64,000 bases of DNA from Dehalococcoides mccartyi 195 (GCF_000011905.1 NC_002936.3:310001-374000), one strand, 5' to 3'; shown: positions 1-64,000, numbered from the stretch's first letter. The notes: a model not told the origin generated them from the letters alone. A program made the numbers and translations.

Positions 1-1551
1 GCTGACTTCGTTGTATATAGACTGGTCATACTCACGGGGGACAAAGGCTACCGGCATGGGTACGGCCGCACCGAATATAAGTGCCTGCTGGCGTGAAGCC
101 AGTTTGGCCAGTACGCCTTTGAGTTCGTTTTTGCCGGAGATTCCTGAGAGTACGGCGTCTATATCTTTTTCATTGTCCAGCAGGGCGGTTATTTTAGTGC
201 CCAGCTGAGACATAACCTCTGTATCTATGCCCGAAGGCCGCTGGTCTATAATAAGCAGGGTGACATTGTACTTGCGCATTTCACGGGCAATAGTGCCGAA
301 GATGGTGCGGGAAGCAACTTCGGGGTTTAAAAATTTGTGGGCTTCCTCTATGGTGATGACCAGCGGGGTGGGTTTGGCGGCGTCTTCGGCCATGGCCTGT
401 TCCATGCGGTCACGGTAGCTGGTATATATGCGGCGGGTGAGCAGATTGGCCACCAGTATGTAAGCGGTGATATCTGTATACCGCCCGAACTCCAACACTA
501 CATTTATATTCCGGTTTAAGTACTCAAGCACCCGGTCTACCGCTTTGACCGGGGCGTTTTCCACGATAAAGGGCAGGCGGGTAAGGGTGTTTAAGCCCCG
601 TTTCAGGTTTTGGAAGGTGCTTTCATGGATACTTAAACTGTCCAGCAGTTTTTTATCATCTTCTTCATCACCGATATTATTGGCTTCTTTTATCCAGTTC
701 TTCTTGAAATATTTGCGTAACTGGTAAACGGCTTCTACTGCCTGTTCGGTCAGGTTCAGGGTCTGGCGGAGCAGGCTGATATCTTCCGGTTCTATTTCGT
801 CATAGCCTATCTTTACCTCAAAGTCCACGCTGACTTTGCGTTTGCGGGAGCTTTCCCCGTCCAAAGTAAATACGGCTACCCTGTCCGGAAAGAGCTGTTT
901 TAAGGCTTTGACTTTGTGTTTTTTCTCACTGGTGCCTTCCCAGCCGTATTCGGAGTGCATATCAAACACCAGATTTACGCAAGACCCTTTCTGGAGCATA
1001 CCCACCAGCAGGGTGCGGGTGAGGAAGGTTTTGCCGGTGCCGCTTTTACCGAAGATGCCGTTTGAACGTTTGACCAGTTCGGGCAGGTTCAGGCAGAGGC
1101 GGGTTTCCATATCCAGCGGGTTGCCCACGTAAAAATGGGAGGCGTCTTCCTTGCCGAAGACCATTTCTATATCTTCGTTGGAGGCAATATCTACCGGGGC
1201 ATAGTGACTGGGTATGGTCTTGACCGGCTGAGGGCCGTCCAGAAGGCTTTTTTCGTCATTTCCCAGTACCAGATAGGGTATTACCTTGAGGTCTCCGTAA
1301 GCGGCTGTACCGCTGAGTATTTCAGCCAGAAACTTTTCGTCTGCGGCCGGGGGTGTAAGGGTAAGACGCTGGTCGGTTACCCCCAGAGAAACATCGGTTA
1401 TCATACCCAGAAAACGTTTGGTTTTTCCCTGTATAGTTACATAACGGCCAACTGCCATGTCCTCCACCAGAGCTTCGCCATCCAGACGGACATATATTCC
1501 GCCGGAGAGTGAACCCCCTATTACAATACCCAGTTTGTTTTCGCTTGTCAT
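1..1551 (-). CDS. herA: HerA-type DNA translocase/helicase (partial, C-terminus off the left edge)
   Basis: An ORF open for 517 codons runs into the window edge, so the C-terminus is missing. It starts at the ATG at 1551, which overlaps the stop of the upstream gene (ATGA). The N-terminus (about residues 1-90) looks like a HAS-barrel. A Walker A motif GKSGTGKT lies near residue 170 and a Walker B-type VITIEEAH near residue 400, followed by LLIIDQRPSGID, typical of the HerA/FtsK ATPase fold. HerA hexamers pump DNA through the ring and work with the nuclease NurA in DNA end resection. The nurA gene upstream in the same operon supports this. The family assignment is firm; the repair role in this organism is inferred. 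Confidence 0.92.
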   Translation of the reverse strand, partial: MTSENKLGIVIGGSLSGGIYVRLDGEALVEDMAVGRYVTIQGKTKRFLGMITDVSLGVTDQRLTLTPPAADEKFLAEILSGTAAYGDLKVIPYLVLGNDEKSLLDGPQPVKTIPSHYAPVDIASNEDIEMVFGKEDASHFYVGNPLDMETRLCLNLPELVKRSNGIFGKSGTGKTFLTRTLLVGMLQKGSCVNLVFDMHSEYGWEGTSEKKHKVKALKQLFPDRVAVFTLDGESSRKRKVSVDFEVKIGYDEIEPEDISLLRQTLNLTEQAVEAVYQLRKYFKKNWIKEANNIGDEEDDKKLLDSLSIHESTFQNLKRGLNTLTRLPFIVENAPVKAVDRVLEYLNRNINVVLEFGRYTDITAYILVANLLTRRIYTSYRDRMEQAMAEDAAKPTPLVITIEEAHKFLNPEVASRTIFGTIAREMRKYNVTLLIIDQRPSGIDTEVMSQLGTKITALLDNEKDIDAVLSGISGKNELKGVLAKLASRQQALIFGAAVPMPVAFVPREYDQSIYNEVS

Positions 1552-2147
1552 AGCTGTATCCTCTCCAGGATTACTTTAAGCCGCTGGTACTGGCCGGGCA
1601 GGATTCTGGCCAGCTCTTTGCCTGCTTTTACTAAAAATGACTGTTTATCAGGTGCGGCGGCGGCAAGCTGACGCAGGCAGGCGGCGGTTACTTCGTCTGC
1701 CGGTACGGGCAGTTCGGAGTTTATTAGTATGTTTAAAAAGCCGAACGAGCGGCTGAATTCGGCGGTTTCTTCAGGGGTGCAGGTTTCGGTAAAACTGTGG
1801 ATATGGGCAGGGCGGGGCGGCAGCCAGTGGCAGATTTGCCCCTGTCCCCGGTAACCTAGTATCAGGCAGGAAAATTCGCTCCGCAGGAGTTTGCTTAGCT
1901 GGGGGCTTTGGGCATATATATCTTCTTCGCTTGCGGCGTCCTGTCCGCGGGCAATGGGTTTTCTGCCCGGCTCTATGGAAGAGGTGGTGGCATGATAGAC
2001 GGCGGCATAAATAGTATTTTCGCCTTCGCCGGTTTTTACCAGCGCCCCCAGAGCAGGTGTGTTATAAAGCTGGTAAGACTGGGCGGTAAAGTCAGTGGTG
2101 CTGGTATCTATAACCTCGCCGATACGGTTTGTATTTAGGTTGTCCAA
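1548..2147 (-). CDS. Small protein between nurA and herA, possible HAS-barrel partner
   Basis: A 199-aa protein with a TTG start at 2147, preceded by a GGGGG Shine-Dalgarno about 8 nt away. The N-terminus (IGEVIDTSTTDFTAQSYQLY) resembles the small beta-barrel (HAS-barrel) segments found in and near HerA proteins. The rest is unrecognised, and no catalytic motif is visible. It lies between nurA and herA and overlaps herA by 4 bp, so the three are probably co-translated. A role as accessory or adaptor subunit of the HerA-NurA machine is inferred from position only. Confidence 0.8.
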   Translation of the reverse strand: MDNLNTNRIGEVIDTSTTDFTAQSYQLYNTPALGALVKTGEGENTIYAAVYHATTSSIEPGRKPIARGQDAASEEDIYAQSPQLSKLLRSEFSCLILGYRGQGQICHWLPPRPAHIHSFTETCTPEETAEFSRSFGFLNILINSELPVPADEVTAACLRQLAAAAPDKQSFLVKAGKELARILPGQYQRLKVILERIQL

Positions 2148-2218
2148 TTTTTTTACCCCCTGCGGTTAATGGTATATTTCGATCTGTTAAACAGACTGGC
2201 GGTGCTAGTTTACATAAA

Positions 2219-3424
2219 CTATACCCAGCGGGTTTTCTTGCTAAGGCTTTTGGCCGAACTGCTGGGGTTTATTTTGCTTGCGGTCAGCATTTCTTCTACC
2301 AGCTGGTTGAAAATACGCCTGTCCTGACCGCTGACTACTGCCTGTTCGTGGGCTTCGGAAAGGGAGACGGGGTAGCCATGCCCCAAGCGGCATTGTTCCA
2401 GTATCAGGCTGTGGCTTAAGCTTAACAGCTCTTCAGAGCGGGCAGTCCAGCCGGGCAGTTCCACCCGGGCTATTTCTTCACTGGTTTTCAAGTAGTAAAA
2501 ATAGACCCTGTGTTCCCCGTAATATTTTTCCAGTATGGAAGATGAGCTGGCAAACAGGGCGGAGCGTTCACCCGGTTTCAATATGCGCTCAAACAGCATG
2601 CTGTCCGTGACGCCGGAAAGTATGTCACAAGGGCGTTTGCCGTTTGGCAGCTGGTCACACTGGCTGGTGCAGTCTGCCGGTTCGTACGGGCAGTAAAGCA
2701 GGCGGAGGGTATTGACTACGTCTGTGCTTCCGGGGTAGCTGATATAGCTGGCTAAAGCCACCTGTCTGTCTTTGGTGTTCAGGTTTTGTATTTTGCCCAG
2801 ATATTTCAGGTAACCGTTTACCAGCAGGTCTTCAACCACGTATTCGGGGAACTCTTTGGAAAGGAGTGACCAGAGTATCAAAGTGCCGTCTGCCAAAGCC
2901 AAAGTGGGCAGATTGGGGGAGGCGGCATCTGCCATTTCAGCCAGATGGCGGGTTTCTTCTACGCTTCTTTTTATTCCCAGCAGAGTGCCTTCTACGGCTA
3001 CTTCTTTGCTGCCGCAGGAGATTACCATATCTTCGGGGCGGGCATACAGAGCGGGCAGGCTTTCCAGAGCGGCAGACGGGGATTGGCCGTACTCCAGCCG
3101 AACCCTGCCGATATTTATCAGGTAACAGCGGCTAAGCTGGTGGCGGTCTACGTCTATTTGCGAGCCGTCTGTGGCCAGTATGCGGTAGCTTTGGGGCAAG
3201 GCAGGCGGCGGGTGGGTGGCATCCGGTATTTCTTCCGGGTGTGCCAAAAGAAAAGTGGTCTGGCTGCGTTCGGCCTTATCCAGCAAATGCTGGTATTCAG
3301 CCGGAGTGCGTTTCATGCCGTTCAGCCCGGCCTCAAGGTGTTTTTGGTGTTCCAGGTCACGGCCTTTTAAGTCTGAGACCATGCTCTGTATCTGAAGGGC
3401 GGTTTTGTCCAGGTTTAAAGACAA
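2219..3424 (-). CDS. nurA: NurA-domain nuclease
   Basis: A 401-aa protein. The reading frame extends upstream to 3493, but the TTG at 3424 has AAGGAG about 10 nt upstream and removes an implausible N-terminal extension. The motif ATDGSQID near residue 86 and LALADGTLILW further on carry the acidic residues of the NurA nuclease fold (an RNase H-like 5'-3' exonuclease and endonuclease). NurA acts with HerA to resect DNA double-strand ends. It is the first gene of an operon continuing into the HAS-barrel-like gene and herA. The family is known mainly from archaea and thermophilic bacteria. Confidence 0.88.
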   Translation of the reverse strand: MSLNLDKTALQIQSMVSDLKGRDLEHQKHLEAGLNGMKRTPAEYQHLLDKAERSQTTFLLAHPEEIPDATHPPPALPQSYRILATDGSQIDVDRHQLSRCYLINIGRVRLEYGQSPSAALESLPALYARPEDMVISCGSKEVAVEGTLLGIKRSVEETRHLAEMADAASPNLPTLALADGTLILWSLLSKEFPEYVVEDLLVNGYLKYLGKIQNLNTKDRQVALASYISYPGSTDVVNTLRLLYCPYEPADCTSQCDQLPNGKRPCDILSGVTDSMLFERILKPGERSALFASSSSILEKYYGEHRVYFYYLKTSEEIARVELPGWTARSEELLSLSHSLILEQCRLGHGYPVSLSEAHEQAVVSGQDRRIFNQLVEEMLTASKINPSSSAKSLSKKTRWV

Positions 3425-3524
3425 TACCGTTTGTCTCCTTGTTTCTGCATTTGCTTCAGTATAAAACAAGATATGTATTCCCACAAGCAACAAATGGCAT
3501 TTATGCCGGGGTGCGTCCGGGTTT

Positions 3525-3552
3525 TTGCCCCTAACGGGAGAAGTGTTATAAT
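3525..3552 (+). promoter_or_regulatory. Putative sigma-70-type promoter of the LysE-family gene
   Basis: TTGCCC at 3525-3530 and TATAAT at 3547-3552 with a 16-bp spacer. The predicted transcription start falls on or next to the ATG at 3560, so the mRNA would be leaderless. Confidence 0.55.
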
Positions 3553-3559
3553 GGATTTT

Positions 3560-4171
3560 ATGTTAGCCACTCTGCTTAGTGTTACGGTTATATCTTTTTC
3601 AGGTGTGCTGATGCCCGGCCCCATGTTTGCTCTGACTCTTTCACGGAGTTACCATACCCCCTGGGCAGGTGCCCAGATTGTGCTGGGGCATGTGCTGGTG
3701 GAACTGCCCATTATTCTGCTTATTTATTTCGGTTTTGCCGGTTTTTTTGAGCTTGTCTGGGTGCAGATACTGCTCAGTCTGGCAGGCGGAATTATGATTA
3801 TTTACATGGGGCTGGGTATGATAAAAGCCCGCCGTGAAGCCGCTCAGGATAAGGCTAATTTTAAATATAATACAGTGGTGTCAGGTGCGGCCATGAGCGC
3901 CCTGAACCCGTTTTTTCTGGTCTGGTGGGCAACTGTAGGGGCGATGCTGGTTATGAAGGTATCGGACTACGGGCTTGGGGGGCTGGGGGCTTTGGCGGCT
4001 ACCCACTGGCTGGTGGATTTAGCCTGGCTTTGTCTGGTTTCGTTTATTGTGTACCGCACCCACCGCCTGTGGGGGAGCAGGGTGCGGGAGATAGTTTTTA
4101 TAGGCTGCGGGTTGTTGCTTGCGGCTTTCGGGGTGTATTTCATTGTTTCCGGGCTGAAGCTGTGGCTTTAG
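3560..4171 (+). CDS. LysE/RhtB-family amino-acid exporter
   Basis: About 203 aa, strongly hydrophobic, with about six membrane segments and the family signature near the N-terminus (GVLMPGPMFALTLS). LysE/RhtB proteins export amino acids or related small molecules across the inner membrane; the substrate cannot be read from sequence. Start choice: an ATG at 3551 has GGGAG upstream, but it lies inside a good -10 hexamer (TATAAT 3547-3552, with TTGCCC 3525-3530 and a 16-bp spacer). A transcript from that promoter would begin at about 3559-3560, exactly on the second ATG. I therefore prefer 3560 and a possibly leaderless message. It is followed after 29 bp by the deacetylase-family gene. Confidence 0.82.
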   Translation: MLATLLSVTVISFSGVLMPGPMFALTLSRSYHTPWAGAQIVLGHVLVELPIILLIYFGFAGFFELVWVQILLSLAGGIMIIYMGLGMIKARREAAQDKANFKYNTVVSGAAMSALNPFFLVWWATVGAMLVMKVSDYGLGGLGALAATHWLVDLAWLCLVSFIVYRTHRLWGSRVREIVFIGCGLLLAAFGVYFIVSGLKLWL

Positions 4172-4200
4172 CGGTATCTTAATACGGAGAAGGTATTTTA

Positions 4201-5226
4201 ATGGCAGTGGGGCTGGTTTATAACCATATATATTTGAACCACGAAACGGGTACCCATGTGGAAAACCCTGACCGCCTGCTGGCGATTATGGAATACATAA
4301 ATACGCATGGGCTGAAAGACCGTCTGGTACATGTTGAGCCGAAACGGGTGGGTTTGGGTGAACTGGAGGGTTTTCATACCCGCAAGTATATCAGCCGGGT
4401 GGAGGAAGTGGGTTTCAGCGGCGGCGGCTGGCTGGACCAGGATACGGTGATTTCGGTGGATAGCTACGAAACAGCCCTGTACGCGGTGGGCGGGGTGCTT
4501 GAGGGGGTGGACAAGGTGCTTTCAGGTGAACTGGAGAGTGCTTTTGTAATGTGCCGCCCGCCGGGTCACCATGCCCTGCCGGAGGCTTCCATGGGTTTCT
4601 GTATTTTTAATAATGTGGCTTTAGGGGCTTTGCATGCCCTTAATAAACATAGACTCAAGCGGGTGGCGGTGGTGGATTTTGATGTTCACCATGGCAATGG
4701 CATTCAGCATGTCTGCCTGAATGACCCGCGGGTGACCTATATTTCCACCCACCAGATTCACCATTTCCCCTTTACGGGGGACAGCTGTGAAGACGGCCCG
4801 TTTCAGAATATTTTAAATATCCCCCTGCCTGCCGGCTGCGGGGACAGCCATTACCAGAAAGTATTTGACCAGCTGATTTGCCCGTACCTTCGGAAACTAT
4901 CACCTGAGCTGATACTGGTATGTGCCGGTTATGATGCCCATTTTGCTGATGATATGGGTGAGATGTGCCTTTCACAGCAGGGTTTTGCCGGTATAACCCG
5001 TGCCCTGAAAAAGACGGCGGATGAGGTCTGCGGGGGAAAAATGGTTTTCAGTCTGGAGGGCGGCTACCATTATCTGGGTCTGGCAGAGAGCGTGGGGGCT
5101 AGCCTTGCGGTTTTATTAGATGAGGCTTTGCCTCCCCCTAATACCAAAGCCCCCGAAGAGACTGCGGATACGCCTGATATCAGCGGGCTGATTCTGGAGT
5201 TACGGGGTATTTTCGGGATTAGCTAA
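4201..5226 (+). CDS. Histone-deacetylase-family (AcuC-like) zinc hydrolase
   Basis: A 341-aa protein of the class II/AcuC arginase-deacetylase fold. Visible signatures are RPPGHHA near residue 120 (tandem active-site histidines), VVDFDVHHGNG near 160 (zinc-binding Asp and His) and CAGYDAH near 243 (second zinc Asp). Bacterial members deacetylate acetyl-lysine or acetylated polyamines and small molecules; the substrate here is unknown. The ATG has GGAGAAGG upstream. The gene follows the LysE-type exporter in an apparent two-gene operon. Its 3' end overlaps the convergent CDF transporter gene by 27 bp. Confidence 0.92.
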   Translation: MAVGLVYNHIYLNHETGTHVENPDRLLAIMEYINTHGLKDRLVHVEPKRVGLGELEGFHTRKYISRVEEVGFSGGGWLDQDTVISVDSYETALYAVGGVLEGVDKVLSGELESAFVMCRPPGHHALPEASMGFCIFNNVALGALHALNKHRLKRVAVVDFDVHHGNGIQHVCLNDPRVTYISTHQIHHFPFTGDSCEDGPFQNILNIPLPAGCGDSHYQKVFDQLICPYLRKLSPELILVCAGYDAHFADDMGEMCLSQQGFAGITRALKKTADEVCGGKMVFSLEGGYHYLGLAESVGASLAVLLDEALPPPNTKAPEETADTPDISGLILELRGIFGIS

Positions 5227-6135
5227 GTCCGAAGGGCGTTTCTTACAGTTTATCTGGCATTCGGGGCAGTTTTCCTCGGTGCAGGGTTCTACGTGGATAG
5301 TCACGTAGTCTATTTTCAGTTTATCTTTGAGGTCTTTTTCCAGATGGTCACATATGGAGTGGGCTTTTTCCACCGAAAGCGTTTTGGGCATAACCAGATG
5401 CAGGTCTACATACCGGTAACTGCCGGCTTTGCGGGTGCGCAGGTTGTGAAACTCCACCAGTTTTGAGGTATGTTCATTTATCAAACTGCTGATGGCATCT
5501 ACTTCTTCTTTGGGCAAACGGGCATCTACCAGCGCCCCGAAAGACTTGTTGAGTATATCCCAGGCGGCTTTGATGATAAGCAGGGCTACCAGCAAGGCTA
5601 CGATGGGGTCAAGTACGCTCCAGCCGGTCAGTTTTGCCAGTAGCAGACCCAGCAGTACTCCGGCTGAGGTGATTACATCTGTGGTGAGGTGTGAGGCGTC
5701 TGCCTCTAGGGCCACTGAATCAGTCTCGCGGGCTATCTTTTTCAGGTAACTGGAGACTAAGGTATTGGCAACTACGGATACGCCCATAATTACCACGCCC
5801 CATTCCAGCATCTCAGGGGCAGAGCCCTCTATAAGCCTGTTTATTGCCTCGTAGATAATCCAGATAGCGGCTACGAAGATGAGGACTGCTTCTACTGTGC
5901 CACTTACGTTTTCCCACTTGCCATGTCCGTAAGGGTGGGTAGCATCTGCCGGTTTGTCAGAGGCTTTGACGCCGAAAAAGGCGATAACTGCGGCTACCAG
6001 ATCCAGAGTGCTGTGGATAGCTTCTGCTAGTATACTCACGCTGCCGGTAACAAAACCGACCGCCGCCTTCATAACTATAAGCGTTGAGTTAGAAGCTATC
6101 GAAAATGAAGCCGCCCTGGTTTTTCTGGTAGCCAT
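5200..6135 (-). CDS. Cation diffusion facilitator (CDF) metal transporter
   Basis: A 311-aa protein with the CDF layout: about five to six membrane helices in the first 210 residues, including HSTLDLVAAVIAFFGVK and EADASHLTTDVITSAGV, which hold the Asp/His metal site. A cytoplasmic C-terminal domain follows (VDLHLVMP...HSICDHLE). These proteins export Zn, Fe, Co or Mn in exchange for protons. The last 30 residues are cysteine-rich (CTEENCPECQINC), an unusual tail that could bind metal. Substrate specificity cannot be assigned. Confidence 0.92.
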   Translation of the reverse strand: MATRKTRAASFSIASNSTLIVMKAAVGFVTGSVSILAEAIHSTLDLVAAVIAFFGVKASDKPADATHPYGHGKWENVSGTVEAVLIFVAAIWIIYEAINRLIEGSAPEMLEWGVVIMGVSVVANTLVSSYLKKIARETDSVALEADASHLTTDVITSAGVLLGLLLAKLTGWSVLDPIVALLVALLIIKAAWDILNKSFGALVDARLPKEEVDAISSLINEHTSKLVEFHNLRTRKAGSYRYVDLHLVMPKTLSVEKAHSICDHLEKDLKDKLKIDYVTIHVEPCTEENCPECQINCKKRPSDLANPENTP

Positions 6136-6154
6136 AGTTTATCCTTGTTATCTG

Positions 6155-7060
6155 TTAAGCTCTCTTAAAGGGCTTAAGTAGTTTGCCCCAGTCACCGTTT
6201 TCCCAGGTGACCAGCAGGGAAGGGGCGACAAAGAGTGAGTCATAAGTACCGGCAATAAGACCGATAAGCAGGACTACGCTCAGATTCTGGATAGATGCCC
6301 CCAGGAAAAGCATAAGGGCTACTACGGTAATGATAACCGTAAAGCTGGAGTTGATAGAACGGACTATCGTTTCCATAATGCTCTGGTTTACTACTACATC
6401 AAAGCTGGGGTGAATGCCTTTAAGCTGGTTTTCCCGTATGCGGTCAAAGACTACCACGGTGTTATTTATACTGTAGCCGATAACCGCCATGATGCCGATA
6501 ACAAACATGAGGTTAATTTCCCAGCCAAATATGCCGGCCAGCAGGGCGAAAATGCCCAGCACTACCAGTGCGTCATGGAACAGGGCTATGACTGCGCAGG
6601 TGCCGTAGTGGAACGGCTTGGGCATACGGCGGAAAGCCCAGGTAACATACAGCAGAATACCTACCAGAGCCGCTCCGATAGCTATCAGGGCCATTTGGGT
6701 GGTCTGCTTGGCAATCAGGGGGTCTACATTTTCAAAGCCGCGTTCAGTTAGGTTGCCGAAGGCTTCTTCCAGAGCGGTTTCCAGAGTGACCTTCTGGCTG
6801 ATATCAAGCTCGCTGGTGCGGATAAGGAAGTCTCCGTCACCGGTTACCTGAACAATAGCTTCGCTCTGCCCCAGGCTTCTAAGCTCCTGGGTAAGCTCAT
6901 CCACGCTGACTGTCTGGTCAAATTTGATGGTCAGAATGGAGCCGCTGGAAAAGTCTATGCCGGGTTTCAGCCCGAATATCAGCAGCGAAGCCAGCCCGGC
7001 AAGTATAATCAGGGCTGATATAAATATAAACAGGGGTCGGTGCTGGATTATCTTATTCAT
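6155..7060 (-). CDS. secF: Protein translocase subunit SecF
   Basis: About 301 aa starting at the ATG at 7060. A longer frame to 7093 would extend into secD and is not needed. The N-terminal membrane segment is followed by FGLKPGIDFSSGS, the periplasmic P1 region and five further membrane segments, with YSINNTVVVFDRIREN, a hallmark of SecF/RND-type proteins. SecDF uses the proton-motive force to help pull proteins through SecYEG. The start overlaps the secD stop by 8 bp, so the pair is translationally coupled. Confidence 0.96.
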   Translation of the reverse strand: MNKIIQHRPLFIFISALIILAGLASLLIFGLKPGIDFSSGSILTIKFDQTVSVDELTQELRSLGQSEAIVQVTGDGDFLIRTSELDISQKVTLETALEEAFGNLTERGFENVDPLIAKQTTQMALIAIGAALVGILLYVTWAFRRMPKPFHYGTCAVIALFHDALVVLGIFALLAGIFGWEINLMFVIGIMAVIGYSINNTVVVFDRIRENQLKGIHPSFDVVVNQSIMETIVRSINSSFTVIITVVALMLFLGASIQNLSVVLLIGLIAGTYDSLFVAPSLLVTWENGDWGKLLKPFKRA

Positions 7061-8402
7061 TTTTGCCTCTTGTCTGGGTGGTGAATAGGGCAAGCTTTTT
7101 AGCGGTTTTAGTACCTACAAAAAGCCTGAGCAAGGTGCGGGTGACAAAGATAGCGGTGAACATACTGACCGCCACACCCAGGAACAGGGTTACGGCAAAA
7201 CCTTTGACCGGTGCCCCGGCCGCAATAGTACCGCCCACCCAGAACAGGATTCCGCAGGCTATAAAGGTGGTAACGTTGGAGTCCCAGATGGCAGACCAGG
7301 CACGGGAAAAGCCGGCTTCCACCGCCGCTCCCAGTGTCTTGCCAGCCAGCAGTTCCTCTTTCAAACGGGCAAATATCAGGATATTGGCATCTACTGCCAT
7401 ACCTGCTGATACAATGAAACCGCCGATACCCGCCAAAGTAAGGGTAACCGGTACCAGTTTAAAGAGAGCCAGTACAATTACTCCGTAAAATACCAGAGCT
7501 ATACTGGCCAGCAGACCGGGCAGGCGGTAAAAGGCTATCATGAATATCATAACCAGGATTATGCCTGCCAGACCGGCTTTTACGGCCAGGTCAACAAAGT
7601 TTTGACCCAAGGTAGGTGAAACGGTCTGCTCGTATATGGGCTCAAGCGGCACCGGCAGGCGGCCGGCATTCAGCTGGTTGGAAAGCATTTCTGCTTCGTT
7701 GTAGCTTAAGCCTTCTATCACGCCGCTGGTTTCAATAACATTGTTTATGTAGGGGGCAATTGGTACGCCATCATCACCGGCCAGGGCTTCATCACCTTCA
7801 AAGATACCCAGCTGCTGGCTTAAAAGGCGGGTGGTGATTTCTTTGGATAACTGGGCCCCGATGTCATCCCATTCAAATACCAGTAAAATATTGCCGTACT
7901 GGTCCCGGTTTACATAAGTACTGTCTTTGAAATAGGCACTGGTCAGGGCATACTCAACCCCGTCAATAGTGGCGGTGGCCGGTTTCCATTTGCCCAGACT
8001 GTTTTCCCATTTATAATCTTCGCCTTCAGCCGCCAGTTCGCCGAATTCCAGCAGGGCGGTACGGCCGATGCGGGCTTTTTGTTCATCTGTAATATCCAGC
8101 CCCGGCAGTTCAACCACTATCCGGTCATCTCCCTGACGCTGGATTGAGGCTTCGGTGACACCAAGAGGGTTGATGCGGTTGGAGATAACCTCCACCACGC
8201 CATCCATTACGCTGTCAATATTGCTTTCATCTACATTGGACAAGTCAGCCTGATATACCATGTGCAGGCCTCCCTTTAAGTCCAGACCAAACAGGATTCC
8301 CTTGCCCAGAAGTGCGCCTTTGTCTGTTGGCAGCACTATGGTAAAGGCAAGGATCATGGCGGCCAGTATGGCCAAAAACACGAGCCCGTTTTTCCTTCGC
8401 AT
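7053..8402 (-). CDS. secD: Protein translocase subunit SecD
   Basis: About 449 aa. The ATG at 8402 has GGGGAG just upstream and is preferred over a TTG at 8414. Signatures are GLDLKGGLHMVYQ after the first membrane helix, the P1 head region (DERIVVELPG-like) and a C-terminal six-helix membrane domain with GMAVDANILIFARLKEE. It partners SecF, encoded immediately downstream with an 8-bp overlap. The CCA-adding enzyme gene lies just upstream. Confidence 0.96.
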   Translation of the reverse strand: MRRKNGLVFLAILAAMILAFTIVLPTDKGALLGKGILFGLDLKGGLHMVYQADLSNVDESNIDSVMDGVVEVISNRINPLGVTEASIQRQGDDRIVVELPGLDITDEQKARIGRTALLEFGELAAEGEDYKWENSLGKWKPATATIDGVEYALTSAYFKDSTYVNRDQYGNILLVFEWDDIGAQLSKEITTRLLSQQLGIFEGDEALAGDDGVPIAPYINNVIETSGVIEGLSYNEAEMLSNQLNAGRLPVPLEPIYEQTVSPTLGQNFVDLAVKAGLAGIILVMIFMIAFYRLPGLLASIALVFYGVIVLALFKLVPVTLTLAGIGGFIVSAGMAVDANILIFARLKEELLAGKTLGAAVEAGFSRAWSAIWDSNVTTFIACGILFWVGGTIAAGAPVKGFAVTLFLGVAVSMFTAIFVTRTLLRLFVGTKTAKKLALFTTQTRGKNE

Positions 8403-8431
8403 AATTCTCCCCAAGCTAATTTAGATTATTT

Positions 8432-9913
8432 TCAGGCTTGTCCTTCAAGCCTTTGGCTGATAAATTTAAAGGCCTCCTGGCGGTTTTTTATTTCACCGGC
8501 CGCCTGGGCCTCGGTAATTTCACCCAGCAGGGTTTTTATCCGGGGTCCCGGCCTGAGGTTAAAACGCTCTATCAGGTCGGTGCCGGTCACCAGACGTTTC
8601 GGAACAAGCCTGGTAAGCTGTTTTTTCTGCTCCGATAAAATATGCGCTACTATATTAACATGTTCTTGCCAATTTGCCACCATCAAATTCGGCCCGTCTG
8701 TTGCCAAATGGTCTGCCAGACTCAGATAAAGGGTAGATTCGGCGGCTTCCCCTAGGTCACGGAAATAGCGGTAAATAGCTTTTGCGGAGGGTAACTGGCC
8801 GTCAGGGTTCATTTGAACCGGGCGCAGATGGTAGCAAACCATTTTTTCTACCATTAAAATTTCTTTTTTTGAAAAACGCAGGCGGGTGAGTATCTGGCTG
8901 CTTAAGCGGCTGCCTTCCAGCGGGTGTCCGGTAAAACGTATCCGCCCGTCCGGGTCGGTGCTGCGGGTCTGGGGTTTGGCGATATCGTGCAGCAGAGCGG
9001 CCAGTTTGGTTAAGGTGCGGATACTGGAAGTGCCGCTTATTTTCCCTGCAAAATATTTTTTAAAGCCGCTTTCGCGGTAGATTGCGGTGATGATTTCAGG
9101 GTTCTGGTAAGGCCAGACAGACCTGCCCAGTATGGCATCAAGTGCATAAATGGTTTTTATGGAGTGTTCCAGCACATCCCAGGTGTGTTCATAGGGCTGG
9201 GGGTGGCGGCAGCAGGGAGTAAGCTCAGGGAATATGTTTAGCAGCAGCCCCAGCTCAAGGCACTTTTCCCAGATGCCGGGCTGGCTGGTTTCAAGCAGTT
9301 TCAGCAGTTCTTCCCGAATTCTCTCACCGGCAACGGTTGATATCAGGGCGGCATGGGTGGTGATAAGGCTTTGGGTTTGCCCGTCAAGTGCAAAGCCAAG
9401 TTCGGCTGATAAGCGGATAGCCCTTAACAGCCTGATGGGGTCAGCACTGAATACATCTGCTGAGGTTACCCGTATAACCCGGTTTTCAATATCCGGCAGC
9501 CCCTGCATGGGGTCAATTATGGCCTGTACCGGCAGGCTGCCCTGATGTACCGCCGACAAGGGTGCGGCCATGGCGTTAAGTTTGAAATCACGCCGGGTGA
9601 GGTTGGCAGTAATATCTGCCGTGCCGGAGATATCCAGCTGAAAAGCGGGCAGGATTACTCTAAAGACGTCATTTCCGGCATCCAGCACCACCTGAGGGGC
9701 TTTGAAATAACCGGAGATTTTGGCAGAAGCGGCTTGTCCGCTGCCGGTGATGCACAGGTCAATATCGGCAGTGGGTTTTTTAAGTATCAGATTACGCAAA
9801 AAACCGCCTACCAGATAGACTTCGCTAGCTTCTTCTGAAAATAAACGGCGGAGGTCTTCAAGCAGGGCGGCGGTTTTTTTATCAATACGGAGCAGCAGGT
9901 TTTTATTCGTCAC
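8432..9913 (-). CDS. CCA-adding enzyme / poly(A) polymerase-family tRNA nucleotidyltransferase with HD domain
   Basis: About 493 aa. The nucleotidyltransferase head has VYLVGGFLRNLIL followed by TADIDLCITG (the DxD metal site), then RRDFKLNAMA. An RNA- and primer-binding helical region (DPIRLLRAIRLSAELGF) and an HD phosphohydrolase domain with LAALLHDIAKP follow. The protein adds or repairs the 3' CCA of tRNAs; a polymerase specialised for A or CC addition cannot be excluded. The start is uncertain: the frame is open to 9967, and GTG codons at 9922 and 9913 have a GGTGAAGG-like Shine-Dalgarno. I chose 9913. Confidence 0.88.
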   Translation of the reverse strand: MTNKNLLLRIDKKTAALLEDLRRLFSEEASEVYLVGGFLRNLILKKPTADIDLCITGSGQAASAKISGYFKAPQVVLDAGNDVFRVILPAFQLDISGTADITANLTRRDFKLNAMAAPLSAVHQGSLPVQAIIDPMQGLPDIENRVIRVTSADVFSADPIRLLRAIRLSAELGFALDGQTQSLITTHAALISTVAGERIREELLKLLETSQPGIWEKCLELGLLLNIFPELTPCCRHPQPYEHTWDVLEHSIKTIYALDAILGRSVWPYQNPEIITAIYRESGFKKYFAGKISGTSSIRTLTKLAALLHDIAKPQTRSTDPDGRIRFTGHPLEGSRLSSQILTRLRFSKKEILMVEKMVCYHLRPVQMNPDGQLPSAKAIYRYFRDLGEAAESTLYLSLADHLATDGPNLMVANWQEHVNIVAHILSEQKKQLTRLVPKRLVTGTDLIERFNLRPGPRIKTLLGEITEAQAAGEIKNRQEAFKFISQRLEGQA

Positions 9914-10062
9914 GGCCTTCACCCAAAAATCTACTAAACTATACTCCGAACGTATCTTCAATATCAAGAAAATTACGTTTGGATAGCTTTGGGTAGCCGC
10001 CGGGAAGAGCCTTTACTGGCTGATAGCAGCAGACCTGTATTTTGCGGGACAAATTTATCCGG

Positions 10063-10464
10063 CTAGGTCATGGATTTGGAGATACTTTTCAGCATGGCCA
10101 GAATGGCAATAACCGCCCTTTGCAGTTCAATAGGCTCCTGGGCCAGTACTTTGGCTACGTAAGGGTCAAGCTGTCTGGGGGTAGAGATATATTCCGCTTC
10201 CATTTCCGAGATGCTGTCCTTCTGGGGGGTAAGATATCCGGCCAGAGTGAATAACTCGTCCTCTTCAAAACCCAACGGACGGGCAATTCGTTTGAGTATT
10301 CTGGCAGACGGAAAACGCTCGCCGCGCTCAATGCGCCCCAGATGCGAGGGGGAGACGCTGGTTTTAGAAGCCAGTTCTTGCAGGGTAAGCGGTATTTTTA
10401 CCCTTTGCTGGCGGATTATCTCTCCAAGGTCTGCCCAGCCATTTGGTGATGTGGCTTTACTCAT
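10063..10464 (-). CDS. XRE-family helix-turn-helix regulator
   Basis: A 133-aa protein with an N-terminal HTH_3/XRE domain (residues 14-72): LTLQELASKTSVSPSHLGRI is the helix-turn-helix and ERGERFPSARILKRIARPL follows. The C-terminal half is helical and unassigned; it may form the dimer or sense a ligand. It is a monocistronic minus-strand gene between the CCA-adding enzyme and priA. The target is unknown, and autoregulation at the AT-rich 10465-10560 region is only a guess. Confidence 0.85.
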   Translation of the reverse strand: MSKATSPNGWADLGEIIRQQRVKIPLTLQELASKTSVSPSHLGRIERGERFPSARILKRIARPLGFEEDELFTLAGYLTPQKDSISEMEAEYISTPRQLDPYVAKVLAQEPIELQRAVIAILAMLKSISKSMT

Positions 10465-10678
10465 GATCTTCCTGCCTTAGATATAATTCGGGTAAGGACT
10501 GAATATGATAAAGATACAATAGTATTATACGATAACGGCCGCTTATATGCCAGATGTCAATATATGAGCTTTGTACAATGTATACCACTGAAAGGCAAGT
10601 GTCAAAATATGTATTCTTTACCTGCATATTTATACAAATTGCATACTGTTTGAGGGTATTTAAGGCTTATTTCATGGC

Positions 10679-10702
10679 AAAAAAGACCTCCCTGTCTTTT
10701 TT
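10679..10702 (-). terminator. Terminator after priA
   Basis: A short AAAAAAGAC / GTCTTTTTT hairpin with a 6-nt loop. It lies 18 bp past the priA stop and ends in a T-run on the minus strand. Confidence 0.6.
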
Positions 10703-10719
10703 AAAGGGCTTTAAAATAT

Positions 10720-13167
10720 TTAACATAAACCATAAGGGTCAATATCAATACTCCAGCCCTGTCCCGGATTTATCTCTCTGAGGAACTCTGACGGGTTGGG
10801 CGAACGCAGGATTAGCTGGTATCTATAACGTCCCCGCAGACGCTGGATAAAGGCAGGTGCCGGTCCTAAAATTTCCAGATTGCCTAGCCCAACGGCCTCC
10901 GCTTTTTCCCGAAGGGTTTTAGCCATAAGTTTGGCCTGCTGCTGACAAAAGTCATGGTTCAAATGGCTGAATACCAGACAGGCCAGTTTCCGGAAGGGAG
11001 GGTTATTCAGTGCCTGGCGGTAGACTATTTCTTTGGCATAAAAACCCGGATAGTCATGGCAGACAGCTGACCGGATGGCATAGTTTTCAGGGCTGTAGGT
11101 CTGGATGACTACTTTCCCTCCTGATATACCCCGGCCTGCCCGCCCGGCTACCTGGGCCAGCAGCTGAAAAGTGCGTTCGCCTGCCCTGAAATCAGGCAGG
11201 TTCAGGCTGATATCCGCATTTATTACCCCTACTAAAGTAACATCCGGCAGGTCCAGCCCTTTGGCTACCATCTGTGTGCCGATAAGTATATCTGCCTGGT
11301 GGCAGCTGAATCTATCCATTATTTGCTGGTGGGTGTTTTTGCCTTTTATGACATCACTATCCCAGCGAAGCAGCCTTGCCTGGGGGAAAGCCAGTCTTGT
11401 TTCTTCCTCCAGTTTCTGGGTACCCATTCCCAGGTATTTAATCCGGCGGCTGCCGCAGACCGGGCAGGTGAGGGGGTTTGGGTAGTGCCTGCCGCACTGG
11501 TGGCAGACCAGATTTTCCTGGTCGGGGTGGTATGTAAGCGGGGCATCACAGCTTTTGCACATAGCTACATAGCCGCAGTCACGGCACTGGATAAAACTGG
11601 CACCGCCCCGGCGGTTTATGAATAAAATGGCCTGCTCATGGTTTGCCAGTACTTTTTCAATAGAGGTCTGCAGGTTACGGGAGAAGATGCTGCGGTTGCC
11701 TTCGGAGAGTTCGGTACGCATATCTACCAGCTCTGTTTTAGGCAGGGAAGCACCCCGGTAGGGGGTCAGGCGTTCGGGCAGTTCCAGTAACTGATAGATT
11801 CCTTTTTGGGCTTTGAAATAGCTGTCAACATCCGGGGTGGCACTCCCCAGTACCAGCACTGCACCGTACTCTTCAGCCATTTTATTAGCCACCGTACGGG
11901 TATGATAACGGGGTTGGGGGTCCTGCTGTTTATAGGTCCATTCGTGCTCTTCGTCTATGATAATAATGCCCGGTTTGTCCAGCGGGGCAAACAGGGCGCT
12001 TCTGGGTCCGATTACAATGTCAGCCTGACCGTTTTTTATCCTTTGCCATTCGTCAAACTGTTCACCGGGACTGAGGCGGCTGTGAAGAACGGCTATTTGG
12101 CCGGGGAAACGCCCCGCAAAACGGGCGATAGTCTGGGGGGTAAGGGAGATTTCAGGTACCAGTACTATAGCCTTTTTGCCCAGACGCAGGCTTTCAGCTA
12201 GTGCCTGCAGGTATATTTCGGTTTTACCGCTGCCGGTTATGCCATGCAGTAAAAAGGTACGGGGATTTTGGTCATCTTCGGGCGGGGTATTCAGTGAACG
12301 GGTGATGAACTCAAGGCACTTTTTCTGGGGTGGGCTTAGCTCAAGGTGCGGCAGAGGAGGTATCCGGCTGTAATCTACAGGATGGCGGAATATCTGGCGT
12401 TCCTCGGTACTTACCAGACCCTTTTGCTCAAGAGTCTTTAAGACGGCCGAATTATTTTTCACCAGCAGATTTAACCCGCTTTTGGAAATGCCCCCGGGGT
12501 TTTCTTTAATATGATTAAAAACCTGAGTCTGGCGGGGGGGTAATTTTGGCAGGGTCTGGTTTTTAATAAATGCCAGTGCCTGCACGCTAAGGCGGAAATG
12601 TTTTTCAAATTTGGTCTTTGCCCTGACCGGGCTTATCCGGTAGGTGCGTTTGACTAGCCCCTGGTTTATAAGTTTAAGTATGGCACTTTGAGCGGTTTTC
12701 TTGCCGAATATTTTTTCCAGTTCGTTTTGGGGGGTGATGTCTTTGGCCTTTAGCCGGTCAAATATTTTTTGCATGTTTGGGCTTAGGGTTTCAGACGGGT
12801 TTTTTGCTGCAGCCGGCGGGCTGGACTCCAGGCTGATATAGGCCAGGCTTTGGCGTTCAAAAGACGGCGGCAGCATGAGGGCTACTGCTTCGTAAATACT
12901 GGATAAATAGGTTTGGCTTATCCACTTGGCCAGGTTCAGCTGGTGAAAAGAAAGAAGCGGCGTATCAGAGATAACGCCGCAGATTTCACGTGTTTGCCCG
13001 AATGCCGGCTCTTCAGTTACTTCAAGGACTATGCCCTGAACTATTTTAGGCCCGAAAGGAGCCCAGACTGCCTGACCGGGTTTTATTTCTAACCCCGCTG
13101 GTATAGAGTAGGAAAAACTGCCCGGTCTAAGTACCGGAGTGTGTACGGCCAGTTCGGCAAAAGCCAA
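10720..13167 (-). CDS. priA: Primosomal protein N' (replication restart helicase PriA)
   Basis: An 815-aa superfamily 2 helicase of normal PriA length. After the N-terminal 3'-DNA-end-binding region come Walker A GITGSGKTE, DEEHEW (DEAH-like), the cysteine-rich zinc module (CRDCGYVAMCKSCDAPLTYH, then CHQCGRHY and CPVCGSRR) and helicase motifs V-VI (GTQMVAKGLDLPDV, QVAGRAGR). PriA recognises stalled forks and reloads the replisome. The start is the TTG at 13167 with a GGGGG Shine-Dalgarno. It follows rplS with a 21-bp gap. Confidence 0.97.
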   Translation of the reverse strand: MAFAELAVHTPVLRPGSFSYSIPAGLEIKPGQAVWAPFGPKIVQGIVLEVTEEPAFGQTREICGVISDTPLLSFHQLNLAKWISQTYLSSIYEAVALMLPPSFERQSLAYISLESSPPAAAKNPSETLSPNMQKIFDRLKAKDITPQNELEKIFGKKTAQSAILKLINQGLVKRTYRISPVRAKTKFEKHFRLSVQALAFIKNQTLPKLPPRQTQVFNHIKENPGGISKSGLNLLVKNNSAVLKTLEQKGLVSTEERQIFRHPVDYSRIPPLPHLELSPPQKKCLEFITRSLNTPPEDDQNPRTFLLHGITGSGKTEIYLQALAESLRLGKKAIVLVPEISLTPQTIARFAGRFPGQIAVLHSRLSPGEQFDEWQRIKNGQADIVIGPRSALFAPLDKPGIIIIDEEHEWTYKQQDPQPRYHTRTVANKMAEEYGAVLVLGSATPDVDSYFKAQKGIYQLLELPERLTPYRGASLPKTELVDMRTELSEGNRSIFSRNLQTSIEKVLANHEQAILFINRRGGASFIQCRDCGYVAMCKSCDAPLTYHPDQENLVCHQCGRHYPNPLTCPVCGSRRIKYLGMGTQKLEEETRLAFPQARLLRWDSDVIKGKNTHQQIMDRFSCHQADILIGTQMVAKGLDLPDVTLVGVINADISLNLPDFRAGERTFQLLAQVAGRAGRGISGGKVVIQTYSPENYAIRSAVCHDYPGFYAKEIVYRQALNNPPFRKLACLVFSHLNHDFCQQQAKLMAKTLREKAEAVGLGNLEILGPAPAFIQRLRGRYRYQLILRSPNPSEFLREINPGQGWSIDIDPYGLC

Positions 13168-13188
13168 TTTTATACCCCCTAAGAGAGC

Positions 13189-13599
13189 TTAAGAGGGTGT
13201 TTGTTTAACTTCTTTAATGCGGGCGGCTTTTCCGGAAAGCTTGCGCAGGTAGAACAGGCGGGCACGGCGTACTCTGCCTCTTTTAATAACCTCCACCTTG
13301 GTAACATTGGGTGAGAGGAAGGGGAAGGTGCGCTCAACGCCTACGCCGTAGCTGATGCGGCGGACGGTGAAATTGCCGCCGTCAGCGGCCTGCTTGACCT
13401 TGAGGACTACGCCCTGAAACATCTGAATGCGCTCTTTGTCGCCTTCTTTGATGCGGGCGTGTACTTTTATGGTATCACCGGGGCCGAAGCTCGGCAGAAC
13501 TTTTCCGGCGGCGGTATTTTCTACAGCAACTGTTTCTTCATCTGCGGTTTCTTCTTCACTGGTTTCAGGGGTTTCCTGATTATTAACAGTCTCTTCCAT
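13189..13599 (-). CDS. rplS: 50S ribosomal protein L19
   Basis: About 136 aa from the ATG at 13599, which has GGAG 11 nt upstream; the frame is open to 13650. The first 30 residues form an acidic, Glu/Thr-rich extension not found in typical L19. The conserved body follows: [39 protein letters not shown] and [18 protein letters not shown]. It sits at the interface of the ribosomal subunits. It is encoded after trmD on the same strand, the common bacterial pairing. Confidence 0.95.
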
Positions 13600-13722
13600 G
13601 GCGGTAAAAACTCCTTTAAATATCAACGGAATATTAAAACACAAACCCATTTCATAATCAAGTGCGCGGGTTTGGCAGGGGGGATGCGGGGTGGTTGCAT
13701 ACCTTATATATAATACCGGGTT

Positions 13723-14469
13723 TTAATCTTTGGGGTTTTCTTCGGCCAGTATTTCATCTATCAGCTTGCGGTCTGCTTTAGAAAGGGTTATTTTTTCAAG
13801 CATATCCGGGCGTCTTTTCAAGGTACGCCGCAGAGATTCTTTACGCCGCCAGCGGTCTATCCGGGCGTGATTGCCGGAAAGAAGTACCTCCGGAATATCC
13901 CAGCCCCTGAATACCGGGGGACGGGTGTAATGGGGGTGTTCCAGAAGACCGTTTGAGTGCGAGTCTGATTCTGAGGAGTCGTCTGAACCAAGTACGCCGG
14001 GTATCAGGCGGGAAACCGCATCTATAACTACCATGGCGGCCAGTTCCCCGCCGGTCAGTACAAAATCACCTATGCTTATTTCGTCGGTGGCCAGATGCTC
14101 CCGCACCCGTTCGTCAAAGCCCTCGTAATGGCCGCAGATTATAATCAGCCGCTGGTGGTTTGCCAGTTCGCGGGCGACAGATTGGTTGAAGGTGCGTCCC
14201 TGCGGGGAAAGGAGAATTACCGGGGCAGGGGTGGGGTCTTTTTCCATGACCGCCTCTACTGCCTCAAACAAAGGTTCGGGCTTAAGCAGCATGCCGGCAC
14301 CGCCTCCGTAAGGGGTATCATCTACCGCATGGTGCTTGTCATGGCTGAAATCCCTGAAGTTATGTATTTCTAACCTTACCAGATTTTTGTCCGCTGCCCG
14401 CTTGAAAATGCTCTCTTCAAAAGGGGACTGAAACATCTCCGGAAAAAGGGTTAACACGTCTATTTTCAA
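13723..14469 (-). CDS. trmD: tRNA (guanine-N1-)-methyltransferase TrmD
   Basis: A 248-aa SPOUT methyltransferase that makes m1G37 in tRNAs reading CNN codons and so prevents +1 frameshifts. Visible are the N-terminal [13 protein letters not shown], the trefoil-knot SAM loops [10 protein letters not shown] and [13 protein letters not shown], and [17 protein letters not shown]. The TTG start has AGGAG 8 nt upstream. It is divergent from mraZ and followed by rplS. Confidence 0.97.
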
Positions 14470-14573
14470 GCTTTTCTCTCCTATTTTTACCCCTTGACGC
14501 TGTTCTATTTTAGCATACCCTTTTGGCCAGACCCAAAAGCCAAAAAGGTATATAAAAATATATTTTCAAAGGC

Positions 14574-14602
14574 TTGACAATGGGGGTGTTGGCTTATAGA
14601 AT
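14574..14602 (+). promoter_or_regulatory. Promoter of the mraZ-rsmH-ftsA-ftsZ cluster
   Basis: TTGACA at 14574-14579 and TAGAAT at 14597-14602 with a 17-bp spacer, 50 bp upstream of mraZ. The MraZ-type repeats begin at the last base of the -10 element. Confidence 0.75.
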
Positions 14603-14626
14603 GGGAAAAAGTGGGGTAATGTGGTA
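14602..14626 (+). promoter_or_regulatory. MraZ-type operator: three TGG repeats at 10-bp spacing
   Basis: TGGGA (14602-14606), TGGGG (14612-14616) and TGGTA (14622-14626), each separated by exactly 5 bp. This is the known MraZ box layout (TGGGN repeats with 5-bp spacers), and here the third copy is degenerate. It covers the predicted transcription start, fitting autorepression of the cluster by MraZ. Confidence 0.68.
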
Positions 14627-14651
14627 AGTCGGGGAGAGAGTACTTAAGAGA

Positions 14652-15080
14652 ATGTTTTTTGGAGAATTTGAGTACAAGCTGGACGAAAAGGGGCGTTTCC
14701 CTTTGCCTCCGGGCATCAGGCCCAGCATGAAGGACGGCTTGATACTTGCCCCCGGCACCGGTGAGAAATGCATTTACGCTTACCCCCTGTGTGAATGGAA
14801 AAAACTGTCTGAAAGCCTGAAGAGTACTACAGTTGCTCCCAGCAAGATGCGCCGCCTAAACAGGGCTCTTTTCGCTTTGGCTTTTGATGTTAATCTGGAT
14901 GCCCAAGGCCGCCTGACCCTGCCTGCACCCTTAAAAAGCTATGCTGGGGTTAATATAGAGGTTATTGTGGCGGGTGTCAACAATTATATAGAGATATGGG
15001 ATAAAGAGACCTGGGAGTCTGAGAAGAAGGCCAGCCAGGAGCAGGCCTGGCAGATAATAGAAACGCTTGAGGGGAACTAG
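14652..15080 (+). CDS. mraZ: Transcriptional regulator MraZ
   Basis: A 142-aa protein with two AbrB-like SpoVT halves: MFFGEFEYKLDEKGRFPLPP at the N-terminus and DVNLDAQGRLTLPAPLKSY in the second half. MraZ forms a ring-shaped DNA-binding oligomer that controls its own division-gene cluster. The TGGGN-type repeats at 14602-14626 are its likely site. It is first in the cluster and is followed after 6 bp by rsmH. Confidence 0.96.
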   Translation: MFFGEFEYKLDEKGRFPLPPGIRPSMKDGLILAPGTGEKCIYAYPLCEWKKLSESLKSTTVAPSKMRRLNRALFALAFDVNLDAQGRLTLPAPLKSYAGVNIEVIVAGVNNYIEIWDKETWESEKKASQEQAWQIIETLEGN

Positions 15081-15086
15081 GCGGAA

Positions 15087-16136
15087 GTGACTGAGTATCC
15101 TCACATACCGGTTATGCTGGAGGAGTCCATACAGGGGCTGGGGGTTATACCCGGCGGCCGTTATGTGGATTGCACTTTGGGGGCTGGCGGTCACTCAGAA
15201 GCTATTTTGGAGCACAGTTACCCCGGCGGACAGCTTTTATCTATAGATGCAGACCCCAAGGCTATTGCTTTGGCTGCCGAACGGCTTAAGTGTTTCGGCA
15301 GTTCGGTTTTACTGGTAAATGACAACTTTGCCAATCTGAAAGATATATGCCAGCGGTATGAATATATGCCGGTGCATGGCATTTTATTTGATTTGGGGCT
15401 TTCTTCCATGCAGCTTGACCGGGAGGAATCCGGGTTCAGTTTTCAGACCGAAGCCCCGCTGGATATGCGTTTTTCACCCGGCCAGGAGCTATCGGCGGCG
15501 GATATCGTTAATACTTATGACCTTGCCGGGCTGTCAGATTTAATCTGGAAATACGGTGAAGAGCCTTTCAGCCGGCGGATTGCCAGGGCTATTTTAGAGA
15601 AAAGACCGTTTAAAACAACTACCGAATTGGCGTCTGTCATAGAAAAAGCGGTTGGGGGGCGTCACGGGCGGATTCATCCTGCTACCCGGACTTTCCAGGC
15701 TTTGCGGATAGCGGTAAACGAAGAGCTTTCGCACCTTGAGAGTGCCCTTGCACAGGCTCAGAGCCTTTTGGGACATGGCGGGCGGCTGGTAGTGATAAGC
15801 TACCATTCGCTTGAAGACCGTATTGTAAAGCAGTATTTCCAGAAAGAAGCCAAGGGCTGTATCTGCCCTGATGATATACCCCAGTGTGTTTGCAACCACA
15901 AGCCTTCACTTAGGCTGATAAACCGCAGGGTAATTACCCCTTCGGATGAGGAAATATCCCGAAACCCGCGTAGCCGGAGTGCCAAGATGCGGGTGGCGGA
16001 ACGGATTATACAACCCGGCGAGGGGCGTTTTTTTCACAGCCGGGCTAAGGGATTAGTTAATCATGTCAGCGAAACTGGCTCTGTTCGGTACGGACAGGCT
16101 AAACATAAGGGGGTGGTCCAGAGGGGAGGCAGCTGA
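15087..16136 (+). CDS. rsmH: 16S rRNA m4C1402 methyltransferase RsmH (MraW)
   Basis: A 349-aa protein starting at GTG (15087), 6 bp after mraZ. SAM-binding residues lie in [16 protein letters not shown]. Other signatures are [14 protein letters not shown] and [18 protein letters not shown] cysteine cluster ([12 protein letters not shown]) is normal for this family. The tail of about 40 residues past VAERI extends beyond the usual C-terminus. It methylates C1402 in the ribosomal decoding centre. Confidence 0.97.
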
Positions 16137-16205
16137 TGTGCGCAAAGGAATAACGTTCCCGTAAGGGATTTTTAGATACACGGTTTTGCAAATGGAGGGA
16201 GATAT

Positions 16206-17432
16206 ATGAAAAACAGAATCGTTACAGCGATTGATGTCGGCACTACCAAGATCTGTACCATAATTGCCGAAGTAAATCCTGTGGGCGGTGTCAACGTAGT
16301 GGGTGTTGGCATAGGCCCTTCGCAGGGTTTACATAAAGGCTTGGTAGTAAACATCAATGACGCACGGGAGTCCATCAGGGAGTCTATCCGTAAAGCGGAG
16401 CAGGCTTCCGGATACAAGGTTGAGTCCGCCTATGTAGGCGTAACCGGACGCCACGTGGCCTCTATGAACAACAGGGGTGTGGTGGCTATTACCAGGAATG
16501 ACCGTCTGGTAAGAAGTGATGACCTGAAGCGGGTTATGGCTACCGCTCAGAACATCAGCGTCCCCAATGACCGCAAACTGCTCCACGTTATCCCCAGAAC
16601 TTATGCAGTAGACGGCCAATCCGGGGTGAAAAACCCGGTAGGTATGCATGGTTTCAGGCTGGATGTGGAAACACATATTATTACTGCGGCCGCTACCTCG
16701 GTACAGAATCTGGTAAAGTGCATTCGGGGGCTGGGCATTGATATTGATGACCTGGTGCTTGAACCTATTGCCTCCAGTGAAGCTGTGCTGACTGAAGACG
16801 AAAAGCAGGTGGGTGTTATCCTGGCCGATATTGGCGGCGGCACCACTGATATCTGCATCTTCAAAGACGGTAGTATCTGGCACACGGCTATTATCCCGGT
16901 GGCTGGTTACCAGCTGACACGGGATGTGGCTATTGGCCTGGGCCTTCCCTTTGACGTTGCCGAGGAAATGAAGAAACGCTACGGCAGCGTCCTGCCCGTA
17001 TATGAAACTAAAATGGAATCTCCCAGCCCTATCTGCGAAGATGGCCATGGCGTTTCTTATCAGGACCTTTGTGACATTATCCGCGCCCGGGTTGAGGAAG
17101 TTCTCCGCCTTATCATGCTGGAGATACCTAACTCTGATTATGACAGCCTGGTACCGGCAGGGCTGGTACTGACCGGCGGCAGCTCTAATCTGGCGGGTAT
17201 GGAAACTCTGGGACGGGATATCCTGCGCATACCGGTAAGGGTAGGAAACCCTGACAAAGTTTACGGCATTGTAGATTCACTTCATGACCCGGCTTATGCC
17301 ACCGGTGTGGGCCTGCTCATCTGGGGTGCCAAACACCAGCCGGTTAAAAAATCCTGGCTGGATAATATCGGCTTCTTTGGCCGAATGCGTAACTTGCTCA
17401 AGGGTTTTGCCGGTTTGTTCGGGTCTAACTAA
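16206..17432 (+). CDS. ftsA: Cell division protein FtsA
   Basis: A 408-aa actin-fold protein: VTAIDVGTTKICTIIAE (phosphate 1), ILADIGGGTTDICIFKDGS (phosphate 2) and GLVLTGGSSNLAGM (adenosine motif). The C-terminus (GFFGRMRNLLKGFAGLFG) is a plausible amphipathic membrane anchor. It tethers FtsZ to the membrane. The Shine-Dalgarno GGAGGGAG precedes the ATG. It stands directly after rsmH with no ftsL, ftsI, mur or ftsW gene between, unlike the standard division-wall cluster. Confidence 0.96.
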   Translation: MKNRIVTAIDVGTTKICTIIAEVNPVGGVNVVGVGIGPSQGLHKGLVVNINDARESIRESIRKAEQASGYKVESAYVGVTGRHVASMNNRGVVAITRNDRLVRSDDLKRVMATAQNISVPNDRKLLHVIPRTYAVDGQSGVKNPVGMHGFRLDVETHIITAAATSVQNLVKCIRGLGIDIDDLVLEPIASSEAVLTEDEKQVGVILADIGGGTTDICIFKDGSIWHTAIIPVAGYQLTRDVAIGLGLPFDVAEEMKKRYGSVLPVYETKMESPSPICEDGHGVSYQDLCDIIRARVEEVLRLIMLEIPNSDYDSLVPAGLVLTGGSSNLAGMETLGRDILRIPVRVGNPDKVYGIVDSLHDPAYATGVGLLIWGAKHQPVKKSWLDNIGFFGRMRNLLKGFAGLFGSN

Positions 17433-17472
17433 GTAAAGTAAATATTTAGAGTGATATAAGGAGAATATAAAA

Positions 17473-18603
17473 ATGGCTAAAACAAGTTTCGTTCCCAATC
17501 CCGCCAGAATTAAAGTATTCGGCTGTGGCGGCGGCGGTTGCAATGCTGTTACCCGCATGGTCCGTGAAGAAATACAGGGTGTTGAGTTTATTGCTATCAA
17601 CACTGATGCTCAGGCTTTGGCTATCACCGAAGCCCCTATCCGCCTTCAGATAGGCGAAAGGGTTACCCGCGGCTTGGGCGCCGGCGGCGACCATAACATG
17701 GGTCAGAAGGCGGCCGAAGAGAGCCGTGATGAAATCCGCGAGATAGTCAACGGGGCGGATATGGTTTTTGTAACTGCCGGCATGGGCGGCGGTACCGGTA
17801 CCGGTTCTGCTCCCATAGTAGCCGAAGAGTCCAAGAAAAGCGGCGCTTTGACCATTGCCGTTGTTACCAAGCCCTTCACTTTTGAAGGCGCTCACCGGGT
17901 TTCTACCGCCAAAGAAGGCATTAACCGTCTGCTGGGCAAGGTAGATACCCTGATTATTATCCCCAATGACCGTTTGCTGGACCTTTGTGACCAGAAGACC
18001 GGCGTTGATGCCGCCTTTAAGATGGCTGATGATGTACTCCGCCATGGCGTACAGGCTATCTCCGAGGTAATCACCGTACCCGGTTTGATTAACCTGGACT
18101 TTGCTGATGTGCGTGCCGTTATGAAGGATGCCGGCCCGGCCTGGATGTCTATAGGTTATGGTTCCGGTAAAAACAGGGCTTCAGATGCCGCCAAGAGCGC
18201 TCTGGCAAGCCCCCTGCTGGATGTTTCCATCACCGGCTCCAAGGGTGTTCTCTTTAATATAGTGGGCGGCCCTGACCTGAGCCTTATGGAAGTTAACGAA
18301 GCGGCGGATGTAATTAAACAGGCCGTTGACCCTGATGCCAACATTATCTTTGGTGTGGCCTCTGATGCTTCCATGGGTTCCAATGTAAAAATCACCCTGA
18401 TTGCTACCGGTTTTGTCTCCAAGATGGGCATGGCCGAAGAAGAGGGCGATGATGCCATTACCCGCCAGCTGAAGGGCATAAAAACAGAAGACGAGCTGGA
18501 CGTTCCGTCCTTCCTGAGGAGACCGCTTTTCAACCGGGCCCGCCCGGTTGCTCCTCCGGTAGATTCCCATTCTAACAAGCCTTCATCCAGGATTTCCTGG
18601 TAA
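17473..18603 (+). CDS. ftsZ: Cell division GTPase FtsZ
   Basis: A 376-aa tubulin homologue. Signatures are [22 protein letters not shown], the GTP-binding [12 protein letters not shown] and the T7 loop region [11 protein letters not shown]. The C-terminal linker is short, ending near RISW, with a weak FtsA-binding tail ([11 protein letters not shown]). It polymerises into the division ring. AAGGAG precedes the ATG, 40 bp after ftsA. A strong terminator follows at 18624. Confidence 0.98.
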
Positions 18604-18623
18604 ATAAGGCATAGTTATTGCTG

Positions 18624-18659
18624 CAGGGCTGCGGTCATTGACCGCAGCCCTGTTTCTTT
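18624..18659 (+). terminator. Rho-independent terminator of the mraZ-ftsZ cluster
   Basis: A perfect 12-bp stem (CAGGGCTGCGGT / ACCGCAGCCCTG) with a 5-nt loop, followed by TTTCTTT. It separates ftsZ from the nrdR promoter. Confidence 0.88.
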
Positions 18660-18683
18660 GTAAAAAATAGGACTATTTACGTA

Positions 18684-18712
18684 TTGACTACCACTATCCC
18701 TTGTGTTAATCT
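18684..18712 (+). promoter_or_regulatory. Promoter of nrdR-nrdJ
   Basis: TTGACT at 18684-18689 and TAATCT at 18707-18712 with a 17-bp spacer. The predicted start is near 18719, between the -10 element and the downstream NrdR box. Confidence 0.65.
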
Positions 18713-18737
18713 ATCTGCGCAACACAATATACAGTGT
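18691..18737 (+). promoter_or_regulatory. Paired NrdR boxes
   Basis: The downstream box ACACAATATACAGTGT (18722-18737) is a near-perfect match to the NrdR consensus. A weaker box CCACTATCCCTTGTGT (18691-18706) matches at 12 of 16 positions by my alignment. The two starts are 31 bp apart, the three-turn phasing typical of NrdR box pairs. One overlaps the promoter spacer and the other lies at the transcription start, as expected for repression of nrdR-nrdJ by NrdR. Confidence 0.75.
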
Positions 18738-18748
18738 TGGAGGGCGTA

Positions 18749-19276
18749 GTGAATTGTCCTTATTGCAGCCATCCTGATACCAAGGTTATAGACTCAAGAG
18801 ATGTTGATGACGGGGTACGACGAAGACGCGAATGTGTAGTTTGCGGGCAGCGCTTTACCACCTATGAGCGGTTTCAGCCGGCCGGTCTCTTTGTAGTGAA
18901 AAAAGACCAGCGGCGTGAGGAGTTTAATAAAGAAAAATTGCTGAGCGGTCTCAGGCGTGCCTGTGAAAAACGCCCTTTGCCGGCCGGAGCGGTGGATAAG
19001 ATAGCCGGAGATATAGAGGCCGAACTTTACAATATGGGTAAGGCTGAAATACCCAGTACCCTTTTGGGGGATATGGTTATGGAAAAGCTTAAGGCACTGG
19101 ATAATATTGCCTATGTGCGCTTTGCCAGTGTCTACCGCGAGTTTACCGATATTACCCAGCTTAAAAAAGTGGTGGACAATCTGGTAAGCGGGCAGGATGA
19201 GGGCATACATAAAGGGCAGCTGAGCCTGCTGCCTGAAGACAGGGTCTCCCCCAAGACCAGATATCAGAGGAGATGA
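18749..19276 (+). CDS. nrdR: Transcriptional repressor NrdR
   Basis: About 175 aa. The GTG at 18749 gives MNCPYCSHPDTKVIDSR, the exact NrdR N-terminus, with GGAGGG upstream; a GTG at 18734 lies inside the NrdR box and is rejected. The zinc ribbon is C-x2-C (CPYC) plus CVVCGQRFTTYER. The ATP-cone domain follows (FVVKKDQRREEFNKEKLLSG...). The C-terminal tail is a little longer than usual. NrdR senses nucleotides and represses ribonucleotide reductase genes. It lies upstream of nrdJ and nearly touches it. Confidence 0.96.
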   Translation: MNCPYCSHPDTKVIDSRDVDDGVRRRRECVVCGQRFTTYERFQPAGLFVVKKDQRREEFNKEKLLSGLRRACEKRPLPAGAVDKIAGDIEAELYNMGKAEIPSTLLGDMVMEKLKALDNIAYVRFASVYREFTDITQLKKVVDNLVSGQDEGIHKGQLSLLPEDRVSPKTRYQRR

Positions 19277-19277
19277 C

Positions 19278-21878
19278 ATGGTAAATCACATAAGCGGTAA
19301 GAAACCAACTCCGGTTAATCGTAACCGCGTGGCCAGGGCTATGTTTGCAGCCGCGGCCTCAATGGGTATTTCCGACAGAACCCAGATAGAAACACTTATC
19401 AGCCAGCTTATAAAGAAGCTGGAAAAACCGGTAGGTTTACCTGGTATGGAAGATTTGCTGCCCAGTGATTTAAAAGCCCCTGCGGTACTGGCCACCGATG
19501 ACGAAATAGATTTAATGGTCAAAGAGGTGCTGGAGGAAGGCGGCAAGGACAGGCAAGCCCAAAATAATACCCAAGCCAAGGAGGAAGAACCAATGCCGGT
19601 AAAAGTACAAGTTAAATCTGAAATTAAGGCTGATGCCAAAACTGAGGGGCTGAAGCTTACAGATAATGCCATGTGCGTGCTGGAACGCCGCTATCTGAAA
19701 AAAGACAAGCAGGGGAAACCCTCTGAAACAGTGGAAGATATGTTCCGCAGGGTTGCCCGCACTATTGCCATGGGTGAGCTTATTTATAACCCCAAGGCAG
19801 ACGTAAGAAGCCGCGAGGATGAGTTTTATAATATTATGACCCGGCTGGAGTTTTTGCCCAATTCCCCCACCCTTATGAATGCCGGACGTGAACTGGGTCA
19901 GCTTTCGGCCTGTTTCGTGCTGCCGGTAGATGATTCCATAGAGTCTATTTTTGATGCCGTAAAGCATACTGCCATGATACATAAAAGCGGCGGCGGCACC
20001 GGCTTTTCGTTTTCCCGCCTGCGTCCCGAACAGGACCGGGTGGGCACTACCGGAGGGGTGGCCAGCGGGCCTGTATCCTTCATGCGTGCCTTTGACGTGG
20101 CAACTGATGTTATCAAGCAGGGCGGCACCAGACGGGGCGCCAATATGGCTATCTTGAGTATTGACCACCCGGACATCATGAAATTTATCCATGCCAAAGA
20201 TAAGGCCGGGGTGCTGACAAACTTTAATTTGTCGGTGGCTATTACTGATAAATTTATGCAGGCGGTCAAAGACGGGGTTGATTATGATTTGCTTAATCCC
20301 CACAACGGCGAGGTGGTTTCCCGCCTGAATGCTACCGAGGTGTTTAACAAGATTGTCCACATGGCCTGGAAGACGGGTGACCCCGGTATTGTGTTTATAG
20401 ACCGCATAAATGCTTATAATCCCACTCCCCAGCTGGGGCGGATTGAAAGCACTAATCCCTGCGGTGAACAGCCTCTGCTGCCTTATGAGTCATGCAATCT
20501 GGGGTCTATAAACCTGTCCCGCATGGTGACCGTAAGCGGCGGCCAAGCGGTGGTTGATTATAAAAAGCTCAGCCGGGTTGTAAAGAGTGCGGTCCGTTTC
20601 CTGGATAATGTTATTGATGTTAATAAATTTCCCCTGCCCCAGATTGAGGAGATGACCAAGAAAAGCCGCAAGATTGGTCTGGGGGTAATGGGTTTTGCGG
20701 ATATGCTTTTGGAACTGGGCATACCTTACAATTCGGAAAACTCTATCAAGCTGGCAGAAGAGATAATGTGCTTTGTAAATGAGGAAGCCCACAAGTTCTC
20801 TTCAGAGCTGGCGGTGGAGAGGGGGGTGTTCCCGGCTTATCGCGGGAGTATTTATGAAAAGAGCGGCCGCCCCATGCGGAATGCTTCCTGCACAACCATT
20901 GCACCCACCGGTACTTTGTCTATTATAGCCGGCTGTTCTTCGGGTATTGAGCCCCATTTTGCCCTGTGCTTCACCCGCAATATACTGGACGGTACCAAGA
21001 TGATAGAGGTTAACCCGTATTTTGAGCGGGCGGCTAAAGAAGGCGGGTATTATTCCGAGGAGCTTATTAAATCTTTGGCGGAAGGGGCTCATCTGGACGA
21101 AGCTGATGTGCCGGCCGAAGCCAAAGAATTGTTCGTAACTGCCCACCAGATTGTGCCGGAGTGGCATGTTCGTATTCAGGCAGCCTTTCAGAAGTGCACT
21201 GATAACGCTGTGTCCAAGACAGTAAACTTCTCGCGTGAGGCGGTTGAAGGTGACGTAGCTGAGGTTTACAAGATGGCTCATGACAGCAACCTTAAGGGCA
21301 TTACCATCTACCGTGACGGCAGCCGTGAAGACCAGCCTATGTCTACCGGCAAGGCTGAAAATAAAATTGAGACCCCGGCGGCGGTTGTTAACCCCAATTT
21401 GGCACCGCGCAAACGTTCCAAAGTAACCCAGGGTATTACCGAAAGGGTCACGACGGGTTGCGGATATATTTACGTTACTGTAAACTCTGACGAGCATGGA
21501 ATTTGTGAGGTATTTTCCTCGCTGGGCAAAGCGGGAGGCTGTGCCTCTGCCCAGCTGGAATCTACCTGCCGGCTTATTTCGCTGGCTTTGCGTTCCGGTA
21601 TGGAAGTGGCTTCGGTGGTTAAACAGCTTAGAGGTATCCGCTGCCCATCCATTGCCTGGGATGACAGCAAAGCTGTGTTAAGCTGTGCTGATGCTATTGC
21701 CAGCGTGCTGGAAAAACATGTGGATGGTTATACCCAGCCGGTGGCAGGTTCGGCAAAGACCGTAAGCGCTAATGCTCTGGTTCGGAATATAGCCGGGCAA
21801 TGTCCGGAATGCGGCAGTATTCTGGTGTATCAGGAAGGGTGTTTTATTTGTCCCGGTTGCGGTTATACTAAATGCTAA
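19278..21878 (+). CDS. nrdJ: Adenosylcobalamin-dependent (class II) ribonucleotide reductase
   Basis: An 866-aa protein. The RNR body begins near residue 125 with LTDNAMCVLERRY. Signatures are FLPNSPTLMNAG, SACFVLPVDDSIE, HKSGGGTGFSFSRLRP, STNPCGEQPLLPYESCNLGS (active-site Cys) and APTGTLSIIAGCSSGIEP. The C-terminus ends in a zinc-ribbon-like CPECGS...CPGCGYTKC. It reduces nucleotides using a B12-derived thiyl radical, so it works anaerobically and depends on corrinoid supply. The first 105 residues are unrelated to the RNR core. An internal ATG at 19593 has a near-ideal AAGGAGGAA 6 nt upstream, so a shorter 761-aa product is likely or may be the main form. Confidence 0.96.
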   Translation: MVNHISGKKPTPVNRNRVARAMFAAAASMGISDRTQIETLISQLIKKLEKPVGLPGMEDLLPSDLKAPAVLATDDEIDLMVKEVLEEGGKDRQAQNNTQAKEEEPMPVKVQVKSEIKADAKTEGLKLTDNAMCVLERRYLKKDKQGKPSETVEDMFRRVARTIAMGELIYNPKADVRSREDEFYNIMTRLEFLPNSPTLMNAGRELGQLSACFVLPVDDSIESIFDAVKHTAMIHKSGGGTGFSFSRLRPEQDRVGTTGGVASGPVSFMRAFDVATDVIKQGGTRRGANMAILSIDHPDIMKFIHAKDKAGVLTNFNLSVAITDKFMQAVKDGVDYDLLNPHNGEVVSRLNATEVFNKIVHMAWKTGDPGIVFIDRINAYNPTPQLGRIESTNPCGEQPLLPYESCNLGSINLSRMVTVSGGQAVVDYKKLSRVVKSAVRFLDNVIDVNKFPLPQIEEMTKKSRKIGLGVMGFADMLLELGIPYNSENSIKLAEEIMCFVNEEAHKFSSELAVERGVFPAYRGSIYEKSGRPMRNASCTTIAPTGTLSIIAGCSSGIEPHFALCFTRNILDGTKMIEVNPYFERAAKEGGYYSEELIKSLAEGAHLDEADVPAEAKELFVTAHQIVPEWHVRIQAAFQKCTDNAVSKTVNFSREAVEGDVAEVYKMAHDSNLKGITIYRDGSREDQPMSTGKAENKIETPAAVVNPNLAPRKRSKVTQGITERVTTGCGYIYVTVNSDEHGICEVFSSLGKAGGCASAQLESTCRLISLALRSGMEVASVVKQLRGIRCPSIAWDDSKAVLSCADAIASVLEKHVDGYTQPVAGSAKTVSANALVRNIAGQCPECGSILVYQEGCFICPGCGYTKC
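19578..19595 (+). promoter_or_regulatory. Strong internal ribosome-binding site and start inside nrdJ
   Basis: AAGGAGGAA (19578-19586) followed after 6 nt by an in-frame ATG (19593-19595, codon 106). The context is better than that of the annotated start at 19278. It implies a second, shorter NrdJ lacking the N-terminal domain. Confidence 0.55.
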
Positions 21879-21899
21879 AAAATAATGGAGGAATATAAA

Positions 21900-21992
21900 A
21901 TGGAAAACGTTAAGGATATGCTGGCTCTGGTACTGGTGGCTGCTGGATTTATGTATCTTATGATAGTCATGGTAGCCGGTCTGCTGGCCTAA
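21900..21992 (+). CDS. 30-aa single-pass membrane peptide downstream of nrdJ
   Basis: An ATG with GGAGG 8 nt upstream encodes 30 residues beginning MENVKDMLALVLVAAG. After the charged N-terminus nearly all residues are hydrophobic, enough for one membrane helix. It starts 21 bp after the nrdJ stop and is followed by a terminator hairpin, so it is co-transcribed with nrdJ. I do not recognise a family. The Shine-Dalgarno, stop codon and terminator placement argue that it is real. Confidence 0.65.
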   Translation: MENVKDMLALVLVAAGFMYLMIVMVAGLLA

Positions 21993-22017
21993 CTTTAGTT
22001 TAATTAGTTCTGGTATT

Positions 22018-22060
22018 AAAACACCTCTCCTGCCCAACAAACAGGATAGGTGTTTTTTTA
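22018..22060 (+). terminator. Terminator after the nrdR-nrdJ operon
   Basis: AAAACACCT..CCTG and CAGG..AGGTGTTTT arms with a small internal mismatch and a 9-nt loop, followed by a T-run. Confidence 0.8.
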
Positions 22061-22108
22061 TCTCAAATAATATATTATAGAACTAAGATTGCACATGGGT
22101 GGTGATTG

Positions 22109-22693
22109 ATGACAGATACACTTGAAAGAGTGATGATATTTATAGATGGCAGCAATATGTACCATTATCTGAAGTCCCATTTTCAAAGGACTGATATAGA
22201 TTTTGGCTGTTTTTGCTCTAAGATTGCCGGACGCAGGCGTTTAGTGCGTATTTACTATTACAATGCCGAAGTAGGCCGTAAGGAAGAACCGGAACGCTTT
22301 AATGACCAGAAGAAGTTTTTTAGCAGTCCGGAAAAGATATCCTATATGGAGCTTCGGCTGGGCAGGCTGGTATATTCGGGTTGGCCGTCCACCCCGCCGT
22401 ATGAAAAAGGGGTGGATGTACTGCTGTCTACCGATATGCTGAGCCACGGCTTCAAGAACAACTTTGATACGGCTATACTGGTGGCAGGTGACAGTGATTT
22501 TGTAAGTGCCCTGCAGGCTGTCAAGGATAACGGTAAAAATGTGGAGGTAGCCCTTTTCGGCAAGGAAACAACCTCCATGGAACTTCGTAAAGTAGCAGAT
22601 AAAACTATTACTATAGACGGGCGTCTGCTGCGTAACTGCTGGAAACAGCAAAGAAACAATTATGGCACGCAAAGACCGCCTCAAGAATCGTAA
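22109..22693 (+). CDS. NYN (LabA/DUF88) domain protein, PIN-like putative RNase
   Basis: A 194-aa protein. RVMIFIDGSNMYHYL at the N-terminus and LVAGDSDFVSALQAVKDNG in the second half carry the acidic residues of the NYN/PIN-like nuclease fold; LSTDMLSHGFKNNFDTAIL is also typical. Members are thought to be metal-dependent RNases or RNA-processing factors. The ATG at 22109 is chosen over a TTG one codon earlier, with GGTGG-type Shine-Dalgarno. It overlaps the following radical SAM gene by 32 bp, suggesting coupled translation. Confidence 0.88.
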   Translation: MTDTLERVMIFIDGSNMYHYLKSHFQRTDIDFGCFCSKIAGRRRLVRIYYYNAEVGRKEEPERFNDQKKFFSSPEKISYMELRLGRLVYSGWPSTPPYEKGVDVLLSTDMLSHGFKNNFDTAILVAGDSDFVSALQAVKDNGKNVEVALFGKETTSMELRKVADKTITIDGRLLRNCWKQQRNNYGTQRPPQES

Positions 22694-24296
22694 AGAGCTT
22701 TCACGCACCCGGGTTTCTTATGCCTCCTCGGAGAGGGTAGCCGGTGAAAGCGGGGTTGTTATCAAGGACTGGGGGGGTAGACTGCCGCTGGCAGTTGCTT
22801 ATCCCAACTCTTATTACGTGGGGATGTCAAACCTGGGGCTTCATACCCTTTACCGTTTGATAAATAACTATCCTCAATATCTGGCGGAGAGGTTTTTCTG
22901 GGAAGGCGGCGCCGCCAAAGGCCGCCCGACCCTGAGTGTGGAGTCACGCCGCCCTTTTACTGACTATGTGGCGGTTTTATTCACCCTTTCCTATGAACTG
23001 GATTTTCTGAATATCCCCTCTATGCTGGCAGATTGCGGTATGCCGCTCTATGCCCGTGAACGGGACGAGACTTTTCCGCTGGTTATCGGCGGGGGGGCCT
23101 GCATAATGTCTAACCCCGCACCGGCAGCTGATTTTTTTGATGTGTTTTGTATAGGTGAGGCTGAGGCTATTTTGCCGGAGCTGCTGCCTGTGCTTGCCGA
23201 AACAGCAGGCGAACCCAAAGGGCTGGTTCTGGAACGGCTGGCCAAAATTCCCGGTTTATATGTACCGTCTGTGCCCCCGGAGAAACCGGTGGAAAGGGTA
23301 TTTCCGGCAGAACTTACTCAAGGGGCGGGGACAGCGGTTTTCAGCAAAGCAACCGAACTGGGGGAGATGTACCTGATGGAGGTGGAACGCGGCTGCGGAC
23401 ACCAGTGCCGGTTCTGTCTGGTGGCCGGCGTGTTTTGCCCTCTGCGTTACCACCCTTTGGAACTTCTTTTGAAGCAGGCAGAAGAGGGCATGCTTGAGCG
23501 AAAGAGGATAGGCCTGGTAGGGCCGGTAGTGAGTGATCACCCTCAGGCGACGGAGTTGATTTCCCGTTTGCGGGGCATGGGTGTAGGTTTAAGCATCAGT
23601 TCACTTCGGATAAAGCCGTTGCCTGAAAAAATGCTTGGCGAACTGGCACTTTCGGGTGTTTCCAGTCTGGCTATGGCACCTGAGGCCGGTTCAGAGAGGC
23701 TGCGGCGGATTATCCGCAAGGGGATAACCGAAGATGACATAATACGGGCAGCGGCTTTGGTGGCGGAAAAAGGCTTCCGTCAGCTGAAGTTTTATTTCAT
23801 GCTGGGGCTGCCGGGTGAGACCGATGAAGATATAGAAGAGATGATAAAGCTGGCCGAGAAAGCCCAGCAGGTTATGTCTGCTGCGGGGCGGGGAGTAAGA
23901 TTAAGCCTGAATATTGCCCCGTTTGTGCCCAAGCCCTCCACCCCGTTTCAGTGGCTGGGTATGGAAGATGCCGTGCTGGTAAAAAGGCGGCTGGATATAA
24001 TACGCCTCCGTCTGGAGGGTCAGGGGATAGAGGTCAGGGCTGAAAGCCCGGAGATGTCCCAGATACAGGCGGTGCTTTCCCGGGGTGATGTTAGTCTTTC
24101 AAAACTGCTGGCGGCTGCGGGGGGTGACTCTCTGGCCTGCTGGAAGCGGGCAGCCAAGTTACTTGAGGTGGACAGCCCATCTTTGGCTAAAACAAGGTTT
24201 GATTTGGCAGATAAACTGCCCTGGCATATGCTGGAAAACCCGAAGCAGAGACAAAGACTGGAAGCGGAGTATAAAGCGGCTACTAAGGAAATATAA
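22662..24296 (+). CDS. Radical SAM protein with N-terminal B12-binding-like region
   Basis: A 544-aa protein. The N-terminal half resembles the cobalamin-binding-like region of B12/radical SAM proteins (PLAVAYPNSYYVGMSNLGLH, PLVIGGGACIMSNPAP). The radical SAM cluster motif is CGHQCRFC (C-x3-C-x2-C) near residue 240, followed by FYFMLGLPGETDEDI. The substrate is unknown; relatives act in RNA or cofactor modification. The start lies inside the NYN gene and has no clear Shine-Dalgarno. A terminator follows at once. Confidence 0.88.
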   Translation: MARKDRLKNRKELSRTRVSYASSERVAGESGVVIKDWGGRLPLAVAYPNSYYVGMSNLGLHTLYRLINNYPQYLAERFFWEGGAAKGRPTLSVESRRPFTDYVAVLFTLSYELDFLNIPSMLADCGMPLYARERDETFPLVIGGGACIMSNPAPAADFFDVFCIGEAEAILPELLPVLAETAGEPKGLVLERLAKIPGLYVPSVPPEKPVERVFPAELTQGAGTAVFSKATELGEMYLMEVERGCGHQCRFCLVAGVFCPLRYHPLELLLKQAEEGMLERKRIGLVGPVVSDHPQATELISRLRGMGVGLSISSLRIKPLPEKMLGELALSGVSSLAMAPEAGSERLRRIIRKGITEDDIIRAAALVAEKGFRQLKFYFMLGLPGETDEDIEEMIKLAEKAQQVMSAAGRGVRLSLNIAPFVPKPSTPFQWLGMEDAVLVKRRLDIIRLRLEGQGIEVRAESPEMSQIQAVLSRGDVSLSKLLAAAGGDSLACWKRAAKLLEVDSPSLAKTRFDLADKLPWHMLENPKQRQRLEAEYKAATKEI

Positions 24297-24326
24297 AAGG
24301 GAGACTTTTAAAAGTCTCCCTTTTTA
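24295..24326 (+). terminator. Terminator after the radical SAM gene
   Basis: AAAAGGGAGACTTT / AAAGTCTCCCTTTTT, a long near-perfect stem with almost no loop and a T-run. It could also serve the convergent yqeY gene. Confidence 0.85.
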
Positions 24327-24344
24327 GTTTAGAGGGTATTAAGT

Positions 24345-24794
24345 TTAATTATTCAGAAGTGCGGTGACCAGGTTATTCACCATTTGCCCGTCCGCTTTAC
24401 CTTTTACCAGCGGCATCAGCTTGCCCATTACTTTCCCCTTATCCTGAGGGGTGCTGGCACCTGTTTCCGAGATTACTTTTTTAATAATCAGGGTCAGTTC
24501 GGCTTCGCCCATCTGTTCCGGCATATAGGACTGGAGGATTTCCATTTCCTGCTGTTCTTTTTCAACCAGCTCAGGCCGGTTTGCCAGCTTATATGCTTCT
24601 ATGCTTTCACGCCGCTGCTTTATCTCCTTGGCTATTACCCCGAAGATTTCCTCATCTGTAAAGGTCTTCTGCTTGGCTATTTCAGCATAGCTGATGGCTG
24701 AAACCAGCATCCGGAGGACAGAGCACTTCAGTTTTTCACCTTGTCGCAGAGAAAGCTTGACCTCTTCGCCAAGCTTTTCTTTCAAATTGGGCAT
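24345..24794 (-). CDS. GatB/YqeY-domain protein
   Basis: A 149-aa protein of the YqeY family: a helical N-terminal part (KLSLRQGEKLKCSVLRMLVS) and a GatB-tail-like C-terminal domain (KGKVMGKLMPLVKGKADGQM). The C-terminal domain in GatB binds tRNA; the cellular role of stand-alone YqeY is not settled. It follows rpsU with a 2-bp gap, the pairing commonly seen in bacteria. Confidence 0.93.
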   Translation of the reverse strand: MPNLKEKLGEEVKLSLRQGEKLKCSVLRMLVSAISYAEIAKQKTFTDEEIFGVIAKEIKQRRESIEAYKLANRPELVEKEQQEMEILQSYMPEQMGEAELTLIIKKVISETGASTPQDKGKVMGKLMPLVKGKADGQMVNNLVTALLNN

Positions 24795-24796
24795 TT

Positions 24797-24991
24797 TTAG
24801 GTAGCCTTTCTGGCGGCTTTTATTGCCAAACGCCTTTTTGCGGCATCCTTACGCTTGCGGCGGGTCGGGGGGCGTTCAAAGCGGGTGCGGCGACGCGCTT
24901 CAGAAAGAATGCCGTCCTGCTGTACCTTGCGGTTAAAGCGTTTGAGCATACTCTCAAAGCTCTCGTTATTTTCGGGTCTAACGTCTGCCAT
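24797..24991 (-). CDS. rpsU: 30S ribosomal protein S21
   Basis: A 64-aa, strongly basic protein with the S21 pattern (ESFESMLKRFNRKVQQDGIL, then RRRTRFERPPTRRKRK). S21 sits by the anti-Shine-Dalgarno region of 16S rRNA and assists initiation. It has its own promoter at 25035-25063 and leads the rpsU-yqeY operon. Confidence 0.96.
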   Translation of the reverse strand: MADVRPENNESFESMLKRFNRKVQQDGILSEARRRTRFERPPTRRKRKDAAKRRLAIKAARKAT

Positions 24992-25034
24992 TTGTATATC
25001 ACCCCCTTACTTTGAAAAAATGACCTGGAGGATT

Positions 25035-25063
25035 ATTCTACTTGGATAGAGTGTCTAAGTCAA
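25035..25063 (-). promoter_or_regulatory. Promoter of rpsU-yqeY
   Basis: On the minus strand, TTGACT at 25063-25058 and TAGAAT at 25040-25035 with a 17-bp spacer. It leaves a leader of about 35 nt before rpsU. Confidence 0.7.
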
Positions 25064-25103
25064 GATGTGCAATCTGAAGCGGCTTCGGAGAATAGAAAAA
25101 CAA

Positions 25104-25139
25104 AGAAGAAGCCCTCTCTTTTCAGGGAGAGGGCTTCTT
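25104..25139 (-). terminator. Terminator after the TIG-repeat surface protein gene
   Basis: A 13-bp stem AAGAAGCCCTCTC / GAGAGGGCTTCTT with a loop of about 10 nt, 27 bp past the end of the broken surface-protein gene. Confidence 0.8.
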
Positions 25140-25165
25140 AAGAATACTTTTAAAACAGGGGTTTT

Positions 25166-25507
25166 TTAGTAGTCAGCATTGCGGCGGCCGAGCCAGAAGC
25201 CCAGAGCCAGCAGCAAGAGACCACCGATACCAATCAAGACGTAGGTAGCCCAGGTGGGCAGGTCCAGGCTGAAGCCAACGGTGAAACTGCCGGCACCGGT
25301 ATATGCACTTGCATTTCCGGCACCGTCAACCGCCTTGACTCTCCACCAGTAAGGGCTGTCTGAAGATACGCTCTCCAGTTTTTGGGCGTCAGTCATGGTG
25401 TAGCCGGATTCGGTGAGGTCCTTTATCTGGTAGAGAATGTTGGTAAAGTTCTGGTCAGCGGCAATTTCCAGTACATAGGTAACACCGCTGGGGTCAGTTA
25501 CGTCATC
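25166..25507 (-). pseudogene. C-terminal part of the TIG-repeat surface protein, cut off by an amber codon
   Basis: Same frame as the upstream gene, directly after its TAG stop (25510-25508). The 113 codons encode most of a fibronectin-III/Ig-like domain (DDVTDPSGVTYVLEIAADQN, then SPYWWRVKAVDGAGNASAYT) and a membrane anchor (WATYVLIGIGGLLLLALGFW) with a basic tail GRRNADY. The split falls at the first conserved strand of the FN3-like domain (VVFD-stop-DDVTD), where a Trp is expected, so TGG to TAG is the simplest cause. An internal ATG at 25396 has no good Shine-Dalgarno, so the piece is probably not translated alone. Confidence 0.8.
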
Positions 25508-26938
25508 CTAGTCAAAGACCACCGGTTGCTTAGCCTTAAGCCCCATTTCGGGGGTAAGGGGGGCGGGGGTGGCCGGAGCAGTGCCTTCAACAAAGAAGGT
25601 AAAGGTCTTGCTGGTAGTGCCGGAGATAACGGTAATGGTGTGAGGTCCGGCAGTGGTGGCGGGGACATTGAATTTCAGACTGAAATCCCCGTTAGAATCA
25701 ACTATGGGGCTGGGGGTTATGGTGACCTGGGCGCTGTCAAAGGTGACCAGTACGGTATCATTGGCCTTAAGCCCCGAGCCGTTTATGGTTATTTCCTGCC
25801 CCACGTTTCCGGGGGTGGAGGCATTGTTGGTGGGGGACATGGTGATATTGGTAGTTACTGTCAGGGTGGCGGTGGAAGTAACACTGCCGTCAGTGGCGGA
25901 GATAGTGTAAGCGCCAGCCTGAACACCGGGTATTACAAAGGTGGTGGTAAAAGTGCCGTTAGACAGGGTGACGGTAACACTCTGGCCGAAGTAGGTCAGG
26001 GTAATGGTGCCGGTGGTGTTAAAACCGCTGCCCCTTACGGTAACACTGGTACCCACATTGCCGGTGTTGGGGGTTAAAGTGATTTTCTGAGCTATATCAA
26101 AAGTGACCTGAGCGTTGTTGTTCCAGGCATCATTAACTTTCAGAGTGTGTGAACCGCGGGTGAGTGCGGGTATTTCGTAAGTTGCGGTGAAACTTCCGTT
26201 TGAACCTACGGATACGCCGGCATTAACAGCCGCACCTGAATCTATAGCTATCTGAACAGCTCCGTCATAAAAACCGGTGCCGGTTATGGTTATGCTGTCA
26301 CCTACACCGGGACTGCTGGACGAGAGGGTTATCTTGGGGTTGATAATGAAGTTAACCGGTGCGGTGCCGGTAGCGCCGCCGTCATTAGCGGTTATGCTCA
26401 GAGTGCCCTTTTTGGCAGCCGGGATGGTGATAGTGGTGGAGATTGTGCCGGTGCTGCTTGAAGAGGTGGTGGCAAAGGGAGTGGTGCTGCCGGACAGATA
26501 GAAATTGACAGTGGTGCTGGGGGTAAACCCGCTGCCGGTTACGGCTACACTGTCACCCACATAACCGGTGCCGCTGGCAAGAGTTATGCTGGGGGTAATG
26601 GTAAATGCTTGAGATGCGGCACTGTCTCCCCCGGTGAAGAGGAAAGATACGGTGTAAGTACCCCGGGTAAGGTTGGTAGGTACGGTAAAGGTGCCGCTGA
26701 CTACGCCGCTGCCACCTACAGTGGCGGTGGCTACATTAGCGCCATTGAATAAAATATATACAAGTGAACCTGACGAAGCAACAGAAGTGCCTGTAACGCT
26801 TACCATTGAACCGGCCGGGCCGGAAGTGGGGGAGAGAGTGAGAGTGGCTGCCGAAACCGGGGCAAGCGGCAAGGCCGCAATCAGCAAGGCCAGGGTGGAA
26901 AACACCCCTAATACGCGAAGTAAAAATTTGTGTTTCAT
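25508..26938 (-). CDS. Secreted TIG/IPT-repeat surface protein, truncated by an in-frame amber stop
   Basis: A 476-aa protein with a clear signal peptide (hydrophobic stretch in residues 8-26, cleavage near PVSAA). Five IPT/TIG-like beta-sandwich repeats of about 80-90 residues follow, each opening with a pattern such as ITLSSSSPGVGDSITITGTG. The chain is Thr/Ser/Gly-rich with few charges, as in cell-surface proteins. It stops at a TAG inside the first strand of a sixth, FN3-like domain, losing the membrane anchor encoded downstream in frame. If real, the product would be secreted rather than anchored. A promoter-like TTGAAT-16-TATAAT lies upstream (27025-26998). Confidence 0.85.
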   Translation of the reverse strand: MKHKFLLRVLGVFSTLALLIAALPLAPVSAATLTLSPTSGPAGSMVSVTGTSVASSGSLVYILFNGANVATATVGGSGVVSGTFTVPTNLTRGTYTVSFLFTGGDSAASQAFTITPSITLASGTGYVGDSVAVTGSGFTPSTTVNFYLSGSTTPFATTSSSSTGTISTTITIPAAKKGTLSITANDGGATGTAPVNFIINPKITLSSSSPGVGDSITITGTGFYDGAVQIAIDSGAAVNAGVSVGSNGSFTATYEIPALTRGSHTLKVNDAWNNNAQVTFDIAQKITLTPNTGNVGTSVTVRGSGFNTTGTITLTYFGQSVTVTLSNGTFTTTFVIPGVQAGAYTISATDGSVTSTATLTVTTNITMSPTNNASTPGNVGQEITINGSGLKANDTVLVTFDSAQVTITPSPIVDSNGDFSLKFNVPATTAGPHTITVISGTTSKTFTFFVEGTAPATPAPLTPEMGLKAKQPVVFD

Positions 26939-26997
26939 TATCTGAGTTCTTTCAAGCCTCCTTATTTGAAAATAACGTACCCTCTAAACTTGGGGCA

Positions 26998-27025
26998 ATT
27001 ATACCACAGAAGCCCTCCTATTCAA
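26998..27025 (-). promoter_or_regulatory. Putative promoter of the TIG-repeat protein gene
   Basis: On the minus strand, TTGAAT at 27025-27020 and TATAAT at 27003-26998 with a 16-bp spacer, about 60 bp upstream of the start codon. Confidence 0.5.
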
Positions 27026-27059
27026 ACAATTTGCAAGCTGATTATATCTATCTACTAAA

Positions 27060-27099
27060 ACGACAAAAAGGTCTTGAAGATATTAGAACATATGTGCTA
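27060..27099 (+). promoter_or_regulatory. Promoter and operator-like site of the left phage operon
   Basis: ACGACA (27060-27065), a 17-bp spacer and TTAGAA (27083-27088), overlaid by a 20-bp element at 27080-27099 whose core is AGAACATATGTGCT. That core is an imperfect palindrome resembling the Gram-positive LexA box (GAAC-N4-GTTC). The same element with one mismatch lies at 31626-31607 on the minus strand, in the same position relative to a -35 and -10 pair. Confidence 0.5.
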
Positions 27100-27145
27100 A
27101 ATTTAACCACGCTAAGCGCAGATTTTGCTAAAAAGGATTGGAGAG

Positions 27146-27487
27146 ATGACGCTATCAGACCATGATTTGAAAACGGAAGAAACAGATTTGCTGCCTGAAC
27201 TTACCTCATACCCTGACCAGGGTTGTGAGTTTTCAAAAACCTGTTTGGACTGTCCTCTGCCGGTGTGTGTCTTTGACCAGCCGCGCGGCCGCCAGAGGTG
27301 GCTGAAAAGGCAAAGGGATAAGGAAATAGTAAGCCTGTTTCAGGGCGGTCAGGACGAGAGGGAACTGGCAGACAGATTCCGGCTGAGTATCCGTACTATC
27401 CAGAGGGTGCTTAAGAAGAGTCTGGCCGGGGTAAATATAAATAGAAAAACGGAGGTTTTAGAAAATAGTAATGGTACAGATTTTTAA
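27146..27487 (+). CDS. Phage-cassette HTH protein with cysteine cluster
   Basis: About 113 aa from the ATG at 27146, with GGAGAG close upstream; the frame is open from 27125. The N-terminal part has a cysteine cluster CEFSKTCLDCPLPVC that could bind a metal. The C-terminal half carries a helix-turn-helix like those of sigma-factor region 4 or resolvases (DERELADRFRLSIRTIQRVL). It overlaps the truncated portal gene by 17 bp and is the first gene of the left phage operon. It may be a phage regulator or DNA-binding packaging factor; the family is not recognised. Confidence 0.7.
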   Translation: MTLSDHDLKTEETDLLPELTSYPDQGCEFSKTCLDCPLPVCVFDQPRGRQRWLKRQRDKEIVSLFQGGQDERELADRFRLSIRTIQRVLKKSLAGVNINRKTEVLENSNGTDF

Positions 27488-28382
27488 CCCGAATGAACTG
27501 AAAAGCCGTGATTTGGACAGGTTAAAAAGGTATGTAAATCTGCTGGATTTTTATCAGGGTAAACAGTGGGATGGCCGCCCGTCCCGAAATGAAAAACAGC
27601 TTACCTTCAACTATGCCAGAGTGATAGTGGACAAGCTGTGTTCATACCTGATGAGCGGGGTCAATTTCGGGGCGGAAGCTTTGAATGAAGAAGATATTGA
27701 GAAAGCGGTGACTGCCCGCTCTATGCTTAACGAAGTTTACCAGCAGAATAATCTGGAACAGCTGGACCTTGAGACTGAGATAGATTGCGCGGTACTGGGA
27801 GACGGCTGTTTCAAGGTTATCTGGGATGCAGCTTCGGGCAGGGTTAGGGTAAGTGCGCCTGATATACAGGGTATTTACGCCTGGTGGTCACCGGATGATA
27901 TGTCCCGCATCTACCGGGTGGCTTCCCGTTATGCCTTAAACAGTGAAGAAGCGGAGGTGAGCTACGGGCTGGAGCTTCCGTCCAGGCAGTCATTCCTGAC
28001 AGAGGTCTGGACAGAAGAAACCTTTGAACTCTGGCAGGATGAAAAGCTGCTTGAGAGCAAACCCAATCCTTACGGCTTTATCCCGTTTGTTATTTACCCT
28101 AATCTGCGTGAACCCAAGCGTTTCTGGGGGGTGTCTGATCTGGATGAGATTATGGAACCCCAGCGTGAGCTTAACCGCGCCTTAAGCCAGCTTTCCCGTA
28201 TTCTGGAGCTTTCGGGTAACCCGATTGCAGTGCTGGAAAATGTGGAACAGTCTGAGGATATTGCGGTGCGGCCGGGGGGCTTTACAGCTACAGTGCGGTT
28301 TCTATGGACTGCCCGGATGTATTCCGGGTGTGTTATCTGGAAAGCTATACCGGCAGTGTGGCAGATAAACGGGCATTCCTGA
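27471..28382 (+). pseudogene. Phage portal protein, truncated (N-terminal about 268 residues)
   Basis: The first about 268 codons match the N-terminal half of SPP1 gp6-like portal proteins: LLDFYQGKQWDGRPSRNEKQ, NYARVIVDKLCSYLMSG, CAVLGDGCFKVIWD, FIPFVIYPNLREP, GVSDLDEIMEPQRELNRALS. Full portals run to about 450-500 residues. After about 28275 (a GGGGGG run) the frame continues for about 35 unrelated residues that are an out-of-frame reading of the following tail-protein fragment. A deletion has therefore joined the portal to a downstream tail gene. The dodecameric portal function must be lost. Confidence 0.75.
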
Positions 28383-29533
28383 GCCATCTGGTAGCGGATA
28401 ACAGTTTTAGTGATAATATCTGGTGCGAAAGCGTGCCTACCAGCATGAGCAGTGAATTTGGCTTTGCTATGGAACATGACGGGCAGTATGTATATCTGGA
28501 CGGGGTGAACCGTATTTACCGTGCCAAAATTGCCCAGAGCAGTTTGGAAATAGGGGCAGATATACTTAAGTTTGAAACTGTCTGCGACAGCCTGAGCGGC
28601 AGTTTGACAGTAGAGCTGGATAACTCAAGCGGCCGTTATAACCGGGCGGGCAGTGGCGAGCTGGATATGCTTACCCCCGGCAGTGAAATCCAGTTTTCCC
28701 CCGGCTGCGGGACAGACAACGGTAACGAATACGGGCCGGGTCAGTTATATGTTATCCAAAGTTTGGAAAAGCGTATTTCGGGCGGTAAATCAAGCCTGTT
28801 GATACGGGCGGAGGATACTTTTTGCCGTTTGAAAAGGTGGCGGGCAACCAACCAGATGCGCTGGAACCGCAGTTCCTCTCAGCTTTCGGTCAGAGGGATA
28901 CTGGGGTATGTCTTAAGCAAAGCGGGTATCCGCATGGAAGTGCTGAGCGCATCCGCCCAGCTGGATAGTTTTTACCCGGATTTTACTATACACGTAGGTG
29001 ATGACGGGTATGAGCTGCTGGAGAAGCTGCTTAGTTTTGTGCCTGATTTGGTCTTTTTGCAGGGCCACTGCATTTACTGCGTTTATCCCCGGGAAACAGA
29101 CAGCCCGGTGTACAGTTACGGGCTTAATCACCCTGTATTCAGCGGAGTTTATGCGGATACTTTTTCCGAAGTAAACCGGGTGGTGCTGGAAGGGGTGGAT
29201 TCTTCTTCCCGTATCTTTATGGTTCAGGGCTTCCTCTGGGATGAGATTTACCAGAACCATGACCGTACTCTAAGGATTTATGACCGCAACATAAACACAC
29301 TTGCCCAGGCAAGGGAAAGGCTGGATAGCTATTTCAGAAAAGCGGCATTGAAACAGCAAACGGGGCGGATAGTGACGCCCGTAAATTGCGGGCAGCAGCT
29401 TTTTGACGTGGTAAGAATCAGCCAGCCGGAAAGCGGTCTGGAAGGGCTGGTCCGGCGCATTAACGGTATCCGTGTGGTTTACGAGCCGGGCAAAGGAATA
29501 TACCGCCAGGAATTAAGTTTGGGAAAGGTGTAA
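28256..29533 (+). pseudogene. Phage tail/baseplate-type protein, N-terminally truncated
   Basis: An open frame from 28256 (first ATG 28304) to 29533, about 410 residues. Motifs include SLSGSLTVELDNSSGRYNRA, LTPGSEIQFSPGCG, LRIYDRNINTLAQAR and RISQPESGLEGLVRRINGI. This pattern suits hub or tail proteins that define a local axis system (gp27/late-control-like), but the family call is tentative. The N-terminus is missing, because the frame is blocked by a TGA at 28253 at the portal junction. It may be expressed by reinitiation after the truncated portal or be dead. Confidence 0.6.
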
Positions 29534-29544
29534 TTAAATATAAA

Positions 29545-29757
29545 ATGGAGATAAAACGGGCAGTCCTGAAGGTTTTTAATTCTGTAGCTTATACCGCCTC
29601 TATCCAGCTGGCGGGTGATTATAAATCTATGCTGGAAGAAGTAAAAGTGGCCCGGAATATACCTGCCGCCGAAATGCTGGCCGGGCGGAATCTGGGGGTC
29701 TGGTTTTTTGATGACCACAATACCAAAGATACGCTGGTAATTGCAGTTTATTCCTAA
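29545..29757 (+). CDS. Small phage-cassette protein of unknown function
   Basis: A 70-aa protein starting MEIKRAVLKVFNSVAYTASI, with a strand-rich pattern (QLAGDYKSMLEEVKVARNI, then NLGVWFFDDHNTKDTLVIAV). It begins 11 bp after the tail-protein fragment, and the AAGGTG at the end of that gene may serve as Shine-Dalgarno. Phage tail regions of this type often carry such a small beta-rich protein downstream of the hub gene. I do not recognise the family. Confidence 0.6.
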   Translation: MEIKRAVLKVFNSVAYTASIQLAGDYKSMLEEVKVARNIPAAEMLAGRNLGVWFFDDHNTKDTLVIAVYS

Positions 29758-29793
29758 AATGGGATAGGCACGGGTTGATTGAATCCGTTTTTT

Positions 29794-29828
29794 AAGAGGT
29801 GCAGGCTGGTTTTTGGCTTGCACCTCTT
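29794..29828. terminator. Hairpin between the convergent phage operons
   Basis: AAGAGGTGCA / TGCACCTCTT, a 10-bp perfect stem extendable past one mismatch. It lies between the convergent left operon and the terminase genes. The T-run is weak on both sides. Confidence 0.55.
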
Positions 29829-29867
29829 TATTATCAGGATAAAAGGGTTTTAGGGGTGTGTTTTATC

Positions 29868-31241
29868 TCAGCTTGAGCCTTTGGCGCTTCTGGGGTGATA
29901 AGCTTCGGCTGCCTCCAGGCAGAGTGCCAGACTCATCAGGTAGTCATCGTGCCCGCGGGCGGTTTCCACATAAAAATTCATCTGCTGGCTTTGGCGGTAG
30001 TCTGCCCGTGCCAGCTCCATTTCCTGCCAGAACAGGGCATATTCGGCACTGCCGTTGGCCGCATACATCTTCAATCTGCCTGAATTTACAGCCGAAAGCA
30101 AATTAAAGCCCAGCCGTGATTTTGAAGACGGCTGGAAAACAAACGGCAGAATACGGCTGCCCAGTGATTCCCTCAGGAATGAGGCTACCGGCTGCCCTAA
30201 ACCGGTGGCATCCACGGCCACTTTGCGGCATTTCCAGACCTTGCCCAGCAGTTCCACTAGTTTTTCATAAAGCAAGGCATGGCGCGCTCCCTGCCAGCTA
30301 CAGTGGCAGACCAGCCTGACCTGAGGCAGGTTAAAGGGTGCTTTGGCAAATGTATAGTCCAGCTCCGCAATGGTAAGCACGATTGAGTCCCGCCGCAGGT
30401 TTACGGCTGTGGGCAAATCAGCGGCTGATTGTACGTCCTCACCTGCCAGGTCCAGCCCGGCTACGTACACCTTGCCATTCTCCGGGTATAACTGGCAGGG
30501 GTGGCTGCCCTTAAGCAAGCCAAGCTGTTCGCTGCTGAACATGCCCCCGCCGCCGCTTACCGGAAGCAAGCGGTACTGGGTGAGGAACAGGGGGTGATTT
30601 TCTCCCAGCCGGTCTTTTTCAGACAGGGCATAAGCCAGATAAGCCGGGTTGTGGGCGGCAACTTCTTCCCAGTCATAACGGAAATGCCGTTTCAGACCGT
30701 CCTTGTGTTCTTTTTCTATATTCTGCCTTTTTATCTCTTCCAGCAGGCTGGAGCTGTCCCAGGTAGTGCCGTACAGAACGGTGGTTACATTGGTGGTGGC
30801 ACCCATAGGTTTAAATTCCTTGCTGTACTTTTCCTGGTTTACGTCCTGGGCTTCGTCTACTTCAAGCAGCAGGTGGGCGGTATTGCCCACCACATTGGCA
30901 CTGGGTTCGGCGGAAAGAAAAACCGCTCTGGCCTGATTAAGCCTGATGATATACCCGCCTTCGGTCTGGTATATGTCTCCAAAACCGGCCTCGTTCAGGC
31001 GGTCTTTCAGTCTCATCATGGAGATATTCAGTTGAGGTTTGAAGGTAGGGGCACATTTAACCAGATTTTTGGGCTCAAACATGAAAAGAGTCAGCAGCAG
31101 AAGCTCCAGCTGAGACGAAAGCTCATTTTTCCCTCCCTGCCGGGCTATTTCCACGCTGAAGGTTTGTCCCTGCCGGTTAAATATACTCTGCAATACCGCT
31201 TTGGCAATATCCTGCTGGTAGGGGCGCAGTTTATTTATCAA
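29868..31241 (-). CDS. Phage terminase large subunit
   Basis: A 457-aa protein. The ATPase part has RQGGKNE (residues 34-40, a Walker A variant with Gly-Lys-Asn) and HLLLEVDEAQD (Walker B near 129-130). The RNase H-like nuclease part has AGLDLAGED (D264), KVAVDATGLGQP (D344) and RGHDDYLMSLAL near 438. It looks intact. In phages it cuts and pumps concatemeric DNA through the portal. Here it is on the strand opposite to the portal and tail fragments, so the module has been rearranged. It overlaps the small-subunit-like gene by 11 bp. Confidence 0.85.
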   Translation of the reverse strand: MINKLRPYQQDIAKAVLQSIFNRQGQTFSVEIARQGGKNELSSQLELLLLTLFMFEPKNLVKCAPTFKPQLNISMMRLKDRLNEAGFGDIYQTEGGYIIRLNQARAVFLSAEPSANVVGNTAHLLLEVDEAQDVNQEKYSKEFKPMGATTNVTTVLYGTTWDSSSLLEEIKRQNIEKEHKDGLKRHFRYDWEEVAAHNPAYLAYALSEKDRLGENHPLFLTQYRLLPVSGGGGMFSSEQLGLLKGSHPCQLYPENGKVYVAGLDLAGEDVQSAADLPTAVNLRRDSIVLTIAELDYTFAKAPFNLPQVRLVCHCSWQGARHALLYEKLVELLGKVWKCRKVAVDATGLGQPVASFLRESLGSRILPFVFQPSSKSRLGFNLLSAVNSGRLKMYAANGSAEYALFWQEMELARADYRQSQQMNFYVETARGHDDYLMSLALCLEAAEAYHPRSAKGSS

Positions 31242-31593
31242 AGGTAGCCTTTATAATGCCCAGCGGTACTGCCACGTCCCGCAGGACATTGAAAATAGCT
31301 TCCTTTAACCCTCCCTTGTCCTGACGGCTGATGTTATAGCGGGCAGAAAGCAGGCGTGAGAGGGTGGTTATGGCCTGCATGAGCAGTTTTAAGTTATCCG
31401 GGTCATGGCGGAGGACAGATTTTATCTTTACCCGCAGCAGGGCAATTTCTTCGTCAATGCCTTCCGCCAAAGTGGCCTGCTCATAGTCTTCCAGTTCAGC
31501 AGTATCCAGCACACGTGAATAGAAGCCGTGTTTGCGGGCATTCTGGTTGCCGTAGGGAGCGCCTTTTTTCCGTTCAACAAATTCTTGTGTCAT
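31231..31593 (-). CDS. Terminase small subunit-like protein
   Basis: About 120 aa from the ATG at 31593. KKGAPYGNQNARKHGFYSRV near the N-terminus is a common opening of phage small-terminase-like and related proteins. The rest is helical (EDYEQATLAEGIDEEIALLR...). It lies directly upstream of the large subunit and overlaps it, the usual TerS-TerL order. No Shine-Dalgarno is evident, and the start is 18 nt from the predicted transcription start. Confidence 0.72.
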   Translation of the reverse strand: MTQEFVERKKGAPYGNQNARKHGFYSRVLDTAELEDYEQATLAEGIDEEIALLRVKIKSVLRHDPDNLKLLMQAITTLSRLLSARYNISRQDKGGLKEAIFNVLRDVAVPLGIIKATFDK

Positions 31594-31606
31594 AGTGGCA
31601 AAATAA

Positions 31607-31646
31607 TAGCACAAATGTTCTAATATTAGCTATGACTATCTGTCAC
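31607..31646 (-). promoter_or_regulatory. Promoter and operator-like site of the terminase operon
   Basis: On the minus strand, GTGACA (31646-31641), a 17-bp spacer and TTAGAA (31623-31618), overlaid by a 20-bp element (31626-31607) with core AGAACATTTGTGCT. It matches 19 of 20 bases of the element at 27080-27099. Confidence 0.5.
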
Positions 31647-31661
31647 TCCTTCAGGTAGTTA

Positions 31662-31690
31662 TTGCCAAAGTGTTACTAAGGACTTACAAT
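31662..31690 (+). promoter_or_regulatory. Promoter of the zinc-ribbon gene and rnhA
   Basis: TTGCCA (31662-31667) and TACAAT (31685-31690) with a 17-bp spacer. The predicted transcription start is only about 5 nt before the ATG at 31702, giving an almost leaderless mRNA. Confidence 0.65.
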
Positions 31691-31701
31691 AGTGGGCAAG
31701 T

Positions 31702-32397
31702 ATGCAACTAGCGAAAGAGCTTTATCAACTGCAAGAACTGGAACTGGATTTGGAGTCTCACCTGCTACAGGCCTCCAAATTACAGGCAACCCTTAAGGAT
31801 GATTCTGCTCTCCGGCAGGCGGAAAATAGTCTGGCAGAAGCCGCTTTGCACTTGAAAGACCAGCAGGCTTCACTGCGCGCGCTTGAAGACCAATCTGCTG
31901 ATTTGGATGCCAAGGTAAATGAGGTCAAAAAAAGCCTTTATTCCGGGCGTATCAGCAACCCCAAGGAGCTTTCCAATCTGAGTAAGGAGCAGGAGCTCCT
32001 TGAGGCCAAGCGTGCCCAGATAGATGACCAGGCACTTCAGGGGATGGATAATCTGGAGGAATTGCAGGCAAGATGTGACCAGATGATGGAAAACCTGGAA
32101 TCTGTCCGCACTCTCTGGCAGCAGAGCCAGTCTCAAAATACTCAAGCCTTAAACGCTATCCTTTCGGAGATAGAAAAACTTAAAAGTGAGCGGCAGGAAT
32201 TTATATCCCGCTTTAACCCTTCGGATTTAGAGCTTTTTCAGGCTCTGCGGAAGAGTAAGGGCAAAGCCGTTTCAAGGGTAGAGCAGGGTAATTGCCGCGG
32301 CTGCGGCTTGAAGCTTACGCCAGCCTGGATACAGCGTGCCAGAGCCGGTACTCTGGTGCAGTGCAGCGGCTGCCAGCGCATACTATATCTGGACTGA
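31702..32397 (+). CDS. Coiled-coil protein with C-terminal C4 zinc ribbon
   Basis: A 231-aa protein. Residues 1 to about 190 are a long Leu/Gln/Glu-rich coiled coil (for example LEAKRAQIDDQALQGMDNLE). The C-terminus is a zinc ribbon with CRGCGLKLTP and CSGCQRILYLD. This is the CT398/DUF164-like family. Members are thought to be nucleic-acid-associated or assembly factors, but no firm function is established. It lies immediately upstream of RNase HI, in the same frame. Confidence 0.85.
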   Translation: MQLAKELYQLQELELDLESHLLQASKLQATLKDDSALRQAENSLAEAALHLKDQQASLRALEDQSADLDAKVNEVKKSLYSGRISNPKELSNLSKEQELLEAKRAQIDDQALQGMDNLEELQARCDQMMENLESVRTLWQQSQSQNTQALNAILSEIEKLKSERQEFISRFNPSDLELFQALRKSKGKAVSRVEQGNCRGCGLKLTPAWIQRARAGTLVQCSGCQRILYLD

Positions 32398-32415
32398 AAG
32401 AAAGGTATCTGAAAG

Positions 32416-32820
32416 ATTAGCAAAATCATTATAAACACAGACGGGGCATCAAGGGGTAATCCCGGCCCGGCTTCCATTGGCGTAACCCTTAAAGACGAAA
32501 AATATAATCTGGTTGCCTGTATATCCAGGGCTATCGGCCATACCACCAACAATCAGGCCGAATATCAGGCCCTGCTGGCCGGGCTGGAAAAGGCGGCTTC
32601 ACTGGACGCAAAGGAACTGGAAATACGGTCTGATTCCGAGCTTCTGGTAAAACAGATAAAAGGTGAATACCGCATGAAGAACGAGGGGCTTAAACCCCTG
32701 TTCAGCAAGGCGGTGTCATTGCTGGGGCGGTTTGAGAGCTACCACATAAAGTATATACCCCGCGCCCAAAACTCCGAGGCAGATGCTCTGGCAAACAAGG
32801 CTCTGGACGGCGGGAGTTAA
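32416..32820 (+). CDS. rnhA: Ribonuclease HI with an apparent ATT start codon
   Basis: A 134-aa RNase HI of normal length: IIINTDGASRGNPGPASIG (first catalytic Asp), NNQAEYQALLAGL (catalytic Glu), EIRSDSELLVKQ (Asp) and NSEADALANKAL (last Asp). It removes RNA from RNA-DNA hybrids. The frame is closed by a TGA at 32410-32412, and no ATG, GTG or TTG lies between that stop and the first conserved Asp codon. Reading ATT at 32416 as start gives the standard N-terminus MSKIIINTDG, with AAAGG about 10 nt upstream. Either AUU initiation or a start-codon mutation is implied. It is co-transcribed with the zinc-ribbon gene. Confidence 0.82.
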   Translation: MSKIIINTDGASRGNPGPASIGVTLKDEKYNLVACISRAIGHTTNNQAEYQALLAGLEKAASLDAKELEIRSDSELLVKQIKGEYRMKNEGLKPLFSKAVSLLGRFESYHIKYIPRAQNSEADALANKALDGGS

Positions 32821-32835
32821 GAATCAGCTACAGTT

Positions 32836-32860
32836 AAGGGGGGCGCTGCCCCTTTTTTTT
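32836..32860 (+). terminator. Terminator after rnhA
   Basis: AAGGGG...GCCCCTT hairpin followed by eight T residues, 15 bp after the rnhA stop. Confidence 0.75.
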
Positions 32861-32872
32861 GGGGTATATGTT

Positions 32873-32903
32873 TTGTGCGGCCGGGGTATATCTCTGCTAT
32901 ACT
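32873..32903 (+). promoter_or_regulatory. Promoter of rnpB
   Basis: TATACT at 32898-32903 lies 7 bp before the 5' end of the RNA. The best -35 is TTGTGC (32873-32878) at a long 19-bp spacing. Confidence 0.55.
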
Positions 32904-32909
32904 AAGCTT

Positions 32910-33264
32910 GCCAAGCAGACCGGATGGCTGCCCGCTTTTATGGCGGGAGGAAAGTCCGAGCTCCTCCAGACAGGATGCTGGGTAACACCCAGGGGGGGCG
33001 ACCCTACGGAAAGTGCAACAGAAACATACCGCCTGTGCAAACAGGTAAGGGCGAAATGGTGAGGTAAGAGCTCACCGGCAGTCCGGGTGACCGGCTGGCC
33101 GGGTAAACCCCGTCCGGAGCAAGGCCAAATAGGGGAACTTAAGGCAGTCTGGCCTGTTCCCGGGTTGGCCGCATGAACCAGTTGGTAACAGCTGGTCTAG
33201 ATAGATGGTCATCGCCTTTGCCTTCGGGCAAGGGTACAGAACTCGGCTTACAGGTCTGCTTGGC
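32910..33264 (+). ncRNA. rnpB: RNase P RNA (type A)
   Basis: The terminal P1 helix is GCCAAGCAGAC (32910-32920) pairing with GTCTGCTTGGC (33254-33264). The conserved core is plain: GAGGAAAGTCCGAGCTC near 32945, ACAGAAACATACCGCC near 33018, AGATAGATGGTCATCGCC near 33200 and ACAGAACTCGGCTTACAG just before P1 closes. It is the catalytic RNA that matures tRNA 5' ends. The length, about 355 nt, is normal for bacterial type A. Confidence 0.96.
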
Positions 33265-33281
33265 TTAAATTTTATTAGTAA

Positions 33282-33311
33282 ATCACTCCTTTTTAAGGGG
33301 TGGTTTTGTTA
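33282..33311 (+). terminator. Weak terminator after rnpB
   Basis: CACTCC / GGGGTG imperfect stem with a T-rich tail (TTTTGTTAT), about 20 bp past the RNA. Confidence 0.45.
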
Positions 33312-33334
33312 TTTAAAAACTATCCAGGCCGGAT

Positions 33335-34060
33335 TCAGCTGGTATATTTAAGCCGGGTGTTTAGATAGGAAAACAGCAAAAGGCTGCTTCCGCTTGCGGC
33401 CATTACCGTCATTGCCGTAAACAGGTTGGCTACGTATTCTCTGGCCGGAGCGGAGTCAGGCAGTACCAGAGATAATACCTGGGGTAAAATAAAAAAGGTA
33501 ACTGCCAGCAGGCAGAGTATCCACCAGATTTTAAGCAGCAAATTTATTTTATATTCAGGCAGGGCGTTTTGGGCTTCGGGCGTTAGCTTGCTTAGCTGCC
33601 ATGTCTCGGCAGTAAACAGCAGCGGAAATACCACATTTACCACTGGTATCAAAAATCCTGAAAATGCGCGGTTGGATCTGTATCTGGGGGTGATAAGGTA
33701 CAAGTTTACATAATAGGCGTGGCTCAGATGCAGGTAAAACATACCGCATACAAAGCTGGCGGCCAGCAGTATGTCTAAGCCTATAATAGCTTGGTCTATT
33801 GCCTCCTCACAGAGATGCACATAAGACGGAATAACAAAACCAGTCCGGCTGATATCGTCCAGATAGCTGCTTAAGTTTGCTTGCTGGGCAGCCAGATATA
33901 TGCTGCTTAATACACATAACCCCAGCAGCACCGGCAAGAGCCAGCCCAGTATTTTTAGCCGGGTAAGTTTTTTATGTTGGCCGGTATTCAGCAAGTCAGT
34001 GCCTGTTTGTTTGGAAACATATATATAAATGTATAATAAAAAGACAAATATAGCAATCAA
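33335..34060 (-). CDS. DUF4328-like multi-pass membrane protein
   Basis: A 241-aa protein with about six hydrophobic segments. The central piece (ITPRYRSNRAFSGFLIPVVN, then VVFPLLFTAETWQLS) fits the DUF4328 pattern, in which a loop precedes a helix containing IP and N. The N-terminus is IYIYVSKQTGTDLLNTGQHK. Function is unknown. It is a stand-alone minus-strand gene between rnpB and a divergent small gene. Confidence 0.7.
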   Translation of the reverse strand: MIAIFVFLLYIYIYVSKQTGTDLLNTGQHKKLTRLKILGWLLPVLLGLCVLSSIYLAAQQANLSSYLDDISRTGFVIPSYVHLCEEAIDQAIIGLDILLAASFVCGMFYLHLSHAYYVNLYLITPRYRSNRAFSGFLIPVVNVVFPLLFTAETWQLSKLTPEAQNALPEYKINLLLKIWWILCLLAVTFFILPQVLSLVLPDSAPAREYVANLFTAMTVMAASGSSLLLFSYLNTRLKYTS

Positions 34061-34120
34061 TATCAGTTTATCCGGATTTTGGCTGCGCTAAATGGTTTTC
34101 TTTAGTAATAAAATCAGCTG

Positions 34121-34161
34121 CTCTTAAGGCTTCAAACAGGCCTGTTTTCAAGGCTTAAGAG
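34121..34161. repeat. 41-bp imperfect inverted repeat
   Basis: Arms CTCTTAAGGCTTCAAACAGG and CCTGTTTTCAAGGCTTAAGAG pair over nearly all their length with a small bulge and no loop. It lies between the divergent membrane-protein gene and the small gene at 34294. It could form a cruciform or an operator; there is no T-run. Confidence 0.5.
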
Positions 34162-34293
34162 GCTCAAAATATAAAGATATCAGCCATTATTGAGGTTAGC
34201 CAAAGGGTTTGACTGGTTATAAATTATCCCCCGCAACCCTCCTCAGGCGGTTTGCCGCTTTCTAGGTGGCGCTGGGTTATAATGGGTGCAGTT

Positions 34294-34524
34294 ATGGAAG
34301 ACCTGAATGTTTCTGCTCTGGATTTTGTCAGTTTCTGCCACCGCCGTTGCGGGCAGGAATGGCCTGAACTTTATGATGAAATGTGCCGGGTAGCTGGGAG
34401 ACGGCTCTACCGGGGAATGGGTTATTACGAACTGAATAACTTGGGCATTCCGCTGGACCTGGCTAATCTGGACAGTACGCTGGCTCTGGTGGATCAGTAT
34501 AAATCAAATCAGAAGTGCTCTTAG
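34294..34524 (+). CDS. Small protein of unknown function
   Basis: About 76 aa (MEDLNVSALDFVSFCHRRCG...), soluble and helical-looking, with RRLYRGMGYYELNNLGIPLD in the middle. The start is uncertain: ATG at 34294 or 34282; the frame is open from 34252. A TATAAT at 34278-34283 just upstream suggests a very short leader. A good terminator follows at 34552. I do not recognise the family. Confidence 0.6.
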   Translation: MEDLNVSALDFVSFCHRRCGQEWPELYDEMCRVAGRRLYRGMGYYELNNLGIPLDLANLDSTLALVDQYKSNQKCS

Positions 34525-34551
34525 CGGCACTTTATATCAAGCGTTATCCGC

Positions 34552-34586
34552 AGGCACGAAAGTAGTACTTCCGTGCCTTTTGTTTT
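34552..34586 (+). terminator. Terminator after the small gene at 34294
   Basis: AGGCACG.AAGTA / TACTT.CGTGCCT stem with one mismatch, followed by TTTTGTTTT. Confidence 0.75.
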
Positions 34587-34621
34587 ATGATTAGGACAGG
34601 ATATTTTACAGGGAGATGTCT

Positions 34622-35755
34622 ATGACTTTGAGAATAAAAGTATTGCTGGGTACTATTCTGGCTATGGTCGGTTTGCTGGTTTCTTTCGGGGTGGGTTATC
34701 TAAGCGGCGGGATAGCCGCCTTAAATAGCGATGAAAACCTGTCCAGCATTGTAAATGCCTGGCAGATTATCACTACCGAATACGTAGAGCCGGATAGTAT
34801 TGACCAGGCAGCTCTGGCTGAAGCGGCCATAAAGGGCATGATGGATGAACTGGATGACCCTCATTCCGTTTATCTGAATGCCGAAGACTACCAGTCCAGC
34901 CTGGAATATGATGACGGAAAGTATGTGGGCATAGGTGCTACTGTCCAGATAGAAGATGAAGCTATTGTCCTGGTTCCTTATGATGGTTCTCCGGCAGCTC
35001 TGGCCGGTATACAGGCCGGTGATATTTTGCTGGAAGTGGACGGGCAGTCAGTGGCCGGGTTCAGTTTGGCAGACCTGTCCCCGCTGGTAAGGGGAGAAAA
35101 GGGGACTTCGTTAACCCTGCTGGTGGAAAGAAGCTCCTCTGACCAGCCGCTGCTGTTTGAAGTCACCCGTGATGAAATACTGATTTCCAGCGTTACCTCC
35201 GAGATGATGGGTGATATAGCATATATACGTATCAGCCGTTTCAGCGAAAGAACAGATGAGGAACTGGAGCAGGTGCTTAAAAACCTGGGCAGTGCGGAAG
35301 GTATTGTGCTGGATTTGCGGGGTAATCCCGGCGGTCTGGTAAGCTCGGTTATAAACGTAACCAGCCGCTTTGTAAGCAGCGGGGTGGTTTTGACTACGGT
35401 GGACAATGAAGGAAACTCCTCTGAATATAGTGTAGTGCCTAAAACGGTAACGACCAGTTTGCCCATGGTAGTTTTGGTAGACCAGTACAGCGCCAGCGGC
35501 TCGGAAGCCCTTTCCGGTGCTTTGCAGGACTACGGGCGGGCAACTATTGCGGGAAAAACCACCTATGGCAAAGGCAGCGTAAACCGCACCTTCAATGTAA
35601 CGCCGGATACGGGTATCTACCTGACTATAGGCCGCTGGTATACACCCAACGGGCGGATGATAGAAGGGCAGGGTATTACCCCGGATATAGAGCTGGAGCT
35701 GACCGGGGATGAGGCTGTCAGCTGGGCATTAGGTTTCCTGCATGGGGACACCTGA
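34622..35755 (+). CDS. S41-family C-terminal processing peptidase (CtpA-like)
   Basis: About 377 aa from the ATG at 34622, which has GGGAG 6 nt upstream; an ATG at 34616 is too close to it. An N-terminal membrane or signal segment is followed by DELDDPHSVYLNAEDY, a PDZ domain (PAALAGIQAGDILLEVDGQS) and the tail-specific protease core GIVLDLRGNPGGLVSSV. The catalytic Ser is in DQYSASGSEALSGAL and the Lys in GKTTYGKGSVN. It acts outside the membrane on the C-termini of secreted proteins. It appears monocistronic, upstream of pheS. Confidence 0.93.
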   Translation: MTLRIKVLLGTILAMVGLLVSFGVGYLSGGIAALNSDENLSSIVNAWQIITTEYVEPDSIDQAALAEAAIKGMMDELDDPHSVYLNAEDYQSSLEYDDGKYVGIGATVQIEDEAIVLVPYDGSPAALAGIQAGDILLEVDGQSVAGFSLADLSPLVRGEKGTSLTLLVERSSSDQPLLFEVTRDEILISSVTSEMMGDIAYIRISRFSERTDEELEQVLKNLGSAEGIVLDLRGNPGGLVSSVINVTSRFVSSGVVLTTVDNEGNSSEYSVVPKTVTTSLPMVVLVDQYSASGSEALSGALQDYGRATIAGKTTYGKGSVNRTFNVTPDTGIYLTIGRWYTPNGRMIEGQGITPDIELELTGDEAVSWALGFLHGDT

Positions 35756-35809
35756 ATTATTCCGGAAAGCTGATTAAGGCGGATATACCTGACATAATGT
35801 TAGTTTGTG

Positions 35810-35838
35810 TTGACCATTCAAAGCTAATAGCATATAAT
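35810..35838 (+). promoter_or_regulatory. Promoter of pheS-pheT
   Basis: TTGACC (35810-35815) and TATAAT (35833-35838) with a 17-bp spacer, leaving a 5' leader of about 25 nt. There is no room for a T-box or attenuator. Confidence 0.8.
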
Positions 35839-35869
35839 TTTTATAAAAATTTTGATGTGAAGCTGGGCT

Positions 35870-36910
35870 ATGGAAGAAATTAAGAATATCACCGAAATTA
35901 CCCAAAGTGCCCTTGCCGAACTGGAAGCCATAACGGAACTTAAAGACCTTGAAGCGTGGCGTGTCCGGTATCTGGGCAAGAAAAGCCTGCTGACCGGGGC
36001 ACTCCGGAATCTGGCCAGTTTGCCTATAGAAGAACGCAAAGCGGCCGGAGCGGCAGCCAACGAGGCCAAAGCCGCACTTGAAGCTGCTTTTTTAGAGAAA
36101 GAGCAGCTATCTAAAGAAAAACAGTTTGCCAGCCGCAGTGAGGGGCTGGATATTACTTTGCCCGGCAGACCCTGGCCTATCGGCCGGATACACCCCTTGA
36201 CCCAGGTTACCAATGAAGTGACTGCTATCTTCTCCACTCTGGGTTTTTCCGTACTGGAAGGGCCGGAAATAGAAGATGACTATCATAATTTTGAGGCTCT
36301 TAATATTCCGGAAGACCACCCTGCCAGAGAAAATATGCAGACCTTCTGGATAGACCGGCCTAATGAAGACGGCAGGCTGGATACTTTGCTTCGCACCCAT
36401 ACCTCTCCCATGCAGGTGCGCTATATGGAGAAAAACAAACCCCCCATACGGATAGTTGTTCCGGGCAAGGTTTACAGGTATGAAGCTACCGATGCCACCC
36501 ATATTCCCATGTTTACCCAGGTGGAAGGGTTGGTGGTGGACGAAGGCATTTCCATGGCTCACCTGAAAGGCACTTTGATGGAGTTTTGCCGCCGCTTTTT
36601 CGGGGCTAACCGCAAGGTGCGTTTCCGCTGTGACTACTTCCCCTTTGTAGAGCCGGGTGTGGAGGTAGCGGTAAGCTGTACTTGCGGGGGCAAAAAAGAA
36701 TGCAGCGTCTGCCATGGTTCCGGCTGGCTGGAAATACTGGGGGCGGGCATGGTACACCCCAGGGTGCTGGAGAGGGTAGGTATAGATTCGGAAAAATATA
36801 CCGGCTTTGCCTTTGGCATGGGGCTGGAAAGATTGCCCATGCTGAGATACGGGATTGATGATATCCGTCTGTTCTACTCTAACGATACTAGATTCTTGAG
36901 GCAGTTTTAA
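35870..36910 (+). CDS. pheS: Phenylalanyl-tRNA synthetase alpha subunit
   Basis: A 346-aa class II synthetase. It has an N-terminal coiled coil and the catalytic domain with [32 protein letters not shown], motif 2 [20 protein letters not shown] and motif 3 [20 protein letters not shown]. An insertion with [17 protein letters not shown] may bind zinc. It forms an alpha2-beta2 enzyme with PheT, encoded 1 bp downstream. Confidence 0.97.
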
Positions 36911-36911
36911 T

Positions 36912-39341
36912 ATGAAAATACCTTTGAAGTGGCTTAAAGAATATCTTCCCACAGATATGTCGCCGGCCGAACTGGCCGAACGGATGACTATGGCCGGTAC
37001 TGAGGTGACAGTACTGAATTCCCGCAAAGATAAATGGCCGAACGTATATGTAGGCCAGATAATGGAAGTAAACCGTCACCCCAACGCTGACCGTTTGGTA
37101 CTGGTTAAGGTGGATTGGGGGCAGGGGCAGGAGACAGTGGTTACCGGCGCGCCTAACTGCAAAGCCGGTGACAAGGTCGTTTTTGCCCGTACCGGTGCAG
37201 TTTTGATAGATGGCCACAACGGCAAAGAAATGGTACTTAAGCCGGCTGTTTTGCGGGGGGTGGAATCCTGCGGAATGGTTTGTTCCGAAAGGGAATTGGG
37301 ACTGTCTGACGAACATGAGGGTATTTTGATACTGCCGGCTGATGCTCCGGTGGGTATGCTGGCCAGTGAATATCTGGGTGAGATAATACTTGACCTTGAG
37401 CTTACACCTAACCGGGGTGATTTGATGTGTGTAACCGGTGTGGCCAGAGAACTGGGCGCTTTAATAGACCGTTTGCCTTCTATAAGCACGCCGGATTTCA
37501 AGGCCACCGGTAAGGATATCAAGGACAAAATAAATATAGAGATAAAAAACACTAAACTCTGCACCCGTTATACCGCCAGCCTGATAGAGGGAATAAAAAT
37601 CGGCGAATCACCGGACTGGCTTAAAGAGCGGCTGATTGCCTGCGGTATGCGCCCGATAAACAACGTGGTAGATGCTACCAATTACGTTATGCTGGAATTC
37701 GGCCAGCCCCTGCACTCCTTTGATTATGACCAGATTAAGTCAAAACATATTATTGTCCGCCCCGCAGCGGAGGGTGAGGTTTTAACTACTCTGGACGGGG
37801 TTGAACGCAAACTCAGCCCGGATATGCTCCTTATTACCGAACCGGACAAAATAATTGCCCTGGCCGGGGTAATGGGCGGTGAAAATACCGAGGTTACTGA
37901 GAAAACTGCCAGCGTACTGCTGGAGTCGGCTACCTTTGACAAGCACAGCATCCGCAGGACTGCTAAAGCTTTGAAACTCCAGAGTGAGGCTTCAGCCCGT
38001 TTTGAAAAAGGGCTTAGCTTTGAGCTTGCGCCTGTTGCCCTGAAACGCGCCACCCAGCTGATACTGGAAATAGCCGGCGGGCAGGCGGCTTCGGGCTTAA
38101 TGGATGTCATGCCGGTTAAAAAAGACAGAAACAGCGTTGTATTATCTCTTTCAAAGGTCAACCGGGTATTAGGGCTTGAGGGAGAGAAATTTGACAGCTG
38201 TAAAATAGCCAAAAGGCTGGGTTTTGCCTGGATGCCCGAATATGTACCCGGTATGGAAGAATTCGGCTACGGTTCCGTTGATGATAAAATGCGGTTTTTC
38301 CCCGGTTACTGGCGGATGGATATTGAAAGTGATATTGATATGATTGAGGAGGTGGCCAGGATAGCCGGCTACGATACTATACCCTGTCTGCCTCTGGATA
38401 AAGCCATTCCTAAAATAGAAACACCCCCTCTGCCGGGCATAAAGCGTTTCTTACGGCAGATATTATCAGGGTATGGTTTTCAGGAACTTATATCATATTC
38501 ATTCACCAGCCGCGAAATGCTTTCCCGTGTTTTTTCAGGGGCTGAGCCCGAATGTCTGGCTATCAGCAACCCCATGAGCAGTGAGCAGGAAGTTATGCGT
38601 ACCAGCTTGCGTCCTGCCCTGTATGCATCTTTAGCGGCAAACCGCCGTTTTGAAAAAAACGGCCTCAGGCTGTATGAGCTTGGGCGCATCTACCTGCCGA
38701 AAGAGAATAATAAGCAAGATGAGCCCGAAATGCTGTGCGCCCTTATAGCGGGCAGTGCCTCTGAAGCCTGGTGGCAGAGAAATACCGCTGGTTTTGACTT
38801 CTTTGATGCCAAAGGCATTGTGGAATCTTTGGTCAGCCGGTTGGGTATTGCAGCTGATTTTGCGGTATCTGATGAACCGGGTCTGACTCCGGGGTATCAG
38901 GCCGGTATACTGGTGGGAGACATGCCGGTGGGTGTTTTGGGGCAGCTAAGCCCCCAGACTGCAGATAAATTCGGCATAACAGAGCCGGTATATATGTTTG
39001 AAATCAATCTTTCCAAGCTCATTACCCGGGCTACGGTTCGGCGCAAATTTACCCAGATTAACCGCTTCCCCTCAGTGGAACGTGATTTGGCTTTGGTGCT
39101 TGACCGCAGTATTACCAACCGGCAGGTTACAGATATAATTTCCGAGTTTGATTTGGTTAAAAATGTAGAGCTGTTTGATATGTATCAGGGCAAGCAGGTA
39201 GCCGAGGACAAAAAATCACTGGCTTATCATCTGCTGTTTCAGTCTGATACCCATACCCTGAAAGATGCGGATGTAGACAGTGTAATGAACCAGATACTTA
39301 AACGGCTTAATACTGAAACGGGGGCGGTTCTGCGTTCCTGA
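36912..39341 (+). CDS. pheT: Phenylalanyl-tRNA synthetase beta subunit
   Basis: An 809-aa protein with normal architecture: MKIPLKWLKEYLPTDM, an EMAP/OB-fold tRNA-binding domain (HPNADRLVLVKVDWG), B3/B4 editing domain, B5 domains, a degenerate synthetase domain and the C-terminal ferredoxin-fold anticodon domain (INRFPSVERDLALVLD). It follows pheS with 1 bp between and ends at a terminator. Confidence 0.97.
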   Translation: MKIPLKWLKEYLPTDMSPAELAERMTMAGTEVTVLNSRKDKWPNVYVGQIMEVNRHPNADRLVLVKVDWGQGQETVVTGAPNCKAGDKVVFARTGAVLIDGHNGKEMVLKPAVLRGVESCGMVCSERELGLSDEHEGILILPADAPVGMLASEYLGEIILDLELTPNRGDLMCVTGVARELGALIDRLPSISTPDFKATGKDIKDKINIEIKNTKLCTRYTASLIEGIKIGESPDWLKERLIACGMRPINNVVDATNYVMLEFGQPLHSFDYDQIKSKHIIVRPAAEGEVLTTLDGVERKLSPDMLLITEPDKIIALAGVMGGENTEVTEKTASVLLESATFDKHSIRRTAKALKLQSEASARFEKGLSFELAPVALKRATQLILEIAGGQAASGLMDVMPVKKDRNSVVLSLSKVNRVLGLEGEKFDSCKIAKRLGFAWMPEYVPGMEEFGYGSVDDKMRFFPGYWRMDIESDIDMIEEVARIAGYDTIPCLPLDKAIPKIETPPLPGIKRFLRQILSGYGFQELISYSFTSREMLSRVFSGAEPECLAISNPMSSEQEVMRTSLRPALYASLAANRRFEKNGLRLYELGRIYLPKENNKQDEPEMLCALIAGSASEAWWQRNTAGFDFFDAKGIVESLVSRLGIAADFAVSDEPGLTPGYQAGILVGDMPVGVLGQLSPQTADKFGITEPVYMFEINLSKLITRATVRRKFTQINRFPSVERDLALVLDRSITNRQVTDIISEFDLVKNVELFDMYQGKQVAEDKKSLAYHLLFQSDTHTLKDADVDSVMNQILKRLNTETGAVLRS

Positions 39342-39362
39342 GTGTATTTATCCGGTTATTGC

Positions 39363-39397
39363 AAAAGGGGCTTTTGGGTAGAAGCCCCTTTTGGTTT
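39363..39397 (+). terminator. Terminator after pheST
   Basis: AAAAGGGGCTT / AAGCCCCTTTT stem with an 8-nt loop and a T-rich tail. Confidence 0.85.
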
Positions 39398-39434
39398 TTA
39401 AGCCCGAATGAGGTATTATAAATGCGGAGGAAAA

Positions 39435-40070
39435 ATGTTAAGCGATAGTTCAAAGCAGATTAAAAAAGAAGTTGAAGCCATCAATTCAGATTTTAAGACA
39501 ATAGTGGGTTGCGGTGAGTCAAAATGCCCCAAACTTAAAAGACTGAAACTGGCAAGTACCCCGGATATTATCCTTAAGGTTATGATAGAAATACCTAAGG
39601 GTAGCCAAAATAAATACGAATATGATAAAGAACGCAAGGTAATCAAGTTTGACCGTATGCTTTTCTCGGCCGTTCATTATCCCAGTGACTACGGTTTTAT
39701 TGAGGATACTCTGGCCGAAGACGGTGACCCGCTTGATGCTTTGGTTTTGGTTTGGGAGCCCACCTTCCCCGGCTGTCTGATAGAGACCAAGCCGGTAGGT
39801 CTTTTCAAAATGTACGATGAAAAAGGCCCGGATGCCAAGCTGCTGTGCGTACCCATTGGTGACCCCCACTTTAATTTTATCCGTGACCTTTCGGACGTGC
39901 CTCCCCACCTGCTTAAAGAAATATTCCATTTCTTTAACATCTATAAAGAACTGGAAGCCAAGAAAACCGGTGTTGAAGGCTGGGAAGACCGTGAGTCAGC
40001 CATTAAGACTTACTGGGAATCTCACCAGAGATATCTGGATTCACTTAAAAACAAGCCGGAACAGAAATAA
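39435..40070 (+). CDS. ppa: Inorganic pyrophosphatase (family I)
   Basis: About 211 aa from the ATG at 39435 with a GCGGAGG Shine-Dalgarno; the longer frame from 39408 is rejected. Signatures are MIEIPKGSQNKYEYDKE, SAVHYPSDYGFIEDTLAEDG and the metal site DGDPLDALVLVWEPTFPG. The N-terminus has about 25 extra residues before the core. It hydrolyses PPi and so pulls biosynthetic reactions forward. It is a monocistronic unit bounded by terminators. Confidence 0.94.
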   Translation: MLSDSSKQIKKEVEAINSDFKTIVGCGESKCPKLKRLKLASTPDIILKVMIEIPKGSQNKYEYDKERKVIKFDRMLFSAVHYPSDYGFIEDTLAEDGDPLDALVLVWEPTFPGCLIETKPVGLFKMYDEKGPDAKLLCVPIGDPHFNFIRDLSDVPPHLLKEIFHFFNIYKELEAKKTGVEGWEDRESAIKTYWESHQRYLDSLKNKPEQK

Positions 40071-40105
40071 AAAATCAGGGGGGCTATTAGCCCCCCTGAT
40101 TTTTT
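40069..40105. terminator. Bidirectional terminator between ppa and proS
   Basis: AAAAATCAGGGGGGC / GCCCCCCTGATTTTT, a 15-bp perfect stem with a 5-nt loop. It has A- and T-runs on both sides, so it can end both convergent transcripts. Confidence 0.9.
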
Positions 40106-40137
40106 ACCTTTAGACAGCTCTTGGGCAAAACAGGCAG

Positions 40138-41847
40138 TTATAAATCACTCTGGCTCTTGATGCAGGTGATTACCCTTTCCATTATGCTTTCAAGCGGAAC
40201 AAGTTCGGATTCTTTGTTCCGGCGGAGCTTGAGTTCCACTCCGCCTTTATCCAGATTGCGGGGGCTTATAGTCAGCCTCAGGGGGATACCTAAGAGGTCT
40301 GCATCGTTAAATTTGACCCCGGCTGTAAGTTCGCGGTCGTCAAACAGCACTTCCACCCCTTGGGCTTCCAGTTCGGTATATATTTTTTCAGCCGCCTGGC
40401 TGACTGCCGGGTTATCCAGGAAAAGCCCGCAGATATATATCTGATAAGGGGCAATAGGCATAGGCCAGATAATGCCTTTTTCGTCATGGTTTTGCTCTAT
40501 GGCGGCGGCCAGCAGCCGTCCTACCCCCATGCCGTAGCACCCCATTATTATCGGGTGGCTGATGCCCTCGGCATCTGTGAAGTTTGCCCCGAAACGTTCT
40601 GAAAGGAATGTTCCCAGTTTAAAAATATGCCCCACTTCCACCCCCCGTTTGGAGGCAAAAGTGCCGTCACAGAAGGGGCAGGCAGCACCTTCTGCCGCCA
40701 GGGCAATATCCGCCATTTTATCTGCCTTGAAATCCCGCCCGAAGTTGACGTTTTTCAGGTGAAAGCCGTCTTTGTTAGCCCCGGCTACAAAGTTAGAGCC
40801 GTTTTCAACAGAGTCATCAGCCACTGTCAGGCTATTTTTCAGCCCCACGGGTGATGCAAATCCGGCTGCTATCCCGGCGGCTTTTACTTCGCTGTCTTCC
40901 GCAAGACGCAAATCATTGCATTTCAGCAGATTTTTCAGCTTTATTTCGTTTATATCCAAATCTCCCCGTATGACCGCCATCACAAACTTTCCGTCTGCCA
41001 TGTAAAAGACTGCTTTGAGGGTATTTTCCGGTTTGAGCGAAAGAAAAGCGGCTACCTCTGAAATAGTCTTCTGGCCGGGGGTGGCTACTTCTTCTAAGTC
41101 TTTCGGGGGTTCTTTGGGCAGGGTTTTCTTTTTGAACACTGCTTTTTCGGCATTGGCGGCATAATTGCACTTCGGGCAGTAGATAATACTGTCCTCGCCG
41201 CTTTCGGCCACAATCATAAATTCGTGTGAGGCCTTTCCGCCTATTGCCCCGCTGTCCGCATCTATTACCATAGATTCCAGACCGCAGCGGCGGTATACGT
41301 TTTCATAGGCCTGTTTCATAGTCTGGTAGCTTTCGTCCAGCCCTTCGGGGCTGGCATCAAAGCTGTACATATCTTTCATAATAAATTCGCGTACCCGTAT
41401 CAGCCCGCCGCGGGGGCGTGGCTCATCACGGAATTTGGTCTGTATCTGGTAAAGCCGCTGGGGCAGGTCACGGTAGCTCTGGATATAGCGGCTGGCAAGG
41501 TCGGTTATAACCTCCTCGTGGGTAGGGCCAAGCACCAGATTACGGTCTTTGCGGTCTTTCAAATGGAAAAGGGTCTGCCCGAAGGGGGCTTCGCGTCCGC
41601 TTTGCTGCCATATTTCCACCGGCTGGAGTACCGGCATGGCCAGTTCCTGGCAGCCTGATTTATTCATTTCCTGCCGGATAATGTTTTCAATTTTCTGGAT
41701 AGACCGCCAGGCCAGAGGCATAAACGAATATACTCCGGCGGTCAGCTGGGCTATCATACCCGAACGCAGCAGCAGCTGGTGGCTTATAGTTTCGGCATCT
41801 GACGGGATTTCACGCTGGGTCTTGCCAAATAACCTGGAATAACGCAT
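40138..41847 (-). CDS. proS: Prolyl-tRNA synthetase (bacterial type with editing domain)
   Basis: About 569 aa from the ATG at 41847 with GGAG 8 nt upstream; the frame is open to 41880. Class II motifs are GVYSFMPLAWRSIQKIENII, motif 2 KFRDEPRPRGGLIRVREF and motif 3 CYGMGVGRLLAAAIEQNHDE. The editing insertion (YFKNAAN-type region with KAVFYMADGKFVMAVIRGD) lies in the middle, and the anticodon-binding domain is C-terminal. It is the last gene of the rpsB-to-proS run. Confidence 0.97.
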   Translation of the reverse strand: MRYSRLFGKTQREIPSDAETISHQLLLRSGMIAQLTAGVYSFMPLAWRSIQKIENIIRQEMNKSGCQELAMPVLQPVEIWQQSGREAPFGQTLFHLKDRKDRNLVLGPTHEEVITDLASRYIQSYRDLPQRLYQIQTKFRDEPRPRGGLIRVREFIMKDMYSFDASPEGLDESYQTMKQAYENVYRRCGLESMVIDADSGAIGGKASHEFMIVAESGEDSIIYCPKCNYAANAEKAVFKKKTLPKEPPKDLEEVATPGQKTISEVAAFLSLKPENTLKAVFYMADGKFVMAVIRGDLDINEIKLKNLLKCNDLRLAEDSEVKAAGIAAGFASPVGLKNSLTVADDSVENGSNFVAGANKDGFHLKNVNFGRDFKADKMADIALAAEGAACPFCDGTFASKRGVEVGHIFKLGTFLSERFGANFTDAEGISHPIIMGCYGMGVGRLLAAAIEQNHDEKGIIWPMPIAPYQIYICGLFLDNPAVSQAAEKIYTELEAQGVEVLFDDRELTAGVKFNDADLLGIPLRLTISPRNLDKGGVELKLRRNKESELVPLESIMERVITCIKSQSDL

Positions 41848-41937
41848 ATTAAAAGCTCCTTGTAAATAACGGCTTGCCAAGAAGGATTATACCCTAAAAT
41901 CATCTGCCAAAGAAGCCTGAAAGCGGGGGCATATAAA

Positions 41938-42984
41938 CTACAGGGAAGCTATTTCCCGCAGCAGGGCATTTACCAGCTCATCTTCGGGAAAGGAGGCTAT
42001 CTTTTCACCCTTGCGGAATAGCAGCCCCTGTCCCTTGCCGCAGGCTATGCCCAAATCAGCCTCTTTGGCTTCGCCGGGGCCGTTTACGGCACAGCCCATT
42101 ACGGCCACCCTGATCGGTTTATCTATTTTGTTCAGGGCTTCCTGCACCCTGGCGGCAATACCCACAATATCCACTTCGGTCCGGGAGCAGGTAGGGCAGC
42201 TGACCAGCACCGGGCCGCGCTGCCTTAAGTTCAGGCTTTTCAGTATTTCATAAGCGGCAAATACTTCTTCCTGGGGCGGGGAAGTCAGGGAAACCCGGAT
42301 AGTATCCCCGATACCCATATACAGCAGGTTGCCTATGCCCACCGCACTTCGCACCAGACCGGTTTTGGGGGTGCCTGTTTCGGTAATGCCCACATGAAGC
42401 GGGTAGGGTATAAGGGAAGCTATCTGGCGGTAGGCTTCAACGGTGGTAGGCACGTCAAAAGCCTTCAGTGAAACCTTAATCAGGCTGAAATCCAGGGCTT
42501 CCAGTATCTTTATATGCCCCATGGCGGCTTTGACCATCTTTTGGGCAGTGGTGAGCTCTGGGGGCAGGTCTTTGGGCAGGCTGCCGGCATTTACCCCGAT
42601 ACGGATTGGGATTTCCCGTTCTTTTGCCGCCCTGACCACCGCTTTAACCCGTTCCGGGTCACCGATATTGCCGGGATTGAGCCTGAGGCCGTCTGCCCCG
42701 GCTAAGAGTGCTGCTAGTGCCAGGCGGTAATCAAAATGAATATCCGCCACAATAGGTATCCTGACTTCTTTGCGGATAGATTTCAGGGCAGTGGCGGCTT
42801 CCATATCCGGTATAGCCAGCCGGATTATTTCACAGCCGCATTCTTCCAGCTCTTTTATTTGGGAAATTGTAGCCGGGATATTGCGGGTATCTGTTTTGGT
42901 CATGGACTGGACTGATACCGGGGCATTCCCCCCGATAGTTATATTCCCCAGCCGGATTTCAGTACTTTTACGCCGCATAATCAT
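41938..42984 (-). CDS. ispG: 4-hydroxy-3-methylbut-2-en-1-yl diphosphate synthase
   Basis: A 348-aa protein. IspG (GcpE) is a 4Fe-4S enzyme of the MEP isoprenoid pathway, converting MEcPP to HMBPP. Signatures are NAPVSVQSMTKTDTR, ADIHFDYRLALAALLAG and IRIGVNAGSLPKDL. The cluster cysteines are in SCPTCSRTEVD and MGCAVNGPGEAKEAD. Together with dxr and uppS in the same run, it concentrates isoprenoid and lipid-carrier steps here. Confidence 0.97.
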   Translation of the reverse strand: MIMRRKSTEIRLGNITIGGNAPVSVQSMTKTDTRNIPATISQIKELEECGCEIIRLAIPDMEAATALKSIRKEVRIPIVADIHFDYRLALAALLAGADGLRLNPGNIGDPERVKAVVRAAKEREIPIRIGVNAGSLPKDLPPELTTAQKMVKAAMGHIKILEALDFSLIKVSLKAFDVPTTVEAYRQIASLIPYPLHVGITETGTPKTGLVRSAVGIGNLLYMGIGDTIRVSLTSPPQEEVFAAYEILKSLNLRQRGPVLVSCPTCSRTEVDIVGIAARVQEALNKIDKPIRVAVMGCAVNGPGEAKEADLGIACGKGQGLLFRKGEKIASFPEDELVNALLREIASL

Positions 42985-43020
42985 ATTTTAAAAGCCTCTT
43001 CGTAGAGAGTATATCAGAAA

Positions 43021-44058
43021 CTAGCCTTGGGCAATGCGTATAATATCCTGAAAGGTTACCGCCAGCATAAGCCCTATCAGCAGGAAAAACCCGGTCATAT
43101 GGATAAGGTTTTCCACTCTGGGAGAGATGCGTCTGCCGCCCCGTATCCACTCAATAAATACAAACAATATCCGTCCGCCGTCAAGGGCGGGCAGGGGCAG
43201 CAAATTGATAATAGCCAGATTCAGGCTGAGGAAAGCGGTAAACTCCAGCAGAGGGCCAATCCCGGCACGTGCCACATCCCCGGTCATCTGGGCAAGCCCC
43301 ACCGGCCCCACTACGTCAAAGGGTACACTGCCCATGATAAGGCCCAGTATGGAGTTTTTAAAAAGCACCAGGGTTTCAAAATTTTGCTGTATAGACAGGG
43401 GAATGGAAGCCAGAACAGACTCGCTTTCGCTTATTATCTGGTAGTCCAGAGTTTGCAGTGAAATACCCACCGGGCCTTCACCGGCCGGCGGCTGCCAGCG
43501 GGGAGACAAACTGACAGTACTTTGGGTCTGGTCAGCATGGAGTACGGTTATTTCTATGGTTTGCCCCAGATTCAGCTGGGAAATACGGGAAAATTCGGAG
43601 GTGTTCCGTATTTCAGTGCCGTTTACACTTAAAATAGTATCACCCGCTACCAGCCCGGCTAAAGCGGCAGGTGAATCCGGCACTACTTCTTCCACGTTTA
43701 CCCTGCCCACCAGCACGTCATGCGGCACCATCAGGGCAAAGGCAAACAGAATAATGGGTAAAACAGCGTTTACCAAAGCTCCGGCACTGAAAAAGAGCAG
43801 ACGCTTCCCGGCACTTTTTGAGGAAAGGCCTTTATTATTTACGGGGTCATCCTCTACTTTTACAAAACCGCCCAGCGGCAGCCAGTTAAGGCTGTACTCA
43901 GTCTGTCCGAATTTGCGGCCGAATATTTTAGGCGGATAGCCAAACCCGAATTCCTCCACCTTTACCCCTATAGCTTTGGCGGAAAAGAAATGGCCAAGCT
44001 CATGGGAGATAACTACTATGGAAAATATAATCAGAAAAGAAACAATGGTTAACAGCAT
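43021..44058 (-). CDS. rseP: RseP-type intramembrane zinc metalloprotease
   Basis: A 345-aa site-2 protease. The HExxH active site is in VVISHELGHFFSAKAIG inside the first membrane helix, and the third metal ligand is in INLLPLPALDGGRILF. A single PDZ domain (PAALAGLVAGDTILSVNGTE) lies between. It cleaves membrane-spanning substrates such as anti-sigma factors or signal-peptide remnants. It abuts dxr with no gap. Confidence 0.95.
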   Translation of the reverse strand: MLLTIVSFLIIFSIVVISHELGHFFSAKAIGVKVEEFGFGYPPKIFGRKFGQTEYSLNWLPLGGFVKVEDDPVNNKGLSSKSAGKRLLFFSAGALVNAVLPIILFAFALMVPHDVLVGRVNVEEVVPDSPAALAGLVAGDTILSVNGTEIRNTSEFSRISQLNLGQTIEITVLHADQTQSTVSLSPRWQPPAGEGPVGISLQTLDYQIISESESVLASIPLSIQQNFETLVLFKNSILGLIMGSVPFDVVGPVGLAQMTGDVARAGIGPLLEFTAFLSLNLAIINLLPLPALDGGRILFVFIEWIRGGRRISPRVENLIHMTGFFLLIGLMLAVTFQDIIRIAQG

Positions 44059-45192
44059 TTATAGTTTACCTGCCAGTTCGGTTACTTTGCGGCGTGCCCA
44101 GGCATCTGCGGCCAGAATATCATCCAGAGATGGGCTGGCAACAGCCTGATGGGCATCCAGTACTTTGGCTATCAGTTGGGGTATCTGCCCGAATCCTATC
44201 TCACCCTTCAGGAACATCTCAACAGCCAATTCGTCTGCGGCGCACAGTGCTGCCGGAAAGGTTTTGCCTTCTTCTCCGGCGGATATGGCTAACTTCAGGC
44301 AGGGAAATCTGTCCATGTCCGGCATTTCAAAGTCCAGCTTGCCTATTTCCGCCCAGTTTAGGCGGGGTAGGGTGAGGTTGGTCAGCCTTTCGGGGTAGGT
44401 GAGAGCACACTGAATGGGGAAACGCATATCCGGCCGTGACAGCTGGGCTTTAAGGCTGCCGTCTGCAAACTCCACCATGGAGTGAATAATGCTCTGGGGA
44501 TGGATAACCACTTGAATATTCCGTACCGGCATATCAAACAGCCAGCGGGCTTCTATTATCTCCAGCCCTTTATTCATGAGACTGGCTGAGTCTATGGTAA
44601 CCTTGGTTCCCATTTTCCAGGAGGGGTGCTTAAGTGCCTGTTCAGGGGTGACTTTGGCTATTTCGTCTTTAGTTAAGGAACGGAAAGGTCCGCCTGAGGC
44701 GGTCAGGATAATCCGGGCGGGGGGTGTGACCTCACCTGACAAACACTGCCAGATGGCACTGTGTTCACTGTCCACCGGCAGTATTTTAGCTCTGTTTTCC
44801 TGTGCGGTGGCGGTTACTATCTCCCCGGCTGAAACCAGGGATTCCTTGTTGGCCAAAGCTATTACCTTGCCGGCTCTGGCAGCGGCAAGCACCGGCTGCA
44901 AACCGGCACTGCCGGGGGTGGCCACTACCACTATGTCGGCTTCGGGCAGGGCGGCCATTTCCTCCATGGGGATAAAACGGGCGGTACAGGCGTTAGTATC
45001 ATGGCAGTTTTGGCAGTAGATGTATTTGGGGCGGAACTGCTCGGTTTGTTCTTTAAGCAGATTTGCATTCGTTCCGCCAGCCAGTCCCAGTACCTTGAAC
45101 CGGTCCGGCAGTGAATGGATAACCTCCAGAGTCTGGCGGCCAATAGAACCGGTAGACCCCAGTATGACAATGTTTTTTATTGAATGAACCAT
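44059..45192 (-). CDS. dxr: 1-deoxy-D-xylulose 5-phosphate reductoisomerase
   Basis: A 377-aa protein. The NADPH-binding NIVILGSTGSIGRQTLEV is at the N-terminus. ALANKESLV, LPVDSEHSAIWQCL and TIDSASLMNKGLE are the catalytic and metal-binding signatures of DXR. It makes MEP from DXP, the committed step of the MEP pathway. It overlaps cdsA by 16 bp and abuts rseP. Confidence 0.97.
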   Translation of the reverse strand: MVHSIKNIVILGSTGSIGRQTLEVIHSLPDRFKVLGLAGGTNANLLKEQTEQFRPKYIYCQNCHDTNACTARFIPMEEMAALPEADIVVVATPGSAGLQPVLAAARAGKVIALANKESLVSAGEIVTATAQENRAKILPVDSEHSAIWQCLSGEVTPPARIILTASGGPFRSLTKDEIAKVTPEQALKHPSWKMGTKVTIDSASLMNKGLEIIEARWLFDMPVRNIQVVIHPQSIIHSMVEFADGSLKAQLSRPDMRFPIQCALTYPERLTNLTLPRLNWAEIGKLDFEMPDMDRFPCLKLAISAGEEGKTFPAALCAADELAVEMFLKGEIGFGQIPQLIAKVLDAHQAVASPSLDDILAADAWARRKVTELAGKL

Positions 45193-45980
45193 ATCACGTA
45201 GTAGTATACCACTATGCCGGTAAAAAGCAGGCTGTCCAGGCGGTCCATAATTCCGCCGTGTCCGGGTATCAGATTCCCGGAATCTTTACAGTGCATATTG
45301 CGTTTAAACAGAGATTCGGCGATATCCCCGGTTTGTCCGGCTACGCTGACCAAAAGACCTATCAGCATGGCCACAAATACATTTATAGGCAGTCCCAGCA
45401 AGTCAGCAAAAATGGGGGCGACTATAATACTGAATACCGCCCCGCCTATAGCTCCCTGCCAGCTTTTGTTGGGGCTGATGGAGGGTGCCATTTTCTGTTT
45501 GCCGAAACGGCTGCCTATGAAAAAAGCCATTGTATCGGTAGCGGCGGTAAGAATCAGCGTCCAGAGCACCCATTCGCGTCCCATGGGCAGTTCGCGCAGG
45601 GCCACCCAGAAACTGGAGAGCAGACCGATATAAATTACCCCGGAGAGTGTCCAAGCCCAGCGGGGAAAGGCATCTGTGCGGTCTTTCAGGGTCAGCAGGT
45701 ATATGAGTGAGGTCAGGCTGAAAGACCCCAGTAAGAACGGCAAGACGCTTTCTATTTGCAGATGGGGGCTGATTACGATAAGCATACCCCAGAAAATGCC
45801 CAGCGCCTTGAAGGGCTGGGATTTAAGGTAAACGGTAACGGCATTGTAAAATTCATTTAGGGCCAGGGCGACTACCACCGCCATAGCCAGGGTCAGCCAG
45901 GCTATGGGCTGGTCAATCCAGATAACTGCCAGAGCAATAATGGCCAGCAGGCAGCCGCTTAAAACGCGTTTTTTAAGCAT
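45177..45980 (-). CDS. cdsA: Phosphatidate cytidylyltransferase
   Basis: A 267-aa polytopic protein with about seven membrane segments. The signature SISPNKSWQGAIGG and the C-terminal PGHGGIMDRLDSLLF are diagnostic of CdsA. It makes CDP-diacylglycerol for phospholipid synthesis in the membrane. It lies 3 bp after uppS and overlaps dxr, the usual order. Confidence 0.96.
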   Translation of the reverse strand: MLKKRVLSGCLLAIIALAVIWIDQPIAWLTLAMAVVVALALNEFYNAVTVYLKSQPFKALGIFWGMLIVISPHLQIESVLPFLLGSFSLTSLIYLLTLKDRTDAFPRWAWTLSGVIYIGLLSSFWVALRELPMGREWVLWTLILTAATDTMAFFIGSRFGKQKMAPSISPNKSWQGAIGGAVFSIIVAPIFADLLGLPINVFVAMLIGLLVSVAGQTGDIAESLFKRNMHCKDSGNLIPGHGGIMDRLDSLLFTGIVVYYYVIWFIQ

Positions 45981-45983
45981 AAT

Positions 45984-46694
45984 TTACAAACCACCAAAAC
46001 GTCTCTGCCGCTGATTAAAGGCAGAGATAGCGTTATCAATTTCTTTTTCACCGAAATCCGGCCACATTACTTCCGAAAAATACAACTCGCTGTAGGCTGA
46101 CTGCCACAGGAGAAAATTGGAAAGCCGCATTTCGCCGCCGGTGCGGATTACTAAATCAGCTTCCGGTATGCCTGCGGTATACAAATAGCCGTCAAATACA
46201 TTTTCGGTTATTTTATCAGCGGCTAATCCGTCTTTAACCAGCTTTTTTACCGCCTGAATAATTTCATCCCGCCCGCCGTAATCAAAGGCCAGACACAGGG
46301 TCAGGCCGGTATTCCGGCTGGTACGGGACAGCAGGTCTGCCAGTTTATCTTTTAGTACAGATGGCAGTTTATCCAGATGCCCCAGATGTTTTAAACGGAC
46401 GTTGTTTTCCACCAGCTCCGGGATATAAGATGACATAATGTCATTTATCAGCCCGAAAAGCCCTTTTATCTCGGTATCCGGGCGTTTCCAGTTCTCAGTG
46501 GAAAAACTGTAGAGGGTAACGTATTTGACCCCCAGCGAATTTAAGTGGCGGATAATTTGTCTGGCGTTTTCAAGGCCGGCTTTATGCCCATCTAAACGGC
46601 TAAGGCCGCGGCGTTCCGCCCAGCGGCCATTTCCATCCATTATTATTGCGATGTGGTTCGGGGGGGTATTATTTATTCTAACTGTTGTGTCCAA
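45984..46694 (-). CDS. uppS: Undecaprenyl-diphosphate synthase (cis-prenyltransferase)
   Basis: A 236-aa protein. NHIAIIMDGNGRWAERRG carries the catalytic Asp, and YSFSTENWKRP, DLVIRTGGEMRLSNFLLWQ and ELYFSEVMWPDF are family motifs. It makes the polyprenyl carrier used for glycans. In a lineage without murein the carrier would serve other surface glycosylation (inference). The TTG start has a GAGG Shine-Dalgarno. Confidence 0.96.
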   Translation of the reverse strand: MDTTVRINNTPPNHIAIIMDGNGRWAERRGLSRLDGHKAGLENARQIIRHLNSLGVKYVTLYSFSTENWKRPDTEIKGLFGLINDIMSSYIPELVENNVRLKHLGHLDKLPSVLKDKLADLLSRTSRNTGLTLCLAFDYGGRDEIIQAVKKLVKDGLAADKITENVFDGYLYTAGIPEADLVIRTGGEMRLSNFLLWQSAYSELYFSEVMWPDFGEKEIDNAISAFNQRQRRFGGL

Positions 46695-46760
46695 GATAAA
46701 AACCTCTATCGCAACAGGGGGTTGCCGGACTATCCTTTGAGTTTGACGGAGAATAGGGGG

Positions 46761-47318
46761 TTAAACTTGCTTTAGTTCAGTTTCTTTATCCGCTCCCAGC
46801 TTGTCAGCCTTGGCAATAAAGCTGTCTGTTATCTTCTGAAGCTGGTCAGAGCCGCGTTTCAGGTCGTCCTGGGAGATTTCCTTGGACTTTTCCAGTTTTT
46901 TCATTTCGTCCATTGCATCACGGCGGACATTTCTCATGGCTATTTTGTCTTCTTCCAGCCTTTTGCTGACCATTTTAATCATTTCCTGGCGGCGTTCTTC
47001 AGACAGGGGGGGTATATTCAGGCGGATAATATTGCCGTCATTATTGGGCATAAGACCCAAATCAGATTTCATAATGGCCTTCTCAATAGCGGAAAGGCAG
47101 CTTCTGTCCCAGGGCTGAATAGTAATATAACGCGGGTCAGGAGCGGCAATGCTGGCCAGATGGTTAATAGGGGTGGGTACGCCGGCATATTCCACTTTGA
47201 TATGTTCAACCAGGGCCGGGGACGAACGCCCGGTGCGTATGCCGGAGAGTTCCTGCGAAAGCACATCAAGCGAAGCAGCCATCTTTTTTTCAGATTTTTG
47301 TAAAATTTCGTTTATCAT
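46761..47318 (-). CDS. frr: Ribosome recycling factor
   Basis: A 185-aa three-helix-bundle protein with ELSGIRTGRSSPALVEHIKV at the N-terminus and IRLNIPPLSEERRQEMIKMV in domain II. With EF-G it splits post-termination ribosomes. It starts 1 bp after pyrH ends. Confidence 0.97.
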   Translation of the reverse strand: MINEILQKSEKKMAASLDVLSQELSGIRTGRSSPALVEHIKVEYAGVPTPINHLASIAAPDPRYITIQPWDRSCLSAIEKAIMKSDLGLMPNNDGNIIRLNIPPLSEERRQEMIKMVSKRLEEDKIAMRNVRRDAMDEMKKLEKSKEISQDDLKRGSDQLQKITDSFIAKADKLGADKETELKQV

Positions 47319-47319
47319 T

Positions 47320-48563
<1,244 letters not shown>

Positions 48564-48587
48564 TTTATTAACTCCAGTGTTTATTAT

Positions 48588-49325
48588 TTAACCGGCAGTT
48601 TCAGCCTGAGCTTCGCCGGTGGTTTCAACTTCGGTAACCTTCAGGGCGTTCTGGGCTTCGATAACGGAATCAGCCATTTTGGAGCAGATGAGTTTGATAG
48701 CCCGCATAGCGTCATCGTTAGAAGGAATAGGATAGTCAACTTCGTCAGGATTGCAGTTGGTATCAACCATAGCCACCAGCGGGACACCCATCCGTTTGGC
48801 TTCGGCCATAGCAATCTTTTCTTTAGTGGGGTCTACCACAAAGATTACATCCGGCAGGCGGGTCATTTCTTTGAAGCCGCCCATAGTGCGGTTCAGACGG
48901 GCAATCTCTTCTGCCAGTTTCTGAGCTTCTTTCTTGGGCAGACGGTTAAAATCACCCCTGGCCTGCTGGTCTTCCAGCCGTACCAGATAATCAATCCGTG
49001 ACTGGATGGAATGGAAATTGGTTAAAATGCCACCGGTCCAGCGCTGATTGATAAAATACATGCCGCATCTCTTGGCTTCTTCAGCCAAAATTTCCTGGGC
49101 CTGTTTTTTGGTACCGACAAAAAGAACCTTACCGCCTTCACTGACAACCTGATTAATGTAATTGCAGGCTTTGTCCAGCATGACTACGGTCTTTTCAAGG
49201 TCAATAATGTGAATACCGTTGCGTTTGGTGAAGATATATTTCTTCATCCGCGGATGCCAGCGGCTGGTCTGGTGACCAAAATGCGCCCCGGCTTCCAGAA
49301 GCTCTTTGATGTTTGTAGTTGGCAA
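48588..49325 (-). CDS. rpsB: 30S ribosomal protein S2
   Basis: A 245-aa protein. [38 protein letters not shown] and [20 protein letters not shown] are diagnostic. The TTG start has AGGAGGGG upstream. It heads the long minus-strand run and has its own promoter at 49391-49419. Confidence 0.97.
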
Positions 49326-49390
49326 GCTCTATCCCCTCCTAGTTAGTTAAAAACCGTTTAATAGCAATATTTGCATGATGATAACACAGA

Positions 49391-49419
49391 AGTATAACAC
49401 AAGCCCAATTAGCCAGCAA
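49391..49419 (-). promoter_or_regulatory. Promoter of the rpsB-tsf-pyrH-frr run
   Basis: On the minus strand, TTGCTG (49419-49414) and TATACT (49396-49391) with a 17-bp spacer. The leader is about 60 nt. A CCGCTTC / GAAGCGG hairpin at 49422-49442 just upstream could terminate the purQ transcript. Confidence 0.65.
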
Positions 49420-49509
49420 CACCGCTTCCGGTGCCGAAGCGGCTAAAAGCTGCGGCTGATGTCATGTATTTATTACAAAAATGGAGCGCACCAGCTATAT
49501 TTTCCGGTC

Positions 49510-50277
49510 TCAGACCTGGCGTGCCCATTTTACGGCATTGGTAAATATTTTCAGCCCGTCGCCTTCTTCTTTAAGGCCTTCCGCCGGCCAGCGCGGGTGC
49601 TGGCTGCCCCGGACAAACCGCTCCGGGTGGGGCATAAGGGCAAATATCCGCCCGCTTTCGTCTGCAATACCGGCAATATCCATCAGGGTGCCGGCCGGAT
49701 TAGCTGGGTAGGGGGAGTTGCGTTTGCCGTCTTTGTCGGTATAATAAACCACTGAATTAAGCTTGTTTATTACTTCCGGGCTGCCCAGCAGTTTACCTTC
49801 GCCGTGGGCTACCGGCAGATACAGGCGGTCTATACCCTGGGTGAACACGCAGGTGGAAAAGGGGTTTACCGCAAGGTATGTCCAGCGGCATTCAAAACGG
49901 CCGGAGTTGTTTTCTGTCAGGGTTATTTTCTGCCCGTCTTTCATAGGGCCGGGCAGTATGCCGGTTTTGACCAGTGCCTGAAAGCCGTTGCAGATACCTA
50001 TAATAAGCCCGCCGCTTTCGTGGAAACGGTTTATTTTTTCACCCAGTTTCAGGCGTACTTCATTAGCCAGTACCCGTCCCGCCCCCAGGTCATCACCGTA
50101 GCCGAAGCCGCCGGGGAAAGCCATTATCTGAAATTCGGCTAAGCGCGAAGGCTTGGCCAGGAGTTCGTTTATATGCACCATCTCTGTTTCGGAGCCGGCC
50201 AGCTCAAAGGCATAAGACGTTTCAATATCACAGTTAGTACCGGGTGTGCGGAGTATCAGGGTTTTTACTTTGCTCAT
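49510..50277 (-). CDS. purQ: Phosphoribosylformylglycinamidine synthase subunit PurQ
   Basis: A 255-aa class I glutamine amidotransferase. The nucleophile Cys is in GLIIGICNGFQALVKTG, and the His and Glu of the triad are in ALMPHPERFVRG. It supplies ammonia to PurL for the fourth step of purine synthesis. It follows purL by 6 bp. Confidence 0.95.
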   Translation of the reverse strand: MSKVKTLILRTPGTNCDIETSYAFELAGSETEMVHINELLAKPSRLAEFQIMAFPGGFGYGDDLGAGRVLANEVRLKLGEKINRFHESGGLIIGICNGFQALVKTGILPGPMKDGQKITLTENNSGRFECRWTYLAVNPFSTCVFTQGIDRLYLPVAHGEGKLLGSPEVINKLNSVVYYTDKDGKRNSPYPANPAGTLMDIAGIADESGRIFALMPHPERFVRGSQHPRWPAEGLKEEGDGLKIFTNAVKWARQV

Positions 50278-50283
50278 CTCTAC

Positions 50284-53145
50284 CTACCAGCGCATCGGCC
50301 TTTGCCAGGCCTCTTTCAGTTCGCTAACCGGGGTGTTTATAATAATCTCCCTGCCGCCCAGCCCGCTTATTTTCAGACGGGGTTCGGCGGTGACCTCACC
50401 TATAAGCCCGAAGTCTCCCGCCTGCATCAGCTTTTCAAATTCGGCCTTATGTTCGGGTGATACTTCTGCCAGAAAACGGCTGTTGGACTCTGAAAAGAGT
50501 ATGTAATCTTCCCGCTCTATCTTTTCAGAAAGAGGTACATCTGCCAGACGTATGTTTGCCCCCAGTTTGCCGCTGAAGGCCATTTCGGCCGCCGCAACTC
50601 CCAGCCCGCCTTCGGACAGGTCATGGCAGGCAGCCACCAGCCCTTTGGCGGTAGCGGAAGAAAGGGCCTGCATGTTTTCTTTGGCGCGCTCTGCATTTAC
50701 GGCGGGTGCCCGGTTGCCTATAAAGCTGTGGTTTTTGAAGTAATGGGAACCGCCCAGTTCTTCGGCGGTTTTGCCCACAAGATAAATAAGGTTTCCGGCT
50801 TTTTTGAAATCCATACTGACGGCCTTCTCACCGTCTTCCATTACCCCTATGGCGGAAATAAGCAGGGTGTGGGGAATGGTAATCAGCTTGTCATTATAAC
50901 GGAATTCGTTATTCAGGCTGTCTTTGCCTGAAATAAAGGGGGTTTCAAAGACCAGGGAAAGGTCATGGCAGGCCTGACAGGCACGTACCAAATCCCCCAG
51001 GCTTTCGGGGCGGCTGGCATTGCCCCAGCTGAAGTTATCCAGCAGGGCTACCCTGTCCAGGTTGCCGCCTACCGCAATAATCTGCCGCAGGGCTTCGTCT
51101 ATAGCCGATGCGGCCATATTGTAGGCATCTACGTCAGCGTAGCTGGGGTTAATGCCGTTTGATATTACTACCGCTTTCTTTGAGCCAAGCACCGGGCGGA
51201 TAACGGCGGCATCACCCGGCCCGTCATTTTCAGCCCCCGCCATGGGTTTGAGGACGCTCCCGCCCTGTACTTCATGGTCATACTGGCGGATTATCCACTC
51301 CCGGCTGCACACATTCCAGTGGGAAAGTATATTTTTAAGCTCGGTTTCCAAATCTTCCGGGCAGTCAAAGTCAGCTTCGGGGTGGCGGTGTTTGTGGCGG
51401 GTGGCAGTTAATTCCAGCTGAGGCCGCCCGTTATGCAGGAAGTCCATCTGCAAGTCAGCTACCGGATTGTCTTCGTAAAAAAGCTTGAGGTGGCGGTCAT
51501 TGCTGAATTCGCCTATGACCGACGCTTCTACCCCTTCGCTTTCAAAGAGTGCCATAATCTCACTCAGTTTTTCTTTTTTAACTGCCAGCAGCATCCGTTC
51601 CTGGCTTTCGGATATCCATATTTCAGAGTAGGTCAGGCCGGAGTATTTCAAGGGTACTTTATCCAGATAGACTTTTACCCCGGTAGATTCAGCCATTTCG
51701 CCTATGGCAGAGCTTAAACCCCCGCCGCCGCAGTCTGTAATGCGTACAAACAGCTCACGGTCACGGGCGGCAAGCAAAGTATCCAGCATCCGCTTTTCCA
51801 CAATGGGGTTGCCTATCTGGACGGCGGTAAAAGACAGCTCGGTAGAGCGGTCATTCAGTTCGCCGGAGGCAAAGGTTACCCCGTGTATGCCGTCACGCCC
51901 GGTACGCCCGCCAATCAGCACCACCAAATCACCGGCAGATTGCTTGCCCGGCAGGGCGTATTTTTTGGGTATCAGGCCTATAGTACCGCAGTAAACCAGC
52001 GGGTTGGCGGTATAGCGTTCATCAAAAAGGACTGCCCCGTTAACTGTGGGTATGCCCATACGGTTGCCGTAATCTGCCACGCCGGAGCGTACCCCTTTGA
52101 AAACACGGCGGGGATGAAGCACTCCCGGGGGCAGTTCATTTTCTGGCAGGTCAGGTTGGCCGAAACAGAATACATCTGTATTGGCAATGGGTTTGGCGGC
52201 AAGTCCCGTGCCCAGTATGTCACGGATTACCCCGCCAATGCCGGTAGCCGCCCCGCCGTATGGCTCAACCGCTGACGGGTGATTATGGGTTTCAGCCTTA
52301 AAGCAGACCCCCCATTTATCATCAAACTCTATTACGCCGGAGTTATCTACAAAAACAGATAAGCACCAGGGTTTGTTAAGTTCAGCAGTGGCTTTGGCTA
52401 TAGTCTGCTTCAGCAGGTTATTTATAATCTGGCCGTCATAATCCAGCATAGCCTTAAATGTTTTATGGCAGCAGTGTTCGCTCCAGGTCTGGGCCAGGGT
52501 TTCCAGTTCGGCATCAGTGGGTGCCCGCCCCAGTTTCAGGTAATGTTCATAAATAGCCGAAAGTTCCTGGTGGCTCAGGCTGAACTCCTTGCCCAGCGAG
52601 GCCATGTTGTCCTTCAGCTTTTCGGCCAGCAGGTCAATCTTCCTCAGTTTAAAAGTATACTTCGGGTTAGGGGGGAAGGGGTTTGAACCGCTCTTAACCA
52701 CATGCTGGACAATGGGGTTTATAAGAAGCTTACTGCCGATGGTATCCAGTTCGTCAGCCGAAATTTCCCCCTTAAGCAGATAGCGTTTGGCCGTTTTGGC
52801 GGCAGTTACGCCCTTTATGCCCAAATCAGAAATGGCTTTGAGGATAGTTTCCTGAACCGGGTCGGTTACCCCGGCGTTATAGGTGACTTCTATAGCCGAA
52901 AAGCCGTCAGCTTCCGCCTGCGGGCAGTTGGCGTCATATTTAAAGGTCTGGATTATCTTGTCTGAAAGAAGCTCCCCGGAAATGGTCAGGACTTCACTGT
53001 CTGAAAGCTGTCCCTCCAGCCAGAAAACGTCTATTACCCGCACTTCGCTAACTGAGGTAATGCCAAGGTCTTGTATATCACGGCAAATGCTGTTGCCTTT
53101 CGGGTCTGGCCACTCCGGTTTCAGGGAGACTTCTATCCTGTGCAC
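50284..53145 (-). CDS. purL: Phosphoribosylformylglycinamidine synthase PurL with two fused PurS-like domains
   Basis: A 953-aa protein with a GTG start. The PurL body has SEHCCHKTF, FKAETHNHPSAVEPYGGAAT, GGGGLSSAIGEMAE and HDLSEGGLGVA, with two AIRS-type halves. The first about 175 residues are extra: HRIEVSLKPEWPDPKGNSIC and later SAIEVTYNAGVTDPVQETIL both look like PurS domains in tandem. PurS normally is a separate small dimer that bridges PurQ and PurL. Here the fused pair would replace it, and no separate purS gene lies in the operon pdxS-purL-purQ. Confidence 0.93.
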   Translation of the reverse strand: MHRIEVSLKPEWPDPKGNSICRDIQDLGITSVSEVRVIDVFWLEGQLSDSEVLTISGELLSDKIIQTFKYDANCPQAEADGFSAIEVTYNAGVTDPVQETILKAISDLGIKGVTAAKTAKRYLLKGEISADELDTIGSKLLINPIVQHVVKSGSNPFPPNPKYTFKLRKIDLLAEKLKDNMASLGKEFSLSHQELSAIYEHYLKLGRAPTDAELETLAQTWSEHCCHKTFKAMLDYDGQIINNLLKQTIAKATAELNKPWCLSVFVDNSGVIEFDDKWGVCFKAETHNHPSAVEPYGGAATGIGGVIRDILGTGLAAKPIANTDVFCFGQPDLPENELPPGVLHPRRVFKGVRSGVADYGNRMGIPTVNGAVLFDERYTANPLVYCGTIGLIPKKYALPGKQSAGDLVVLIGGRTGRDGIHGVTFASGELNDRSTELSFTAVQIGNPIVEKRMLDTLLAARDRELFVRITDCGGGGLSSAIGEMAESTGVKVYLDKVPLKYSGLTYSEIWISESQERMLLAVKKEKLSEIMALFESEGVEASVIGEFSNDRHLKLFYEDNPVADLQMDFLHNGRPQLELTATRHKHRHPEADFDCPEDLETELKNILSHWNVCSREWIIRQYDHEVQGGSVLKPMAGAENDGPGDAAVIRPVLGSKKAVVISNGINPSYADVDAYNMAASAIDEALRQIIAVGGNLDRVALLDNFSWGNASRPESLGDLVRACQACHDLSLVFETPFISGKDSLNNEFRYNDKLITIPHTLLISAIGVMEDGEKAVSMDFKKAGNLIYLVGKTAEELGGSHYFKNHSFIGNRAPAVNAERAKENMQALSSATAKGLVAACHDLSEGGLGVAAAEMAFSGKLGANIRLADVPLSEKIEREDYILFSESNSRFLAEVSPEHKAEFEKLMQAGDFGLIGEVTAEPRLKISGLGGREIIINTPVSELKEAWQRPMRW

Positions 53146-53148
53146 TTT

Positions 53149-54030
53149 TTACCAGCCCCTGCGGGAAATCAGTTTATCGGGTTCTATTTGTTTTATATCC
53201 AGACCGGGCATGGCATCACCCAGACCCTTGGATATTTCGGCCAGTACTTTGGCATCTTTATAGTGGGTTACCGCTTTGACTACGGCTTTGGCCATGGCGG
53301 CGGGGTCAGATGATTTAAATATACCTGAACCTACAAATACCCCGTCCGCCCCAAGCTGCATCATCAGGGCTGCATCAGCCGGGGTAGCCACCCCGCCGGC
53401 GGCAAAGTTTACTACCGGCAGTTTACCGGTCTTGTGAAGTTCAAGCACCAGTTCCAAAGGTGCATTTATCTCTTTGGCATAAGCGGAAAGTTCGTCAGCG
53501 GACATAGACTGTACCCGTCTGACAGAGCCCATAACGGAACGCATATGGCGTACCGCTTCCACAATGTTGCCGGTACCGGCCTCACCCTTGGTGCGTATCA
53601 TAGCTGCACCTTCGCCAATCCGCCTTAAGGCTTCACCCAAATCACGGCAGCCGCAAACGAAGGGGACTTTAAAATCATGTTTCCAGACGTGAAAACTTTC
53701 GTCCGCCGGGGTAAGCACCTCGGACTCATCAATGTAATCAACCCCCATGGATTCCAGTATCTGGGCTTCTACAAAGTGACCTATGCGGCACTTGGCCATA
53801 ACGGGTATGCTGACTACTTTCATAATCTTTTCAATAATAGTGGGGTCTGCCATGCGGGCAACGCCGCCGGCCGCCCTTATATCCGAAGGTACGCGCTCCA
53901 GCGCCATAACGGCACAGGCGCCTGCTTCCTCCGCTATTTTAGCCTGTTCGGGGGTGGTCACATCCATAATCACCCCGCCTTTGAGCATTTGAGCCAGGCC
54001 AGATTTTACTTTGAAAGTACCGGTTTCCAT
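53149..54030 (-). CDS. pdxS: Pyridoxal 5'-phosphate synthase subunit PdxS
   Basis: A 293-aa TIM-barrel enzyme. [39 protein letters not shown] (with the catalytic Lys regions nearby) and [20 protein letters not shown] are diagnostic. It makes PLP from ribose 5-phosphate, glyceraldehyde 3-phosphate and ammonia delivered by PdxT. pdxT is not next to it in this window. It leads into purL (3-bp gap) behind its own promoter. Confidence 0.97.
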
Positions 54031-54075
54031 ATCTAATCTCCCCTGAGGGTTCTCCCTCCTGTCCTATTCGGCTAT

Positions 54076-54104
54076 ATTCTACTATTTATGCCCCTTCGGG
54101 GCAA
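54076..54104 (-). promoter_or_regulatory. Promoter of pdxS-purL-purQ
   Basis: On the minus strand, TTGCCC (54104-54099) and TAGAAT (54081-54076) with a 17-bp spacer. The spacer end of the -35 forms a small GCCCC.GGGGC palindrome. Confidence 0.6.
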
Positions 54105-54136
54105 ACATAATTGTATATTATTACGGCAGGTATCTG

Positions 54137-54165
54137 TTGATCCGGCCTGATCTTTGTGCTATACT
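54137..54165 (+). promoter_or_regulatory. Promoter of the Rieske-type gene
   Basis: TTGATC (54137-54142) and TATACT (54160-54165) with a 17-bp spacer, about 48 bp before the start codon. Confidence 0.65.
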
Positions 54166-54212
54166 TTTGTAGTCAAACGGGAAGTTTTTAAAGTAAAAAC
54201 AGGGAGGCTTTG

Positions 54213-54611
54213 GTGAATATTTTTAAAGCTATCATGGGTAAATGTGATACCGCACCCTTAGCTGACGATGTCTGGAGTGTGATGGACAGCCAGATTACCC
54301 TTGATTTGGAAAAGCTGCCGGGGCTGTCTTTAAAGGGCGGGGCTGGTTATATGGCGGGCAAAGGCCTTGCCAAGCCGGTGCTGGTGGTACGCGGTCAGGA
54401 TAATAACCTTTATGCTTATGAAAATGCCTGCCCCCATGGCGGACGCAAAATTGACCCCGTACAGGGCGAAGCCAGACTCCGCTGCTGCAGTGTAAACCAC
54501 TCTACCTTTGATTATAACGGCAAGGTTCTTTCCGGGCCTGCCCAGCATAAGCATGAACTAAGGCGTTTGCTGACCAGCCAGGCTGACGGGAAACTCCTTA
54601 TCAGCCTTTAA
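54213..54611 (+). CDS. Small Rieske 2Fe-2S protein
   Basis: About 132 aa from the GTG at 54213, with GGGAGG 5 nt upstream. Cluster ligands are CPHGG (C-x-H) and CSVNHSTFDYNG (C-x3-H; the standard spacing is C-x2-H), so the second ligand pair is slightly atypical. The fold is a single Rieske domain without a membrane anchor, like Rieske ferredoxins. It probably carries electrons, but the partner is unknown. Confidence 0.82.
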   Translation: MNIFKAIMGKCDTAPLADDVWSVMDSQITLDLEKLPGLSLKGGAGYMAGKGLAKPVLVVRGQDNNLYAYENACPHGGRKIDPVQGEARLRCCSVNHSTFDYNGKVLSGPAQHKHELRRLLTSQADGKLLISL

Positions 54612-54650
54612 TATCCGGGTTTAAAAAACTCTGCGGAACTGCTATCGGTA

Positions 54651-54678
54651 GTGACGGAAATATCCGTTATGCTATACT
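54651..54678 (+). promoter_or_regulatory. Promoter of tRNA-Thr
   Basis: GTGACG (54651-54656) and TATACT (54673-54678) with a 16-bp spacer, ending 9 bp before the mature tRNA 5' end. Confidence 0.55.
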
Positions 54679-54687
54679 GTTGCCTGC

Positions 54688-54762
54688 GCCAGCGTGGCTC
54701 AGAGGTAGAGCAGCGGTTTCGTAAACCGCCGGTCGGAGGTTCGAATCCTCTCGCTGGCTCCA
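54688..54762 (+). tRNA. tRNA-Thr (anticodon CGT)
   Basis: A 75-nt cloverleaf with an encoded CCA. The acceptor is GCCAGCG / CGCTGGC. The anticodon stem GCGGT / ACCGC encloses the loop TTCGTAA with CGT, reading ACG (Thr). The T arm GGAGGTTCGAATCCTC is canonical. Confidence 0.95.
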
Positions 54763-54789
54763 TTTATTTATGACGAGGTATAAGACTAA

Positions 54790-55560
54790 ATGAGCAAATT
54801 TGTAGACAGGCTTAAAAATGTTTCCAAAGGCTATGTGCGTCCCATGGGCTTTAACGCGGTTGCCTCTGCTCCCCCGCCCAAAATGCTGCTGGCAGCCGAG
54901 CTGGATATTGAAAACCTGACGGATAAAGAAGCATTTGGCGGGGCAGACGTGGTGCTTGTCTCTGCCAGTAAAGCCAGTGCCAAAAAGCTGAAAGAAGCGG
55001 CTGATTTGCTGGGAGAGACTGTTTGGGGTGTTATGCTGGGTGATAAAGCAGCCGATGCCGCAAAAATGGCCAAGGCCGGGGCAGATTTTGTGGTCTTCAG
55101 CCCGGATGCCGAAGTATCACCCCTGACCGCTCTTGAAAAAACCGGCAAGATAATAATTCTTGAAACCAATCTGACTGATTTCATGATAAGGGCGGCGGAC
55201 TGTTTGTCCGTAGGGGCGGTTATCGTGGGTGAGCAGGCAGATACGGCTACTCTTAGCTGGCGGAAGATTATGCTCTACCAGCGTTTTGCGGATATATTGT
55301 CAAAACCCTTTCTGGTAAGGGTAAGTTCAAATATCACGCTTTCGGAGCTTCAGTCACTCTGGGCTTTGGGTATAGACGGGGTACTGGTAAGCGGGAGCGC
55401 AGGTTTGAAAGAACTGCACACACTGATAGACAAGGCGGAGTGGACTCCTAAACGCAAACGCGGGCACATGAGTGCCATTGTGCCGTCTCTGAAAATGCCT
55501 GCGTCCGAATCAGTTGCCCCTGAAGAGCCGGAAGAACCTGACGAAGGTGACGAGGAGTAG
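54790..55560 (+). CDS. TIM-barrel-like protein of unknown function
   Basis: A 256-aa protein. The alternating strand-helix pattern (ADVVLVSASKASAKKLKEAA, then KAGADFVVFSPDAEV, VGAVIVGEQ and LGIDGVLVSGSAG) suggests an (alpha/beta)8 fold like phosphate-binding or dihydropteroate-type barrels, but I see no diagnostic active-site motif. The C-terminal about 25 residues are acidic (EEPEEPDEGDEE). It directly follows tRNA-Thr and ends at a terminator. Possibly restricted to this lineage. Confidence 0.75.
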   Translation: MSKFVDRLKNVSKGYVRPMGFNAVASAPPPKMLLAAELDIENLTDKEAFGGADVVLVSASKASAKKLKEAADLLGETVWGVMLGDKAADAAKMAKAGADFVVFSPDAEVSPLTALEKTGKIIILETNLTDFMIRAADCLSVGAVIVGEQADTATLSWRKIMLYQRFADILSKPFLVRVSSNITLSELQSLWALGIDGVLVSGSAGLKELHTLIDKAEWTPKRKRGHMSAIVPSLKMPASESVAPEEPEEPDEGDEE

Positions 55561-55593
55561 GCGCTTCTTTTCAGATTTGAATTTCAGCCAATA

Positions 55594-55620
55594 AAAAAAG
55601 CCGGTTTAAACCGGCTTTTT
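55594..55620. terminator. Bidirectional terminator between the TIM-barrel gene and guaB-like gene
   Basis: AAAAAGCCGGTTT / AAACCGGCTTTTT perfect stem between convergent genes, with A- and T-runs on both sides. Confidence 0.85.
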
Positions 55621-55644
55621 GTTTTATAGTTTAGACCAAATACT

Positions 55645-56790
55645 TTATTGGCACTTGGAGAGCTGGTAGCTTTTGCCTTCGGTGGTAATAGCCGGGGCAA
55701 TAACCATTTCAACCTGCTGCATTTCGCGGATGTTGGAAGCACCGCAAACACCCATGGATGTCTTAAGTGCGCCCACCATATTTTGAGTGCCGTCAGTAAC
55801 GGAAGTGGGGCCGAACAGTATTTGCTCCAGACTGCCGGTAGTTCCCACTTTGATGCGGGTACCTCTGGGCAGGGAGGGGTGGGGATGAGACATACCCCAG
55901 TGATAACCCCGTCCGGGAGCTTCGGCAGCCTTGGCAAACGGTGACCCCAGCATGACGGCATCAGCACCGGCACAGATAGCCTTGCAGACATCGCCGCCCT
56001 TTTTAAAGCCGCCGTCGGTAATGATGGGTACATAGCGGCCGGTTTCTTTATAATAAGTTTCACGGGCAGCGGCACAATCCATGCTGGCGGTTATCTGGGG
56101 AACGCCGATACCCAAAACCTCGCGTGAGGTGCAGGCGGCACCCGGGCCTACGCCTATTATTACACCGTGAACACCGGTACGCATAAGCTCAAGGCAGGCC
56201 TGATAACTGACGCAGTTGCCAACCAGCACCGGTACTTTAATCATTTTTACAAATTCTTCAAAGATAAGCCCGTGGCTGCTCTTGGAGACGTGGCGGGCTG
56301 AAGTGACGGTGGAAGCAACGGAGATAATATCCGCTCCGGCTTCTACTGCTACGGGAGCCAGTTTTTTGGCGTTGGCAGGCATAATGGAGACGGCACAGAT
56401 GCCACCTTTGGCTTTTATTTCGCTTACCCGTTTGGCAATCAAATGTTCTTTTATAGGTTCGGCGGTATAAACCTTCTGCATGAAAGCAGTTACTTCGTCA
56501 ATGGGTTTGGATATAATCTGGTCAAGAATTTCCTGGGGGTTTTCATAACGGGTATAAATACCCTCCAGATGCAAAACGGACAAACCGCCCATTTTGCTCA
56601 TGGCAACCGCAGTATCCACGTTGGTTACGGCGTCCATGGCCGAGGCAATAAAGGGGATGGAGAAGTTAATATTGCCGATTTTGAAATCAATTTCTACCTG
56701 TTCGGGGTTAACGGTTAACCCGCCGGGGACAATGGCTACCTCGTCAAAGCCGTAGGTACGCCTGAGGGTTTTAAATTCTGGTACTGTCAT
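55645..56790 (-). CDS. GuaB3-type IMP dehydrogenase-family protein
   Basis: A 381-aa protein without CBS domains. The IMPDH/GMPR fold is shown by IPFIASAMDAVTNVDTAVAM, VGNCVSYQACLELM and the catalytic loop VGPGAACTSREVLGIGVPQ with its Cys. ITDGGFKKGGDVCKAICAG and AVMLGSPFAKAAE bind phosphate. The family (GuaB3) probably acts in purine interconversion, as IMP dehydrogenase or GMP reductase; which reaction it runs cannot be decided from sequence. Confidence 0.88.
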   Translation of the reverse strand: MTVPEFKTLRRTYGFDEVAIVPGGLTVNPEQVEIDFKIGNINFSIPFIASAMDAVTNVDTAVAMSKMGGLSVLHLEGIYTRYENPQEILDQIISKPIDEVTAFMQKVYTAEPIKEHLIAKRVSEIKAKGGICAVSIMPANAKKLAPVAVEAGADIISVASTVTSARHVSKSSHGLIFEEFVKMIKVPVLVGNCVSYQACLELMRTGVHGVIIGVGPGAACTSREVLGIGVPQITASMDCAAARETYYKETGRYVPIITDGGFKKGGDVCKAICAGADAVMLGSPFAKAAEAPGRGYHWGMSHPHPSLPRGTRIKVGTTGSLEQILFGPTSVTDGTQNMVGALKTSMGVCGASNIREMQQVEMVIAPAITTEGKSYQLSKCQ

Positions 56791-56917
56791 CTCAGCTCTC
56801 CTTACTATTAAACATGAACTATATCAGAGCCGGCAAAGTCAAGTCAAGGCAAGTTATTTAGCTCTATTATAACCTTGCATAAGGCCAAAAAATATATAGA
56901 AATGGGGATAGTTTCCG

Positions 56918-56990
56918 GCCCGAAATACCATGGCAGTCAGGGCGGGGTGTTATCACCCTTTTATTATACAGTATTTCGGGATTTGGTTTT
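56918..56990 (+). other. Nested inverted repeat with T-run upstream of rsmI
   Basis: The outer arms CCCGAAATAC (56918-56927) and GTATTTCGGG (56970-56979) are perfect 10-bp partners. Inside lies GGGTG-TTAT-CACCC (56944-56957). A run of T residues follows from about 56984. It could be a structured RNA or attenuator, or the end of a short unannotated transcript. No known riboswitch class is recognised. Confidence 0.45.
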
Positions 56991-57002
56991 TTTCTTAGCC
57001 AG

Positions 57003-57031
57003 TTTAGCCTTCAGGCTTATTCTGCTACAAT
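57003..57031 (+). promoter_or_regulatory. Promoter of rsmI
   Basis: TTTAGC (57003-57008) and TACAAT (57026-57031) with a 17-bp spacer. The predicted start, near 57038, is next to the ATG at 57041, so the mRNA would be leaderless. Confidence 0.5.
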
Positions 57032-57040
57032 AATAAGGTT

Positions 57041-57865
57041 ATGGCTTTATATGTGGTGGCAACGCCTATAGGTAATCTGGAGGATATAACCCTCCGGGCA
57101 CTGCGTGTGCTTTCAGAGGTAAAGCTGATTGCAGCGGAGGATACCCGCCGTACCCGTAAACTGCTTTCCGCCCATAATATAAAGACCCCCCTGACCAGTT
57201 ACTTTGAGCATAACCGCCTGTCAAAGCTGGATTATATTCTGGAGGTGCTGGGGGAGGGGGATGTGGCTTTGGTTTCAGATGCCGGTATGCCCGGTATTTC
57301 AGACCCCGGTTACGAGCTTATAAAGGCTGCTCATGAGCACGGCATAAAGGTTGTGCCGGTGCCGGGGGCTTCGGCCGTGATAACAGCGGTGGCGGTATCC
57401 GGGCTGGACTGTGCCAGTTTCAGCTATCTGGGGTTTCTGCCCCGCCAGAAAACTGAACGCCGGAAAGCCCTTTCGGAAGCGGCATCACTTGGTGCAAGCA
57501 TTGTTATACTGGAAGCACCCCACCGTTTGCAGGGCTGTTTGCTTGACATAAAAGATGTGCTGGGAGACCGTGAGATAGCCGTCTGCCGTGAGCTTACCAA
57601 AATATATGAAGAAATATTCCGGGGCAGTATCAGCCAGGCTATCAGCCATTTTGACCAGCCGCGGGGTGAATTTGTGCTGGTGGTGGAGGGCTGTAAAGTG
57701 CCCGTGTCTCAGCCGGAGCTGACGGATGATATAATAAAGGAACTGGGCATGCTCAAAAAACAGGGCAAACCGGCTAAAGAAGCGGTGGCTCTGGTGAGCC
57801 AAAAAAGCGGTCTGCCCAAAAAAGAAATCTACCGGGCTTGGCTTAAAATTAACAAAACCTTATAA
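57041..57865 (+). CDS. rsmI: 16S rRNA 2'-O-ribose C1402 methyltransferase RsmI
   Basis: A 274-aa tetrapyrrole-methylase-fold enzyme. LYVVATPIGNLEDITLRALR, IAAEDTRRTRKLL, VALVSDAGMPGISDPGYELI and VPVPGASAVITAV are diagnostic. It methylates the ribose of C1402, the same nucleotide targeted by RsmH encoded at 15087. The ATG has no proper Shine-Dalgarno and may head a leaderless message. Confidence 0.96.
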   Translation: MALYVVATPIGNLEDITLRALRVLSEVKLIAAEDTRRTRKLLSAHNIKTPLTSYFEHNRLSKLDYILEVLGEGDVALVSDAGMPGISDPGYELIKAAHEHGIKVVPVPGASAVITAVAVSGLDCASFSYLGFLPRQKTERRKALSEAASLGASIVILEAPHRLQGCLLDIKDVLGDREIAVCRELTKIYEEIFRGSISQAISHFDQPRGEFVLVVEGCKVPVSQPELTDDIIKELGMLKKQGKPAKEAVALVSQKSGLPKKEIYRAWLKINKTL

Positions 57866-57889
57866 TAGGTAAAATTTGCGAGGTGTTTC

Positions 57890-58105
57890 ATGAGGAGAGG
57901 ATGTATTTCACTGGGGGATGTGGTTTGCACTGGCTGCAACAATAATATTCCCTATCCTGAGCGTTATTTGGCTGTAGACGAAGAAGACGGCAAAGAAGTA
58001 GACAAAGGCACTACCGTTCATTACTGTGTGGAATGCGCCCTGAAGAAAGGGTATGCCAGCTACAAAGAAGAAAAAGGCGAGAGAATTCTAACCTTTCTGC
58101 CCTGA
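57890..58105 (+). CDS. Small CxxC-pair protein
   Basis: A 71-aa protein with CTGC near residue 13 and CVEC near residue 46, a likely zinc ribbon or metal site. Shine-Dalgarno GAGGTG precedes the ATG. It sits between rsmI (24-bp gap) and metG (8-bp gap), so it is probably co-transcribed with both. I do not recognise the family. Confidence 0.75.
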   Translation: MRRGCISLGDVVCTGCNNNIPYPERYLAVDEEDGKEVDKGTTVHYCVECALKKGYASYKEEKGERILTFLP

Positions 58106-58113
58106 GGATATAA

Positions 58114-59775
58114 ATGAGCGAACGAATATTTATAGGTGTGGCCTGGCCTTACGCCAACAGCCAGTTGCATCTGGGTCATGTTGCCGGCGCTTATCTGCCG
58201 GCAGATATTTTTGCCCGTTACCACCGCACCCGCGGGGATGAAGTGCTTATGGTATCCGGTTCGGATATGCATGGCACTCCCATTACCATAAGGGCGGAGC
58301 AGGAGGGCATTACGGCTGCCGAGGTGGCAGAGCGTTATCACCGGCTGTTTATGGCCTCGTGGCCGAAGCTGGGTATAAGCTGGGATTGCTATACCTCAAC
58401 CGCCACTGCCAACCACGCCCGCACCGCTCAGCAGATGTTCCTCAGCCTGTATGAAAAGGGTTATATTTATAAAGATACGGTTTGCCAGCCGTTTTGCCCC
58501 CACTGCAACCGCTTTTTGCCTGACCGCTATGTAGAGGGGACTTGCCCCCACTGCAAATATGAAGGCGCCCGCGGTGACCAGTGTGACAACTGCGGCAAAC
58601 CCTTAAATGCGGCCGAACTGTTAAATTTCCGCTGTAAAAACTGCGGCAATCCTCCTGAATTCCGTGAGACCGAGCATTTTTTCCTGAAACTTTCGGCATT
58701 TGAAGAAGAACTTACCCACTGGGTGGAAACTAAGACCTACTGGCGTACCAATGTGCTGAATTTCACCCTGCGTTATTTAAAAGAGGGGCTTAAAGACCGG
58801 GCTATTACCCGTGATTTGGACTGGGGCGTGCCGTTGCCGCTTCCGGGTTATGAGGGCAAACGGCTGTATGTCTGGTTTGAAGCGGTAATCGGTTATCTGT
58901 CTGCCAGTATAGAGTGGGCGGCATCTAAAGGCCAGCCGGATGAATGGCAGAAATACTGGGGCGGAGATACCAAAAGCTACTATTTTATAGGCAAGGACAA
59001 TATCCCGTTCCATACTATTATCTGGCCGGCTATGCTGATGGGTAGGGGCGGGCTTGATTTGCCGTATGACGTCCCCTCAAACGAATACCTTACTATAGAA
59101 GCCCAGAAGTTTTCCAAGAGCCGTAATAAAGCAATCTGGGTGGATGATGTTCTTTCACGCTACAGTGTGGATACCCTGCGTTACCTTCTTTCGGCTAATA
59201 TGCCTGAAAGTTCTGATATGGATTTCTCCTGGAGGGAATTTGTCCGCCGCAATAATGACGAACTGGTAGCCACTTACGGCAATCTGGCCCAGCGCGTTTT
59301 GACTATGGTCTGCCGTAATTTTGACAACAAAGTACCCGAATACGGTGAGCTGGACGAACGTTCCCTGAACCTTATTGAGAAAACCAGCGCCATGCTGTTT
59401 GAAACAGACAAGGCTTTGCACGGCTGTAATTTCCGTGAGGCTATTAAACTGGCTATGTCACTGGCCCAGGAGGCAAACCGCTATCTGGATGAAAAAGCCC
59501 CCTGGAAAGAAATAAAGGTGGACAAAGCTGCCGCTGCCCGCAGTTTATACGTGGCCATGGCGGCTCTTTCCGGGCTTCGGGTGGCTTTTTATCCGTTTTT
59601 GCCGGAAAGTTCAAGCAGGCTCAGTACTTACCTGGGTTTCGGCTCTGAAATAGAAAAAGACGGCTGGGTGCTTAAAATGCCGGTAGCCGGGCAGGAAATG
59701 ATACCGCCGGAGCCGCTTTTCAAGAAACTGGAAGATTCGGTTGTAGAAGAAGAAACCGCCCGCATGGGGCTTTAG
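58114..59775 (+). CDS. metG: Methionyl-tRNA synthetase
   Basis: A 553-aa class I enzyme. The HIGH motif is in WPYANSQLHLGHVAGAYL. The zinc knuckles carry CPHCNRFL, CPHCKYEG and CDNCGKPL-type pairs (two zinc sites). KFSKSRN is the KMSKS equivalent with Met replaced by Phe. The helical anticodon domain follows. There is no C-terminal EMAP-type dimerisation domain. It overlaps neither neighbour and is followed by the polyprenyl synthase. Confidence 0.96.
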   Translation: MSERIFIGVAWPYANSQLHLGHVAGAYLPADIFARYHRTRGDEVLMVSGSDMHGTPITIRAEQEGITAAEVAERYHRLFMASWPKLGISWDCYTSTATANHARTAQQMFLSLYEKGYIYKDTVCQPFCPHCNRFLPDRYVEGTCPHCKYEGARGDQCDNCGKPLNAAELLNFRCKNCGNPPEFRETEHFFLKLSAFEEELTHWVETKTYWRTNVLNFTLRYLKEGLKDRAITRDLDWGVPLPLPGYEGKRLYVWFEAVIGYLSASIEWAASKGQPDEWQKYWGGDTKSYYFIGKDNIPFHTIIWPAMLMGRGGLDLPYDVPSNEYLTIEAQKFSKSRNKAIWVDDVLSRYSVDTLRYLLSANMPESSDMDFSWREFVRRNNDELVATYGNLAQRVLTMVCRNFDNKVPEYGELDERSLNLIEKTSAMLFETDKALHGCNFREAIKLAMSLAQEANRYLDEKAPWKEIKVDKAAAARSLYVAMAALSGLRVAFYPFLPESSSRLSTYLGFGSEIEKDGWVLKMPVAGQEMIPPEPLFKKLEDSVVEEETARMGL

Positions 59776-59796
59776 TATTTACCAGGAGGCAAGGTC

Positions 59797-60771
59797 TTGT
59801 TGAAACTTAGCTCTATCTACGCACCTATAAATGAGGGCCTCAAAGGGGTTGAGGACGAGTTTAAGCTGGTATCCGAAAGCCGGAAGCAGTCTTTTCCCGA
59901 AATGGCGGAAATGCTGGATTATATTCTGGTGGGGGGCAAGGTACTCAGACCGGCCCTTTCCATGTTGTCGGCCATGTGTTTCGGTACGGGTATAAAAAAA
60001 GTGTTGCCTTTGGCCACTTCTTCCGAAATGCTGCACATAGCAACCCTGGTGCATGATGATGCCATTGACAAGGCTGATACCCGCCGCAGCCGCCGCACTG
60101 TCAATTCCGTATGGGGGCTGGAAAAGGCTATACTCCTGGGTGATTTCCTGTTTGCCCATGCCGCCGAAGTAGCGGCAGAGACCGACAATATGCGTATAGT
60201 TACCCTGTTTGCCCAGACTCTGCAGATAATTGCCTCAGGGGAGCTGAAACAGGCTTATGCCAGTTTCAACCCTGACCAGAGCTATGAAAATTATCTTGAA
60301 AGGATATCCGGCAAGACGGCCGCCCTTTTTGTAATGGCTACCAAGGGCGGGGCTATACTGGCAGACGCTTCGCCCTCTGATGAGGAAATAATGCGTTCTT
60401 ACGGCTATAATCTGGGTTTAAGTTTCCAGATAGTAGATGATATACTGGATTTTGTGGGCAACGCCAAAGATATGGGCAAACCGGTAGGTTCAGACCTGAA
60501 TAACGGCACAGTTACCCTGCCGGCGCTTCTCCTGATGGACCGTTATCCGGAAAATAACCCTATCAAAGACATGCTGGGGGCTACAGACCGTTCCGCTCAT
60601 GTGGCCAGAGCGGTGGAGATGATAAATTCGTCAGACATCATAGACCTTAGCTACAAAGAAGCTAAACGCTATGCTGATTTAGCCTGCCAAGATTTGTCAA
60701 AGCTCCCCAAAACGGCTGCCCGCGAATCTCTCTACCAGCTGGCTGAATTTATAGTTGAACGCAAGAACTGA
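59797..60771 (+). CDS. Polyprenyl diphosphate synthase (trans-isoprenyl type)
   Basis: A 324-aa all-helical enzyme. The first Asp-rich motif is LVHDDAIDKADTRRSRRT and the second is FQIVDDILDFVGNAKDMGKP. A substrate Lys/Arg lies in LVGGKVLRPALSML. It elongates allylic diphosphates with IPP to make a long chain such as a quinone side chain; the chain length cannot be read off. The TTG start has AGGAGG 7 nt upstream. Confidence 0.94.
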   Translation: MLKLSSIYAPINEGLKGVEDEFKLVSESRKQSFPEMAEMLDYILVGGKVLRPALSMLSAMCFGTGIKKVLPLATSSEMLHIATLVHDDAIDKADTRRSRRTVNSVWGLEKAILLGDFLFAHAAEVAAETDNMRIVTLFAQTLQIIASGELKQAYASFNPDQSYENYLERISGKTAALFVMATKGGAILADASPSDEEIMRSYGYNLGLSFQIVDDILDFVGNAKDMGKPVGSDLNNGTVTLPALLLMDRYPENNPIKDMLGATDRSAHVARAVEMINSSDIIDLSYKEAKRYADLACQDLSKLPKTAARESLYQLAEFIVERKN

Positions 60772-60785
60772 CAAGGAGGTTCAAC

Positions 60786-60893
60786 GTGAAACTTTTTATA
60801 AATATTATCGGCATTATTCTGGTTATTTTTGTCCTTACCCATTTGCGTGAAGTCTGGCACTGGCTGGAAGGTATTTTTAAACGCAAAATTTGA
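60786..60893 (+). CDS. 35-aa membrane microprotein (copy 1 of a tandem pair)
   Basis: GTG start with AAGGAGG upstream; 35 residues. One membrane helix (FINIIGIILVIFVL) is followed by a conserved tail THLREVWHWLEGIF and a basic end KRKI. The stop is followed at once by the Shine-Dalgarno of the second copy. About half the residues match the next peptide, including the whole block VFVLTHL.EVW.WLEGIF, so the two arose by duplication. No family recognised. It lies downstream of the polyprenyl synthase and convergent with ftsH. Confidence 0.75.
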   Translation: MKLFINIIGIILVIFVLTHLREVWHWLEGIFKRKI

Positions 60894-60907
60894 CAAGGAG
60901 ATAGAAG

Positions 60908-61015
60908 ATGAAACTGATGGGTTGTCTGGGGAGTATTCTGGCTCTTATTGTGATTGTCTTTGTCCTTACCCATTTGAGCGAAATATGGTCTTGGCTGGAA
61001 GGTATTTTCGCCTGA
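60908..61015 (+). CDS. 35-aa membrane microprotein (copy 2 of a tandem pair)
   Basis: ATG with AAGGAG upstream; 35 residues. The helix (GSILALIVIVFVL) is followed by THLSEIWSWLEGIFA. It is the paralogue of the preceding peptide with the same layout and length. A terminator follows 30 bp later, so the polyprenyl synthase and the two microproteins form one transcript. Function unknown. Confidence 0.75.
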   Translation: MKLMGCLGSILALIVIVFVLTHLSEIWSWLEGIFA

Positions 61016-61044
61016 TAAGGCAGGCAGGTTTTTTACCGCAAACA

Positions 61045-61075
61045 AAAAAGCCACCTTTTTAGGGGTGGCTTTTTG
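61045..61075. terminator. Bidirectional terminator between the microproteins and ftsH
   Basis: AAAAAGCCACC / GGTGGCTTTTT stem with a loop of about 8 nt, between convergent genes, with A- and T-runs on both sides. Confidence 0.85.
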
Positions 61076-61092
61076 ATTATTCAGGCAGGATA

Positions 61093-62907
61093 TCAGGCGG
61101 ATTCAGATACGGGAAACTCACCTACAAACAGGTTTTCCAGTTCAGCCCCTTCCAGGGTTTCTTTTTCAAACAACTTCTCGGCAATGAACTTAAGACGGTT
61201 TTTATTTTCGGTGAGTATAGTTTTAGCCTTTTGATGGGCTTCTTCAATCAGCCCGCGGACTTCTTCGTCAATCATATCGGCTACTTTTTCGCCGTAGTCT
61301 TTCTGTTCGGATATCTCACGCCCCAAAAAAACCATTTCTTCTTTGTTGCCAAAGGTGCGCGGCCCCAGTTTGTCACTCATACCATAGCTGGTGACCATCT
61401 TGTGGGCAATATCGGTAGCCCGGCGCAGGTCATCTGAAGCACCGGTGGAAAGTTCTTTAAAGGTCAGCTCCTCCGCTACATACCCGGCCAGCAGCCCGGC
61501 CATCATGGCCTTGAACTGGGAGCGGGTCATCAGGTAGCGGTCTTCGTTGGGTAGCTGGCGGGTATGCCCCAGGGTCATGCCTCTGGCCACAATGGATATT
61601 TTGTGAACAGGGTCAGCCCCCTGTACCAGCCGAAGCACCAGCCCGTGTCCGGTTTCGTGGTAGGCGGTGACCTCTTTTTCCTGGGTGCTTATGCGGCGGC
61701 TCTTGCGTTCCGGCCCGGCAATAACCCGGTCAATGGACTCTTCAAGGTCTTCGGTCTCAACCACTTTGCGGTTCTTGCGGGCAGCCAGTATGGCGGCCTC
61801 GTTAAGAAGGTTAGCCAGGTCCGCACCCGAAAAGCCGACTGTTTGCTTAGCCAGATTTTCCAGATTAACCGTATCTGCCAGGGGTTTGCCCTTGGCATGT
61901 ATTTTCAGTATGGCTTCACGCCCGGTTATATCCGGTTTGTCCAGCACTACTCTGCGGTCAAAACGGCCGGGGCGGAGCAGGGCGGGGTCAAGGATATCAG
62001 GGCGGTTGGTAGCCGCAATAACTATTACGCTGGTATCGGTATCAAACCCGTCCATTTCCACCAGTATCTGGTTAAGGGTCTGTTCGCGTTCGTCATGCCC
62101 GCCGCCCAGTCCGGCACCGCGCTGGCGTCCGACAGCATCTATTTCGTCTATAAAGATAATGCAGGGGGCATTCTTTTTAGCCTGGTCAAACAAATCACGC
62201 ACCCTGGAAGCACCCACGCCCACAAACATTTCTACAAACTCGGAGCCGCTTATAGAGAAGAAGGGAACTCCGGCTTCTCCGGCAATAGCCTTGGCCAGCA
62301 AAGTTTTACCCGTACCGGGGGGGCCTATCAGCAAAATACCTTTGGGAATGCGGGCACCCAGCGCCTGAAACTTTTCACGGGATTTCAGGAACTCTACTAC
62401 TTCGCCTACTTCCTGTTTGGCTTCGTCTACCCCGGCCACGTTGGCAAAGGTAATGGTGGGCTTGTCCATATTAAAGAGCTTGGCCTTGGAGCGGCCGAAA
62501 GAGACGGCCTGATTGTTGGCGCCCCTGGCCTGGGTAAAGATGAAGATGAGCAGGCCGCCGAATATCAGGAAGGGCAGATAGGTAAGAATCATAGTGCCCC
62601 AGTCCAGTCCGCCTGCCGGCTGGATATTTACCTTGACATCAGTCAGGTCCAGGCCTTCAATGTCGTAAATACTGGCAATGTATTCCTTTACGGTGGACAG
62701 TTTTGTGCCGTCAGTGGTAGTTACCTCTATATTTTCACTGTCAACTGTAATTTCGGCAATCTTGTGTTCCTGAGACAGGGTTATTATCTGGCTCAGAGGC
62801 ACTTCCTCCGGTTTCTGGGAGTTCGGCACCAGAAACGAAAAGATTGCTATGATAGCCACCAGCATCACGATATAAATAATGGTGCTGCGTTTCCAATTTG
62901 AATTCAT
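61093..62907 (-). CDS. ftsH: ATP-dependent zinc metalloprotease FtsH
   Basis: About 604 aa from the ATG at 62907 with GAGG 6 nt upstream; the frame is open to 62919. Two N-terminal membrane helices flank a periplasmic domain. The AAA part has Walker [14 protein letters not shown], Walker [15 protein letters not shown] and the second-region GATNRPDIL-type segment. The protease part has HETGH and a downstream Asp. It degrades short-lived and misassembled membrane proteins. It is convergent with the tandem microprotein genes. Confidence 0.98.
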
Positions 62908-62978
62908 TTGGTACCTCAAAATTTCATGTAATATGGGACATATTAAGTAAATTATAGCATATAAGGATTGCGTCGTCT

Positions 62979-63809
62979 TCAGGCCAGAGAGAAGTAGGTC
63001 TCTTTAAGAAGCAGGGCATCTTCCTCCAGATTAGGGCTTTCGCAGATTACCAGCCCGGCACAGCCTTTGTCACGAAGGCAAAGCAGCAGTTCTTTATAAT
63101 TGAAATCTGACTCAGCCAGGTTCAGGTGCTGTCTTTCGCCGCGGGGTGAGTAATCTATACCGGAAATGTGTATATGCATATTTTTAAGGGCGCTTTCACC
63201 CAGGTAATCAGCCATAGTGGTTAACATAAAACTAAACTCGGAATAAGAGTTGAATTTGCCGGTGCGGGCATGGTAATGGGAAAAATCTATAGTCGGCAGC
63301 AGGCCGGGTATCTCGCTGCAAAGTGCCATAGTCTCCTTAAGGTCTCCGAACTGGGTGACTTTGCCGCTTACTTCGGGGCGGAGGCTTATCGGAAAGCCCT
63401 CTTTCTGAAGACGTTCAGCCACCGGGCGGATATTATCCCGTATGGCTTCGTAGGCGGCAGAAGGCGAATCCGTCAGGTAAAAACCTGGGTGAAATACCAG
63501 TGACCCCGCCCCGCACAGAGATGCCGTTTTGGCGGACTGGTAGAGCAGGTGCTGGCTCATTTTAACCTTGTTTTCTTCCACTGCATTAAAGTTCAGGTAG
63601 TACGGGGCATGGGCGGACAGCTTTATGCGGAGAAGCTCTGAAAGTATGCGTACCGGATTGGTATCCGGGGCTTTCATATATACCCCGCGGACAAACTCTA
63701 TTTCCATGCCATCCAGCCCCAGCTCTGCCACCCGGTGGATACCGTTCTGGGTGGTGTGTTTGGGGGTGGAATAGGGAATGCCGGCGGTGCCGAAAAGTAA
63801 ACCTGCCAT
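62979..63809 (-). CDS. Xylose-isomerase-like TIM-barrel / endonuclease IV-fold protein
   Basis: A 276-aa protein. LLFGTAGIPYSTPKHTTQNG opens the barrel, then LSAHAPYYLNF, GAGSLVFHPGFYL, LRPEVSGK, LPTIDFSHYHARTG and NMHIHISGIDY supply the His, Glu and Asp residues of an AP endonuclease 2 (endonuclease IV) type metal site. It may repair abasic sites, but sugar-isomerase relatives share the fold. It stands alone upstream of ftsH on the same strand. Confidence 0.8.
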   Translation of the reverse strand: MAGLLFGTAGIPYSTPKHTTQNGIHRVAELGLDGMEIEFVRGVYMKAPDTNPVRILSELLRIKLSAHAPYYLNFNAVEENKVKMSQHLLYQSAKTASLCGAGSLVFHPGFYLTDSPSAAYEAIRDNIRPVAERLQKEGFPISLRPEVSGKVTQFGDLKETMALCSEIPGLLPTIDFSHYHARTGKFNSYSEFSFMLTTMADYLGESALKNMHIHISGIDYSPRGERQHLNLAESDFNYKELLLCLRDKGCAGLVICESPNLEEDALLLKETYFSLA

Positions 63810-63928
63810 AGGGTATAAGTATATCAGATGTGTTCGGCATTTAAAAAACCTAAGGCCTGTTTTAGCCTTATTACAGCCCGCAGCGGGTTGTATGCTATAC
63901 TAAAAACAGATTTTTGGGGAGGGTGCAC

Positions 63929-64000
63929 TTGGAATCAATAGATATTGCCCGGCAGATGGTAAGTATAGCCAGTGAGAAACAGGCTGAAGATATAGTCCTT
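63929..64000 (+). CDS. rsfS: Ribosomal silencing factor RsfS (iojap/YbeB), 5' part only
   Basis: The first 24 codons are visible (MESIDIARQMVSIASEKQAE...), matching the opening of RsfS. The TTG start has a GGGGAGGG Shine-Dalgarno. A -10-like TATACT lies at 63896-63901. The gene runs off the right edge. RsfS binds ribosomal protein uL14 and blocks subunit joining under starvation. Confidence 0.75.
   Translation, partial: MESIDIARQMVSIASEKQAEDIVL

Follow-up and report, generated by a model that had tools for sequence, protein, structure and literature searches.

The window analysed here is a stretch of 64,000 nucleotides from Dehalococcoides mccartyi 195, corresponding to bases 310,001-374,000 of a single contig of 1,469,720 bases. 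It contains a cassette of phage-type genes in two operons which, as a previous reading from the sequence alone had stated, converge: the left operon encodes an HTH protein, a truncated portal, a tail fragment and a 70-aa protein, and the right operon encodes the small and large terminase subunits (terS and terL). The features and their coordinates are collected in the table. The AlphaFold2 model of the HTH protein reached a pLDDT of ~96 across the HTH, and a Foldseek search with this model returned no match at E <=0.001; the model of the tail protein (pLDDT 54) was too poor for use. The alignment of TerS to phage profiles, starting from 73-122, indicates a small terminase without an N-terminal DNA-binding domain. 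The small terminases of known gene transfer agents (GTAs) likewise have no detectable DNA-binding domain (PMC11841831).

Table. Features of the two convergent operons (window coordinates).
Feature	Position	Strand	Basis or remark
GACAAAA upstream element, HTH-portal promoter; candidate activator site	27062..27068	+	24 nt before GAAC
-35-like TTGAAG	27074..27079	+	18 bp before -10; homologous HTH promoters have TTGAC here in 16/18
LexA-type operator GAACATATGTGC, spacer of HTH-portal promoter	27086..27097	+	core matches, alignment, two-part pattern
Probable -10 TAAATT, extended by TGC	27098..27103	+	TANNNT in 64/65
HTH protein; candidate activator	27146..27487	+	invariant C27, C33, C36, C41; C-terminal HTH like Mor / sigma-70 region 4
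Portal, truncated at ~residue 275, runs out of frame into tail sequence	27471..28382	+	PF05133, 2.6e-12
Large tail protein, C-terminal part (from ~residue 249 of 665)	28304..29533	+	homologue comparison, junction mapping
70-aa conserved cluster protein	29545..29757	+	conserved in relatives' clusters
Terminase large subunit (terL)	29868..31241	-	every family-invariant residue present
Terminase small subunit (terS), short	31231..31593	-	aligns only from ~position 73-122 of phage TerS profiles
Probable -10 TATTAT, extended by TGC, terS-terL promoter	31603..31608	-	65-promoter alignment
LexA-type operator GAACATTTGTGC, terS-terL promoter	31609..31620	-	core matches, alignment, two-part pattern
GACA upstream element, terS-terL promoter	31641..31644	-	alignment, two-part pattern

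The sequence-only reading had also reported that a 20-mer at the outer end of one operon recurs with one mismatch at the other, and this holds: ATATTAGAACATATGTGCTA at 27080-27099 (plus strand) and ATATTAGAACATTTGTGCTA at 31626-31607 (minus strand) differ by a single base. When up to two mismatches are allowed, the 14-bp core is found at no other place in the window (0.26 expected from shuffles). The entire genome has three copies of the core GAACANNTGTKC, before the left (HTH-portal) operon, before terS and before lexA. The third site lies ~20 bp upstream of the start of lexA, whose product matches TIGR00498 (NCBIfam) above cut-off; the box there is AGAACAAGTGTTCT, to which the window boxes are equal at 11 of 14 positions, their right half being GTGC rather than GTTC. 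Base composition alone predicts a few matches to the bare box in the genome, so that it is statistically not rare and the argument rests on positions rather than number. The weight of the box comes from where it stands, from its conservation and from its two-part promoter context, which exists at two sites in the genome, both of them here. The perfect GAACN4GTTC alone was dropped as a regulon marker; it has eight sites in the genome, and the close look was at the lexA site only. A one-mismatch site at genome position 70407 falls inside an apparent reading frame of mobile-element-like DNA and is probably a chance match.

GAACN4GTTC is found upstream of lexA in most genomes of the class, and in genome G001 a symmetric box lies just upstream of a Y-family polymerase operon, where the polymerase gene is followed by a DnaE-like gene. 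The GTGC-type box together with its -10 hexamer (GAACN4GTGCTANNNT) precedes recA in four of the 29 Chloroflexota genomes tested (G196, G093, G298 and G037), where by our rough estimate ~0.0015 matches would be expected by chance (11 fixed bases, ~6 kb). It is absent from most of the recA genes in these 29 genomes, and no box was found upstream of recA in the window's genome. The suggestion that the motif might also precede lexA or recA is thus borne out for lexA in this genome and, in the GTGC form, for recA in four others, and fails for the genome's own recA. Given the recA occurrences, the GTGC form itself reads as an SOS-type site. The right half-site nevertheless deviates from the LexA consensus, which counts against LexA: it is GTGC in 59 of the 65 cluster boxes and the GTTC of lexA boxes in the other six. 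Identical 14-mers stand at the same two genes, terS and HTH, in a different family, and conservation in other families and orders strongly supports co-regulation of both operons by one factor. LexA is the best candidate for this factor, because the sole third GAACANNTGTKC site precedes lexA and because four other genomes have the GTGC-type box and -10 upstream of recA. The proposal of a single repressor, perhaps LexA, is thus strongly supported.

To describe the promoters, 65 sequences upstream of terS and HTH genes were aligned on the box; two are those of the window and the other 63 come from 80 Dehalococcoidia loci. The rows were selected for GAAC and GT.C, which are invariant for that reason. 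These promoters share one order, GACAAAA followed by TAGAACATATGTGC and then by a -10 hexamer TANNNT. The hexamer lies directly 3' of the box in 64 of 65, GACA starts 24 or 23 nt upstream of GAAC in 63 of 65, and TTGAC is found 11-12 nt upstream of GAAC in 16 of 18 HTH promoters. The arrangement GACA-17 nt-TTAGAA had been read as a -35 and -10 pair; the sequence is present at both sites, but the promoter reading needs revision. Because the near-invariant TANNNT starts right after the box, TTAGAA is unlikely to be the -10, and GACA is a separate conserved element rather than its -35. The simplest reading is a TTGAC-like -35 and an extended -10 (TGC-TATTAT), separated by an 18-bp spacer that carries the operator. 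The operator would accordingly sit in the spacer immediately before the -10 hexamer in 64 of 65 promoters, a position that fits a block to RNA polymerase. Through the G of GTGC the extended -10 acquires its TG, a possible reason for the replacement of the T of the LexA consensus. GACAAAA lies ~47 bp upstream of the likely start, a typical location for an activator, and it is missing from three of the four box-bearing recA promoters, suggesting that it is linked to the cluster rather than to the SOS response. The ATG of terS follows the -10 by 9 nt, so the terS-terL mRNA may be leaderless. At many loci, L170, L177, L182 and L183 among them, the box and terS are separated by a conserved ORF of ~50 aa (MRLLRLAVExQRWDLAAHTIVLATA); it is absent in Dehalococcoides, and at other loci a hydrophobic ORF of 100-120 aa takes its place upstream of terS.

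The specificity of the two-part promoter was assessed by scanning 148 Dehalococcoidia genomes with the pattern GACA-N19/20-GAACN4GTGCTANNNT and with a reversed control. There were 27 matches in 19 genomes and none with the control; the window's genome contributed two, both at the cassette. Most matches are upstream of terS, terL, HTH or portal genes, one is upstream of recA, and a few are unassignable or have no cluster gene nearby. A slightly wider pattern gave 73 matches in the 80 loci (1.08 Mb), all on the terL strand, again with none for the reversed control; 72 precede operons of the cluster, among them scaffold-capsid operons that stand separately in four loci, and the remaining match lies at a contig end. 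Since these loci were fetched around terL, the 73 matches show placement near terL and not genome-wide frequency.

In Dehalogenimonas (G003, G009, G005 and G004), near-identical terS-type promoters AAAACGACA..CGCTTGAC..GAACACGTGTGCTATAAT are scattered over the chromosomes (L311, L312, L343, L345, L346, L348-L352 and L354-L356). Some are upstream of additional terS genes, others apparently upstream of glyA-, ispD-, hydrolase- and GTPase-like genes. They represent a promoter repeat that has dispersed or else a regulon that has grown; their presence before unrelated genes means that the element may not be SOS-specific there. Some Dehalogenimonas (G006, G007 and G010; L044-L046) also carry a second LexA-like gene with a different palindrome-like sequence upstream, around GTAATATATTAC.

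Relatives of terL were detected in 118 of 400 Chloroflexota genomes sampled at one per species, mostly as one per genome, and in 11 of 11 genomes of the family. A genome collection yielded relatives in 321 stretches; among the best 80 of these 321, all but two are titled Dehalococcoidia, its sub-groups or Chloroflexi. By comparison, 50,697 phage records contained six terL relatives (<=33% identity), 12 portal relatives (~25% or less) and 261 relatives of the capsid protein (all <=40%), and a close search of IMG/VR with terL found no relative. Complete clusters, such as that at L191 (~9 kb), encode in order the HTH protein, portal, a scaffold-like coiled coil, the major capsid protein, an SU10-type adaptor, a small membrane protein, a tail protein of ~665 aa, the 70-aa protein, TerS and TerL. 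The major capsid protein (G133 homologue) matches NF045672 above cut-off. Portal, scaffold, capsid, adaptor and tail genes are retained in related orders. Relatives have phage-derived packaging and structural genes in the host genome at L182, L191, L202 and L100 plus L120; the L191 cluster is flanked by genes for PEP carboxykinase and rubrerythrin. No integrase was seen in L191 or the other loci examined, and the few complete clusters inspected held no genes for lysogeny, integration or replication.

Of the 80 loci, 36 resemble the window in having a host gene of the CT398 family close to terS, and several have pheS-pheT or an S41 peptidase gene nearby; terL is conserved at ~62% against ~34% for this CT398 neighbour. 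A gene for a TIG/Ig-like repeat surface protein (25508-26938 in the window) adjoins the cluster in 35 of the 80 loci, often between terL and the HTH operon, and may be part of the system. In 28 genomes the terL and RecA trees have 12 of 25 bipartitions in common (random mean 0.24, maximum 3), and the terL and RecA distances correlate at 0.51, a value reached in none of 5000 permutations. In the terL tree Dehalogenimonas is placed apart from Dehalococcoides, which indicates that inheritance was not purely vertical. Taken together, these comparisons point to largely vertical inheritance with exceptions, as in a GTA, and identify the window cassette as an eroded copy of a widespread phage-derived cluster, often kept at one fixed chromosomal place.

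The erosion is extensive. In the window copy the genes for capsid, scaffold and adaptor are absent, and the portal, up to ~residue 275, is joined to the tail from residue 249, leaving both truncated. The complete structural set of a functional prophage is thus lacking, no particle of this type is possible in the window's genome, and the copy does not by itself qualify as a GTA. No relative of the capsid gene was found in the three Dehalococcoides genomes, compared with its presence in 69 of 148 genomes of the class. Genome G001 has the same type of junction, at portal residue 293, and in G002 HTH and terL are both truncated while both boxes are kept. In-frame fusions occur elsewhere, portal(1-135)-tail(224-663) at L172:10038-11696 and HTH-tail at L195:6719-7453; here too the capsid genes appear to have been lost, in further lineages, while terS-terL remain. 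Between G000 and G001, dN/dS is 0.04 for HTH, 0.07 for terS, 0.10 for terL, 0.10 for tail and 0.09 for portal residues 1-188. The range for the cluster overall (0.04-0.13) is similar to the values for the neighbouring core genes pheS (0.06) and pheT (0.12), a pattern that shows purifying selection on the cluster genes in Dehalococcoides. Divergence between strains is low up to the capsid-less junction and higher beyond it. Recombination may have carried the junction from strain to strain, so dN/dS is no proof of selection after the loss of the capsid, and we dropped it as an unsafe argument for function at that stage.

The box might instead serve as an operator for the HTH protein of the cassette. 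This protein would then autoregulate the left operon and control terS-terL, and the likeness of the box to a LexA site would be coincidental. In support, the left operon opens with the HTH gene, the domain of its product is similar to those of late activators of phages, and both operons have the box. We nevertheless regard this as quite unlikely, as the same box and -10 precede recA in four genomes at a distance from any cluster HTH gene, a symmetric form of the box stands upstream of lexA, G002 retains both boxes alongside its truncated HTH, and the separate GACAAAA offers the protein a better candidate site. It also seems rather improbable to us that the shared sequence is merely a strong extended -10 promoter, conserved without any repressor. 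In favour of this, TGTGCTATTAT makes a good extended -10, and in Dehalogenimonas several unrelated genes have this promoter. Against it, GAAC is retained from genus to genus although sigma-70 promoters demand no particular sequence in the spacer, where it is situated; moreover, some cluster promoters have the fully symmetric GAACN4GTTC, and the box recurs at lexA and recA. An S24-type XRE repressor from a resident integrated element could bind both sites, and the genome does encode four further S24-domain proteins, three with identical scores, but their genes have no match to the box and the box is kept in many other genera, making this explanation very improbable. The three S24-domain repressor genes with identical scores (G000:C1:240846, 263949 and 810616) suggest three copies of one integrated element in the genome.

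A different objection concerns the cassette rather than its regulator. The sequence-only reading had called it a prophage remnant, and it could be a recent prophage in simple decay, with the conservation produced by repeated infection by related phages. The truncated portal and tail, the missing capsid gene and the separate deletions in G002, L172 and L195 speak for this. The cluster nevertheless occupies a fixed place by the same host genes in many genera, the terL and RecA trees are congruent in part, very few phage records hold a related terL or portal, and dN/dS is like that of neighbouring core genes. We therefore think recent decay unlikely; a phage-derived and eroded origin stands, but for a member of a widespread, largely vertically inherited cluster and not for an isolated remnant.

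We consider it likely, from the sequence comparisons, that the two operons belong to a LexA-controlled, GTA-like element, a domesticated phage-like cluster in which each operon has one operator in the spacer of an extended -10 promoter. LexA bound to both operators would keep RNA polymerase away, and its self-cleavage upon DNA damage would release both operons together. An activator, possibly the cluster's own Cys4-HTH protein encoded by the first gene of the left operon, may act at GACAAAA. In intact relatives from related orders, the switch would drive the full packaging module to give a damage-induced, GTA-like particle, through which we infer DNA transfer; in the window's genome an intact terminase and the operator pair remain.

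The proposed operators share with Gram-positive LexA/SOS operators (GAACN4GTTC) the left half GAAC, the 4-nt spacing and palindromic flanks. The symmetric form precedes lexA here and in most genomes of the class, and the cluster form is found before recA in other Chloroflexota. The proposed operators differ in that the right half is usually GTGC, providing the TG of the extended -10, in their location within the spacer of the promoter and in having GACAAAA as an upstream partner. Like the GTAs RcGTA, BaGTA, Dd1 and VTA, the cluster is a compact, phage-derived set of head and packaging genes with no integrase seen, largely vertical inheritance, an N-terminally short TerS and, probably, damage-linked control. 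Its phage ancestry is different (an NF045672 epsilon15 gp7-like capsid and an SPP1-like portal), and it is eroded in Dehalococcoides. Whereas its operators lie directly on the operons, the known direct activator of RcGTA is GafA (PMC6363796). Repression by the host LexA and release on DNA damage would be shared with LexA-controlled prophages, but no lysogeny, integration or replication genes were seen in the loci examined and the cluster holds a fixed chromosomal place in many genera. The HTH protein resembles the Mu Mor/C middle/late activators in its C-terminal part (PF08765, below cut-off), and the upstream element is positioned as suits an activator; unlike Mor/C, the match is limited to the HTH part and the N-terminal part is a four-cysteine stretch. 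Waller et al. are said to have reported prophage activation in a Dehalococcoides culture in 2012. A limited open-access literature search found no GTA described in Chloroflexota and no LexA regulon for Dehalococcoides.

We put forward only tentatively the wider proposal that Chloroflexota own an independently evolved, LexA-controlled GTA with an operator-in-promoter switch on every operon, and that Dehalococcoides has lost the capsid and keeps an SOS-controlled terminase for another purpose. The composite operator-promoter provides a handle that can be searched for in any Chloroflexota genome. If the proposal is true, a damage-induced, vertically kept packaging module would represent a route of gene exchange in hard-to-grow bacteria that are important for the clean-up of chlorinated solvents.
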